Shown here piece after piece: positions 1 to 64,000 of a stretch of 64,000 bases of DNA. The translations under genes were made by a program, and so were the position numbers. The DNA lies in the NCBI RefSeq assembly GCF_030867145.1, contig NC_134454.1, positions 44,778,320 to 44,842,319 on the forward strand, read 5' to 3'. This DNA comes from Opisthocomus hoazin. Its lineage: Eukaryota; Chordata; Aves; Opisthocomiformes; Opisthocomidae. The number at the start of each line of letters is the position of its first letter. Position 1 is the stretch's first letter. The notes beneath the pieces were generated by a model. That model was not told where the DNA came from. It searched no databases and saw nothing but the letters and a program-made list of their open reading frames with translations.

Positions 1-366
1 TGGTTCACTTAAAATGCACTAATGACATATAAAGTGATACCAAGTTCAGCATCTTGTCTCAAAACAGTGACTGGCCTCAGATGCATACTCAGTTGTGGAT
101 CAACAAGGTCTCTTCTTTATCTAGAAGTGGGGGCTGTCGTAGAGTTTGAGGTGTCCTGTCTCTTAGTCTGTCTTGATGTCTCGCACGCAGCTGTAGCTTG
201 GTATTTCGCTGAGGTTCTTGCATGCTGTCATCTTGGTCTTGTGAGTTAGCCTGAATGCCGTAATCTTTACGTTTCTGTTAAGACTATAGCAGTCTCGTGA
301 AACTGTACGGATTAGAGCGAACGGGAATCATTGCTGACACTCTGCAAATTTATTTTGATGTTCCAG
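1..366 (+). other. SEMA4D: SEMA4D intron (3' part)
   Basis: No coding signal is visible. It ends in TTTTGATGTTCCAG at 366, the acceptor for the SEMA4D terminal exon. The upstream exons (sema and PSI domains) lie outside the window. Confidence 0.7.
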
Positions 367-1283
367 ATAAAGTAAGAGAGAATTCCCTACAGCATACATT
401 CAAGCATGGGAGCACAGCAGAACTCAAGTGTTCTCAAAAGTCCAATCTGGCCCAGGTAGTTTGGAAGTTCAAAGACGATGTGTTGAGAGTGGAGAGCCCC
501 AAGTACCGTCTGCTGGAAAAGGCCCTGCTCATCTTCAATTTATCAGAAGGAGACAGCGGTGTTTACCAGTGCTTGTCAGAAGAAAAAGTGAAGAATAAGA
601 AATTTTCTCAAGTGCTGGCTAAGCATGTTTTGGAACTGAAGAAGATCCAGCATACCACAGTGGGCCCCACCACGGCAGCTGCACCAACAGAAGGTAATAG
701 CGATGCGCCAAAAGCGTCAGCCATGTCAACCGCGGGGTCTACTGCTCGCTCCCCGACCACTCAGATGGTACCAGTAACGACAGCAAGGATAGTAACAAAG
801 CCCCTCGGCCCCGTGCTGACAAGCGCAGCATCCAACACGGAGCTCTTCAATTCAGTTCCGGACGCGGTCCCAGAGAAGACGATGTTCCTCAAGTCAAACG
901 ATAACTTCCTGTTGATGTTCCTCTTCCTCTTCTTTTTTATTCTATTCTTGTGCCTGCTCTCCTACAACTGCTACAAAGGGTACTTGCCAGGGCAGTGCTT
1001 GAAATTTCGCTCAGTTTTGCTGCTTGGTAAGAAGAAAACGAAGTCAGATTTTTCTGATTGCGAGCAAAGCGTGAAGGAGACGCTGGTGGAGCAAGGCAGC
1101 GTCAGCCACCAGAGCGGGGAGCCACCAAAGCCGGCGCACGACACCGGCTACGAGACTGAGCCCGACTGTGGGAATGGCCAGCTGCAGCCTGGGGATCCGC
1201 AGGCGTCCCGGGAGGGCAGGGACAAGCCCTTCGATGTCAAGTGTGAGCTCAAGTATGCTGACTCGGATGCGGAGGGGGACTGA
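367..1283 (+). CDS. SEMA4D: Semaphorin-4D, terminal coding exon (Ig, TM, cytoplasmic tail)
   Basis: This is the C-terminal part of semaphorin-4D (CD100), a membrane ligand for plexin-B receptors and, in immune cells, CD72. The exon completes an Asp codon (G|AT, phase 1) and reads DKVRENSLQHTFKHGSTAELKC, so the Ig domain starts at once, with cysteines in AELKC and GVYQC and the core Trp in VVWKF. A Ser/Thr/Pro-rich stalk follows, then a transmembrane helix (NFLLMFLFLFFFILFLCLLS) and a basic stop-transfer region. The tail ends KPFDVKCELKYADSDAEGD, a close match to mammalian SEMA4D. The ATG that opens the frame at 297 lies in intron sequence and is not a start codon. The stalk is where SEMA4D is normally shed by proteolysis (family knowledge). 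Confidence 0.96.
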
Positions 1284-2845
1284 AGGACCCGGTCGTCTGT
1301 GTCGGTGGTGGAAATCAGCTGTGGTCCTGTGGCTGGGTGCCTGAGCACGGAGAGCCTGGGTGTGACAGCTGAGCTATAGCGGGGTTGACGTGCTTAAGCT
1401 GTACAGAAAGCCAATTTGCATTCAGATCTCGCCAGATTAGAGAAGCGGTGTTCTTGTCTGCAGACCATAGCATCCTGTGTTGTACTGTCTTTTTCTTCTT
1501 CTTCCTCTTCTTTTTTTTTTTTTTTTTTAAACGGCCAGTTTCAGATCACCATTTGTTTGTTTCCAGTTTTTCCCCCACCGAGCGCTTCGCTCTGGTGAAC
1601 AGTTCCTTGCTTGTTCTTCAGCCCAGTTCTTATAGGATAAAAGTAACTTTCTAATTCAGTTGGCTTTAAGAAGTACTTCAGTCTACACATTTTTAGCTGC
1701 CATTAAAAAAAGACCTAGTTTCATTTTAATTCCAAATTGGAAATTAAGTTTAGTTTATCAGATTGGTAAATTATAGACTTTTGTCCAGATTGGGACACGT
1801 TTTTTTCTTTGCTTCTAGTGATTAGTTTTATGCTTTGTGTTTTGGCACACTAGGTCTCTTTAGTTGGTTAATTTTTTTTAACTGCTTTTTAAGTATCTTA
1901 GATTTTAAGGTATAATGGGGATATAGCATTGGCTTCATATGTGTAAGACTCTCAGGGACAATCTTATTTAAAGGCTTTTTTCTTTGCTGCTTTCTAGAAA
2001 TTTAGGTACAACAATATCAGTACAACGTGGAGTAAGTGAGGGGGGGAGGGAGGAAATAACAGATTTAGGAATGCTTTTCCTTTTCTCCCCCCACCCCCAA
2101 CCAGCAAGCTGGACATAGTCACGTTCTGTTTTCTATACAAAACTGGATTTGTTTTAGTTTCCTGATTCTTTCTTTTTTTTTTTAAATGAAATGGTACAGG
2201 CAAGCAGCTGTCAGTTAGCAGTGATACAAGAGAGGTTTTTTTGCACTGTGGAAGCGAAACAGGAATCAAGAAGAATTAACTACAATAATTCAGCTAGCGA
2301 CTTGCTGGAATGGACTGTTAGGATACAGCCTGATGAGAAAACATTGCCGATTTTTTTTCTTTCTTCCAGATTCAGAAATAACTCAGCTTCTTTTTGTGAC
2401 AAATCTTTGCAGCGTCACCCTTTCTGGATGACACCTTCCAATCTCCTATGCAACTGGAGACTGAAACTGGAGCTGCTCAATCAGCCAGTCATTTGAACTG
2501 TTTATGTGAATCATGCCTGCAAACGTGAAATTTGTTGTGCATTTGTTCTCAGCCTGGTTCACAGCAGCACTGTTTGTCTGTAAAAGCATTTTGTGCGGTA
2601 CAGTCATGAAGAGTTGTTTCTCTCACTGCATCTTTCTCTAAATATTGCTAGAAGTAGAGGACATTTTAACAGTAAACAGCAGTATGCCTGGGCTGCTTTT
2701 CTATGTTGAACTTTCATGTGGACATAATTTAGACCATCTTAGTGTAAACAGTTTATATTTTATAAGATTCAGTTTGGTTTTATTTTTCTATTTTTAATTA
2801 TGTACATATAACAGAATAAATATTAAAATAAATTGTATTATATCT
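1284..2845 (+). other. SEMA4D: SEMA4D membrane-isoform 3'UTR
   Basis: AT-rich non-coding sequence runs from the TGA to a cluster of poly(A) signals near 2.82 kb. It contains a T tract at about 1508-1528 and an A-poor, T-rich interval typical of avian 3'UTRs. Open frames inside it are short and show no similarity I recognise. Confidence 0.7.
2815..2832 (+). terminator. SEMA4D: Poly(A) signals of SEMA4D membrane isoform
   Basis: AATAAA occurs at 2815-2820 and again at 2827-2832, followed by T-rich sequence. It is about 1.5 kb past the stop codon. Confidence 0.65.
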
Positions 2846-3213
2846 TGACTTTTATGAAACTTGACACAATGACACGGCTTTCCCCATTGCAAGTACTAAT
2901 GTTCCATGTGGTTTCCTTTCAAGGGGAAAAGTGAAAGCTTTTGTAATTAATTTGAAGCAGATTCTCATCTCAGTTTTATTTGAAGGGGTTATAACCAGGG
3001 GTGGGGTTGGGTGGGAGGTTGGAAGGTGAAAGAAACATGAGTGAAGGAGGAAAGCGCTCTTCTCTAAGGGCCTAGGGACACTTCCTCTTACTACCCTCCT
3101 AAAATTCATTTGTCTTTTTGCATTATTTCTTCAGTGTGGGATGTATTTCTTACAACCTTTTTCCTTAGTACCCTCTTTTTGTTTTGTCTTTTCTGTCCTC
3201 TTCTGTCACACAG
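2846..3213 (+). other. Gap between SEMA4D membrane 3'UTR and alternative exon A
   Basis: For the alternative transcript this is intron. It ends in a pyrimidine-rich tract and the acceptor CTGTCACACAG at 3213. Nothing else is recognised in it. Confidence 0.5.
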
Positions 3214-3420
3214 CCTCATCTCCTATACCTTTCCCTCCTACTGGTACCTCCTTTTTGTCCTGTGTGGGAAGTGATTCACCTCCTTCACCCACCAGTACCC
3301 AGCCTGATGTCTGGTCTAGCACAGACCCTGTAAAGGTCGTGTTGTTGCCACCTTTCCTAAGTGACCAGGCACAGCATGTTAGTGTCCGGGGACCCTTTCT
3401 CCTCTTCTGCCAAGCCACAG
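3214..3420 (+). CDS. SEMA4D: SEMA4D alternative C-terminal exon A (linker and first half of Ig)
   Basis: This 207-base open exon has a strong acceptor (TTCTGTCACACAG) and a consensus donor (CCACAG|GTAAGT at 3421). It starts and ends in phase 1, the same phase as the SEMA4D terminal exon at 367, so it can replace that exon. It encodes a Ser/Pro/Thr-rich linker, then a stretch ending VSVRGPFLLFCQAT, which looks like the A and B strands of an Ig domain with the first core cysteine. Joined to the next exon it gives C-x-A-T-G...W-K-K-N-G, the usual B-to-C strand spacing. I infer that it belongs to a shorter SEMA4D isoform. Transcript evidence is needed. Confidence 0.78.
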
Positions 3421-6400
3421 GTAAGTTGGAGGACCCCTGTACAAACAGCATTTTCTGCATTGAAGGTTTAGATATGTCACTATGTACTGTATCTCTTCTA
3501 TTTTTTTGATGTTAGACCATTTCAGGATATATTGCGAACATGCTGTTACCAAGAGTCTGGCACTGTGAATACCGTACTGTAAAATGCAGGCTCTGATTCA
3601 GGAGCCTACTTTGGCACACTAACAGTCAGTTGACTTTAATAGGCTCACTTCTGTGCTGAAGGACTTTGCTGAACCGTGATTGCACATGGATGTTTAGCAG
3701 GTAAATATTTTCGCTGTTGGTATGTATGCCATTTAAACAATACAATTCTGTTGCATTTGAATTTGGTGTATTTTTCTGGCCCAGGTCAGTTACTCCTTTT
3801 TCATCTTAATTCAAATGGCAAAGTACTTGCAGTAATCGCAACTTCCATTTTATGAAGAATATAGTATCTGAGGTGTACAGGAGCAGGACAAAGCTATTTT
3901 TTTTTTTCCTAGAAATTCAGCATTTGTCTTTCAGCTCTTGTTGTTTGGTTAGTAGTTGCCTGTTTAAGCTAAGCAAGACAGAATGGATCCAAACAGGTCT
4001 TAAAATGTAACCTTATTCCTTAAAAGAAGAGAATTCAGATATAATTTTAAAAAGCAACATTGTTTCATATTGGTCTGTCTGTGAATCAGTGTGTGTTAGT
4101 GTTACACGGAATTACATCAAAATGCCTAAATCTCTTACTAGAGTAGGTCTTAACAAAGGCATGATTTCTGTCTCCATGGCTAAAAAGAACAACAGTGGGA
4201 TCAGGGTTCTTTCAGCAGTAATTTGTTCACTGCTCCTGTAGGCAATTCAGAAACTTTTTGTAGTCCACCGTGACAAAAAAAAATTGTAAAAATAATAAAA
4301 AGAATTTAAACAGTTTGATAATTGTGCTACAGATCTGGAAGGTATTTCGAAATTACTTTTTTCATCCAGCAGTGTCTGTTTTAACATGATTCTCATGTGC
4401 TGCTATTAGGAAGAAAAAAAAAAAAACAACACCAAAACAAAAGCCCAAACAAACAACCCAACAAATGCAAACCAGCGTACCAAGCTGGTGTAGATCTTCT
4501 GCGTCTTTCTGGGACCTGTGCGTGAGGATGTATGGATTTGTCCTGAGTGGGGGGCGGCTAAGCAAATGCTTTTACGAGGAAGCTCTCCACTTGGATTTAT
4601 TCACGTTGCTTCAGTGCCTGTTGGTATTTCTTTACGTAAACATAGCTGTGATGCAACTTCGTTTCCCTCAGCTATGAATGTCAGGTAAAACATGCTCACA
4701 CGGAGCAGAAGGGTTCAGTGGGACTGGCGGAGAGTTAAGCGTTGTACCTGGCCTTCTGCAGAAAGGGTACGGCGTCAGCAAACCTGTGATGCGCGTACAT
4801 AGATTGCCACATCATCCACTCAAAAACCTGAAGCTTATTTTTAAGTCCTAATGTTATTTTTATGAGAATTACTGAATCTCTTCCTCTTTTTTAATACTAA
4901 ATCCCTGCTTCAAGCTGTCTGGAAACTCAGGAGGATTTGATGAGTCCTCGCTCTTGCTCATCCAACATGTTTTAGTTTGAAAGCTCGCCTAAGGATAATA
5001 CTTTACAGCCTTGCAACTGGCTCATTTCAACAACGTTGAGTTAAAGTGGATACAGTGCAAACAGACACTTAGCACATACTGTTGTATTTTTCTGGAAAAC
5101 AAGTTTTTCAAGTATGAAGTACTCCTGCCCTTCCTGAAAAGGAGGGAATACATCTCCCAGTTTCTCTCTCTGCTCCCTGAAGAGTCTCGCATCTTCACAT
5201 TTCCCCAAAGACAGGTCTGCTGGATACAGAATGGCCAAGGTTGGGTTTCCTCTATACTTTCTCTAATAGAACTTTTCTCTCCTGTTATGGAACTTTTAAA
5301 CCCTTCAAAAGCATTTGAGGCAGGTTTCAAATAAACTGACAAAGTACTACACCATCTGGTGCAGGGGAGAGGGAATGAGCTGATGATGTATGCACCTGCT
5401 TTACAATTTCTCTGGTGTGCTCTGCTGAATTTAGGTATAGTAGAAATAGGCTTTTTCTAACAGTTCTGCTTAAAAATGTTTTACTGACACCTCCTTCCCC
5501 AGCTGTAGAGCACTATATCCTTGACCTTAACTTCACAGACGAATGACGTACTGGAATATCGTGAGTGTGCCAAGCAACAATTTAAATGCATTTATAATCA
5601 GAAATAGTGCAAAACATTATGCTTTGTGTTTGTATTTCTAGCCTGCAGATTCAGACACTGTGTCCGTGGTGTCAAGAAGTCTTGCTCCCTTCCTTAATTC
5701 ATCTGAACCTGGAGTTTTTTCCCTAGCGGTTTCTTAAATTTTCAGCCTCATTAAAACAACCCCAGGAGTGTGAACATAAAAAGCTCTGCAAACTCAGCAG
5801 CATACCTTGAAGGAGTTGTTATTTCGTGGAGATACTGGGGTGGGTATCTGATCACACCCACGCACAGTGCCGGTTCCCTGCAGTTATGCTGTTTGAAAGG
5901 GAGGGCAAGAAAGCTTCCCACATCCATGTGGGAAGAGATCCATGACTTGCAAGAATCGGGCTCACTACGGTGTTTCTCTGTTGGTGAAGCCTGAAGCTTC
6001 GCAGAAGGGTGGGGAGAAGGCGGTGTGCTGTGCTTCACCAAGCAGAACGGGCGGAACTACAGGCGCAAAGTGCCTGCAGAGCGGGTACGCAGCAGAGCGG
6101 TCCCAGGGATGCCCTGTTCTGCAGGCGCCCGCCTGTCCATGGGTGTCTGTGGGCTGGCGGCTGCAGTGTCACCACGCGCTCGTGCAGCATGGGCTTGGCG
6201 GTAGGGCCCAAAGGTCCCCGTGCCTGCCTGTCAGAGGCTGAACGGAATGAGCTTTCTCTCTGGAAGCGGCTTTTTAAGTCGTCCCTGGGTGATGTTTTTC
6301 AGGGGAGTTGCACCAGCCACGGTGCCCTGGGGTGGTCGGGGTGGGTGAGCTGGTGCTTGGACAGGAGGGCCGTGGGGGGGGTGCAGCACCCGGCGCCAAG

Positions 6401-9400
6401 TGAGCCGGCGGAGGAAACTGCTTTGTGCCCGGTGTCGAGGACAGCAAACTGCAGCATTTAAATTACAGCCTGTCAGGGTCTCGAAGTGGCACTTGCTTTA
6501 GCTGTTACTGTATTCTGCTCTTGGAAGAACACAAACACGAAATAGCAGTTCTCCACAGACATCCACTTGTGTTTTATAACCCGTTGCAGTCTTCCAGCTT
6601 TTTTTTTTGTTTTTGTGAACAGTTGTATAAAATAATCCCCAGAACATCTCCTCTTTCTGCTTCCATTAGTGAGTGTTCTTAATAATTCTGCCTGTGGACA
6701 GATGCATCATTAGTTTTCGAAGCCTGAAAATGGTTCATCTGGTAGCCTAGCAAGCAGAAGCTCTGCATCTCCCAGGACTATGCACTGCACAACTATTTTA
6801 AAACTTTCTAAAATAATTTTAGTTTTTATGCGGTGTATTTTGGGATCTACACGGTGATGCTTTGTTGAAGCAATACCCTGACTTCCATCTGTATGGTTGC
6901 TTAGTAATCTATGGTTGCTTTATCTTCATCCCCATATGGGAATGCTGAGTTTGTACCTTGTTAAATGGTTCCATATCCCACTTTATGGATTGGCTTCTCC
7001 ACAGACCTCTGGTGTTCTACCTTGTGTTGTCTGCCTATGACTCTGTTCCAGCACCTTTGGCTACAGTAATCTAACAGTAGCTGTTGATCTGTAGTGTTGT
7101 GGTTTTGTACCATGTCAGTCAGTGCAGAAATCACTGAAAGAGCCTTCATCACTTAAAGGCATCTTGGTACGGTAAATCCATTCCTTTTTGCAGATCTGTG
7201 ACATGCCACCTACTTTTTATTATTTGGGATACGTCTAGAAGGTAAATTGAAAAATTAAGATTGTTGCTTTTAATATAACAACAGAAAAGGACTTAAAAGT
7301 CTTGACTTAAGGTTGTAAAATCCAGTAAATATTGCAGACCCATTTTGCATAGAAATCACAGACATTAAAAATATCCTTCTTGTTACTTTAGATGACAACA
7401 TCTGAGGGCTGCAGTTGTCTTCCTAGAACGCTGGCACTTCTTCTTTCAGACACTAGGGCCTGCTGTGGCCCTCTTACATCTCGCCCTGTGTGTGAGAACA
7501 GCAGCATTAAACACTTCTGTACATGTTGGTGTTATCCTGGCTCTGATGGCTTCCTCCACAGTGACTTCTGTAAGATGACTGAAAATTAATTTCGGTAAGG
7601 GTTGTGACATGGATGATGCATTCTTAAATTCTACCACCAACGGCAGATTTTGAAAAATTTATATAGGAATTTCTCCTGCTGTGCACTTCTATATGTAAAG
7701 GCTATGGTCAAGCTAAGAAATATGTGGAAAGGCATGCAGGAAGAACATATTTTCTCTTTTTTTTTTTTTGGTAAATATATTATTCTCTTGTAAGGACTAG
7801 AATAAGCTCAGTGTAAACACAATTTAAGCGTAAGGCACATCAAGTTAAAAAAGGGGAGAGTAAGGAGGAGAAGTAGAACCAAGTGTGTTGTATTAATTCA
7901 TTCTCAAAAGATTTCCTTCCCTTTTTTTCTTCTGAATAGTGTCTTGCCTTACACAGTGTGCAGCTTGACTGCATTCGTACAGGTTCTTCCTGCGCAGTGA
8001 ATAATAAGGTGTGGTTGGGAAGCCTGTTAGCATATGACTTCTGACATTATTTAGGCATGCTTAAAACTCAAATATCTTTCTCCCCATGAGGAAATCAGTC
8101 TGGTTAGGGCTAGTAGTTGTAGCCTGCAAGTAATCATTACTATTGTAATGTGCTTAAAGCATTTCATGCTGCATGCTCGTTGTAGTGTATCCCCTGTGTG
8201 CCAGTGAGTGATGGTTCTTGTGCACTCACTGGTAAATTTTGTCAGCTGCATCAGATGTGAGCAGAGTGCTCAGGTAAATTAAGCCTGCTGCATGGTTTCA
8301 GGTACCTGAACGGTTTGAATAAGCCATCCTTTTGAGAAGATAATATGTCAAAAAGTCTCTTGAGACTCAGGGGAACAGCCGGTACTCTGCCAAGGAGTAT
8401 CTCTGTGAATCAGCAGCTCGTGCTGCTCAGTTGTTTAGTTCAGCTCTTCAGCTCGCTGCTGGAATCAGGTGCTGTACGGGCCGTTTGCAGAGGCGTCTGA
8501 TCTGGCCACAAAACAGGCGGTATTCACCACTTGAATTTAATATACACGTGACTACGGGGGGACTATGAGGGTGCAGGAAAAAGGGGTATTGCAGAATCCA
8601 TGGCAGCTTTTATAGTATGACTAGGTATGTATAAAAGGAGAAGTCTGCATCACATCGGGGTCTCAGAGGCCCAAATGTAATTTCTAAATTACTTTTGGCA
8701 TGTGTCTTTACCAGGAGAGAGATTGACTTTGCTGTAGATTTGCTTCTGTGTACCATTTGCTTACAAGGCTTTACTTGACCTCCCAGCTTAGCCTTTCTTC
8801 CTTTGCAGTTCAACATAACTATGTTTAAACTGTTTTTTTCCTTGCTAATATGCAGCTCTGATTCAGGAACATCTCAGGCTGGAGCGTGGCTGTGGTACTA
8901 ACTAACTCCTAAGCCCTGGCCATGATTGAGAAGCAGGATTTCCCAGTCCTGTGTTGTAAGATGTGGTGGGTGCAGACTGGTGCTGGAGTCTCTGGAGCAC
9001 GATCCCAACTTTACGCTTTTTTCCTCAGAACTTCTTGTTACCCCCACCAGCCTGGTTTGTGGACTGACTCCCTGTGCACTTACTTTCCTTGTCTTCCCTG
9101 CAAGAGCAAAAACCTTAATCCCTTAGTGCGATGTCTGATTGGCTGGGTACTGATTTGGAACACAGCTGTCGCCTGTTATTTCGGCAGAAATCGCTTACCA
9201 GCGTTGCGTAACGTGTTGTGTGCGTTGTCCCCTCAGTGGAGACGAAAATCTTATTTGCGTCTCTTCCAGTCACCTTCCTGCTAGATCTGTCTGGCAAACA
9301 AAGGACCAAAAGCAGCAGCTCGCACTCTCTGGAGAGCAGGAGTGATTTCTGCAGATGTGAATCCCTAAAATACATTCCCCAGTTTTCTTCACGTTATTTT

Positions 9401-12400
9401 AAAACTTAACATAGCAGCCCTGCTAGCTGATGGCAGGGCCAAAAAGAAGTAAACAAACTTAAACTGGAAACTCATTTTCTTTCTTCTGCCAGACCCTGGT
9501 TCTAGCTTGCTACGGCTTCATTTAATTGTTCTTCACAGGCAATTGTCTGGGTTCCAACTGCAAAACCTTTTCTTGGACCCACTCAGAGAACACCTAAATA
9601 AGTGCTGTTGGCGCTGGGAGGTGTGGACGGTTACGATTTGCATTTTCAGCTGATACGCGAGTCAGCCATTTTCCCAATCGGCTTTTAAATTCCCTTCGGA
9701 GAAGGCAGCTCTGACATGGTTTGCGCTGCACAGGGAGCGCGTCCTGCGGTTCGCCTGCCTTGGCAGGGCCGCGTCATCCGGCGGTGCTGGTGTTGCACAA
9801 GCGGACTCGTAATTTAACAAAGGCGCCGGGTTTCTGAAGGAGTAGGTATGTCGTGTGTTCTTCAGGATGAATTACTTGGTGTTTGAAGTAATACTCCTTG
9901 GCATTTCAGAGGTCTGTTTCCCTTGGTTTTTGAAGTGTTTTTGATCTTTTTTTCATTACTGTCAAGATATTTCTGGTTTGTTTTCAAGAATGTATTGCCC
10001 CTACTTAAAAAAACAAAACAAACAAAAAAAAAACCAAAAACAAACCAAACAAAAAAACCTCACACAAAAACAAACAAAAAAAACAACAAAAACCAAAACC
10101 ATCAAAAAACTAAAAAAAAAGTTACCTGATATTGGCTACCTACCTTGTATGCTGTTTTCAGAAAACTGCAAAGATGTTTGTCTCAATTTAGAGATGCTTT
10201 CTTTCTCCACTTTTTCCATCTGTTACCCTCATGCTTGCTTCATTTACTGTTTATTTATTGTTTTCCCAGCTTGTCAGCAACAGCGACTCAGACTCCTGCA
10301 CCTTGAGAAACTGTGACCAGCCTTAAATCTTCCATTCATGTACTGGCTAGTGCTGGTGGTGGTTTTCCATATTAATGGTTGACTACCCTTCTCCTGTGCT
10401 TTGATCTCTGATTTAAAATAAACTTTCTTCACCCAGCTTGTAGTGTCTTTTTAAAACTTAATCCCTGCTCTGGATGAGGGCTTCCTGTAATGATCCCAGT
10501 TTTCCGAAATCTGGGATATTTAGTTCAGTAGCATTCAGTACAAGCGAAAACTGCATGCTAGATAGCAAGCATTAAATCTAGATACCACTATTTGTTGTTG
10601 TTGTTTAGATTGACCTTTTTTTAAAAAAAAAAAAATCTGCTGTGCGTTGTGAGCTTTGGAAGGGGTGTTGGTGTGTACTGGGGAATACAGGGGAGTTTTT
10701 TATCCAAACCTAAACTCCCTGCTGCTGAGGATAGCCTCTGCGGCTAGATTATAGGAATTTGTGAAAAAGACTTTTTGTTACCCTGCTAGAATTTCTCTGT
10801 GGGATACCTGTTGGTTACCTTCACTGGATTTCAATTTGCTGACAGCTTTCAGAGTTCAGTTTAGCTGGGGAAAGCTTTAAGAGGCTTAGGCTTGCTGATG
10901 GCTCCCACTTCGTTTTACCCAACCTGCCTCCTTCTACCTTGAAATGTTTCTCTGCATAATTTATAGGGAAGCCTTAAGTTTTACCCATCAAGAACCATGT
11001 TTAAAAACACGGAAAACCAGTGTGCCAGACTGGCAGCAGTGGTGCAGCGCTTCCGAGCGTCTCATGGGGCAGCTTCTGAAGGGTCCATGCAGCTCTGCGT
11101 GCTGCGGCAGTTGGGACGAGGCGCTGGCCAGTGCTCCCTCCTGATGCCCAGCCCTACATCACTGAGCTCTGCTTAATCCATAATCTCTTGCATTTAAATT
11201 GGTATCTCCAGGCTTTCTTGAAAGCTGTGTGTCTGCTAGGATTCGATGCGTATATGGCCAACGCTTCACCTGGTACAGTTTAGCAGGGTGCCTCAGCGTG
11301 CTGCTCTGAATCTGTAGATGTACCCTTCAGTTCTTTAAATATGGATTTATTCATTTATTGACTTATTTTAACCTAAGAACAAATTTACACCAATAAATCA
11401 GTGAATACAGTTAGACTGTGGGTAGAAGTTTACAAAGAGCTGCAGTGGTTTTAAGTTTTTAATGCTATCCCCAGCTGCTGAAATCTTTCCCTGTAAAAAA
11501 CCCTGAGGGCACAATCACCTGGCTGTTAAATACAGAGCTTGTGCGAACCTGCCTGACTTGGCGTGGGTCAGAGAACCCATTTTACCAGCAGAAACTACCT
11601 GGACAGTGCCTGGGCTGTTACTACCCAGCCAGTGCCATTTTGCTCAAAGTGCTGAAAGCAGAGGTACAGAAAATAAAATCTGTATGAAGAAGTAGCAAAC
11701 GCTTCTGCAGACGCTGGGGATTAAGAAGGGCTTATGCGGAGAAAAGGAGTAATTCAGACAGTGCAGCAAGGCTTTTTTATTTTGGTAACTGTTAACCTTT
11801 CCCCTTCTGAAATCGTTAACGATAGTGAAGTTGATTATTAGTAATATGTTTACTGAGACCGAAGCAATGTTTTCAGAGTTAACTGTCTGAAATATCTTTC
11901 ATTGTTGCTTAAGCATAGCTACTTACACATCTAGACTGACGTGCTGTTTAATTCTCTGCTTCATTATTATGTTTTAATAAGATGACTTTTTTAAATCTTT
12001 CAAGCATTCTTAAAATGGACGGCAAAGTAAGTACATCAACTGTGTTAGAAGTTCATGTTTTAAAGTTTGCACTAGACGTAATTAATTTGTATCATAGCAA
12101 CAGTAGCAAATGCAGAGTATATGTTCATATTAATTTGCTTTATCTTCAGAAAATACTTATGTAACTATTACATCTGAGACTGAATTTATCTCACTCTGGA
12201 GGTGTAGAAAATTCGCATTTAACAAATGTGATTCAGAGTTTTTGCAGATGAAACTGTTTCGTAGTGTATTTTTACTGTCACTCAATCCTGAAAAGGAAAC
12301 AAAGTAGAAAAAGTGGTAGCACAGTGCCTGAAAACCAGAAATAAACTGCAGTGAAACACAAAGATCAGTAAAAACCCCAACTAGTGCTTGAACCTAGATC

Positions 12401-14625
12401 TTGCTGTGGACTAACGTGCACGAGTGGGGACAAGTGTGTCTCTGTGGGGATTTCCAGTGCTTCTGACTGCACCCAAATCAAAGGTAGGGTAAAATCGCCC
12501 AGTTCCAACTTGTGAAGGGGCTGACCTGAAACAACGCAACTTGCAAAACTGCCCATGTAAGGAAACTGTTGGATTTTAGTCTTTTGGTGAAGCGTGTGTC
12601 TAAAGTGAGCTGTTGGCAGATTTCCAGAACAACTGTGATCTTTAGCACCAGAAAACAGAACAGGTTCTCTGGTGGGAGTAGTAATATTTGAAGTAAGTTT
12701 AGGGAAGTGTGCTGCACTGACCATGCTGCTTCCTCACATGGCCCTAAAATGGCATTTTTCAAGCTCCTGGTTTTAGGTAATGGCCATGTTCCTGTGTGTC
12801 ACAGCTTGAGCTACTGCAGGTAAAACTTGTGAGCTTGTGTCTTTACTCAAGCACCTGGCTTTTAGCTGTAAAATGCTAGAGTAATAACTCTTCTGTGCTT
12901 GGAAAAGTTCATCCTGAGGCTTGTGCCGCAGCGTTCCCTCTTCTTGCTTCACTGTGGTTAGGCTGGTCTTAACTTCAGCAAGTCAGCTTGACCTCTGTGG
13001 ACCCTATCGCTTAATTTTGTTTCTCTGTTAATGCTGTGTCAGATTTATTGTGGCATCTGTTAGAAATTATTATCCAGAGCGGTTCTGAAGGTAGATTTAG
13101 TCTTAAAAGCCCTTTTTTTTTTTTTTTTACTTAAAGATTTCTTTCTGCTGTGCTTGTATTTACTTACTATTTCTCACATTTGACCAAATTCCAACTTCAG
13201 CATTAGTTTACTGAAATAGTTTGTCCCTGGTTCCAGACTTGCCATGATCTTAGTTAGCAACATGTAACTTATTCACTGTTAATTGTAGGATAAGTACAAT
13301 CATCCATAAAACTTTTTTTTAAATGAGTGTGTGCTAGGCTAGCTGTTTACAGTTCGTGTTTGCCCTCTGCACTTTGTCAGAGCTGTTGTCAGTCCTTCGA
13401 GAGACTGTGCTGCTTGCCTGCCTCCCTTCCTCCCTCCCGCCAAGATAAACTCTACCAGGCTTTGACTAGATCATGTTCTCTATCAGTCACCCTGATTCTT
13501 TATTACTGATTTATGTCTCTGTAGTACATTAGTTTTATTTCCAAACGAGTTAAGATTTAACACAATATGATGAGGAAGTGCACAGATGTAAAGACTACCT
13601 TTTTTCTCTATCTGCTTGCACGGTTATCTACAATCTAGTTAGTTTTCAGGGCACTGACCTAGAATCAAATCCTTTTCTAGAAAAAAATGCCACATCAATT
13701 TGCAATCCAAAATGCTCTTAGTAAAAGTTGACTTCTGTAGGTTACCTGTTCTCTCAAGACATACTTTCAAAAATGGTTTATTTTCTTTTTACCCCAAATT
13801 TGTCTTTACATCTTCTCTTGCTAAGGCTAGTCTGGATCCTAGGCCCTGAGGGAGAACGAGGCATGTTTTAAACATCAGGACTACTGCAAAGTTCTGAGCT
13901 AGGCCCAGATGTCTGCCTTTCAAATGAAAGGGCTCTGATTTTGCCAAGTACACTTCAGCCAACCTTGCTAATTTTCTGGGAACAGCTGCTCTGTCCTCTG
14001 GGCTACTGTCAATCTCCCAATTTATTCAAACTCTGTCCTCGCAGGTTAAGACAAATAATAGCAACAAGGCTAAAAGATTAGATTGCTCTTTGTTGTTGGT
14101 CCAAGCTTCTTCCAAGTTCTGTCTTGCCTAATTGCCTGCTGTGACTAATGGTTCTGTGCTGCTTCTGCTTTTTTCATTATTAGTTCCAACATCTTTGACA
14201 CACTGAGTTCTTGAACTTTTTCCCCTCCTGGCCTTTATTTCAGATTTCGCAAGGCACATCTCGGACAGTTTCAGCTTGATCAGCAGTAGGTAACGTGGCC
14301 TAGCTCTACAGGAAATCGTACAGGCAGGTAGTGCCAGTGTTCATCTGCTCTATCACGTTTCTCTCACAGTTCCCCTCTGTGAGAATGCAGACAGAATTCC
14401 TTTACACATGCAAACTCATTTACAACTTTGGTTTGAACCTAAGTTACCGGTGCTAGCACCTTTATATCCCAGGTTTTTGGTACCCAGAATTTCAGCTGAA
14501 GAAACCTAAAAAACATTACAATCAATCATTTATGCTTTCGAGCATGATCTTGAGGACTTAGGCTTTTGTTTTCTTTGCAAAGACTCATATTTTCTTATAA
14601 AACAAGCTGACTGACGTTTTTACAG
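3421..14625 (+). other. SEMA4D: Long intron of alternative SEMA4D transcript
   Basis: About 11.2 kb with no exon I can support. It includes a GC-richer stretch at about 6.0-6.45 kb, another at about 9.7-9.82 kb, an A/C low-complexity tract at 10.0-10.12 kb and several T or A runs. Open frames here are short, lack consensus splice sites in phase, and match nothing I know. Confidence 0.6.
10003..10123. repeat. A/C-rich low-complexity tract
   Basis: About 120 bases made almost only of A and C (runs of A broken by single or paired C). It produces a spurious Lys/Asn/Gln/Thr-rich frame on the plus strand. Confidence 0.85.
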
Positions 14626-14835
14626 GTCCGGGTGACTCCTATTTTGTCTGGAAGAAGAACGGACAGCAGATGAAGGCATGCATCACTGAGCAATCTCATA
14701 TGCTGTTTGATGGCAGAGTGCATGTTCTGAGTTGGGTGAAAGATTCAGTATCAGAAAATACAGAATACAAATGTTCATTCATCTCTAAAGTTGGGAACAC
14801 AACGTCAGAAGTGCTTGTCACAGTGGAAGATAAAG
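14626..14835 (+). CDS. SEMA4D: SEMA4D alternative C-terminal exon B (second half of Ig)
   Basis: A 210-base exon between the acceptor CGTTTTTACAG (14625) and the donor AAAG|GTAGGC (14836). It starts and ends in phase 1. Its translation opens PGDSYFVWKKNGQQ (C strand, with core Trp) and continues to ENTEYKCSFISKVGNTTSEV, where TEYKC is the F-strand cysteine and SEVLVTVED a final G strand. With exon A this makes a complete Ig-like domain, distinct in sequence from the one in the membrane isoform. The G supplied by exon A plus GT gives glycine at the junction. Confidence 0.82.
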
Positions 14836-16905
14836 GTAGGCTAGTTTTGAATGTACGCCATGTTTGGCCTGATCCTGATACAAATAAAGCTCTGTAATTT
14901 TCACCCATAAAACGTGTATCTGAAGATGGTAACTCTTGCTTTTACTGTATTAGTATCCAATCCAGTTGTTTATGAAGAGGTTTTAGAGCCATAAAAATTC
15001 CTTCTTCTACCCCCTCCCACACAGGACTAACCTGCAAATTTGCAGTTATGATCTAGAAATGAAACCATAACTGCTACACTAATGGAGACAAACTGGAAGT
15101 CAGATGAGTACTAGGGAGTTAAAAATAGGTACTCTGCCAGAACTCTTCAGTCATGTAGAAAAATTCTGTAATGCCAACGAAGTCAGATGATGAAGAGAAA
15201 CCCCCACCACCCACGAATCTTTAAAAATCACATGATCTGTAAACCACCTGGAGGTGAGTTCCTACCTCTTCATTTGGACACAAACTGGGCCAGAGGTCAT
15301 CTAGCTAACTTCAGCAGCTATGCAAGATCTCTGGGTACCCACAACTGGCCGATGCAATTTGACCATCACTTACAACCAGCTTTTGAGAAGTTATCCAGGC
15401 CTGGAGAAGGTCTGGACAGCAGGAGCAATGAAGTCGATAGAGTATGGATGTTACTAGCAGGGTGGAGGAAAAAGTAATTAGCTGGTTAATAACAAACATG
15501 AATTTGTCAAGAACAGTTCAACCCGTCCTTTTCCAGTAACAGAAAAAAAGCAGCAGGAGTTACCCTAGCTGTCTTGCCATCACTCCAGTTACTTTGAAGT
15601 CTGTCTCGGAAGCAGAATGAAGAGCATCTCAGTGAAACTACTGTAGATGTAAAACAGACGGAGGCTTTCACTGTGCTCCAAAAGCACTATATACTGTTGA
15701 TCGTGTCCCAAAGGATAAATAGAAAATACTACATCTGTGTATGTCACCACCATGTTATGTTCTGCAAGAAAAACTGGCAGACAGCATTAGAAAGATTCAG
15801 TAAAATAGCCCTTCTTAAGTTCTCCGTGGAATAAAGACTACGTAATGTTACCAAAAAATGGGACATTACAAACTGGACATAGTCAGCTGTATCACATCAT
15901 TCTTCTCCCCAAGCTCGGTACGATCTAACTGGAGCACTCCTGTGCTCCTTAGATGGGTTTGAACTCTTTAACTTGTAGGTTGTATTTTCTAGACCCTGAA
16001 TCATAGATAAAGGCATTGAATCTGTTTACTCTGGAGGCTACAAGGTTTGCTGCAGAGGGGAAGAGACATGGCCATTTGAATAGGACTTATTTCCAAATAA
16101 CAAGAGAGCAGGTAGAGCAAAACAAAGAACAAGATGATGGTTTTTGTTCCTTCTAGCCCAGCCCTCCACAGGAAGTACTGCTACCAAACAGGTATCAACT
16201 TACTTCATCATTACGTAGTTAGCAATCATCCCATGTTCAATTCTCAGATAGTGCTGGTCAGGATGGATGGACCAAAGAATTTGAAACCTGGAGAAGTGCC
16301 ATCAGTGAACATGACAAGATGATGAAGAACTGGCAGAAAGCATGGGTAAGAATTTTTGGAAAAGGCATCTCCTACAGTGCTTCTACACTACAGTCCCCAG
16401 TTTTATAAATGGCCTATGATGCTTCTGCAATTGAATGTATTTATATAACAAAGTGATTAGTGTTCCTGTGTATGTCATCATTCTTTGCCCTCTTGGCAGT
16501 AAAATCTGCTCAACCCATGACATAAATGTGTTATGGTTATGTCAGCTTGCTCCTTCACTCCACTAACCAAGTGCTAATCAGTCAGTAGTTCTCATCCCAC
16601 CCAAAACACAGTCTGTGAATACTGAATGTAGTACATTAACTTCATCACAGCTATAGACTAATTGGATTGCAGAGGCTGCTGGGCTTCATAAATGGTACTG
16701 TCCATCAAAGCTGTCCTTCGTTTAAAAAAATACTCCATAAGTAGCTTTTAATGTTTTTCCCTAACAGAACAAAGATTACTTCTGATAACATCTGGATATG
16801 ACACATGCTTGTTGCACGTACAACAGTTAGCATAGCCAACCTTTAAACACCATTTTAACTGTTAAAGCAATATTAACACATCATTCTGATTTTTTTCTTC
16901 TTCAG
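14836..16905 (+). other. SEMA4D: Intron between SEMA4D exons B and C
   Basis: A 2.07-kb AT-rich interval ending in TTTTTTCTTCTTCAG. A small open frame at 15187-15477 has no support. I cannot exclude one more small exon here, but none is required for frame. Confidence 0.55.
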
Positions 16906-16982
16906 GAGAGCTGCAACAAGAAAAACAGCCTCTAATGGACAAAGGGATGAACAGACTAGAAGGAGAAATGTATGCAGGTTAA
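16906..16982 (+). CDS. SEMA4D: SEMA4D alternative terminal exon C
   Basis: The acceptor TTTTTTCTTCTTCAG is followed in phase 1 by a short reading frame (GELQQEKQPLMDKGMNRLE, then GEMYAG) and TAA at 16980-16982. The encoded tail is hydrophilic, with no transmembrane helix. The alternative C-terminus would therefore be about 164 residues after the shared exon, and the product would be secreted if the usual signal peptide is present upstream. The call rests on phase and splice sites, not on recognised homology of these last residues. Confidence 0.6.
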
Positions 16983-17225
16983 AGTACCCAGTACTCTTAA
17001 CATCGCAGCATTCAAAGAGGTATTTGCAAGTACTAGTGCTGACATTAAAACCGATATTCAGGAGAATCACCTGAAGCTTGAGGTAGACGGGGATATCCTT
17101 ACTGCACCAAAGCATAACTAAGCTACATGCTATGAGAGAGGCCACCCATCCCATGCTGAAACTCCCTCTGGCGTTCTGATGCCAGTTATTTCAGCTTCAT
17201 GAATAAAAGTGGTCTCAGTAAGACT
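16983..17225 (+). other. SEMA4D: Alternative SEMA4D 3'UTR with poly(A) signal
   Basis: AATAAA lies at 17202-17207, 220 bases past the TAA, with GT-rich sequence after it. Further AATAAA copies at about 17475, 17493 and 17719 are alternative end sites. Confidence 0.5.
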
Positions 17226-18922
17226 TGTGTTGCTCGAACAATATAATATGATGCATGGCTTCTGTTTTGAGTTCATTAAGCAAAACTGTTAATTTTGGGC
17301 TTGAGGATCTTGGCATATGATTTAGAGATTAATAGTAAGATGTGGATCACATTTATTTAAAGGCACTTCAACTCACCCATTTATTTTCTTTGAATGTGTT
17401 TATCCTTATACTCTGTTTCCATTGTTTCTTTCTGGTGTCAGCAAGTTCATTTGTTCAAACACATTTCCTTTGTTAATAAAGTTTTTGTACCAAATAAAGA
17501 ACTTCTGGCTAATGCTCAAAACCGATCATTACAAAGCACCCAAGTTAAAGCAGCCTCTTGTGTTTTTGCAAATTATTCTTCTATATTTGAGATAACGGTG
17601 GTAGCTTAAAAAAATTCTATGTTGAATGAATTCTATTACTAGTGAACAACTGCAGATTGAAAATCCACAGCGAAACTGTTTTACTGCATTACTGTTCAGA
17701 GTTTTGTCCTTCTGAAACTAATAAACAAAAGTCTGAGGATAATTCAAGTTTTCTGTCTTGCTTGCTTCCAGACTGATAAAGTAAGATGCCACCTAGGAGG
17801 CACTACAGCTTGAATCCATGGGGACAGCTGCTCCTAGCAATAGCAGAAAGCTTCATACTTACCCCTAAGTTATCCCCTATCCCCTGCCTGGTAAGATTTA
17901 GATTGTTTCCCACGTTGAAGGAAGCATCTTCCTCTGAGACTTTCCTGAATGACCCCCCCCCTCAATACCAGACCACCTTGTGGTCAGACATGCAAGGTGA
18001 AAACTCTTATACACAAACTATCTTCCCTATTCTTCGCATTTGCAATCATACATTAATGTTGATGCAGACTTCTGCCACCAATGTTCAGAGGGAATTTTTC
18101 CCCCACTGTTTCTCTTATGACCTCTTTTATGGCTAAGGGACAACTATAAAAAGACTTTTCTCGAATTGTCCATCCTCTATTTATTCCATAGATTTGAAGC
18201 AGACTTAGTTCAGCCTGAGTTGGGAAGGTAAGGCTTTGTAAGACTGAAGTCACAGTTTTAGATGAGCGTAGCCGAGCTTTGCCTTGTTTCTGCAACAAAG
18301 TACTGCAAGTAGTATAAAAAAGATTGCCAGATTTTTTGTTTAGCTCAACTTTGTGAAAGAACATCTGTGTAACAGAATTAGTTAACAAAGCTGTGACCAC
18401 TTACAGTGAACTCTTTTGCTGCATTTTCAGAACAGGGAATAACTCCCTACAATTCTGAACCTGTAATATTTCCAAAGTAACTTTTCATGCTCTTCTACAC
18501 TAAGACAAAATAGAAAATATGGCCCAAAACCCCACACGCTGCTTACGTGATCTTCACCAACTGATCCCCATTTCGTGCGGTGACTAGGTTTAGCAGTTTC
18601 AGAGTTTCAGATGTATATCAAAAGTGGCACAAGTATGCATAAATCACAGCTTACCTCTGGGGATCAAGGACATCTGCTGGCCAAAACCATCTTTCATCAC
18701 TGTGATCCTTCACGCTCAATTTTCATTTAATATTAGAAGAAACTAACACAAAAAGGTCATCATCATAACTACTGACCAACTGTGCATTTCAGCTTAAGGC
18801 TGGCTTCCCTTTACCAACATTTTTCCTCAAAACTGACATTTCAAGTATCATTAAGAGCCCATCAGAGGAGTTTTCACTTAAGTCACAACCATAATTTATA
18901 GAATCAATATATTGTAACAGAT
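17226..18922. other. Convergent intergenic stretch between SEMA4D and SECISBP2
   Basis: AT-rich sequence between two tail-to-tail genes. It may contain the distal parts of either 3'UTR. No coding exon or RNA gene is recognised. Confidence 0.5.
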
Positions 18923-18928
18923 TTTATT
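18923..18928 (-). terminator. SECISBP2: Candidate distal SECISBP2 poly(A) signal
   Basis: AATAAA on the minus strand, about 1.3 kb past the stop codon. Other minus-strand AATAAA copies lie at 19252-19257, 19277-19282 and 20142-20147. The sequence alone does not say which is used. Confidence 0.35.
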
Positions 18929-20214
18929 TGATTTACATTCTACAAAACTTTTTAATTTCAAAATTATTTAAAGTTTTTATATCACTTCTAACTTCACAAG
19001 GCAGCTACTTTCCAAGTTACTGCACTACATATGTTCAATGTGGTAAAGCACTTACGGACACCCTTCAGAGATGCTTGCAGCAGCACATGGCATCTGTATC
19101 ACCTTTCAGGACAGAAGTTACTCGTGCATCCTCCAATTACTTTCTTTAGGCTTGTCATCCTATGTCTGCAACTTGCAAGCAACAGTATTTACATAAGATA
19201 TTCCCACTAAGGTGCTCCACCACCATTATGAGCACATTTTGTTTTTAAATCTTTATTTCCTGTAAGATATACATTTTTATTTCCTCTAGGATATAAATTT
19301 TCCCTTAGATACAAACTGAGATCGATCAAAAACTCCTACATATATACACCGACACAACCCCATACTGAAGGAAGGAGAAGTCTTAACATGGAGGAGGTAC
19401 AGATAGGAGAGCAGGCTGGCACATTTTCTGTCCTTCAATATCCTCTGACTTCAAAGCAGGACTAGTCTCAGTAGCAGCAGAAACATCATCGTTGTACACT
19501 TAATCAACTTTATAAAATTTCTGAACTGAGAATTTTCACTTCAGGAATTTCAGACCTTCATAGTCAATGCTCTCTGCTTCACGCCTGCTGTATGATCCCC
19601 AAAGAACAAAATACCACACAGAACAGCTAACTGGGAACTCTGTCATCATGGCCTTCCCTAACTAGTTTTGATCAAGCTGCCTGCCCAGAATTGATTTCTT
19701 GCTGACTGGAAGAAATTTACATTGATGCCAGCCTGCCCATTTGAGCAGGTTTACTTGGAAGAAGAAAACAAAACCAAACCCACAACCAAAACAGAGTTGG
19801 AGTTCTTTAAACAACAGTTACAAATAAAAAGCAACTCCCTGCAAGCCCAAACCTCCTGGCTCGTGGCATCTCTTCCCAAACAAAATTATCTTTCTAGCAA
19901 GTTCTTTTCATATATTGTACCACGAACAACTCAATGCTAGTCCACAAAACCACTGAAGTATGCCAAGCCAGTTCAAGTGGTTCAGGGCTAAGACAAGTTG
20001 CTCTTGTCATCTACTATAGTAATCAGCCAAATACACAGAATATAAAAGCATTAGCCAGTGCGTCATGTGCTCCAATGTGTATTTTGCTTAAAGGGATCCA
20101 GAATAGTTTACTTAATTGACTTCATATATTTCTTGCATTATTTTATTTTGCCACCTTCTTCCTGGGGGGGGGGTCTAAAAAAAAAATTTAAGCCCAGTAG
20201 AATTAGATCTGGAT

Positions 20215-20324
20215 TTACTGATGTTCTTCTGAATTCTTTATCACCATGTCAGCAGCTGCACTCCTTTCCAGTTCCAGTGCATATGGGTTATACTCTTCTT
20301 CAAGTTTTCTCTTCCAGATTTTAA
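20215..20324 (-). CDS. SECISBP2: SECISBP2 exon 18 (C-terminus)
   Basis: The acceptor ATATTCCCTAG precedes it and it starts in phase 1. It encodes [20 protein letters not shown] and a short acidic end finishing EEHQ before TAA at 20215-20217. It matches the IWKKHLEAY-type end of mammalian SBP2. Confidence 0.92.
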
Positions 20325-23300
20325 CTAGGGAATATCAGAATTAAAAAAACAAAACAAAACCTGTTATTGTATAATACTTGAGGAAAAACTTAAAATCAAG
20401 AGTCACACTGATTCTCTACTTCCTCCTCGAAAGTAAGTGCTTAGGTAAGTCTGCACATGCGTGTGTTGGCATGCACACAACGCAACATCAGATGATGCAT
20501 GAAAGAATTCTTTCAGAGTGATGGGATCCACTGAGGTCCTTGTGTCCAGCCCCCGACTCAAGTAACTCTGAAGGTGTATACAACTTTAAAAAAGTGAGAA
20601 GTTTTCAGAACTTTCAATGAAGTTTTAAGTTGCCCGGTATCTGTGATGTATCTTCTTGTCTGGTGACTGTATGAGCAGAGCCGGAGGAATGTGTTTCTAG
20701 AAGTGGAAAGCCTTTACAAAACAGGAACACTTTTGGACAGAAAGATGCATCTCAACCAGGCTTCAATACAAAACTTAAGTCCACCATAGTTATAGAGTAT
20801 GCACTTGTAGAAGAAAAACTAGAGAGTATTTTCTAACAAATAGAAATAATAAGGAGCTCTGTTAAACCTCCTTCGACAAAGCAATGAGTACCACCTGCCA
20901 TCAGTGCATTTTGGAGAGCAACTGTCTCTAAGACTTTCTGAGCAAGAGCCGACCTCAGGTTTATAAAATTAGGGGCGGGGGTAGAAATCACAGAAAAACA
21001 GAAATTCTCCCCTTACTAACCACTGAAGTGTCAGGTGTCATTTGTTTCAGTGAAAATGGTAGAATTGAAGAGCACTCTGAATGAAAACTGAATGAAAAAC
21101 AAGTCAGTAAATACTCACTATAATTTGGTACATCCTCATCAGAGTCCTTAGAAGATGTTTTACCAGTTTCTGATAAGCCATTTTTTTCATATTCAGTCGT
21201 TAAGATGCTGGATTGGATTTCTCTTACTCCACCTTTAGCTTCTTCCTCTAAAGCCGCTATCATATCTTTGTAGGCCTTCCTGGCCTCTGTTGTCAGTTGT
21301 ACCATTCTATGAAAATGGTCCTATGAAAATATAAAACATTAGCAGAGCTTAAACCATACAGCAACTTTTAACATCTCCACGAAAATCTGCAGTGAATATT
21401 TAGAACGTGTATCTTCATAAATAAAAGTTGAGCACCTAAGTATGTATAAAGACATAAAAACAAATAACTTACAAGCATTTAGAAAATGACCTAATTTGCT
21501 TGAAAAAAAAAATTGGAAAGAGATCTAGATGGAGAGGATGTCAGGAAGAGATGGCCAAACTACTTCTTTGAACAGTGCTGAGTGGCTGTAATTCTGAAAC
21601 AAATTTTTCATATAAATCCACCGACCTGGGATAAAGAGTACAAGTGTACACAAGCAAAGCAAACGAAACCTGAACATCAGAGTACTTTTTCATCCCCTTA
21701 CAGGTAAAAACTAAAGCCAAACAAAAAATACAAGCCTATACCTTTCAGCTTACCTGAGCCCCATCATAGCTAAAAATTCCCACCACGCTCACAGGCACCG
21801 CTTTGTTCACACAGCGGCCTAGGGCCTTGCGATTCAGGGCAAAAACAAACGGGATATTCTGTTCACAGGCACAGTCGATAATGTTGTGTAGAGTCTCATC
21901 CAGCCCACCTGGAGCAGACAACAGAGACAGCAAACAACGACACTGTTCAAGCTGGTTGTAACTACGGGACAGTACTGTTACAAGATTGCAAAAAAATGCC
22001 CCAAGATTATGGGTACATTTTGAAATTACAAAAGTTTACAGGGGAATAAAAAAACCCCATGGCTCTCAATAACAGCGCTAGATCTCAATTTTTAAAGGAC
22101 ATTTTCACACTTTTAAAAAATTCTTAATTAGAAGTATCCTTAGACTGCTACTATTCTGTATTTTGTTATATAGTCTAATCTAGTACTAAAAAAAAGCCCC
22201 AGCTGCTAAGAAATTATTTAAAAGTTAATAGAAAGTAATGACAGTAATTACAACAAACTATCAGTGACAACTTATTGTCAATCTGTGACCTAGAAGAGAC
22301 TGATACAGCAGGACTTCTCGTGGTGGTGCAGCTGGCATCAGCAGCCTTCATCTCTTCTCAGCTGTGCCAGTGCAGCTGCACTGCAAATCGGTAACTGAAC
22401 AGAACCCAGTTTCAGGTAACTTCTCCCACCCCAGACAGTCTCGACTCAGCTCACCCTTCAGCTGCAGAGCTGTAAACAATCTGAAGGCAGCAGGCATCTT
22501 TACATGAATTCAAAGACTACTCAAATAAGTTCCTCCCATAATAATACTGCTACCAGTCTGCTTTTTTATATTTCTTTTATTAAACAAACTTTTTTTTTTT
22601 TTTTAGTTATTTACCCTTTGACTGAATCTTTTCACAGTTAGGAGAGATGATGACACACTTCAGTTTTTTCAGCTTCAGATGTTTCAAAACTTCTCTAAGG
22701 CCCATAACAAGCCTGCGTTTTATCTTGGCCTTCACCGGGTCTTTCTGATACAAGCGATCTTGGAAACGAACCAGTTCTTTCAAGAGATCTGTCACACAAC
22801 TGTCAACTTCTTTACTCAGTACCTGGCTGCAATAACTGAAAGAAAGAATCAATCAAGTGTTAAAAACCCTAAAATTACAAATAAGTAACACAAATATGTA
22901 ATATGTAAATTATGTAAAATATGAACAGTTTACCTTCTATTCTATGTCATCATCTTTTTTTCTATTTCTACTCCAAACAACACTTGTTATATACATGAAA
23001 ATAAAAATGTACTGAAGATTTTTTTCAATGGCTGAGAACTTACAGAAAGTTTTGTTACTTGTGATATCTGGCTCCCCTACCAAACTATACTAAAAATACA
23101 TACACACACATACAATAAACCTACATATATATTTTATACCAATAAATACATATGCACGTTTTTCTATTGAAGCATTTGTCTGAGGGCAGTTATTACCTAT
23201 ATTACCTACATGAATCAACGTACAGCAAGTGAAGTATAAAATTCTAATTTAGTTCTATAAACGCAAGGCTACTCATAACAAAGATGGAAATCTGGATCAA

Positions 23301-26300
23301 ATTCCTCATCTCTGGGTTCCTATTTTTTGTCTGCCATCCTATTTCACTTACCACACTACTGCCTTCTGGTGTTCATAAGGAAAGGATTAAAATGGATGTA
23401 ATTAATCCTTCTACTATTCCCTGGGAGAGATTAGGGTTCCAAATTATCTTCTTCCCCCATCTTATACACAAAGAATCATTCAGTAAAGACAGGTCCCAAA
23501 GAGAAAAACTAAAGATATCTCAACTGCACAGTCAACAGAAAGATGCCAAGTGGCAAATTCACATAAGATTATGTGAAGAGATTGCAAGATCTATCCTGGA
23601 TCTTAAACATAAAATTATCTCAAAATTTTATTTAAGTTACAGAGTTTTTATTTACTATCCCCAGTTGATTTCACTAAGTCTCAAAGACAAGTCTACTAAA
23701 ACACTGAAAATCTAATCTAAAGACACAAAATATTCTAAGCTTTGCTGAATGCTCTAGATCCTACAATAGGCAGAACCAAGTTGCCCTGTACATATTCAAC
23801 CCTAACTGTGGTTTCAGTAAAAGAGTGTTGCATAGAAACAAACCAAGTAATTTTTAATACAATTAAAAGTTAAATTAGAGATGACATATGGCATGGGGAA
23901 GATAAAAAATGGCTGTATCAGTATTAACCTTTACTACAACATGAACAGCAAAAAGGCCAGTGGTGCCTTTATAGGAGGAAAACTGAAAGTTAAAACACTG
24001 CTTACAGAATCACAGAATCACAGAATAGTAGGGGTTGGAAGGGACCTCTGTGGGTCATCTAGTCCAACCCCCCTGCCGAAGCAGGGTCACCTACAGCAGG
24101 CCGCACAGGACCCCGTCCAGGCGGGTCTTGAATATCTCCAGAGAAGGAGACTCCACAACCTCCCTGGGCAGCCTGTTCCAGTGCTCTGTCACCCTCAGAG
24201 GGAAGAAGTTCCTCCTCATGTTCAGACGGAACTTCCTGTGCCTCAGTTTGTGCCCATTGCCCCTTGTCCTGTCACTGGGCACCACTGAAAAGAGCTTGGC
24301 CCCATCCTCCTGACACCCACCCTTCAGATACTTGTAGGCATTTATAAGGTCCCCTCGCAGCCTTCTCTTCTTCAGGCTGAACAAGCCCAGTTCCCTCAAC
24401 CTCTCCTCGTAGGGGAGATGCTCCAGTCCCCTCACCATCCTCGTAGCCCTCCGCTGGACTCTCTCAAGTAGCTCTTCATCTTTCTTGAACTGGGGAGCCC
24501 AGAACTGGACACAGTACTCCAGATGAGGCCTCACCAGGGCAGTGTAGAGGGGAAGGAGAACCTCCCTCGTCCTGCTGGCCACACTCTTCTTGATGCACCC
24601 CAGGATCCCATTGGCTTTCTTGGCAGCCAGGGCACACTGCTGGCTCATGGTTAACCTGTCATCCACCAGGACACCCAGGTCCCTCTCCGCAGAGCTGCTT
24701 CTCCAGCAGGTCCACCCCAAGCCTGTACTGGTGCATGAGGTTGTTCCTCCCCAGGTGCAGGACCCTGCACTTGCCCTTGTTGAACCTCATCAGGTTCCTC
24801 TCTGCCCAGCTTTCCAGCCTATCCAGGTCACGCTGAAAAAGAGTAATACACCTTACTTATTTTTAGTGTGTACTCTGGTTTTCTGCTGCTAGACCAAATG
24901 ACAAAAGTATAAAGAATGTGATGAACCAGATGACGTTTTCGTGTTTCAGAAACTTACCTGATGACGTTTTCGTGTTTCAGAAACTTACCTGAAGTAACTG
25001 TTTCAAACTGTCATGACTGGATCTCTGACCTCCTCACCTACAGTAATGACTATTTCTTCTTTTATAAGGAAACACGTATACACATCTGTTTAAACAAAAC
25101 TTAAGTGCCGCACGCATTAACCCACAAATCTTCCCTTTATTTCTCTGCCTAGCCACAACACGAAAACGTCATCTGGTTCATCACATTCTTTATACTTTTG
25201 TCATTTGGTCTAGCAGCAGAAAACCAGAGTACACACTAAAAATAAGTAAGGTGTATTACTCTTTTTTTGAAATATTAAGCTGGTGCTCAATTTATTTAAA
25301 ACTAGGTACTTATACTTTAACAGCGACTCCTTTTCCTTCCTTAGCCTCTAATGAATTTCTGATCTTTTGTTTTCATTCGAGGAACATGCATTTTGAAGTG
25401 AGATTTACAACAATGTAAAGACTATTTCTCAGGATATCGTATCTTTGTGTGTCAGTTTACAGAAAAAATGAAAAAAAAATCCAGAACCTTCAGTCTAAAC
25501 TCCAATTAGTGTTGCACAGATTGCAACTGAAGTATCTTGTTTGAAAAATGCTATATTGGTGGCACTGTGGAAAAACAGACCTTAATATAATCAATACTTA
25601 CTCTCTAAATTTCCTACTATGGATTTTTGGAAGATTCGAGGTTAGCTGCTTTGAAGTCACAGAGCCATCTGTAGTTTCCTTGATCCCTGTGTTTGCCGGA
25701 AACCCTTCAGCAGCTTGTATTACAGGAACAGCTATCATGTAAATGAAGATATTTCAATGAAAAGACAGACCAACAAGCACTGTGAAGATACTAACTTATC
25801 AAGTATCTGTAGAATAGTCATTACTTCAGTATTTCAACAGTCTGTGGTAGTAGGGGAACAGGTCACACATTTTTGTTATCTCTCAGTTTTTGTTATTGTA
25901 CCTCTTTCTACACAGATTGCCAGAGAGATGCAGGGACTCTCATTACGACACATAATAAACCCAACAGGCATGAAAGTCTGGAACAGTAATCAGAATCCAA
26001 ATTACTCACCTACACTAACTATCAGCTTTGGCACACATTAAACTCTAGATAAGACCAAGATTTATCTTAGAAAATTCTGAAGTTACAGTTTTCATTTGGC
26101 AGTATTTGGTACATATTTTTTAAAGGACTAAGTGTGCTTACTCTCAAATCTCAACTTACACACTGTATTATAGCCTTCTCTTTAAAGATACCTGCTTGAC
26201 TACCCTGTAGAAGCGTTTCATCTTCAGTAATATTTTCTGCAGACTGACAAATATTATCTTCATCTTTTGGTACTGCTGTCTGTTGTAATAGGTGTTGCTG

Positions 26301-29300
26301 TTTACGTTGTTCTCTTTCTTTCAGAATAATCTAAAAAAATATACGTATAAAACCCAAATCAATTCAATGTCACATAGATAACTAAGCAGTTTCCCTTACC
26401 AAATGTTTACATATAGACCATAAAGAAGTTTGGCACCACCATTCAAAGTATACATAATTTGGGGTTCTTTGGTGGGGTTTTTTTGTTTGTTTGTTTGCTT
26501 TAAATTTGCACATAAAAGGAAGGAAAATCTTGAGTCAGTCTAATAGATCGCTGTCGCTGAATTTGCTGGTTGAAGAAGAACAAGAGCAGAAATTACCACA
26601 GACAGTGAAGTATGGTAAAGGAAGGAAGGAAAGGTCATATGCTGGATCCAAACATGATACGGTAGGCGAAAGTAATAATCAGTTTCCTGAAACTCATCTT
26701 CCTTCTCTGCTTTTGTAGCTGCTAAGAAGCAGTTATTGTACATACGATCACTAGCTCAGCTAATCTACATAAAATCTGTAATTAATTACACCACAGAATC
26801 TAACTGCAAAAGTAAATTTCTCCATTTGCATTTGTCAAAGGTGAACAAAGAACAAAAGTAAGCTTCCTACGATACTATGAACACATATATTACACTAAGT
26901 AATCTTTGTATTCTCAAACCTACTTTGGAAACTGGATGGCATGAAGACAGAACAGCCCTAAGACAGTGATTAGTATTACCCCTTAGAGTTTGTTATATGC
27001 TACATGTTGTTTATATTGTACAGTTCTCCAATTCAGTTAAGCAGCACAGAATGACCACTAAACTACCTTCGCTCGCTCTGCAAGATTTGTTCTAGACCAA
27101 AAAGCGACCTAGTGATGGGAGTGGTATCTCAAAATCCTCTGTATAGAAGATGTGATGGAGGACAAAGTGAATGAACAAAGAGGGAAGATGCAAGAGAAAT
27201 CGCCAGGTAGATCTGATACTAGCTGCTGCAGAATCAGCTGAAGTTCTGGCTTGGAAGAGAACAGAAATATTAAATACTACCTTTGTTTGATCCATTCTCC
27301 TCAGTCCTGCAAATAAACATCTCTTGTTCAAATCAAATAAGATTTATTTGGATGTTCCCCTGCACCAACAATGTGTGAACACTTCTGTACTGGCACTTCT
27401 TCAAATATCACATGATTTAAGTGAGAAAATGTATTTTGGAGGGATTTGTATATGCTATTTAGCAAGACTGCCCTCTTCTTCCCCACACCCCTCTCCCCTT
27501 TTTTAAACCAAGGAAAGCTAACATTCAGTTTAAACAAGCGGATGCTGAGATACAGATCTCCATATCAGAAAGTTTACCAAACTCAGAGTAATAATGAAGT
27601 TACATTAGACCATACTGTACTATTTGAGGTAAAAATATGAGGACCTTTTTAAGAGGTGTTGGTCTCTTTGCTTTAGGGACTTCTCTCTGTTTCCCTTTCT
27701 TTACCAAAGGAGCGCTGGAATCCAAAGGGTTATGAGGCATCTTTCCTTGGTTTAACCGGTGGCTTTTTGTGGCTGTAGCAGGTTCTTTAGAAAGCAATGG
27801 TATGGCACCACCAACTGAGATAAAAAAAGAGTGCATCAGACAACTCTTACAAATACCTAAACTAGAATCCAATGCAAGTTTAATGACTGGATTAGGACTA
27901 GTATAGACGTATTAAATTTGTGTTGTGTTGCTATAAGAGTATTTATAGGCAACCCTGTGTCATTAAACAATGTTATTTAATAAAGATACTCCTCCCGAAA
28001 GACTGACACGTCCTCTACTTCTATTATACAACTAGAATCACAAGCTCTGTCCCTGAACTCTCAAAAGCAGAATTTGGCAAAACAGTGCACTCCAAGCTAC
28101 CTTCAACATCACGCTATGCTGGCTTGGTAAACCTTCAGCAGTCTCCACATTTCGTGGTAATGGCACTTCCTCAGCCACAGATTCTGTACTGTGTTAAGGT
28201 AAATGCTTAGTTGCAGTATTACAGGTTTTACATTTAATTGCTGTAAATAATCTGGAGCACTTACTCCTACCATTCGTTGCACCTTAATAAAGTTAGATGA
28301 AGCTCATTTGCAGATGGGTAATGAGTAATGCAAAGCTACAGCTAAGGCTCTTTTGCTTAACCAGCACAGCTCTCAGGAGATGTCTGCTTTACTTGGGTTT
28401 TTCAGAGGGTTTAAAGCACAGCAGCTTTAAATGCCTGGTCAAGTCACTGAACCTGGATCTTCCAAACCATGACCTTACACCGTAAAAACTACTCCCCTCC
28501 TTTTCAACTCCGATCAGTAGGAATTGCTGTATCCCGTGACAGCACTTTGTCAAACTTCGGTTACCTGCAATATAAACTAGTTACATTAGCAAGTCAAAGA
28601 AGAGGATGACATTAAGTATCAGTGGAATGAGCCTGACACCTTTGTGCCTCGGGCAACCTCTCTCCCCTAAAAAACACCCAAAGCTTCTGGCAGCTCGTCT
28701 TAAGCCGTCTTCACTTACTGCTTCAAAGTATTTATATGCTGATCCTCCAACACCACATACAGTACTATTAGCATAAACAGTTTACTTCATAAAACTGCAA
28801 AACCACATCTTTTCTGTTTTGGCTCTGTGTAACAAAGGCAAACTGAGAACACTGCAAAGAACACTGTGCAGTATGCTAGCATAGGGGGCTACAAGAATTG
28901 AAGCTGGATTTAAAGCAATACAGAGGTATACATCCTGCAGACACATATTTTCTTCACTGTGTACACCACCTCTCCGTTCCAAATTCACAGAGTTCTCATG
29001 TTCCTGACCTTGATGGCTTTGTTTGTGTCATTTTGCATGACTGATGCATTTCTAAAACGTAATTAAAAGTCAGATGATTGCTGCTTTACTATGCTGTTCC
29101 ATTCACACATTATTCACCAAATGAAGTAGTAAGTCAAACAAAATAACTCTGTCTGCAGTGACACTCCTTGCCCATCTTGTCCACTGTACTCTTCTGGTTA
29201 CAGAGGTCAGCACAATGCCACTTCACAAACTAACGTTACATTTTGGCACACACCAATTTAATGGGTGCACTGAATGTTAAAAAAAAAAAAAAAAAAGTAT

Positions 29301-32300
29301 AAAGTTGAGGTAACATCTGCCTTATACTTCCAGTATACAAACATGACACATCAATTTCTCTTCTGCAGCAGATTCAGACACAGGCAATTTAACATTAGAA
29401 AACAGACACTGTGACCCATACCTTTGTGCTCCACCATCTACTTGCCAACCCATGCAACGCACAGTTTTACAGAAACAAACCTGATTATTAGCACCTCTGC
29501 AGCGTTGAGTTTGACTGACTCAAATGAAAAAGAGAGATCAATTGCAGAGAAAGAATTTTAAAAAGCATCTTACAAGTTCTTTCAGTTAGTGAGGGAAAAG
29601 TCTCATCGCTGCTTGGTATTTTAATTTTTTTTATTTAAAAGCTCAGCTATTATTAAACATTGTGAGATGAATTCTCTCATGATTAACTCTCTGAGATAAT
29701 TTTTTAAAAAATTATTTACTGAAATAAGGAGATAAATTTTACCATCATTAAATTTGATCAAACATCATTTTTGCAAAATACACTGCAGTAACAGCCAAGA
29801 TTAAATTTTGACCTACAATGAAACAGATACTGAGCTATTTGTTTCTACTTCCTGGTTATGCATCCACAAGATCTGAAAGATTCTCTCCATCACCAAAACC
29901 TAGCATTTCGTTAACAGCAATTATTTCACAATTAATCAGGCATGGCAGAACTCATCCTCCGGCTTGGGCTGACTGAGTCTCATATAACCCCTGTGTTTGC
30001 AAAGCAGCTTTTTCACTCCAGTCACAGCTCTAGGATTTCTAGCACCAGAGCTGCTTAAGAAAGCCTTTGTTACTGCATAGGCCCTTCCTGCAGGTTCAGA
30101 TCACAACATTAACACAGGTATTTAAGAGAAAGCAAAACCCTCCACAAACATCAGCATTTTTGCCAAAGCTAAATTTCAATCACCTCTCATATTTATACAA
30201 GGTATTCTTTTACAAATCATTGTCCTGACGATTTTTCTTTCCCTAAGTCTTCCTTCAAACAATTCAGATTGTCATGCGTTTTAAAACCTCTATTTTCTCT
30301 TGTACCTTGGGAACTGTACTCCTGTCTGCATATTCAGAGATCATTATAAATCAGAGATCAGGCTACGTTTAACATATGAATCCTTAAAAAAGACTCGAGA
30401 TGAAAGAAAGAAAATTTCATCATAACCAGTACCTGAAAACACCACAGGTTTAGAAGACTGTTTTGACTTCTCTGTTTGCTGCTTCTGCTCCAAGACTGCC
30501 AGCATGCCGCCCAAATCCAATTGCACAGGAATTTGACTCTTCTTACCACTGCTCCTGGATGTTTCCTGAACAAGTTCAGCACCAATTAGTAATGCTCTCC
30601 ATTTCAGAATTCAAAGACTGTATTTTGTATGCTGTGCAACACACTCTTAACATCTTCCTCCACAATACTACACATTTTTAACTTGATTCAATGAAAGTAT
30701 TTTGACCTTTAAATACACATCAATTTTAATACGAAAAATAAAAAATCAGAAACAGTTCAAATAGCTTTTGAAAAGCTACTAAGTATAAAGTCTTTAATAA
30801 AGGAAATTCTTTATGTCAGGTTCCTACTTTGGCCAGACTGCCACCTATCTTTGAAAAAGAAAAAAGGCTTACTAGAATTGAAAGTTTTGTTAAAAGTACA
30901 GAAAGTCTACCCTGTGAATCTTCCAGGGTATGTGACTGCAATACAAATATATCATTATCTTCAATGCCTTATCAGAAAGGGAGGTCATCACCTCTAAGCA
31001 CCACCTCCTCATACACAGTAATCCTTCTGTCTGCTTTGAAGAGAAGGCAAAAGTGGTGTCCCATGCTTGGCACCACATTTAATGACTCAGAGTATACAAA
31101 GATTACAAATGAATGGCCTAGCAAAGACTACGAAGAGCAAACTATAATAGCAGAACACGCTGAAGAAATGACTCACAGATTTTGTGCTTTCAGAAGTCTT
31201 ATCCTGGAGATTCAATTCATTATAGCTTCTGTTACAACAGGGCTAAGGAATGCGACCTCCTCCTCTTGAGCCTAGGATCTCATCTTGCATCAGAGCTATG
31301 CCAGAACCTACCCACCAGCATGGAACTACTTACTGACTTCACTGTTGCTCTGTATTTCTCCTCCTTGTCTCCTTGCCTTAACCTGGCAGACCCACCTTTA
31401 AGAGGTTCCCAGCTCGGTAAGACAATCACTTTGGACTGGATTAAATAAGATAGGTGAAAGAAACACTCCTGATACCCGAAACTCGCAGACTTTAATGAAA
31501 AGCTAGAATTTTTCCCTAAACACTGTTATCACAAACTAAGGGCCAGCAATTATTACCACTGAGTGCTTCTAATCAAGAGGATCTTGTCACTAATCTCAAA
31601 GTATGAATGACAAAGTATGAATACAATCGCAGATGAGCTTGGACTTAGTCTGGTATTTAAATATGCTAACTTCCTTTGTAATTTTGAGCTGTAAACTTCT
31701 CTTCAAACACGAATTAATTTACCTGCGTCTTCTTTCTTTCTAATACAGAAGATGAAGCATGCTTCCCTGACTGTCCATCCACCTTGGGAGTTCCATCCAG
31801 TGTGGGAGACCGACTATCCCAAGGCTCTTCAGGGAGATGGATCTTTGGAATTTAGAGACAAAAGGCAACAAGGAGGAAGAGAAAATATTTAAAGACACAC
31901 AGAGAAGGGTCAAGTTAAGATGATACCAAATTCAAATGGAACATAGATAGTGGGACTGAGTGCATCCTCAGCAAGCCTGTGAATGACACCAAGCGGAGTA
32001 GTACAGCTGGTACGCTGGAGGGATGGGATGCCACCCAGAGGGACACAGCCTTGAGGAGTGGGCCTGTGTGAACCTCACGAAGTTCAACAAGGCCAAGTGC
32101 AAGGTCCTGCACATGGGTCGGGGCAACCCTGGCTATCAATACAGGCTTGGGGGGGGGGGTGAAGGGATTGAGAGCAGCCCTCCAGAGAAGGACTTGGAGG
32201 TCCTGATGGATGAAAAGCTGGATATGACCCAGCAAAGTGTGCTCGCAGCCCAGAAAGCTAATTCTGTCCCAGACTCCCACCAAGAGAAGTGTGGACAGCG

Positions 32301-35300
32301 GGTCAAAGGAGGTGATTCTGCCCCTCTACTCTGCTCTGGTGAGACCCCACCTGGAGTCCCGCATCCAGCTCTGGAGCCCTCAGCACAAGAACATGGACCT
32401 GTTGGAGCAGGTCCAGGGGAGGGCCACAAAAATGACCCGAGGGCTGGAGCACCTCTCCAAGGAGGACAGGCTGAGAGAGTTGGGGCTGTTCAGCCTGGAC
32501 AAGAGAAGGCTCCTGAGACCTTATTGGGGCCTTCTAAAAGTGTGATCATTTATTGGCTGCCATGCTGCTTAGACTCACGATTTCCTTCCTTTTTTCAGAT
32601 TTGGATCAAAAAACTAGCAAGGCAGCTTCATCTTCAAATATTTTTTATAGAGGAATGTAAGTGGCTTAATAATCACGTCTCCATGACTTACATAAGATTT
32701 GAGAGATTACTGAGAGATTATATCCTACTTACACCTGCAAAGCTAAAAGGTTTCTCTCATATGAGGTGCAAGTTTGTATAGCACTTTATAACAAATCTGG
32801 TCTGAGCAATTACCACACATTTTGCTGCCCATTCCTCCCTCTCCAGGCAATTTACTGCCTCAAATGAAGTAAACAAGGGTTTTGGGTTTTCTGTGCTTTG
32901 GCTTTTTTTAAAACCACTAATATTCACAGTGAAATAAAACCAAGGACAAAAATTTCAAGCAGTAAAACTAGTTTCAAAGAAACAGAAACCTGGAATTTCA
33001 CCTTTATTATTTATGTTACTTGCTTTACAAGAGCAATCGTATTTCCAATCCTTCTGATTCATGCTTCGGATTCATTCCCATATGGAATGAATTTCCAAAT
33101 TAATCCCTGGGATTTATTTCACTCACATAAAAAAAATAGCTTGGATTTATCATTGATATTAAGACTCCAATTCTTACCTTTGCACAGCTTGAGAACAAAG
33201 TGTCACACTGTTCAGATGTCCTTGAAATTTGATTATATGAACAAACAGCAAAGGCAGAAACTGAAACAGTCTTAGTATTATTTTTATGAAACGCAAAATT
33301 AAACGAGAACATTACCTGTAGGAAAATAAACTACAGGAACACAATTCATCTCAACTAACTTCGAGCGTCCACAACAGAGGTGTCTGTATTTGAATTAGTA
33401 GCCCAGAGCTCAGGAAACAGTTCAGAGATCAAAAAACGTATCTCCTTTGGAATGATATGAATCTACTGAGTACAGTGAGTACTCTACACAGAGTACCTAA
33501 GCAGATTGCCATGGGCAGAGCCCCACATCACAAGCACCTACATTTAGTGAAAAGAATTCCACCTTTAGTTTCATGTGGAACTTGCAGTCTTTTCCTACTT
33601 ATTTGCTTAACATTCACGTAACGTCGTAAGATTACTTACTTCAGACTGCTTTCTAACAGCAGGAGTAAATGATGATTTCTGAGTTCCTAGCCTGTTTCTC
33701 CTATCAGAAGCTGCTGTCAGATCAGGAAACTCCTCAGCATCCTAAACAGATAAATCAGAAGACAATTTTATCAGAACGATCAAATCCATACTCTCAGAAC
33801 TCATTTTCCTACTTTCAGACAATTTTCTTCCTGCTTATCAAATCATCATCACTTGTTTCACTGCACAAAAATTCAGAAGCCAAGTGCAGTGCCACCAACT
33901 ATAATCAGCACTACAACGGTCATCTAAGCAGCAGCTAATTCAGGGCTGAAAGAGTTTACAAGAGCAATGCTTCCAATAGCAGCTTGTTGTTGCTGTCAGC
34001 TGATACAAGTAATTAGAGGTAAATGGCTCCTAAAGGAGTGTTTTTCAGATCATTTAACAGCCTTGCAAACAACTTCCCTCCTCTTCCAGTACAGTTTCCA
34101 GCTGTGCAATTCTGTCTTAAACACGTGAATGGTGAAGAACTAAAAGGGCAGGCAAAAGGGTAATAACTCTTGACTACAGTATAGAAATAAACAGATAAAT
34201 CACTCGAGTGATTATGCAGGCTTTACACAAGAGTAAATTTTATTAGCAGAAGATAGTTAATGCGGAGTCTGGATAATGTAAGTGCAGACAGGCTGAAGCT
34301 CGGTCTACACTGGTCACCTTATCTCCACTGCCTCAGTCCTAAGGATCCGGATCCACCAGCTTGATTGTCATCGAATTGCTTCTCATCCCACTTTCCAAGA
34401 AGCCTTTTTATCTGCGACACAATACTACCGAAGCACCAACACTTCTGCAGCCCAAAAGAATTCATTTAAACAGCCCAAGCTAGGAAGTTCTAGCCTAAGG
34501 ACAGACACACCTCACTCAATGAGCTATTTTTAAAGAAGTTTGGAAGTGTGCCAAAAGACAACTCCAAGAAAGGGAAAAATGTTTCACAAACACACTCTTC
34601 CAGTTTAGGGACATCGTGAACCAGAGGCAGTACCTTTGCATTTAAATAGCCCTCACTCACGTAAATTTTTATTTCAGCCCATCCAATTACTTCTTGAATT
34701 AAAATATATTTCTGCCATGTGCAACATTCTGTAGCAAAATGAATAATTAAAATCTAGCATTCATTGTGACATTGCATCTCATTATATTTGTTCTTAACTC
34801 ACCATCTATAAGAACCAGAGGACCTCAAGCAGAATTAGAAGATGAAATGATTTCCTTTTTACTTCTCTGTCACTTCTGATTTCCACTTCGCCATCTATCT
34901 TACAGACAGAGAAGTCCTAATTTATTCAGTCTTGCCTCCCACAGAAATTACTTCATACCTTCGATTATTTTTGGAGACTCTTGTCTACATTTTTTAGTTC
35001 AAGTATGTATATTTTTTTAAGGAGTGGGGGAAACAAAAATAAAAAATATCCACACTGTATTTAGATCAGACATGTCCTGGACTTATGTATTGCCATAATC
35101 CACTTTCTTTTCTATTTTCCTAATAATTCCCAGCATTGTTTGCATGTTTGACCAGTACTACCAGCATGGACCAGATTATCAATAGCAGCTTCAATTTTTT
35201 ACCCCTCAAGCAAAATGCCTAGCCCAAGGCCTATGACCGTGTATGGAAAAACAGGATTACCTTTCCCCATATGCATTCATTTATGCTCATGAACATTGTC

Positions 35301-38300
35301 AATGAGTGAGCAACTTTTATAAACTAGTAAGCAACACAATATATTGCTCTGGTGAGCTGCTGCACATAGCAGAAACTTCTTCAGTCTCCAGGGTGTCCAG
35401 CAGTTCTGTGTGTATGATCCTTTCATGCTCTTCTATTTCCAAAGTATCATACAAATATTTCACCCGTTATTCACCTGGATGAGCACACAAGCATTCCCAG
35501 CAGATCAGGAGGGTCTGGAAGCTGTCCCCCGCTGCCAGAACAGATGCTGCATCCACATCATGGATTTCGGTGCAATGCATATACCCTGTTTCATGATTCT
35601 ATGCCTTTTTTTTTTTTTTTTGCCCATTTTGTCTTCAATAGTCCCATTACCTTCCTACTATTTCCATGACTCCCGCCATTCTCCTTCCGTTCAGATGATC
35701 AGTCATTTGCAGATCAGACACTGTATGGTAGCACGTAGTAAAAATGGGGATGTTCTCATGAAGGACAGAACCTGCAGATCTTTGATTCTACCCATAATTC
35801 TCTATCAAAGAGGCCTGCAAACAGTCATGTGCTGTGCTGTTCCACGACAATGAACCACACAAAAAAAAGAACATGTAGCTACAGTTCTGCTCCATGTTCC
35901 ATGTTAAAATGTACGCACAGAAGCCAGCCAGGAAGGCTTCTTTATGCTGTCATTTCACAGACTGAACATTATGTACACTAGATCAAACATGTAAGTCACC
36001 ACATATACATAGTGGCTGTACAATATTGGGCTTTCAGTGAAGCACTGTTAAACCACGGACCATACAACAATTCTCTAATGTGGTACAGCCTAAAGCCTTC
36101 ATGATACTGATAAACAAAAGCATCAAAATACTAATATGCATATTATAGCGATATGAATTAAAAAAAAATGGAACTAGCAATCAGGAATACAGCAGAGACA
36201 ACTGTGCTACACAGAAACTGTTTCCAGATGCGAGATGAGTAGAATTGTAATACTAGTACCTTGTTCTTTAAAACTGTGGCACACTATAGTACCCAGCGTA
36301 TTCCCCGTACCCTTGTGCACTTTGCTTTCTGCAACTGTTACTACAGAGTATTTTTAATTTAGGAAATGTGACTTTTATTGTTACCTATTAACACCGAAAC
36401 TCTCAGATGCATCATTCCAAATCTGCTCCTAAATCACTGTGCTCAGTGAATACATGGTAAGTCAAAGTGCACAACCGTTCTCCATCAGTAACTTCTAACA
36501 AACAGTTCAAATGAAATGGACCTGAACCAATAACTCTACAAATGTGACTTGAACTTAGATTTGTACAAAGCTGTGTTAACATCTGGACTTAAAATACACT
36601 CGTAACACTTAAAAGAACAGCAACAAAACCTTCTTCACTGTACCTCAATCCTTGGTGGTTCCTGTATTGTAGTAGATTCATTCTGAGGTTTCTCTACATC
36701 AGTGGGTGACTTTGTTTTTTTCTTCTTTTTCTTCTTTTTTTTCTTCTTTTCTGACCCTTCTTCAGGCTCAGTTTCACTAGCATCATTCTTTGTTTCTGAC
36801 TGCTGAAAAATATCATGAGGCACAACCATTAGAAATTCATTTATTTCAACACCACCTACCAAAATAAATGCAAGTGACCATACTTCTACAACTAAAGGCT
36901 ATCTTAATCCATCCAAGCTAGGACAGTAAGTGGGCAAGGAAAATTCAAGATGTCTTAGAAATTTAGAGCTACTGCAAAAACTCTTCATTTGAAGCATGTT
37001 GCAGTTATCAGAACATATCAGGACTACTGAGATTTCAATAGGAAATATCCACCCAAATAAGGCAAGAGTTCAGGTTTCATGTCTCATTCCAAGAGTCAGG
37101 AATTTGAAAAAAGTTCAGCCTAAAAGTAATGTATTCAAATCAGCTATTTTGGAAGTTCATCTTGCTAGAGTAGCATTGTCTTTCTGACATCTTGTTATTC
37201 TTTTCCACTACAAGAGAAGAAAAATTCTAGTAAGCACAAGCTAACTTTATATTACTTCTTAAAAGCTACATTAGAAGGAGACACTGTACAGAGCCTAGGA
37301 AAAAAATGGCAATGTCTCACATCAAGAGACACAATCGCACAGTCACAGAAATTAGTTTAGAGCAGACAATTCTCAAGCACCTTTGCTTCACTATCCTGCT
37401 TCCCTTTGCCTCTGGAAAGACCTTCAGATGCTGGTGACAACACAATTTTCTTTGGGGGCTGTGAAAGTACCATGGCCCAAGACACATGTGGCTGAGCAGA
37501 GCCATCTGCAGGTGTTTGAGGAAATGCTGTTGGGAAAAATGATGTACAAAGATATGTCAAAAACACTTCTCAAATATTCAAAAGGATCAGTAATGAGTTA
37601 ATCAAGGACTACCAAATACAGCAGAGAGCTAGATTCCTTCTGAGGAAGGACTGAAATAAGGTACTCACTCACACATGTAATTTCCCCAGAAAGCTTTCTA
37701 GAATTGTAACTACTTCATATATTGTCTGGCACTATATACATACACTTAGCCCAATTAAATTATAATTGGAAATCTATACTGTGTCATACTAACACGTACA
37801 AATAATCCCATGCTCATTTACTAAGCTATTTTTCTTTAAAATTATGAACTTCTGCCATATTTATACGCAAAATTCCTTTAATATTTATCTCACGCAGTCA
37901 CACAGCTTTCATGTACAAGGCCATATCAGTATTTTCTACTTTCTAAAAACTTCCGAGTTTTACAGACATACGTACTAGCTGAAAGACTTCCTAATGTGTC
38001 TCACTGTACAAGAGTTTCACCCACTACCACTCAGAGGTATCAATGTTTTGAAAGAACTCACAATTAATTTTGTAAAAATTCCTAACACACAGCAAATACA
38101 GAACAAAATCAAAATTTTTCTTGAAGAATGAGAAAAATTTTCACTGAACAATTAAATATCATAATGGGTTTACATGGCAAGGTTTTGGTAGCGTGGGGAG
38201 GCTGCAGGGCTGGCCTCTGTGAGAAGGTGGACGCTGCCAGCCCCAGCTGGCTCCAAAATAGATGCACTGCCAGACACAGCTGAGCCCATCCGAGATGCCA

Positions 38301-41300
38301 GTGGCACCTATGTGATAACATATTTAAGAAAGGGTAAAAAAACACTGTGGAGGATTTGTGAGAGGGAGGGGTAAGAAAAAAATGTGAGAGGAACAGCCCT
38401 GCAGACACCAAGGTTGGTGAAGAAGGAGGGGCAGGAGGTGCTGCAGGTACAGGAGCACAGATGCCCCTGCAGCCCCTGGAGAAGACCACGGTGGGGCAGG
38501 TCGCCGCCCCCCCCCCCACCCCCCCCGGCAGGCCTGCAGAGGAAGGAGCAGTAGAGAGGAGCTGTTATGAACTGACCACAACTCCCCATTCCCCTGTGCC
38601 ACTCAGGGCAGGGAGCAGGTAGAAGAGTCTGGAACGAATGAGTGAAGACGAGGCTGGGAAGAAGAGAGAGTGGGGGGAAAGCTGTTTTAGTTTTGATTTT
38701 GTTTCTCACCATCCTACCCTATTTTTAACTGGCAAGAAATTAATCTTCACCAAGCCGAGTCTGCTTGCCCGTGATGCGCGACTGGCGAGCAATCTGCCTG
38801 TCCTTATCTTGACCCACGATTTTTTTTTTATCTTATCTTCTCCTCCTGTCCTGCTGAGTGGGGAGAGTGAGAGAGCAGCTGGGTAGGAGTCTAGCCGCCA
38901 GCCAAGGTCAACCCATCACAAACTGGTACTTTGTTCTGGAGGACAGGCACTGAGGATAGTGTTTGAGGAAAAAACATTATCAGGTAAGCTTAAAGTTTCT
39001 GGAATAACTTTATCTTTAGAGGGCTGTTCAAAGCACTTCAACAGATTAACCTGTCCTTCCCGAATCCTTAACTGAAGCCAGTGGGAAGGTAAGGACCAAA
39101 CTGGCCAGACCGCTATGTTTTTGCATACACTCAGAAATCCAGTAAGAGGCACTTAGACAATTCAATGCATAATGCATGTGACACCTCCAAGACAGAGTCC
39201 TGCTGAATAGTACCTTTTTTCAACAATTCTGGATTCAAGTATTACAAATAGATTTAAATACTTACTTGAAACTAGCCATTGATTGTTTATGGCAATTAAA
39301 AAAAAAAAATTTAAAAATTCTGCATCCCCACAGCCAGACAACCAGTAAACAAAACAAAAAAGAGGATATTTCAGCATCAGTCCTTCACAGCTATCCTTCT
39401 TTAACAGACTTTACAGAAATAACATATGCCACAGAACAATTTATGTGCATACTAGACTGTAGGCTGCCAGCTTTTTAAAATAAATCTACTTATCAAGACT
39501 GATCAAATATTTACCTCATTCTTGAAAAAAATCTGGAAATTGCTCAGACTTCCAATAACCAATATGCATTACTTCCTCTCCTGTTAAACAACGTCAGAGG
39601 CAACTACAGCAACATTTGCCCCTGAGTATCAGTGAAACAACAGAGAAGAAACATAATTCCAGTTTTGATCTGCTGATGAAATCTATAAACCAGAATGAGC
39701 TCTAAGTGGTCATCTCACTTGAAAGAAACTGATACAGCTTTATTCGCCTTTTTTTTTTTCCTTCTGTAATGAGCTTGCTGTTTAATTCCTTTTTTACTTT
39801 ACAGAGTAAAGTGAGTTCTCCTCAGAACACTTTAGTTCTCCACATTGATGAGATGCAAGCAGTTAAAATACAGGGAAATCATTTGGGTCTGGAGCACTTA
39901 CCTCTACCATCAAATGAAGACGGAATTAAGCTGGCTACTGTTTCATCCAGAGTTTTTGATGAAGCTCTACTTTCTGCAGAAGTATCTTCCTGTAGAAAAG
40001 CAAGTCACGTAGCACAAAAGTAGGATTAAAATCACCGACCTAAACAGAGCTAAACATAAAAAACCCCACAAATTAAAAAATCCTCAACCTGTGCACAAAT
40101 AAAGGTGCAGAGAATTTTGTAGCCTGACTCTTCTTGATGCTTTTCTTAGCGGAACCATCATTTCGACGCTATAGCATTACAAAATATAAGCAGATGTCTC
40201 TCCACTTGCTGTACAAGCAAGATGATGCCTTCTTATATTTTCTGAAAGCATCCAAACAATGATTGTAAGAATGAATTAAAAAAAGTTTTTATGTTCTAAG
40301 AACATCAAAAACAAGTCCATCATCAAACTCAAACTAGCAATGAAAACGAAAACTCAAGTGACAGCAGAAAGGTCTTTTTTCTATCACAGGCAGTTTTCCA
40401 CTCAGAGACACTGAAAATATTATGCTGTTTGCATCCTTCAAAATTATTTATCTTTAATCACTGTTGAAAACTTTGATTCAATATATGTGACATGCTGCTG
40501 AATGTGTCCGTATTGTATTTACTAACAAATAAGGAAGCAAGGAAATCAGGAAGAAGAACAAAGTTAAATGCTTACATCTTAACAATATTTTTTCTACCTT
40601 CTGGAATTCAGTTTTTTATTTTTGTCCTTTAGCACAGAGAAATATAGCACAATAATCCAGAGTTTTGTGATTTTGTTTTTGTTGGGTTTTTTTTAATCCG
40701 TTAAAGCTACTGGACAAGTGACTGCTTACCTATTATTTCCAGGCAACAGAGATAACCAGAAGCTGTTAAGAAACATCAGGAACATACATGCTGCGTAATA
40801 GGCAAGCTAGAAGTATAGGCCATAGCAGTACCAATCTAAATTCCAACAGTACTTGGCTTTCCCCTATCTACTAGCAGCACAGACAAGGAAAGACTAACGA
40901 GACTAGGTAAAAGACAGCAAGTACTGAGACCACCATCTACAAGAAGAACTGTAAAACCTCTAGCTCTGAAACTCCTTGTTTGCAAGGTACTTAAACAGGT
41001 CTTACACTACCATACTGAATGCAAAATACTTCTCATATGTGCTCGAATTTTAGACTTATTTTTGTGAGTTCTGCAACATGAAAGCATCAGCTAACCTCTG
41101 TGTTCAACAGAAGAGACATATGTGGTTCACTAAGGCACATAATGTTACTTTCCGATGAACATATTGGTCCACTTTTGTGCTGTACATTCAATACCTCGCT
41201 GCTTCCCAAACTCTGTGACTTTCGGAAATCCAGAATGGTAGCTTCAAACGCAGGTACAGGAAGAGAATCTAGTTTTGGAGTTTGGGTTGACTTCTTATTT

Positions 41301-44300
41301 GTAGTTTTACTGAACCTGTCTAAAATAAAACATGTAAAGTCCAAATAATTAAACTTGCTTGTGATAATTTCTAGGCATGTTTCATAGTATAGTATGCTAA
41401 TTTACAGAAGAACTATTGCTACACATAGCTCCTATTAAAAAAAAACACCTAAAAATTATAACCAACATGCATACACAACACGGACTCAACAAGCAACTGT
41501 AAATTCAGATGCTCGTTCAGGGAATTTTTCATATCTGTTTACATTAATTTGTTCAATCAGCAAATATATTTAAGTCACCATCTCTTGTCAAAAAGTCACA
41601 CAGGAAAGAAATCCTGTTCCTTAATTATTCTAGATTTAGAAATGTGCTCACAAACTAGGAGGCTATAGCACAGTCAACCATTTTATATCTATCTGATATA
41701 TGTCTAAGCAAACAGCACATTTGTACCTGGCTTCACGGAACCTCTGCTGCCTGTGGAGGTCTGGAACGAAGACCTGTTCACAATTCTGACAGAAGAGTCA
41801 TCTCCATCATGCCTTTTCTTGTCTGATTTTTTCTCACCCTCTTTTGATCTCCTCTGCTGCAAGTATTTGTGATATATTTAGTTTACTTGACTTGAACTTT
41901 GTAAAGTCATCTAGTTTGCCTTAACTTTAGCTACAGTTATTTACCTCTGCATCTGGAATTTGACCATTAAGCTAACACAACATAAATAGTATACCATAAC
42001 CAACCAATAAAAACAGGAACAGCCAGTTAGAGATTTGTTATTCAGTTTTATCTACCTTGTTACCTGTGCCATTTTTCACACATATTATAGCTCAAGCAAG
42101 AGGGATTATTATTCCATTTGTCTCTAGACAACTGTACTTTTAACATCTCATTAATCAGGGCATTTCCAAAAGCTTACAATTGTTTGGTCTTAAATTACCC
42201 AGTCTGATTTTCTAAAACTACTACTGTTTCTTCTACAACAGGGCTGAAGCCTTAAAAGCATTCCAATCTTTTGACTAAACTACTTATTATGAGCAAAACT
42301 CTGCAAGACTGACATCACAACATCCAGAACACTTGGAGCAGACAGAAAGCAATCAGGAAAAAGATACACCTGCATAATCTCAGTAAAGGAAACACATTCA
42401 CTTATACTGTCAAATCCTGAAAGCCTTGTGATTCTTCCAGGCAATGGTTCGGCAGAGCTAGGCTCAGCAATCAGCATGGCAGGCAAGGAACAAGCACTGG
42501 CCTTGCGTCTAAGTAAAGCATACTGTATCAACCTAGATGAGTGGCTCCAACTCCTTCTAATTGCAGGATGCTGGATTAAATCTGAAGTACATCTGGTAGC
42601 AATACTGTTTTCTTGGGTGGGAGGACAAGGCATTTCCTGACCGCCAAAGCTAGTGGTTAAAGCTTTCAGAGATTTGATCAAACTAATGCAAAGCTGCAAA
42701 GATCAACCATTTCTCTTCAAGTTCACAAAAAAATACAAGCTCACAAAAAAATAAATGACAGAGAACAACGACAAAAAGACTGTCAAACAGTACACAGCTC
42801 AGCCCAAGCCTCTGCAAACTCACAGAACTCCTCCCAGAAGCTAAACTAAGTTTCTTCCTATTACATCACCTGTGCTAACGCTGAGCTGATCATCTCCCCA
42901 GTCAACTTCTGTGTTTAGTTTTGCTCCCAGCAAGGAACTTACTAATTTTAGGTCTCTTGCCTTTGTATCTTATGTCTAGTGACACACACTCAGGACCTAG
43001 TGTCACAACTTCCTCCGCAGAGGCTTGACCACAGTGAAGTTACCAGGTCTCTGCCTAGGGAATCAGGTCCACCAGAAGGATGTGACTGGAGAACAGATTA
43101 CTTGAACTTGCTGGAAACAACAACAGCCTTACAAATCCAAGAGACACAATGTCTAACCACAGAGGGAAATGGATTAATAATACATCTGAATTTTTTCCCT
43201 GATTTTCATATTTTGAGGAGTTTGTCTATTTTTCGTTCAAAAACATTATCCAGGTTTCAGGAAATATACCCCCAAACAGGCACAGACAAAGAATGACAGA
43301 TGTTTACCAAACGTGTTTTACTTCTGATTAAAAGAGAACATTTCTAACATGAACCTTTCTTCCTTCTCCACACCAAGCCAAGTTCTTACTCTCTTGTGAA
43401 TTGTTTTCTGCCCATAGCAGGTCTTGGAAATCTTTCAGCAACAGCTGTGGTCTCATCACTTATCAGCCATATAGCTGGCTATAGCCACCACGTCTCTCTC
43501 AACTCAGGTTCATGCAAGCTGCCACTGAGCACAAAAAAGTCTCTTACCTCCCCTCAAGCCCAAAAAGTGAACAAAGGAAAGCACAGTTCAGAAATGAATG
43601 GTCTTTTTTTTCTCCCAAATGCTGCCTTCTGAGGAAGAACTAAATTCCCCTCATGTTCTAAAAAGACTGCTTGAAAAATTGTATCAATTTGAACTGCAGA
43701 ATTCCACTAATATTTAAAGTTGGGCACATTACTTCCATCCTCTTTAAATGCCATACATTATCACTACAAGAACACAGAGTGATTATTCACTTTAAAAAAT
43801 GAACCAAACATTTAGAAAGATTGATTTAAAATAAGAATTTAATTTTAATTTTTCAAAAACATGTATTTGCTCACCTTTGAAAGATTCTTACTTTCTTGTC
43901 TGATTGGATACGTTTGCTCAGCAGATTCACTGACTGTTCCTGAACCATTATAAAGTGTTGAGTTGTTAGAGTGATATTGTGAGGCAGCTAATGGATATGC
44001 ATTTGAAACATCAGGTGGGTAAGAGCAGCTGGAGTATTCACGGAAGGCAGGATCTCCCAGAACACTACCCGATGGACATTGAGACAGAGATGAGTAGTCA
44101 CCCCAGGGCAAATCTTCAGCATACATTTCTTGCCTAGATAAACATATCATTCCTTAGCTGAAGGATTTGTTTAACAGGAAAGCTATAATTCAGAAGAAAA
44201 CCATTCATTGTTACTTTAGTCAAGTATTTACTCACCGCTACAAATTGCTTTAAAAATAATTGTTTTGTTTTTGGAATACAGGGGGTTTAGCAAGCATTTT

Positions 44301-47300
44301 AAAACACAGACTTTATCCGTTTCCAAGTTTCAAAGCCAGTCTGCTTTGCAGTTATAGTCCTCATTTCTGTTTAAGCTTATCAAGATTCTTTGTGCTTATT
44401 TTCAGTATACTTTTTCTTGTGAAACAAACCAAAAACAGAGTATGACTACATTACATGCACTACATACCCGACTGCAAAAATACAAACACTAAAGAGTAAA
44501 ACTTGTCTTAAAATACCGTAACAAAGCAGGAGTATAGCATCTTATGGGGTATAAGACACGTATGAAATACAGTACAGAATTACAAGATAATCATTAACCG
44601 ACCTGCATTTAACCACCGGTTTATGAAAACGCATGTCTGAGACATGCCTTTTTCCTTCCTATGTATATCCAAAAGTTCCCTTCCAATTTCCTCCTGCACT
44701 TTGTACAGAAACTACATGCTGAGATCCAAATTTGATTAGGGAGAAACTGAATTTCAGCTTGTCGCATTTAGTTTTTAAAGCTGCTCACCATGAAGTGGCC
44801 AACCTCTGAATCTTGGTTAGATAATGAAAAACAGAGAAACTTCCTGATCAGAGCAAGAGACTTCAGACAACACATTTCTCACTGCCTGCTGCAATTCTGA
44901 TAGACTGTAGTAAAAAAACCACTTACATCTTAGTTTGCACGGAGAGGAAAAGTAACAAAGGAGAGTCAAAAAAATAACTATGGATCAGTATCAACAAAGC
45001 AAAACATTAATCTGAATATTGCTGCTGTCTGCTGGGTTCTATTTAATGTTAACTGATTTAACATTAATGATGTGGTTTTTTTCTAGTGCAGTGATCAGGT
45101 CATACTCACCTCACTGTTAAATTTGTATTACAAATCAAAACGGGTTGAAAATACTGAGATTTCCTACAGGATAACATGAAGGTCTACAATGAATGTGTTC
45201 ACTAAGGCTCTAACTGAACTTGTTAGGATGCTCAAAACTTCACAGTAATTGCAAAATTAATCCAATGCTTAAGAGTTCTGCGAAGCTGGGAAGCAAATAA
45301 AGAACTACGTAACATCACAAGATTCTTACAATACTTGATTATTTCCTATCCTACTATGTAGGTTTTTACCCATCTTGCTCTGCGGTTAACATTACTTTTA
45401 TAAGTCTACCATGAATGCCTTTTTTTTTTCAGGTCTTCTTAGGAAAAAAAAATTAATTTAGAAACCTGTAGCATTCTTACTAAAACTGCCTTTCTCGGGA
45501 TGCACAGGCTGTGGAAAGGAGATCTAGGAGGAGCCCCAAACATTATTTAAATGTTTTACAGCATGAGAAACCTTCTTGGAGGATCCTCCTCTTCCTTTTA
45601 TATGACTGTATTTACCCCAGCCTCATCATAACACAACTGTTCTTTCACCCAAGGACTGGATCCAGCTGCTTCCAAAGCACAAATGAGCCAGATCAATCAT
45701 TACAGACAAACAAATCCTCCTTAATGCTCTGTAACAATACACGCCCTTGGGAGCAAAAGACAAGGTACTAGACATATGCGCAAAGAACATAAAGGCAAAA
45801 ACCTAAATGATTAAGACAATGCACAAGCACTTCCACAATTAAAATATTAATGTATAAGAGCTTTGACTTCGTAAGAGTATTCAGTGTCCGAAACCGGAAG
45901 GTTAAAATCCCCCAAGAAATATGATTCAGAAAATATACATACTTATCCAAAGATGGTTCCTGAACAAATGGGTAGCATGTAGTTAAGTATCTAGGAAAGA
46001 CACATGCTTCTGAGGGTTCTGACCATGCCACAGTTACCGCTGCGTGTTTTGGAACAAATGGTTTGACCTCTGCTGACAACTTCATGCCCTGAGAAACAAA
46101 ACGTTTTTTGGCTACATGCATTTGGAGATTAACGTTATAAGTGAAAAATACTTATCCTTGTGAACTTAACTGTCATAGGAAAGCATTAGTTTGCTCTCAT
46201 CTAACAAAACAATAAAGTTCACCGAAAGGAAATGGAGGAAGGAGAAACAAAATCAAGGAATTTGAAGAGAAATGTGAGCTCTGGGAATTTGTTTCCTTTA
46301 ATATCCACATTTATCATGAAATACTCAAAAAGGTCTGTTACATAAAGGACAGAGGCTTGTTTAACACAAGATGCCATAAACACTAATACGCAAATTCTAA
46401 CTTTAGATTTGAACAATGTATGCTAAAACTCGTAACAGGTACTAGCACTACTGTAAAATCAAACACTGGAAGTATGTAATAATGGCTTTCTGTACACCTG
46501 TATGTTAAGGTAGTCTGTCTGAAATAAATACTTAACTACACAGCCTTCACATTTCTGGCACAAGACAAACCTATTGAGATGAATTTTACATTTATTCTGA
46601 ATTACGATCGACTTAAACTGGGTACGTACAGATGGAAGGACACTGAAATGAGACTCAAAAGTATTTATTGCCATCACAGTGTTACACAGTGCTTCTCACC
46701 CTAATGCATGCCACAAGTTATTCCTTTAGTTGATTGTGTATTTTGGGGTAACCGACACACTACATGAAAACTAGTGATTGTTTTTCACTTGTCAAAGCCA
46801 ATTTCAAAAACTGAGTAATACACCAGGCTTTTAAAAATATCCGAATGGTAATTTCAGCGCTGGAGCATACAAACCGGATTCCTCCCTGTATCCTCCAGTG
46901 GCTCAGCAGCCACTTGTTTCACGAGCATTTCAAAAGCTCTGACAGCCTAAAGCAAATTACAGGTAACCGCAGACTCCTCCACCTCCCAATTCGCCAGGCA
47001 GATCCAAATGTAACGATGAACACCCAACATAACAGTGGCAAAGCATGAAATTTGCACAGTTAAGTACACTAACAGATATGAAAAACACAAGCCTGGGAAG
47101 TAATTAAAGCAAAGCACTACCAAACAATCATTCAGACTACATTATTCACTGAAGCTGCGGTGTATGACGGGAAGTGACCACAGGCTAACCAACAAGAAGA
47201 GAAGGCTCCGGGGTGACCTTCTGGCAGCCTTCCAGTACCTGAAGGGGGCCTGCAGGAAGGATGGAGAGGGACTTTTCACAAGGGTGTGTAGTGATAGGAC

Positions 47301-47984
47301 AAGGGGGAATGGCTGTAAACTAAAAGAGGGCGGATTTAGATTCGATATTAGGAAGGAATTCTTCACCTTGAGGGTGGTGAAACACTGGAACAGGTTGCCC
47401 AGAGAAGCTGTGGCTGCCCGCTCCCTGGCAGTGTTCAAGGCCAGGCTGGACAAAGCTCTGAGCAAGCTGGTCTAGTGGAAGGGGTCCCTGCTCATGGCAG
47501 GGGGGTTGGAACCAGATGATCTTTAAGGTCCCTTCCAACCCAAACCATTCTGTGATTCTATGACCCCCGAGCCTAGCCAGAAACCGAGCCCAGGCGCAGA
47601 GCAAGGCCGCGGCCGCCGGTCAGTGCCCACCCTTAGCGCGGCAGGGACGGGCCCCGGGCCTCACAACAGACCCTCCGCGCTCCGACCGAGAGGCGGGCCT
47701 CACCCTCCAGCTCCGGGGTTCCCCTTCACAAGAGATGGGGGAGCCACCGCCCGCCCGCCCGCCCGCCCCGTTTGGGCGTTCCAGGCCGCGGGCAGGCGGA
47801 GCGCTAGGCCCGCCAGGGCCAGCCCGGGCGAGGGGAAGGCAGCTCGCCGCGGGGCACAGGCGGGCCGCGGTGGAGAAGGCGGCTCCGCACCGCCGTTACG
47901 CATCAGGCCGGGAGCGAGCGGGGAACTGGGAGCCGCCGCCGCTGCCGCCCTTACCTCGGAGCCCGGCCACCTCTCCGCGGACAT
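20215..47984 (-). CDS. SECISBP2: SECIS-binding protein 2 (whole gene, 18 coding exons)
   Basis: SECISBP2 (SBP2) binds the SECIS hairpin in selenoprotein mRNA 3'UTRs and recruits the selenocysteine elongation factor and the ribosome, so that UGA is read as selenocysteine. Eighteen exons join in consistent phase to 2664 bases (887 residues; human is about 854). Recognisable parts in order: N-terminal [17 protein letters not shown] and YPFVQEP (exon 2); a poorly conserved Ser-rich middle (exons 3-7); a lysine-rich segment (exon 8); [15 protein letters not shown] (exons 8-9); [10 protein letters not shown] (exon 11); the Sec-incorporation region [18 protein letters not shown] (exon 12); and the L7Ae-type RNA-binding domain (exons 15-17). 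The start ATG lies in a CpG island. The gene converges on SEMA4D and points away from CKS2, which is on the same strand upstream. Confidence 0.96.
20325..21118 (-). other. SECISBP2: SECISBP2 intron 17
   Basis: Non-coding, with GT-AG ends. No repeats recognised. Confidence 0.7.
21119..21320 (-). CDS. SECISBP2: SECISBP2 exon 17
   Basis: Starts in phase 0 after TTTTCATAG and ends in phase 1 at TATA|GTGAGT. It encodes [17 protein letters not shown], the end of the RNA-binding domain, and an acidic Glu/Asp/Ser-rich linker. Confidence 0.94.
21754..21908 (-). CDS. SECISBP2: SECISBP2 exon 16 (L7Ae domain core)
   Basis: Encodes [20 protein letters not shown], then [11 protein letters not shown] and [15 protein letters not shown]. 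This is the most conserved segment of the L7Ae-like kink-turn-binding domain. Phase 1 in, phase 0 out (GCTCAG|GTAAGC). Confidence 0.97.
22615..22835 (-). CDS. SECISBP2: SECISBP2 exon 15 (RNA-binding domain, N-terminal part)
   Basis: Encodes [40 protein letters not shown] and the helix-rich [20 protein letters not shown]. Almost identical to mammalian SBP2. Phase 2 in, phase 1 out. Confidence 0.97.
24006..24835 (-). mobile_element. CR1 LINE fragment, 5' truncated
   Basis: Chicken-repeat-1 retrotransposon, sense on the minus strand. The 3' end is at 24006, with repeated ATTCTGTG octamers. The open frame at 24720-24091 encodes the C-terminal part of CR1 reverse transcriptase (for example [20 protein letters not shown] and [16 protein letters not shown]). 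The 5' end stops abruptly at about 24835, at the start of the inverted repeat. It is nearly identical to the copy at 49.45-50.25 kb. Confidence 0.95.
24836..25266. repeat. 110-bp perfect inverted repeat with 211-bp spacer
   Basis: The left arm 24836-24945 and the right arm 25157-25266 are exact reverse complements by base-by-base comparison. The left arm starts exactly where the CR1 copy ends. RNA from this intron could fold into a 110-bp hairpin. Confidence 0.93.
24929..24990. repeat. 31-bp tandem duplication
   Basis: Two identical 31-base units (24929-24959 and 24960-24990). Each unit reads CAG|GTAAGT on the minus strand at its boundary, so it carries a consensus 5' splice site in the sense of SECISBP2. 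Confidence 0.95.
25602..25731 (-). CDS. SECISBP2: SECISBP2 exon 14
   Basis: Phase 1 in (GATAG|CTG), phase 2 out (AGAGA|GTAAGT). A variable acidic/Ser/Thr segment is followed by [11 protein letters not shown], the conserved entry to the RNA-binding domain. Confidence 0.94.
26192..26330 (-). CDS. SECISBP2: SECISBP2 exon 13
   Basis: Encodes [17 protein letters not shown], the basic helix that follows the Sec-incorporation region, then an acidic stretch. Phase 0 in, phase 1 out. Confidence 0.95.
26331..27644 (-). other. SECISBP2: SECISBP2 intron 12
   Basis: 1.3 kb, AT-rich, with a (TTTG)n-like simple repeat at about 26485-26500. No coding support. Confidence 0.65.
27645..27814 (-). CDS. SECISBP2: SECISBP2 exon 12 (Sec-incorporation region)
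   Basis: Encodes [20 protein letters not shown], then [16 protein letters not shown], the conserved segment needed for selenocysteine incorporation in SBP2. Phase 1 in, phase 0 out. The donor AAAAAG|GTCCTC is weak but is the only one that keeps frame with exon 13. Confidence 0.93.
27815..30432 (-). other. SECISBP2: SECISBP2 intron 11
   Basis: 2.6 kb of AT-rich sequence with an A run at about 29280-29297. No exon or repeat family recognised. Confidence 0.65.
30433..30565 (-). CDS. SECISBP2: SECISBP2 exon 11
   Basis: Encodes [20 protein letters not shown] and [11 protein letters not shown], both well conserved in vertebrate SBP2. Phase 0 in (TTGTTCAG|GAA), phase 1 out (TTTTCAG|GTACTG). Confidence 0.95.
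30566..31722 (-). other. SECISBP2: SECISBP2 intron 10
   Basis: 1.16 kb. The plus-strand frame at 30829-31269 is antisense and unsupported. Confidence 0.6.
31723..31842 (-). CDS. SECISBP2: SECISBP2 exon 10
   Basis: A 120-base, phase 0-0 exon (40 codons) between a pyrimidine-rich acceptor ending CCAAAG and the donor ACGCAG|GTAAAT. It encodes [19 protein letters not shown] and a Ser/Lys-rich end. I do not recall this segment in the main human protein. Being symmetric, it could be skipped without a frameshift. Confidence 0.78.
31843..33639 (-). other. SECISBP2: SECISBP2 intron 9
   Basis: 1.8 kb, containing a CR1 fragment (about 31940-32536). The rest is AT-rich. Confidence 0.7.
31940..32536 (+). 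mobile_element. CR1 LINE fragment, truncated at both ends
   Basis: CR1 reverse-transcriptase region, sense on plus: GTTCAACAAGGCCAAGTGC and GGTCCTGCACATGGGTCGGG are hallmark CR1 stretches. The reading frame is broken by indels, including a 10-base G run near 32150. The usual 3' tail is absent: similarity stops at about 32536. Confidence 0.88.
33640..33741 (-). CDS. SECISBP2: SECISBP2 exon 9
   Basis: Encodes [20 protein letters not shown], the counterpart of mammalian DAEEFPNL. Phase 0-0, with strong splice sites (TCTGTTTAG| and GAA|GTAAGT). Confidence 0.95.
33742..36643 (-). other. SECISBP2: SECISBP2 intron 8
   Basis: 2.9 kb of AT-rich sequence with no recognised repeat. The plus-strand frame at 35410-35853 has no supporting homology. 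Confidence 0.65.
36644..36802 (-). CDS. SECISBP2: SECISBP2 exon 8 (lysine-rich)
   Basis: A phase 0-0 exon of 53 codons: an acidic segment, then eleven consecutive lysines, then [13 protein letters not shown] and IQEPPRIE, which matches mammalian VQEPPRIE. The lysine run may act as a nuclear or nucleolar signal; mammals have a shorter KKKK. The acceptor is CAGCAG, so the first Gln may be optional. Confidence 0.93.
37381..37526 (-). CDS. SECISBP2: SECISBP2 exon 7
   Basis: Phase 1 in (CCCAACAG|CATTTC), phase 0 out. Encodes [18 protein letters not shown] and a basic/Ser-rich end. The donor AAAG|GTGCTT is weak, but it is the one that joins exon 8 in frame. Confidence 0.85.
37527..39901 (-). other. 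SECISBP2: SECISBP2 intron 6
   Basis: 2.4 kb. Contains a solo LTR (38165-38920), listed separately. Confidence 0.7.
38165..38920 (-). mobile_element. Solo LTR of an avian endogenous retrovirus
   Basis: About 756 bases that on the minus strand start TGTGATGGGTTGACC and run on through CACGGGCAAG and GTGGTCAGTTCATAACAG to an end in CA. I recognise the opening and the TTGACC...ATAAGGACAGG section as a common bird ERV LTR family (ERVL-like). No internal retroviral sequence adjoins it, and I see no clear target duplication. Confidence 0.75.
39902..39989 (-). CDS. SECISBP2: SECISBP2 exon 6
   Basis: An 88-base exon, phase 0 in (TTTTCTACAG), phase 1 out (TAGAG|GTAAGT). Encodes [20 protein letters not shown] and a short continuation. 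Sequence here is poorly conserved between birds and mammals; the call relies on phase and splice sites. Confidence 0.86.
39990..41095 (-). other. SECISBP2: SECISBP2 intron 5
   Basis: 1.1 kb, no recognised content. Confidence 0.6.
41096..41319 (-). CDS. SECISBP2: SECISBP2 exon 5
   Basis: A 224-base exon, phase 1 in (TTATTTTAG|AC), phase 0 out (CAGAG|GTTAGC). Encodes [18 protein letters not shown], similar to the FEFTTLDFPELQG motif of mammalian SBP2, in a Ser-rich context. Confidence 0.92.
41727..41856 (-). CDS. SECISBP2: SECISBP2 exon 4
   Basis: Phase 0 in, phase 1 out (AAGCCAG|GTACAA). Encodes a highly charged segment ([18 protein letters not shown]) comparable to the HKRTDRKSR region of mammals. 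The acceptor is TTGCAGCAG, so the true start could be 41856 or 41853. Confidence 0.9.
41857..43874 (-). other. SECISBP2: SECISBP2 intron 3
   Basis: 2.0 kb, AT-rich. The frames at 42280-42699 (minus) and 42979-43296 (plus) lack splice or homology support. Confidence 0.6.
43875..44133 (-). CDS. SECISBP2: SECISBP2 exon 3
   Basis: The largest coding exon (259 bases), phase 2 in (TTATCTAG|GCAAG), phase 0 out (CAAAG|GTGAGC). Encodes [15 protein letters not shown] and a Tyr/Ser/Pro-rich stretch corresponding to the KIYTEDMAFG region in mammals. Confidence 0.94.
44134..45942 (-). other. SECISBP2: SECISBP2 intron 2
   Basis: 1.8 kb, AT-rich, no recognised repeat. Confidence 0.65.
45943..46088 (-). 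CDS. SECISBP2: SECISBP2 exon 2
   Basis: Phase 0 in (GTTTCTCAG|GGC), phase 2 out (GATAA|GTATGT). Encodes [19 protein letters not shown] and [20 protein letters not shown], nearly collinear with the human N-terminus. Confidence 0.96.
46089..47954 (-). other. SECISBP2: SECISBP2 intron 1 (first intron)
   Basis: 1.87 kb. Contains a CR1 3' fragment and, toward exon 1, the GC-rich part of the promoter CpG island with a (CCCG)n run near 47748-47768. Confidence 0.75.
47192..47563 (+). mobile_element. CR1 LINE 3' fragment
   Basis: CR1, sense on plus, with the C-terminal RT frame ([17 protein letters not shown]) and the 3' tail ATTCTGTGATTCTATGA. It differs clearly from the CR1 copies at 24 and 49 kb in both 3'UTR and tail, so it belongs to another subfamily. 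It ends about 390 bases from exon 1. Confidence 0.93.
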
Positions 47985-48530
47985 GGCGCGGGCGGGCGGC
48001 CGGCCCGCTGCCCTTCCGCCCCGCGCTGGGCGCAGCGGCGCGCCGCGATGACGCCAGCGCCGAGAGGCGGTGCGGCGGCCGGGGGGAGGGGCCGGGCGGC
48101 AGCAGGGGGTGGTGTCGGGAGCGGCTGCCGCTGGCGTTGTTCGCCCTGCGAGCCACGCAAGGCTGCGGTGCTCGCCCGCACTGGAGGTGAACCAGGCACA
48201 GCCACTGGTACCGTGCGGAGTTCTGCGAGCACCAAACACGCTGGAGCACCTCGTCGGAAGCCCGGTCGCACGGCAGCGACTGCGGGGTGCCCAGGTGCCA
48301 CAGCGGCCATTTTGATGCAGTTTGTCTGCTGCCGGGTCGGGTCCATCCAGCAGCTCGCCTTTGCGGGCACGCAGCTTCCTAGAACGGGGCCCGTCAGAGT
48401 TTCACTGTACGAGCCCTGGTCTTTGTACGGTGAGGAAACCAGTGAGTTCGTACTGTCCTACAGCGAGCCGCTGCCGCTGTCAGACGGAAAGCACTCGTGT
48501 TTGCTTTGACAACGCTTCTAAACCCCTGCT
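47560..48530 (-). promoter_or_regulatory. SECISBP2: CpG-island promoter of SECISBP2
   Basis: Very GC-rich and CpG-dense sequence flanking the first exon, with no TATA box near the start, as expected for a housekeeping gene. Several long open frames on both strands here are by-products of base composition. Confidence 0.75.
47955..47984 (-). CDS. SECISBP2: SECISBP2 exon 1 (start codon)
   Basis: ATG at 47984 opens [10 protein letters not shown] and ends in phase 0 at CCGAG|GTAAGG. The frame runs straight into exon 2. It is short, GC-rich and in the CpG island. Human begins MASEGPREPESE, equally short before the conserved GIKLSADVKPF. Confidence 0.85.
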
Positions 48531-48732
48531 GCCTACACAGAGGACAGGCTAGCTTCCCAGAAAACACAGGACGCGAGGCAGGAAGTGTCGGCTAAAACCC
48601 CAGACTAAAAAGTTTGCAGCAGAAGGATAAACTGGTACTGCCAAAATATGCAAGCATAAAGATGTCTCTATGAAATATTAAATACCACTTAACACCTTAA
48701 GACAGGTTTGTACTAACTCATCACGAAATACC
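48531..48732. other. Unique sequence between SECISBP2 island and CR1/ERV
   Basis: About 200 bases of ordinary AT-balanced sequence. Nothing recognised. Confidence 0.5.
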
Positions 48733-48976
48733 CTGCGTTGGAAGGGACCCACAAGGATCAAGTCCACTGCTGATTCCACACAGGGCAAGATCAGAGTAAA
48801 ACCCTATCTCCAACAGCGTTGTCCAAACACTGCTGGAACTCCAGCAGGCTTGAGGCCATGACCACTTCCCCCGGGAACTTGTTTCAGTGCTCAACCATCC
48901 TCCTGGTGAAAAACTTCTTCCTGATAACCAATCTGAACTTCCCCTGACACAGCATTAAGCCATACCTTTACGTCCT
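48733..48976 (-). mobile_element. Old CR1 fragment, left of ERV insertion
   Basis: A diverged CR1 3' region, sense on minus (GTTGGAAGGGACCCACAAGG, TCAGTGCTCAACCATCCTCC). It breaks off at GTCCT, where the retroviral LTR starts. Its continuation lies beyond the other LTR at 57915. Confidence 0.8.
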
Positions 48977-50642
48977 TGTTGTGAATGAGTGGTTAGGTTG
49001 CCTAAAGCATCACCATCAAAGGTGCTTGCAAGAAATTATTTTAATGGAAATTTATAAAATATTATTTAACAAAGTTCATTGGCAAGGTTCACTCGGTTAC
49101 TTATTAAATGAATGGAATACGAAATTGAGATAGAATTAAAATAAAATGATTTATGCAGAGACTGAAGAAAGTTAGAAGGGATAAGGGAGACCCTAACCCG
49201 TTGAGCCACAAGGCTCGGAATGGACCCGCTGGCTTTCTCAGCTCCTTCTCAGAGAGGAGCTTAGGTGCGGCTGGATCCAGACTTCACCCTAGACTGCAGC
49301 AGTTTATGTTTAAAGCATATGTCTGGCAGCAGTTTAAGGTTGGTTCACAGTTGGAGAGAGAGAATCACAGAACTTCAGAGTTCAAGGGCTCCAAGAGGCA
49401 TCCCACTCAGAGGGAGACACTGGGTGCAGCCCGCAGTGGTCCAGAAGAGCTCAGAATCAGAATCACAGAATCACAGAATAGTAGGGGTTGGAAGGGACCT
49501 CTGTGGGTCATCTAGTCCAACCCCCCTGCCGAAGCAGGGTCACCTACAGCAGGCTGCACAGGACCTTGTCCAGGCAGGTCTTGAACATCTCCAGAGAAGG
49601 AGACTCCACAACCTCCCTGGGCAGCCTGTTCCAGTGCTCTGTCACCCTCAGAGGGAAGAAGTTCTTCCTCATGTTCAGACAGAACTTCCTGTGCCTCAGT
49701 TTGTGCCCGTTGCCCCTTGTCCTGTCGCTGGGCACCACTGAAAAGAGCTTGGCCCCATCCTCCTGACACCCACCCTTCGGATATTTGTAAGCATATATTA
49801 GGTCCCCTCGCAGCCTTCTCTTCTTCAGGCTGAACAAGCCCAGCTCCCTCAGCCTCTCCTCATAGGAGAGATGTTCCAGTCCACTCACCATCCTCGTCGC
49901 CCTCCGCTGGACTCTCCAGTAGCTCCTCACCTTTCTTGAACTGGGGAGCCCAGAACTGGACAGAGTACTCCAGATGGGGCCTCACTAGGAGAGTGTAGAG
50001 GGGAAGAAGAACCTCCCTCGACCTGCTGGCCACACTCTTCTTGATGCACCCCAGGATCCCGTTAGCTTTCTTGGCAGCCAGGGCACACTGCTGGCTCATG
50101 GTTAACCTGTCGTCCACCAGGACCCCCAGGTCCCTCTCCGCAGAGCTGCTCTCCAGCAGGTCCACCCCAAGACTGTACTGGTGCAAGGGGTTGTTCCTCC
50201 CCAGGTGCAGGACCCTGCGTTTGCCTTTGTTGAACCTCATCAGGTTCCTAAAAAGGCTCAAAGGGCCTCACTCAGGGGCTGTTTATAGGGTTGAAAGATG
50301 ATTGACTGTGGCCAGTAAATTTCATCCCAGACACAATCTGAGTTGGTAATCACTGGAATTCTCAAAATTCCAGTACCACTTGTACCAGTCCACCAGAGTT
50401 ACAGTCCAGGTAGGATATGCTCCAAGGCTGTCAGCAGGTGACTGATTATTCCCACTCTCATTCCCCACCTTAGCCAGGCAACCAGAGCTCCTGGTGCCAT
50501 TCCCCCCTCAGCCTTGCAAGCGTTCCTGGTATGGTCAGGGGACGATTAACCACCAAACTCATTGTGCAGAGGCAAACACTTGATGGGGATTCCTGAGATA
50601 GTAAAGCAGTTCAGGAGACGTGAGGGGAGCTGTACCACCGCA
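48977..50642 (-). repeat. ERV 3' LTR, interrupted by CR1
   Basis: Direct copy of the LTR at 56830-57914, bounded by TG...CA. It lacks a block of nearly 300 bases present in the other LTR (about 57215-57490) and carries an 0.8-kb CR1 insertion. TATAAA on the minus strand is kept at 50282-50287. Confidence 0.9.
49453..50249 (-). mobile_element. CR1 LINE fragment inside the 3' LTR
   Basis: 5' truncated CR1, sense on minus, with the same RT C-terminal frame as the 24-kb copy (frames 50261-49860 and 49930-49544). Its 3' octamer tail is at 49453. GCTCA occurs on both sides and may be a short target duplication. It inserted after the retrovirus. Confidence 0.94.
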
Positions 50643-50835
50643 TCACACCCCATGACTAACATCAATCTCTCTCTTCACAGAGTGGCAGTGTGGTCGCCGC
50701 TTGCTGCTGTGCCTACAAACAGAGTAATACTATATTCCAGTTACACTTTGATGGAAAATTTGGTTGGTCTGTAGAATTATTACAATTTGCTAAATATGAT
50801 TAAGCAACCTTATACATGCAAGAAGGATTTTGTAG

Positions 50836-51678
50836 TCATGTTACTTGTCGAGCTATCTTCCACACCCTAGCATATAGGCAAATGTTTAACAACAGAGATA
50901 ATATAACAAGAGTCAACAGAACCACGGTGGGTTGTAGCATCTGATTCAGTATTTCAGTCTCTGTTGGAGACCACCCGAACAAAGTATCCCACCGGTGATG
51001 TTCCCCATCTTTCTTCACTCTTTTGAGGACATGGTGTATCTTCTCTGTAGCATGATGGATGGTGATCAGATTTCTTTGTCCGTTGTTCAGGATTTGCTTC
51101 AGCAAGTGATTCAGGTCATCACGCTGCAACAGTTCTTTCACCAATGAGAGGTTCATCCCAATAGGGGTATGATATGATATGATATGATACGATACGATAC
51201 GATACGATATGATATGATATGATGCATAGTTGGATTGTAGCAATTGATGGGTTGTGACAGGAGCTGAATAGTTGAAATTGCATCCTGAAATTTTGATACT
51301 ATTACAAATACGGGTATTGGAGAGACTATGTATATCTACAGTGGTGTTGTTTATAGATATAAAATTACAAAGGGTTCTCATGCAAATACATCCATTTCTA
51401 ATATACATGAGTGTGGTTTCAGGCGTTTCATTAGGGTGTATTTCAAAGTGATAAATATTTTGTTCAGTGTCAAGACAAATGTCTTGAGCCTTAATGGTAT
51501 TACTTACACAAATAAATCCCTGTTGTTCCTGCACAATGCATGCATCAACATAGACAGTTTGCCACTTATTCCCCTTTTTTTGGGCCCATACTCTGTGTTC
51601 TAATGGACAGAGTATGGTTGCATGATGATTTAATCCCAACACAATAACTTGGTGTATATATAGTGTATATCGAAGCAT
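50836..51678 (-). pseudogene. ERV env, transmembrane-subunit remnant
   Basis: A 280-codon open frame. It ends in a hydrophobic membrane anchor (VVLLTLVILSLLLNICLY) and a short basic tail, preceded by a heptad-like helical stretch and several Cys residues. It is in a different frame from the upstream env pieces, so there is at least one frameshift. A pentanucleotide repeat is translated inside it. Confidence 0.78.
51168..51225. repeat. Pentanucleotide microsatellite (TGATA/CGATA)n
   Basis: About eleven units: four TGATA, four CGATA, two TGATA, one TGATG. Translated on the minus strand it stays open and gives Ser-Tyr-His-Ile-Ile-type repeats in the env remnant. Confidence 0.95.
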
Positions 51679-51877
51679 TGCTTATTGTCCAAACAAACGC
51701 TGTGGCTTTGCTGTTAGTGGGATTGTAGGTGAGACTAACTAGTTGCCACCAGGACTGGAATTCCCTTTCAAATTTGGTTGCATTATTCCAAATTATCTTT
51801 CAAATTTCAGCGCAGAAGGTGCCTTCTTCACCTTCTCTTACAGTTGCTGCCACAGTTGATTGTACCCACAGGTGAGC

Positions 51878-52411
51878 TTAAATATGTCTAAGAGCAAGAG
51901 AAACATTAATTTGGGTTGCACCTAGTGCATTTACAATTGATTGATTGTCCTTTTCACTGATTCTTTCCCACTGGGGTAGTATATTAGATAAGAGCTGTTG
52001 ATCAGTTCCCAATGCTGACAGAGAATATTGTAATGGTTGGTTTAATTTGTATAAATTACTTGTTGCTGAGCTTATTCTGTTTGATAGAACTTCAGCATCT
52101 ATGCCATTTAGCACTCCTAATCCAGTTGCTAAGACACCAGTCACATCTTACCTTGATCGTTCTAGAGAGGTGAAGGTTCGTCCATGTAGCTGTGCTAACC
52201 ATTCTGTATAAGATGTATCCAGGAATGGTGAGCAGGTCAGTTTAATTGCAGAAATATTAACCTGCATTGACAATTCCACTTGTCTGAGAGACCATGAGGG
52301 GTTACACTTGCTGTTGTCCTGTGCTTTTAATAATGGAGGGACCAGTGTTATAAATGTGAGGAGACAGTTCGATAGGAGGCTGAGTTGGTGAATATAATCA
52401 TTCAATACCAC
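51878..52411 (-). pseudogene. ERV env, middle remnant
   Basis: Two adjacent frames (52411-52148 and 52144-51878) in the same phase, separated by a stop. The second has an Ala/Gly/Leu-rich start (VLATGLGVLNG) that could be a fusion-peptide-like or helical region of the transmembrane subunit (inference), followed by a coiled-coil-like stretch. Confidence 0.65.
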
Positions 52412-52915
52412 TTTTGAATTGAAAACCTCAGATGGAGTGAGAGTTGGGATCTGTCCAAAGGCACATTATGAGTGTCGGATGTGGTATAGTGAACATATAC
52501 CAGCTTTCATTTTAGAAAGGACAGGTATGTATGTATTGTTTTCCCTCAACATAATGTGTAACAATGTGTAAATCTGCTATCATGCATTCAGTGTGATTTT
52601 CAATTCAACATCCTACTAAGACAGTGTCTCCTTCAGTTCCCTTTAAAGATGGAATTGGTGGGTCTTCATTGTCATCTTTAATATTCCATTCTTGGCTACA
52701 AAAAGTTATGTTATGTTATTGTGTAGTACTATTGTAGATAAATTTTGATCAGGTATAGGTACGTCAAGAAGCATGTACACATCATTCCATGGCTGCCCCG
52801 TTGTACACAAGTTCCACATTTTTTGTTCAGTAATCATAAAATCAAACAATAGTTCTATACCATGTTTCCCCCAGAGGCAGAATGGAAGTACAGGTTATGT
52901 AAAAGTGAAATTGTA

Positions 52916-53305
52916 CTAACAATCTGTTTCTGGTATATTAGAAGCAGATTTCCCATTGTTTCCTGTTTTGGAAAAATTGGTGTAATATGTTTTAATTTCC
53001 ATGGGTTTTCCGTGGGTAGATCCATTGACTGCCCAACACCCTATTTTTACCTCTTTCCCCAGTGTGGCCTGGAGTGATAAAATGTGATGAATGTTAGTGT
53101 TATTGTACGATATTCCAATTCCTTTGTTCAGCATTTCCCATATCCATTCCTGCTTTAGATATGCCTCATCTCCGTGCATAACTAAAGTAGCAAGGTTCAG
53201 ATTTTTTTTATCATTTGATGGGATCCCAGCACTTCCAGTATGATTTACTAGGGCATGGTCCCAAGGGTCTTGTGCATGAGCTGTCCACGGATTTTGTGGC
53301 TGCAC
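52916..53305 (-). pseudogene. ERV env, surface-subunit remnant
   Basis: A 129-codon frame with several N-glycosylation-type sites (NHT, NNT, NGS, NFS) and scattered Cys and Trp, as expected for a retroviral surface subunit. It lies directly after the integrase remnant and in the same frame as the middle env pieces. No intact env can be read. Confidence 0.65.
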
Positions 53306-53407
53306 TGGAAGGATTGTGCTTATCCCAATTAAGAGGAAAAAAAAGGCTCAACTGGGGACACACTGCTGTCGTCATTGTTGCATCGGTGTAGAGTCATTTT
53401 CTCCTGT

Positions 53408-53428
53408 AAAAAAAAAAAAAAAAAAAAA
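53408..53428. repeat. Poly(A) run (21 bases)
   Basis: An uninterrupted A tract on plus between the env and pol remnants. Confidence 0.95.
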
Positions 53429-53461
53429 GTTTTGGTGGGGAAGGCCAAACAAGTTACCCCT

Positions 53462-53884
53462 TTATGATGCAGGATAAATCCACCTAGTAGTTACTTTGTG
53501 TTTTGCACCACTACTATCAGTAGCTTCCCAAGCAAGTGGGCCAAGAGGTTTAATTAGAGTTACAAGCACATTTCCAATCTGTGGTAAATTAACTGTGACA
53601 TGTTGTCCTGGTTGTAATGTTAGTGAACATTTTCTTTTGTTGGAAGGGGGAGAACAAAGCTCGGCTTTTGCAGAGAATGCTTGGCTTACAGGACTCCCAG
53701 CAGGTCCACGCCAGTTATTCAGCTGGTGAAGTGTTTTGGGAAGTCGAGTGTCCCACTGTACCTCGGGTGGTTTAAGGCTTTTTTTCAATAAGCCATTGGC
53801 TCTTTCTGCCATCCCATTTGATTGAGGATAATAGGGGATATGAAACACCCATTCAGTTTCTTCCCACTTTGCCCATTCTTGCAC
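53462..53884 (-). pseudogene. ERV pol, integrase C-terminal half
   Basis: Contains the integrase core signature YYPQSNGMAERANGLLKK, including the catalytic Glu (in AER), followed by the C-terminal DNA-binding part. The frame is not continuous with the upstream integrase piece at 54243-53977. Confidence 0.85.
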
Positions 53885-53976
53885 TTTTTTACATGTAAAA
53901 TGTGAGAGTAGTCACTCCAGATGACATCAGGAGTAGGCAGGCTTGAGAGCGAAGATGATAGCCCTCATATCGTTTT

Positions 53977-54243
53977 TCATCCATCGGCTTTCTGACACCC
54001 AGTCTCCGTAAGCAAGCCACAGACTACTTCTGCTCCTGCAAGGATATATCCATATCCTGCAGAGGATTTAAATGGCCTGATATGATCAGTTGGCCACATA
54101 GACCACAAAATTTTCCCTTGATTGATATGTAGAGGTGCTGCTTTAGCAGGGTGATTCATTTGCAATTTCAATTTACATAGGGGACATTCTGTAAGAACAG
54201 TTTCACAAGTTTTTCTGCTTAAAGGCCAACCTCGACTTTGCAA
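53977..54243 (-). pseudogene. ERV pol, integrase N-terminal half
   Basis: Shows CPLC of the zinc-binding segment and MWPTDHIRPF, where the Asp is the first catalytic residue. The second catalytic region follows in another frame near 53.93 kb (reads SDYSH where SDxG is usual). Confidence 0.8.
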
Positions 54244-54450
54244 TGAAAAGTTCTTCTTGGCCTGTGTGACCTGATTGCTGATCTAACCACTCCTCCTCAG
54301 GGTCTAGCGTATTCTGTTTTCATTTCCCTAATTCTGGCTAAGCCATCTACTTGTTGGTTCCAATTTCTGGCTTGTGTGTTGTCTTTGGCATGTGCCTTTA
54401 CCCATGCCATACTAAATGGTGTTTTTTCTACCTGTGTGTAGCAATAGTTG

Positions 54451-55190
54451 CTAATCTTCAGTTCTCCAAACTGGGGATCTATTTATTTCCCAATTTAAGA
54501 CCTCCCATTGACTGAGCCATTGGGTGGCACCTGCCCATAGGGAATAGGAATTGACATAGGCAGCTTTTGCTTGATTTTGTGCTGCTAGAACAACTGCTTT
54601 TAATTCTCCTACTTGTGCACTGTGTTGCCCTCTTCTGTTGTTTACTGGTGTTAATTTCTGATGTGGCAGCGCTGGATCGCCACTGGCCATTTATTCTTTT
54701 TGCTGAGGCAACACTAAGCCAGGTGACCTCAGTTGGTGTTTCCTTAGTGAAGAGAGGTGCACTGAGGACTGGTGAAGGTTTAAATGACTGTTTTGGTGCT
54801 AGTGGATCTGCATTTATAGGCACGTGAAATTTGGAGATTTTTTGTGTGTCCCTCAGTCAATTGCATTTTATCTGCTGCTCCCACCAGGTAGGCATACCAT
54901 TTCCAGGTGGTGGGTTTCTGTGCAATTCCTTCAGGAGGAGTAGTTCCTTTTAGCACTGTTTCTAATAAATTAAATGGTTCTCTTGCTTGAACTGGTTGCT
55001 CCTGACGTATTTTGCCAACTTGCTTACCTGCTTGAACAAAGGATAAAAGTATCTCTTCCCATTCAGAGTATCTTTGCTCTGTTTCTTTAAATGTGGTTGA
55101 ACTGAAGAACAGTGGTCTCTCTGGTCCGTCCAGGACAGTTTGAAATAAATTACAGCAGTAAGTATCATGTTCCGCAAAACCCCATTCCAC
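54451..55190 (-). pseudogene. ERV pol, RT connection and RNase H remnant
   Basis: Frames 55190-54780 and 54690-54451 carry the connection domain and RNase H (QHSAQVGELKAVVLAA with the catalytic Glu; SLWAGATQWLSQWE). The usual TDS motif reads VNS, so a catalytic Asp is lost. Confidence 0.75.
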
Positions 55191-55744
55191 TATAACAGGG
55201 TCACGGGAGTGTATGGTCCCAGTGATTCATATGTTTTTAATTCTGGTATTAGGGTCATGACCACCTCCTTATGCCCCAAATGCCATTTCCATGTTTTTCC
55301 CATCTGTAAAAGTGAGTACAGTGGATAAGCAATTACAGAAAATCCAGGTACATGTTTTCTCCAATATCCTACGGTACTCATAAGTTGTTGGAATTCTTTT
55401 CTAGATTGGGGCATTTGTAATTGTTCTGTTTTACTTAAGGTGTCCAGTGGAATTGCTGCACTACCTGCAATCCACCAAGTACCTAAAAATTTTACCTCTT
55501 TGCTTGGTTCTTAATGTTTTTCAGGTGGAACTTCAACTTCTGCATTGTGTAATTCTTGCCACACTGCTTCCCCCACCTTTTCAGGGGGAGTCATTCTGAT
55601 TAGAATGTCAGATATATATTAGTATGGTTTTACATCTGGAGGGAGTGAGATTGTCTGTAAAAGTTCAGCAAATGCAGCATGAGCAGTTGTAGGTGAGTGT
55701 TTATAACCCTGTGGAAGTCTATTAAAGGTACACTGTACACCTTT
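55190..55744 (-). pseudogene. ERV pol, reverse transcriptase palm and thumb remnant
   Basis: The LPQGYKHSPT motif reads at about 55.71 kb. The catalytic YxDD position reads YISD, with an in-frame stop two residues before it. The frame resumes at 55414-55190 with the QSRKEFQQLMSTVGYWRKH segment typical of the RT thumb. Confidence 0.8.
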
Positions 55745-56301
55745 CAAGTAACTTCAAATTTCTCTTTATCCTTTCCATGTAAGGGGACCATAGAGAACAT
55801 ACCCTTTACATCTAATGTCACCATCCGGGGGCTTGCAGCTGCTTGCAAAGTAGCTGTTAAGTTTGTAATGTTTGGTACAGCGGCTGTTAGTGGAGCTGTA
55901 TTACCATTTAGGCACCAATAATCAACAGTTAAACACCACCTCCTATCTGGTTTTTGGACCGGTGCAGCCTGCTGTAGGTGACCCTGCTTCGGCAGGAGGG
56001 TTGGACTAGATGACCCACAGAGGTCCCTTCCAACCCCTACTGTTCTGTGATTCTGTGATTCTGTGAGTGGGTTCTGGAAATAATCTGTCGCTTTTTCCAA
56101 ATCAGCTATCACTTGAGAAATTCCAGCCCATGCTGCAGCAGAAACTGGATACTGTGGGGCATTGGTAATCTTTGAATCACGAGTGCGGGAGCTGTGTGGG
56201 GCACACATGCTGTAGCTTCCCAATTTTTTTTTTAGGGTTAGCATTGATATCTGATCCAAAAGACCACACACTGCTGTCCGACAAACACCAGGCTCATCCA
56301 T
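55744..56301 (-). pseudogene. ERV pol, reverse transcriptase N-terminal part with CR1 insertion
   Basis: The frame includes WCLTVDYWCLN and TLDVKGMFSMVPL, the first RT motifs including the first catalytic Asp. About 33 codons in the middle are translated CR1 sequence (55963-56066), which by chance keeps the frame open. Confidence 0.85.
55963..56066 (+). mobile_element. CR1 3' end inside ERV pol
   Basis: About 104 bases of the CR1 3' end, sense on plus, ending in three ATTCTGTG-type octamers. It is the same subfamily as the 24-kb and 49-kb copies and is heavily 5' truncated. Confidence 0.93.
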
Positions 56302-56808
56302 TTATAACATCAAATCCCAAAATATTTTCGTTGTGATCTTTAACTGCAAAGCGAGTAGATGACATGCGTTTCTTGCCAGGGAGCCATAAATTAACTTTTA
56401 CAGTTTGGGAAATAGCACTTGCTCAGTTTACACCAGTAATTTTAACTCTCTGCCATCTGTGTCGTGTACCCAGCTTCTCACCCTTTTGTTATGTCAGTAC
56501 TGAAATGTGTGACCCCATACCTATGAGAAATTTTGCTAATTGTTATCAAGGTCTGACTGGGATTAAAATATATGGGCCATTATGATGTATCCATTGAGAA
56601 GATTCCACTTGCCAGACAGACCCAATTGTCATCCAGACACAATTTGTTTTTTGAACCAGGCGGGAAAAGATTTATTTGAGTCCTAGCCACCTGTAGTTGC
56701 TTTTCCACAGCTTCCCAGTCACTCCAATTATCACAAGCCCATTCATCTGAGAATGCTGGAAGTGGACTTATTCCATTCCTTTATAAGCAATCAGTGACAC
56801 TACTTGCC
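56302..56808 (-). other. ERV leader and gag/protease remnant
   Basis: About 0.5 kb between the primer-binding site and pol. I read only short broken frames (for example DNWSDWEAVEKQLQ, then ENILGFDVING). A normal gag needs 1.5-2 kb, so most of it is deleted. Confidence 0.55.
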
Positions 56809-56826
56809 ATCCTGCTGACTACGCCA
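56809..56826 (-). other. ERV primer-binding site, tRNA-Ser-like
   Basis: Minus strand TGGCGTAGTCAGCAGGAT, three bases inside the 5' LTR. It is complementary, apart from one base, to the 3' end of tRNA-Ser (…ATCCTGCCGACTACGCCA). Confidence 0.75.
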
Positions 56827-56829
56827 ATT

Positions 56830-57914
56830 TGTCACGAATGAGTGGTTAGGTGACTTAAAGAATCACCATCAAAGGTGCTTGCAAGAAATTATTTTAATAA
56901 GAATTTATAAAATGTGATTTAACAAAGTTTGTTGGCAAGGTTCACTCTGCTACTTATCAAATCAATGAAATACAAAATCGAGGTAGGATTAAAATAATAT
57001 GATTTATGCAGAGACTGAAGAAAGTTAGAAGGGACAAGGGAGACCCTCCTCTTGAGCCACAAGGTTCAGAACGGCCCCCCTGGCTTTCTCAGCTCCTTCT
57101 CAGAGAGGAGCCTAGGTGTGGCTGGATCCAGACCTGGCCTTAGACTGTAGCAGTTTATGTCTAAAGGATATGTCTGGCAGCAATTTAAGGTTTGTTCAGT
57201 TAGAGAATCACAGAAATTCAGCAGTAATTAATCATTGGTTAACTCAGTATTTAAAGTGATTAAAAAGAATTTGCAACAGTCACAGTAAGAGGATATTATG
57301 ATTTGAATCAATTCACACACATGCCCGCAAACAATATGCCCAGATGAAGGTACCTGTTAAAAATCCCCAAGTTCAGTGGAATACTCACTTCAGCTGATTT
57401 TCATCAACAGGCGAAAGTGAAGCCTCAAGGAGTGAGGGATCCCTGTAGTTCAGCCCAGGTAACCTCAAACTTTAGTCTGAAGTGCTCTGAAAGGCGTCCC
57501 ACTCTTCCCTACCCAGATACTGGGCACAGCCTGCAGCGGTCCAGCAGAGCTCAAAGGACCTCTCTGGGCACCGCTGTTTATAGGGTTGCAAGATGACTAT
57601 AGTCAGTGAATTTCCATCCTGGCCACAATCTGGACTGGTAATTACTGGAACTCTCAAAGTTCCAGTAACGCTCATACTGGTCCAGGTAGAGTATGTTCCA
57701 AAGCTGTCCAGGGATGACACAGTTCCCCACCTTGGCCAGGCAACCAGAGCTCCTGGTATGGTCAGTGCTATTCTCCACCTCAGCCCTGCAAGAGTTCCTG
57801 GTATTGTCAGGGGACACTTAACCGCCAAACTCATTGCACCGAGGCAAAGACGTGACAGGAATTCCTGAGACAGTAAAGCAGTGCAGGAGAGGTGGGCCGA
57901 GCTGTACCACCACA
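56830..57914 (-). repeat. ERV 5' LTR
   Basis: 1,085 bases, TG...CA, homologous over its length to 48977-50642. TATAAA on minus at 57578-57583 puts U3 at about 330 bases and leaves a long R/U5. Confidence 0.92.
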
Positions 57915-57945
57915 GTCCTACCACTGCACCCCTCATGAGAGGTAG
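57915..57945 (-). mobile_element. Old CR1 fragment, right of ERV insertion
   Basis: After the duplicated GTCCT, the text CCACTGCACCCCTCATGAG continues the CR1 broken at 48976, confirming the insertion site. Confidence 0.65.
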
Positions 57946-58249
57946 GATGACAAGCAGTCATCACAGAATAATTAATCCCATTACAACCTCCATCAGCCAC
58001 AGAGTCCCATAATCTGAGCATGTCAGAAGCTAGCACGAGCATTGCCTATGACTGACAGCTTTCCTTGCAGACTGCCTGCAGTTCCCAGTTTGAATCAGGG
58101 TTGGGAACTCTGACCTGAAGGGCAAAATAATTCTTGCAGAGAACCAAAATATGCTAAGTTAACTTTTCTGAAGTAGGTACTCTTAACTTGTTGGATAATG
58201 AATATTTGTTTTGTCAAACTTTAGACACATCAGAACATGAAAGACAAAC
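57946..58249. other. Intergenic sequence between ERV/CR1 and CKS2
   Basis: About 300 bases. No feature recognised. Confidence 0.5.
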
Positions 58250-58255
58250 TTTAAT
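58250..58255 (-). terminator. CKS2: Candidate CKS2 poly(A) signal
   Basis: ATTAAA on the minus strand, about 250 bases past the CKS2 stop codon. I see no canonical AATAAA nearer. Confidence 0.4.
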
Positions 58256-58507
58256 AATCAAAATTAACTGAAAAGTCAAACAGGCACTTACATTAACAGT
58301 AAAGAAAGCTTCATTACTTTATGAACATCATAGCAGCGTGCTTGGAATTGCATTTGACTGAGCTTTGTTGCTGTGAATAATACAGCTCATGCACAGGTAT
58401 GCATGTATGTTTTTTACACTTTATAAAGTATTCACTGAATACTACCAACATATATACACACTCATATACATAGTTCCAGAAGATTTAGAAGATTTTTAGA
58501 CAATGGT

Positions 58508-58560
58508 TCATTTCTGCTCATCCTTTGGAAGAGGTCTTCTGAAGAGAAGAATATGTGGTT
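58508..58560 (-). CDS. CKS2: CKS2 exon 3
   Basis: Acceptor TTTCCACAG, phase 1 in. Encodes [17 protein letters not shown] and TGA at 58508-58510. The [15 protein letters not shown] strand is the family's most conserved part and holds the hinge for domain swapping. Confidence 0.97.
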
Positions 58561-60706
58561 CTGTGGAAATAAAATTGAACAAAGTGTCAGTCTGTCCCCC
58601 AGGTCTCAGTTACAGGGATCTCTTCTGTTTAAGAAGGCTTGAACAATAGTTGAAGCTTGCTGTAAAATAACAAACAGATTAAGATGACAAGTCCACAAAT
58701 ATGGCTGTATGTGTAGTATTTAGAGAACAACTTTGCAGTAACCTTACAACAGTCAAACAGGTGCTTTGCAAGTTTTATACCAAATATTGGCAGTATCAAA
58801 TTTAACATACTTACAGGAAGAAAGTACTAGGAAAAAAAATACAACAGTATTTTAAGTGAGTATTGGTACTGTCTTGCTACATTAGGCTATTTGATGAGCT
58901 TTGTTACTGTAACTTAGACTAACAAACTGCTGATGCTGTCCTTGTTAAGTATATAGTGTCAGGCATCAGCAAAAGCCACTTCAGTTAATACAGCCAGCTT
59001 ATATTATTATTTGACTTGGTTGTAAACACCTCCAAAAAAGCCCAAAGTATCAAAGTTGCCCAGCTGAGAGAAACACGGGAATGTTACTCTACTTTCTTCA
59101 CCTGGTTCTTCAGAAACTTGGAACTCCATGCCATTGCAATTCATCTATCACCAGTTACTTTTCAGTCAGGCTTGCCAATGGTAAGTTATCTAGAATGGCT
59201 GTTCTCAGAACATCAGTTTTAGGACTTCACACCCCATTAATTGAATGACTCATGCTGCTTTTAGTAGGCTGCATGGCTAGAGTTCAAAGTATACTGTAGA
59301 CTTTTCAGAACACTAATACAAAACCTTGTCTATGTGAGCATACATTACATTTTTGCACAGAAAGCAAGTGTGTCAGCTTTATGATTTAAAGAAATGCTGC
59401 TACGTAAAGCTTGGTTCAGTCACTGAGATACCAGTATTATTCAAGAGCTCACACGAAGCCAACTTCCATAGGCAGAGGTAGGAATGTTTTCCAGTCAGTC
59501 ACGTTTTGTCTGTTGATAGACCACACACACCTAGGACAAGGCTAGCATTTTGCCGTTCTGGGAGCAAGATGTGAAGGTTTTAAATAGAGGCTGTTATGTT
59601 GCCTTTGTTGACAAACAGCTGAAATAGCAAGGAGATAAAGAGTCTAAACATTCGGTAGTGAATTTCAGCTAGATTCCACTGCAGGAGCAATTATGTATTA
59701 CATACTTCAGCTGAGCACCAGGCAGTTGATATTTTTGATTCTCTTGTTCATCTAACTCTGTTCAGGTGTGCTTACCTGGCTCATGGATCATATAGTGAAC
59801 CCAGCCAAGACTTTGCTGAACACCAAGTCGTCTCCACTCTTCTTCAGACATTAGATGGGATTTTGGCACTTGTTTTAGAAGTTCTCTCGGCAGCATCACA
59901 TGCCTGTAGACACAATTGTTAAACACATGCTACATACACTAATGCCCATGTCTACACCAAAAGACAGTAAGCAAGTTCAGTTATGAATACTAGAATTCCC
60001 TATAAAGCAGTGTAGGGTGCTGACTGACATCACTAATTTGATTATGAAGCATCTGTCCCAGAACCCAGTTTTATATTCACTTTGTCTACTAAACATTACA
60101 TCTGTCTTGCAACTGTGTATTAAAACAGTCGAGACTACAGCGCTGGTTTGGAAAGACAGAATAGCAACATCACTTTGATCTGTCAGCTGAGGAGAAACAT
60201 GCAGCCTGCTCTAAAGTTCCTTTACCACTTTAACAGAAAGCCAAGCATTCGGTCTTGCTTTGGAGATCGCAAGTCAGCTGGTAACAGGGACACTCAGATC
60301 CCTACACAGGAAAAAAAAAACCAAGCCCGGCTCCGGGGAGGCGCGGCGGACCTGGCCCCCCTCCCCCCCTCCAGCGCCCTCTGCTCGGGGCGCGCGCCGC
60401 CCGCTCTCCCAACGGCCGCCCCGGGTGAGGGGGTGGGGGGGGGTGGCAGCACGGGCCCGCCCCCCTCCCGCCAGCGGGTCGAAAGCAGCGCACAGACCCG
60501 CTCCGGAGAGGCTCCCCCCTTCCCCCCCCGCAGGCCACAAGCCCCTCGGCCCCCGCGGGAGAGGCGCCCCGCCCCCCCCCGCCTCTGAAATGGCGAGCAG
60601 GAGCCCCTTCCCGACCCCCTGCGGCCGGCCCAACAGCAGCCTCGTACCGGTACTCGTACTGCTCGTCGAAGTATTTGTCGGAATAGTAGATCTGCTTCTG
60701 GGCCAT
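58508..60706 (-). CDS. CKS2: Cyclin-dependent kinase regulatory subunit 2 (whole gene)
   Basis: CKS2 binds CDK1/CDK2 and reads phosphothreonine on CDK substrates, promoting multisite phosphorylation and meiotic and mitotic progression. Three exons (60706-60648, 59903-59776, 58560-58508) join to 240 bases, exactly the 79-residue family length. Residues: [20 protein letters not shown], then HVMLPREL...[20 protein letters not shown], then [20 protein letters not shown]. Phe/Gln in [10 protein letters not shown] and the DEQK ending identify CKS2, not CKS1B. Expression is expected to peak in G2/M; the promoter carries matching elements. Confidence 0.98.
58561..59775 (-). other. CKS2: CKS2 intron 2
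   Basis: 1.2 kb, AT-rich. The 68-codon plus-strand frame at 59016-59222 is unsupported. Confidence 0.7.
59776..59903 (-). CDS. CKS2: CKS2 exon 2
   Basis: 128 bases between GTCTACAG (acceptor) and CCAG|GTAAGC (donor). Encodes [20 protein letters not shown] and [20 protein letters not shown], including the Arg/Ser/Trp/Arg anion-pocket residues. Confidence 0.98.
59904..60647 (-). other. CKS2: CKS2 intron 1
   Basis: 0.74 kb. The half near exon 1 (about 60320-60647) is extremely GC-rich with C/G runs and belongs to the CpG island. Long frames on both strands here are compositional. Confidence 0.75.
60423..60450 (+). other. G-run cluster in CKS2 intron 1
   Basis: GGGTGAGGGGGTGGGGGGGG on plus: four or more G runs separated by one or two bases, a classical quadruplex-prone pattern. 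It lies on the template side for the CKS2 transcript. Confidence 0.6.
60648..60706 (-). CDS. CKS2: CKS2 exon 1
   Basis: ATG at 60706 in a G/C-rich context (GGCCATGG-like on the opposite strand). Encodes [19 protein letters not shown] plus two bases of Arg; donor CCG|GTACGA. Confidence 0.97.
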
Positions 60707-60836
60707 GGCGGGCAGCGGTGGCGGCGGCAGCGGCCGAGGCAGCAACAGCCGGAGGGGCAGCGGCAGCAACAACTAAGGGGCTCGCACGACAGGAAGCAGC
60801 GCGCAGACTAACCGCCCGCTTCCGCACCCCGCTCCG

Positions 60837-60948
60837 TTTGAATCCAACGCCTCGGCTCCCATTGGCCCCTCCGGGCCAGCCAATAGCGCGCCGCGCCGCC
60901 GCGCCCGCCCGTCCGCCGCGTGACTCGGGCGCTCGCCCACCCGCCAAT
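60837..60948 (-). promoter_or_regulatory. CKS2: CKS2 core promoter: three CCAAT boxes and a CHR-like element
   Basis: CCAAT-type motifs at 60861-60865 (ATTGG on plus), 60880-60884 and 60944-60948 lie upstream of TTTGAA at 60837-60842. In the transcribed direction the order is CCAAT, CCAAT, CCAAT, CHR-like, then start. This is the NF-Y plus CHR layout known for G2/M genes. The assignment is by motif only. Confidence 0.6.
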
Positions 60949-61330
60949 CGCCGGGAGCGTTACGTACAGGGGCGGGCGCTGGGAAAGGGGAGGGGAGGGG
61001 AGCTGACCCGACCCGACCGGAAGCGGGCTAGCAGGGAGGTGGCGGAGCCGGGCGGTTCTAGTAGTTTCTAGGCTCCACGCGGTGCGGAGGTGGGGGGCCG
61101 GGCGGCCAGTGTGGCGGTTGGGGCCGTTGGTGACCGGTTCTCGGCCCACGCTGCTGTGTGACGGGCTGCTCCCGCGGCTGGGAAGGCCGTAGCCTCCGGG
61201 AGGGCTTGCTCGGGGTGCGGGTGTGTCCAAAGCGGTGAGCCGCCCCGAAGCGGGGGTTCTACCACCCGGGGTGCGGGTGGCCCACCCCCGCGCGCGGTCT
61301 AGGTGCTTTTTTACCTCACGCCTGCGCAGA

Positions 61331-63436
61331 GGTGGGTGCGAGGTGGTAACTCCCCGCGGCTGGCACAGTTTGGCCAACGCGCGGCAAACATCCACACGTT
61401 TCGGCCAACAGTGACCAGTTTTGCAGTGTTGTCCCGCTGGGCCTTCGCGTCTCCGCTTACAGCCACCGTATCCTCCCTCTTTGCTGCGCGTGTTCCATGA
61501 GCAAGGGGCTTTTCTTGGCAGGGGGCTTTCGCCATTCGAGGGTGGGTTTTTTACCGTTCTGATTAGGCTAGGTCACTTAACAGTGTAAGTAACCTAGTTC
61601 TTATTAGCGGTTTTGGTTTGTACTTGCCTTAGTACTTTGTTTTAATTACAGCTGTGGCTCTTCAAGGCTGCCATGCTAGTCCTTATCAGTTCTTTGAGCC
61701 CTTTATCTGTCCTCCTCGTCAGGGTTTGACATCGCCGGCGCATTCTCACCCTTATTCGCAGCTGAGGGGGTGGGGGCAAGCGGCAGTATGGCATCCCCCC
61801 GGGAGCTGAATCCTTTCCCCTTGGCTTTCAGGGGTATCATGTGTGGGGTCTGTGGGCAGGATTTCAGCTCGCATTCTTACCCAGCAAAGTGGCACGGTAA
61901 ATACATTCACGGCAAAACATAAATAGCAACTGGCCAGCATTTGGTAAGAGGCGCTGCAGTTCCTAGGATATGCATCAGGCTTGCTAAGTAGGTAAATAGT
62001 GAATTCTGTGCTTTCCCAAACTCTGTTGGTGTTTCTTAAGTGTAGCTGCCCTGTGAGATGAGATAAGCTCCGTGGGAATGTTGCCAGAAAGGGCAATATC
62101 ACCGTTGCTTTCTTCTTCACGTTCTCTGTCCCCTGCCTACAGCGTGCTGCTGTTCTCCTCTTCTTGTTGGGCCTCTGTAGTAGAAGACATGTAATTTTCT
62201 GCTTTTATGGTGCTACCAGAAACACGGTACTGTCTCTGATCATGTAATATATCTGTTTGAAAAATGCTCTGATGGGGAAAAAATCCTGAAGTCATTTAAG
62301 GCACAAGTGCTGATACACATGCGTAGGTGGGCATCGTTGTTTTTAGCATCATTATTTTTACTGGTACTGCGGCCTGATGTCTGAAATGCTAAAGTTTAAG
62401 CCCGTCTCACGCCTTATAACTGTTAACAGGAGCATTTACATAATCCAGCAGTAATATTTTCTTGTAACTGGACTAAATCTTAGGGCATGTTGACACAGGC
62501 CATTTACAGGCAAAAAGAAGTTAGTATTTTTTGTACTGAGGTAGTTAAATGTGTGAAATTCCTTTCATTAACAAGCATCCTCAGCAGGAATATCAGTTCC
62601 AGTATAATCCTACAACTACAAGCCACCTGCAAGTTTCCACGGTATTGGCTGGAGTATTCAAAACAGAGCACTCTTTTTTTTTTTTTTTTTTTTTTTTTTT
62701 GGCTTAGTTTCAGGCAGCAGAACGGTTATTGTTGAATACTTAAGGCAGAGAGTACACAATAATCTGTTAGGAACGGTGTTGTGTAATAATGGGGGAAACA
62801 GATCAAACCACCACAACAAAGGGGTTCTGCTGGACGGAAGACGTTTGATCTAGGTGCCTTTTTTATAACCTTTCAGCTTATCTCATGCAAACTGAACATG
62901 AGAGAAAATTTACCTTTATGGAAGCCTATGTATAAGCCTCCTGTGAGTTCACTCAGAAGTGAAGGCCTGTAGTCCCTTTAAAGCAACTCTTCCTTCTACT
63001 GCCAATACTCATACCAAATCATAATTTTGAAGAGGATTAGAAGGATTCTTAGGCAGATAGGCACACAATTCTCTTTGAGATCCCTCAAATTATTTTCAAA
63101 ATTCTTGTTCCTCAGGACTGAAAAACTGTATTTGTCAGGCAACTGGTAAAGCTAACAGAACTGGGATACTGGTTTTAGTAATCCAGGGTCAGGAGATCTT
63201 ACTTAGTACCGGAGTGCCATTTCAGCTTCTCTTTCATCATTTCTTTTCCTTGACAAGACTTACAAACATTGGTGAATGATAAATAATGCACCAGTACCAG
63301 GAGTCTGTTCAGCTCCGCTATTAATTTGTTATCTTCTTCCTAAAACAAAAACCTTAATGTTTGCAAGATGATTTGTAAAATTACTGAAATAAAGTAATAA
63401 GCTCGCTAAACGGTTAATCTGGTTAAATGGTTAAGC
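61331..63436. other. Intergenic region upstream of CKS2
   Basis: GC-rich to about 61.5 kb, then AT-rich. A 27-base T run lies at 62674-62700. The small frames at 61752-62120 and 62487-62735 have no support. No gene recognised. Confidence 0.6.
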
Positions 63437-64000
63437 TTGATAATCATTTCCAGACACATGAAAACACATAGTGGTGTATCCCAGGGGTCAGTACTGGGTC
63501 TGATCCTGTTCAACATCTTCGTTAATGATCTGCACAATGAGGCAGAGCGTACCTTCAGCAAGTTTGCAGATGACATGAAACTTGGAGGAGTGGCTGGTAT
63601 ACCGGAAGGTTATGCAGCCAGGTGGATGGGCTGCAGAAATGGGCTGAGAGGAACCTCATGAGGAGGTTGAACAAGGGGAATTGCAAAGTCCTTCACTTGG
63701 GGAGGAACAACCCCATCACCAGCACATGCAGCGGGCTGCCCGGCTGGAGATCAGCTTTGCAGAAAAGGACCTGGGAGTCCTGGTGGACACCAAGTTGAAC
63801 ATGAGCCAGCACTGTGCCCTGGTGGCAAAGAAGACGAATGATATCCTGGGGCTGTGTGAGGAGCAGTGTTGCCAGCAAGTTGAGGGAGGTGATCCTTACA
63901 CTCTGGTCAGCACTGGTGGGGTCAATGGTGGAGTACTGTGCCCAGTTCTGGGCTCCCCAGTACAAGAGAGAGATGGACATAGAGGAGACAGTCCAATGAA
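63437..64000 (+). mobile_element. CR1 LINE reverse-transcriptase fragment, runs off window
   Basis: CR1, sense on plus. The frame from about 63437 reads GVSQGSVLGLILFNIFVNDL and FSKFADDMKLGG, with the catalytic FADD. Frameshifts follow, then the RT C-terminal part to the window end (SALVGSMVEYCAQFWAPQYK). It is more 5' than the other copies and diverged. Confidence 0.93.

What the first reader, a model, noticed from the sequence alone, without database searches (positions are those of the whole stretch)
24836..25266. 110-bp perfect inverted repeat abutting a CR1 5' end
Bases 24836-24945 are the exact reverse complement of 25157-25266. The left arm starts precisely where the CR1 at 24006-24835 is truncated. 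On the CR1 sense strand the order is original flank, spacer, inverted copy of that flank, then CR1. This suggests that during insertion the growing strand switched template to nearby genomic DNA and copied it backwards: a fold-back join at a LINE 5' end, not classic twin priming. Perfect identity argues for a recent event, and the hairpin sits in a SECISBP2 intron.
Basis: partly seen in the sequence, partly recalled or inferred. Interest (0 to 1): 0.75.

Follow-up and report, generated by a model that had tools for sequence, protein, structure and literature searches.

The report
Fold-back scar at a CR1 insertion
A jumping element (CR1) in an intron of the selenoprotein gene SECISBP2 carries at its broken end a 110-base mirror copy of DNA lying a few hundred bases away, most likely a long repair scar left when the element inserted.

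Summary
Bases 24836-24945 are the exact reverse complement of 25157-25266 (110 of 110), the longest perfect inverted repeat in the window; the next is 44 bp, between CR1 copies. The left arm abuts the 5' end of a minus-strand CR1, inside one 2,766-bp intron of SECISBP2.

Two features were missed. A 31-bp tandem duplication straddles the inner end of the left arm; its one mismatch is explained by ACC(A/T)GA slippage. The 5-mer CAGAA, where the CR1 tail meets its flank (24005-24009), recurs one base past the inner end of the left arm (24947-24951). A CR1-type 5-bp target-site duplication would lie there if the left arm is filler and the right arm its template (chance 1.4-2.4% by a strict rule, about 15% by a lax one).

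I favour flank copying during 5'-end joining of the CR1 (0.55): a long case of the known flank-templated 'extra nucleotides' at LINE 5' junctions. Perfect identity dates it only weakly. A later template switch, an older repeat cut by the CR1, and an assembly artefact remain possible. No related genome, reads or even the window's own assembly could be reached.

The parts
24005..24835 (-). 5'-truncated CR1 LINE; its 3' tail (CTGTGATTCTGTGATTCTG) is at the low-coordinate end and its 5' end at 24835
   Evidence: 94.5% over 795 columns to the CR1 at 49458-50249; similarity to the 63-kb copy reaches 24825; last 10 bases by recall only
24005..24009 (+). CAGAA, candidate left copy of a 5-bp target-site duplication, also matching the CR1 3' tail repeat
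24836..24945 (.). left arm of the inverted repeat, inferred to be the copied filler
   Evidence: 110/110 reverse complement of 25157-25266
24925..24986 (+). two tandem copies of a 31-bp unit across the inner end of the left arm; the single mismatch arises if copying slipped at ACC(A/T)GA
   Evidence: slippage product reproduces the sequence letter for letter
24947..24951 (+). CAGAA, candidate right copy of the target-site duplication (repeated at 24978-24982 by the tandem duplication)
   Evidence: found within +-2 nt of random intron positions in 1.4-2.4% of cases; by a lax any-5-mer rule about 15%
24946..25156 (.). 211-nt spacer: second tandem copy plus native intron; holds two CAG|GTAAGT donor-like motifs on the minus strand (about 24988 and 24957)
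25157..25266 (.). right arm, inferred to be the native template, 179-288 bp from the inferred insertion point
22836..25601 (-). SECISBP2 intron that holds CR1 and inverted repeat
   Evidence: exon ends and splice sites read; protein identity

Best explanation
The left arm is 5'-junction filler of the CR1 insertion. Target-primed reverse transcription started at CAGAA on the plus strand (pairing with the TTCTG repeat of the CR1 RNA tail) and stopped inside the element. Before the free cDNA end was joined to the other side of the break, a strand was extended by copying the neighbouring flank (25157-25266) in inverted orientation, and was then joined one base before the right-hand CAGAA. The copying strand was either the cDNA jumping into the A/T tract at 25262-25268, or the broken flank end snapping back on itself. 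A 31-bp direct duplication arose at the same join, at that time or later, because it unites arm and flank sequence. Shown: geometry, perfect identity, tandem duplication, position of CAGAA. Inferred: direction of copying, timing, enzyme.
For: The arm edge coincides (within the 10 bp tested) with the CR1 5' end, which separate events would not predict. Past the CR1 the left flank does not continue the arm: 23005-24004 against 25267-26300 gives no reverse-strand match better than E 1.5. CAGAA lies one base past the arm's inner end (strict chance 1.4-2.4%). The sister CR1 shows the same layout in small: GCTCA at 49449-49453 and 50256-50260, with 6 extra bases AAAAAG between CR1 end and right copy. 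Literature passages seen: CR1-like L2-clade LINEs give 3-5 bp duplications, said to be very similar for the CR1 clade (PMC4245944); about half of zebrafish L2 inserts in chicken DT40 cells carry extra nucleotides, many copied from flanking DNA (PMC4760211), with template jumping proposed (PMC2666801). Fold-back insertions of 2 to about 150 bp occur at yeast breaks (PMC11724301).
Against: CAGAA is only 5 bp, is also the CR1 tail word, and a lax rule finds an equally good 5-mer at about 15% of positions. The arm-flank join has no clear microhomology and one unexplained base (24946). Arms 0/110 against about 12 of 755 private non-CpG changes in the CR1 gives P(0) 0.034; treating the 3 unresolved sites as CR1-private gives 0.015; if half of the 12 predate the insertion, 0.19. 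Most fold-back insertions in yeast are under 14 bp, so 110 bp is long. Of 5 CR1 5' ends tested only this one shows a fold-back; the other 4 gave 7-8 nt.
Confidence: 0.55

Rival explanations
1. Post-insertion replication template switch. The CR1 was already present; a replication fork ran along it, switched to the opposite strand at the A/T tract, copied 110 bp backwards and returned at 24946, deleting whatever CR1 5' sequence and flank lay between.
For: Zero arm differences against about 1.6% private change in the CR1 leans to a younger arm (P 0.034). Template-switch copies reach 128 bp in great apes, median 12 (passage of PMC7954356). Inverted duplications are the commonest human inversion class outside mobile-element events, 277 events, median 284 bp, mostly with 1-15 bp microhomology (passages of PMC12350158).
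Against: The return point one base before CAGAA, and the start at the CR1 5' end, become coincidences.
Confidence: 0.22
2. Older inverted repeat or opposite direction. The left arm is native intron; the right arm was copied from it, or a longer repeat existed and the CR1 insertion deleted the outer part of the left arm.
For: In this reading the left arm runs natively into the spacer, and the 31-bp tandem duplication needs no special timing. LINE insertions can delete target DNA (recalled).
Against: Needs either a coincidence of arm end and CR1 end or an insertion deletion; no CAGAA-like repeat at the CR1-arm boundary (longest shared word 3 nt).
Confidence: 0.13
3. Assembly or library artefact: a chimeric fold-back read or collapsed allele was built into the contig.
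For: Perfect identity and inverted orientation are what fold-back chimeras give; no reads could be seen.
Against: An artefact would not be expected to end at a CR1 5' end, to be followed by CAGAA, or to carry a 31-bp tandem duplication at the same join. No N in the window.
Confidence: 0.1

Closest known systems
5' extra nucleotides (5' EX) at LINE junctions, annealing pathway (ZfL2-1/ZfL2-2 in DT40 cells)
   Same: Extra sequence between a 5'-truncated LINE of the CR1/L2 group and its flank, copied from neighbouring DNA, with a short target-site duplication expected.
   Different: Far longer than the 'several' extra nucleotides described in the passages seen, perfectly inverted, template 179-288 bp away, plus a 31-bp tandem duplication.
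Fold-back templated insertions at double-strand breaks (yeast)
   Same: A broken end copies its own flank in inverted orientation and is joined to the other end; lengths 2 to about 150 bp (PMC11724301, passages).
   Different: No inverted microhomology visible at the join; loop 211 nt against 41 nt in their example; here the other end is LINE cDNA.
Short-range template switch mutations (four-point model)
   Same: One event makes a perfect hairpin (abstract of PMC8794818; passages of PMC7954356).
   Different: Sits at a LINE 5' end; ancestral sequence unknown.
LINE twin priming and dual priming
   Same: The opposite broken end primes synthesis and gives an inverted segment next to the LINE 5' end (passages of PMC2837659).
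   Different: The inverted segment is host intron, not LINE or its tail.

Membership tests
Flank-templated 5' extra nucleotides of LINE insertions | extra sequence lies between the LINE 5' end and the target flank | tested here: met
   24836-24946 lies between the CR1 5' end and the candidate right CAGAA; the CR1 end is tested to within 10 bp
Flank-templated 5' extra nucleotides of LINE insertions | the extra sequence matches nearby flanking DNA | tested here: met
   110/110 inverted match at 25157-25266
Flank-templated 5' extra nucleotides of LINE insertions | target-site duplication of about 3-5 bp brackets LINE plus extra sequence | tested here: inconclusive
   CAGAA pair; strict chance 1.4-2.4%, lax about 15%
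Flank-templated 5' extra nucleotides of LINE insertions | extra sequence absent from the empty site in a relative | not testable with these tools
   no vertebrate relative held; the window's own assembly was unreachable in 8 requests
Classic LINE twin priming | inverted segment is LINE sequence | tested here: not met
   no match of the arm to any CR1 copy in the window; best other hits 25 nt at 84%, E 0.018, outside the CR1 copies
Replication template switch mutation | perfect inverted copy within a short range | tested here: met
Replication template switch mutation | event independent of, and later than, the CR1 insertion | tested here: inconclusive
   P(0 arm differences) 0.015-0.19 depending on how CR1 changes are assigned
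Curated RNA gene or known hairpin RNA | match to an Rfam family at gathering score | tested here: not met
   0 matches in the whole window

The most novel reading that the evidence does not exclude
The template was the host gene's own nascent pre-mRNA. CR1 and SECISBP2 are read in the same direction, and the source (25266 to 25157) lies upstream of the insertion point in transcription, so the nascent SECISBP2 transcript would have been present there. The minus-strand 3' end left by second-strand cleavage could have primed reverse transcription on this RNA (a dual-priming variant of twin priming) and stopped in the A tract at 25262-25268, where the copy met the CR1 cDNA. The product is exactly the observed antisense copy of intron next to the CR1 5' end. 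It would be a LINE insertion that recorded a piece of the transcript it landed in and so built a transcribed 110-bp hairpin in one step.
Probability: 0.1. Interest if true: 0.7.

Novelty: new variant of a known kind. Interest (0 to 1): 0.42.

Why it matters
How a LINE's 5' end is joined to the chromosome is still unsettled. A junction carrying both a long inverted copy of the flank and a direct duplication would be a readable record of that step, and shows how one insertion can create a long perfect hairpin in a transcribed intron. The intron RNA would fold with a 110-bp stem (MFE -237.2 kcal/mol, z -21.9 against 100 shuffles), a possible substrate for RNA editing; that effect is inference only. 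If the pattern recurs at other CR1 5' ends, the joining models become testable from genome sequence alone.

Tried and rejected
The loop first looked as if it held an exon (minus strand ...CTTCAG|GTAAGT); the neighbouring SECISBP2 exons join in frame without it, so I treat it as a chance donor-like motif, duplicated by the 31-bp repeat. Rfam gave nothing in the window. Two pattern scans of viral contigs for more CR1 copies found none. Continuation of the arm on the far side of the CR1 was looked for and not found. A fold-back start by inverted microhomology of the flank end was considered by eye; no convincing pairing was seen. Dating by CR1 divergence is weak: 41 differing columns of 791 between the two CR1 copies were split with distant outgroups into non-CpG 12 private to this CR1, 14 to the sister, 3 unresolved, and CpG 2, 5 and 5; the denominator 755 used is my approximation (768 non-CpG columns less 13 non-homologous leading columns). 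One search tested 5 of the 6 CR1 copies; the 47-kb copy was left out, and the 5' ends used for the 32- and 63-kb copies are approximate. The lax background (2,980 positions) includes a few positions that overlap the query itself and is slightly inflated. Eight paper searches were answered; none listed a LINE 5' junction described as a long fold-back of host flank, but the library lacks many papers (one on L2 5' junctions was not held), so this is no claim that none is in print.

Full report
Observation. The two arms are exact reverse complements over 110 nt with 211 nt between them. Among perfect inverted repeats of 20 nt or more in the window it is the longest; the next rows, 44 nt, pair CR1 copies. 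At 60 random anchors the longest match in the same kind of test was 20 nt. The pattern is real in the sequence given.

Setting. The minus strand carries SECISBP2: exons upstream and downstream join in frame as ...KFRD|YCSQVLSKEV..., giving an intron from 25601 to 22836 (2,766 bp), and the protein matches SECISBP2 of PDB 7zjw (E 1.8e-69; 122 residues from two joined exon readings). CR1 and gene are read in the same direction. The CR1 is 94.5% identical over 795 columns to a sister copy at 49458-50249.

A 31-bp unit is tandemly repeated at 24925-24955 and 24956-24986. The single mismatch (ACCA against ACCT) is what slippage between ACCAGA and ACCTGA gives; building that product reproduces the window letter for letter. 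The unit spans the inner end of the left arm. If the left arm is a copy, the duplication is therefore not older than the fold-back. Second, CAGAA at 24005-24009, at the edge of the CR1 tail, recurs at 24947-24951, one base past the inner end of the left arm. The passages of PMC4245944 give 3-5 bp as the L2-clade duplication length, very similar for the CR1 clade. If CAGAA is the target-site duplication, everything from the CR1 end to 24946 is filler and the right arm is the native template. Strict background for CAGAA within two bases of a given point is 1.4% (1,100 positions) and 2.4% (2,330 positions); for any shared 5-mer or longer it is about 15% (2,980 positions, slightly inflated by self-overlap). 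The sister CR1 shows a similar layout, GCTCA on both sides with six extra bases AAAAAG, though the same lax chance applies to it.

Age. Of 41 differing columns between the two CR1 copies, non-CpG changes split into 12 private to this CR1, 14 to the sister and 3 unresolved; CpG changes into 2, 5 and 5. At 12 per about 755 sites the arms should differ at 3.4 places if they are as old as the CR1; none do (P 0.034; 0.015 if the three unresolved changes are private too; 0.19 if half of the 12 predate the insertion). So the arms are of the same age as the CR1 or moderately younger. Gene conversion between arms could also keep them identical.

Mechanism. Three routes give the same letters. (2) The minus-strand 3' end of the broken flank snaps back and copies itself from 25157 to 25266, then meets the CR1 cDNA at the T tract; fold-back insertions of this kind, 2 to about 150 bp and mostly under 14 bp, are described at yeast breaks (passages of PMC11724301). 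(3) The same 3' end copies the nascent SECISBP2 pre-mRNA, which runs through the source before it reaches the insertion point; dual priming by a second RNA has been proposed for primate L1 (passages of PMC2837659), and antisense chimeras with mRNA have been linked to twin priming (passages of PMC13174262). Against all three, the join at 24945/24946 shows no clear microhomology and one base is unexplained.

Comparison with known kinds. [quoted passage not shown] template jumping was suggested (passages of PMC2666801). The present case works like these but is longer, fully inverted, and draws on DNA 179-288 bp away. Classic twin priming is excluded as a label because the inverted segment is not CR1. 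Ordinary template switching could make the same hairpin after insertion: up to 128 bp in great apes (passages of PMC7954356), and inverted duplications with median 284 bp are common in people (passages of PMC12350158).

Consequence. The RNA of 24836-25266 (minus strand) folds into the 110-bp stem at -237.2 kcal/mol, z -21.9, 0 of 100 shuffles as stable. No Rfam family matches in the window. A function is not claimed.

Limits. The window's own assembly could not be reached in eight requests, and no vertebrate relatives or reads were available, so direction, timing and freedom from artefact remain inferred. In the window no other CR1 tested shows a fold-back (4 others tested, 7-8 nt; one at 47 kb not tested; two 5' ends approximate).

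Noticed in passing
49445-50260: Sister CR1 copy with candidate 5-bp duplication GCTCA on both sides and six extra bases AAAAAG at its 5' end.
   Followed up: partly
about 49009-57758: Direct repeats about 7.3-7.9 kb apart flank minus-strand open frames that look like endogenous retrovirus pieces; a CR1 fragment at 55956-56067 lies inside. Described only.
   Followed up: no
24952-24957 and 24983-24988 (minus strand): Two copies of a consensus-like splice donor CAG|GTAAGT inside the loop, doubled by the 31-bp duplication; could act as decoy donors.
   Followed up: no
36644-36802 (minus strand): SECISBP2 exon with an uninterrupted run of lysine codons (KKKKKKKKKKK), possibly variable in length.
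   Followed up: no
282-1283 (+) and 60302-60772 (-): Neighbouring genes look like SEMA4D (immunoglobulin domain by Pfam, name by recall) and CKS2 (by recall; no Pfam match to the mechanical frame).
   Followed up: partly
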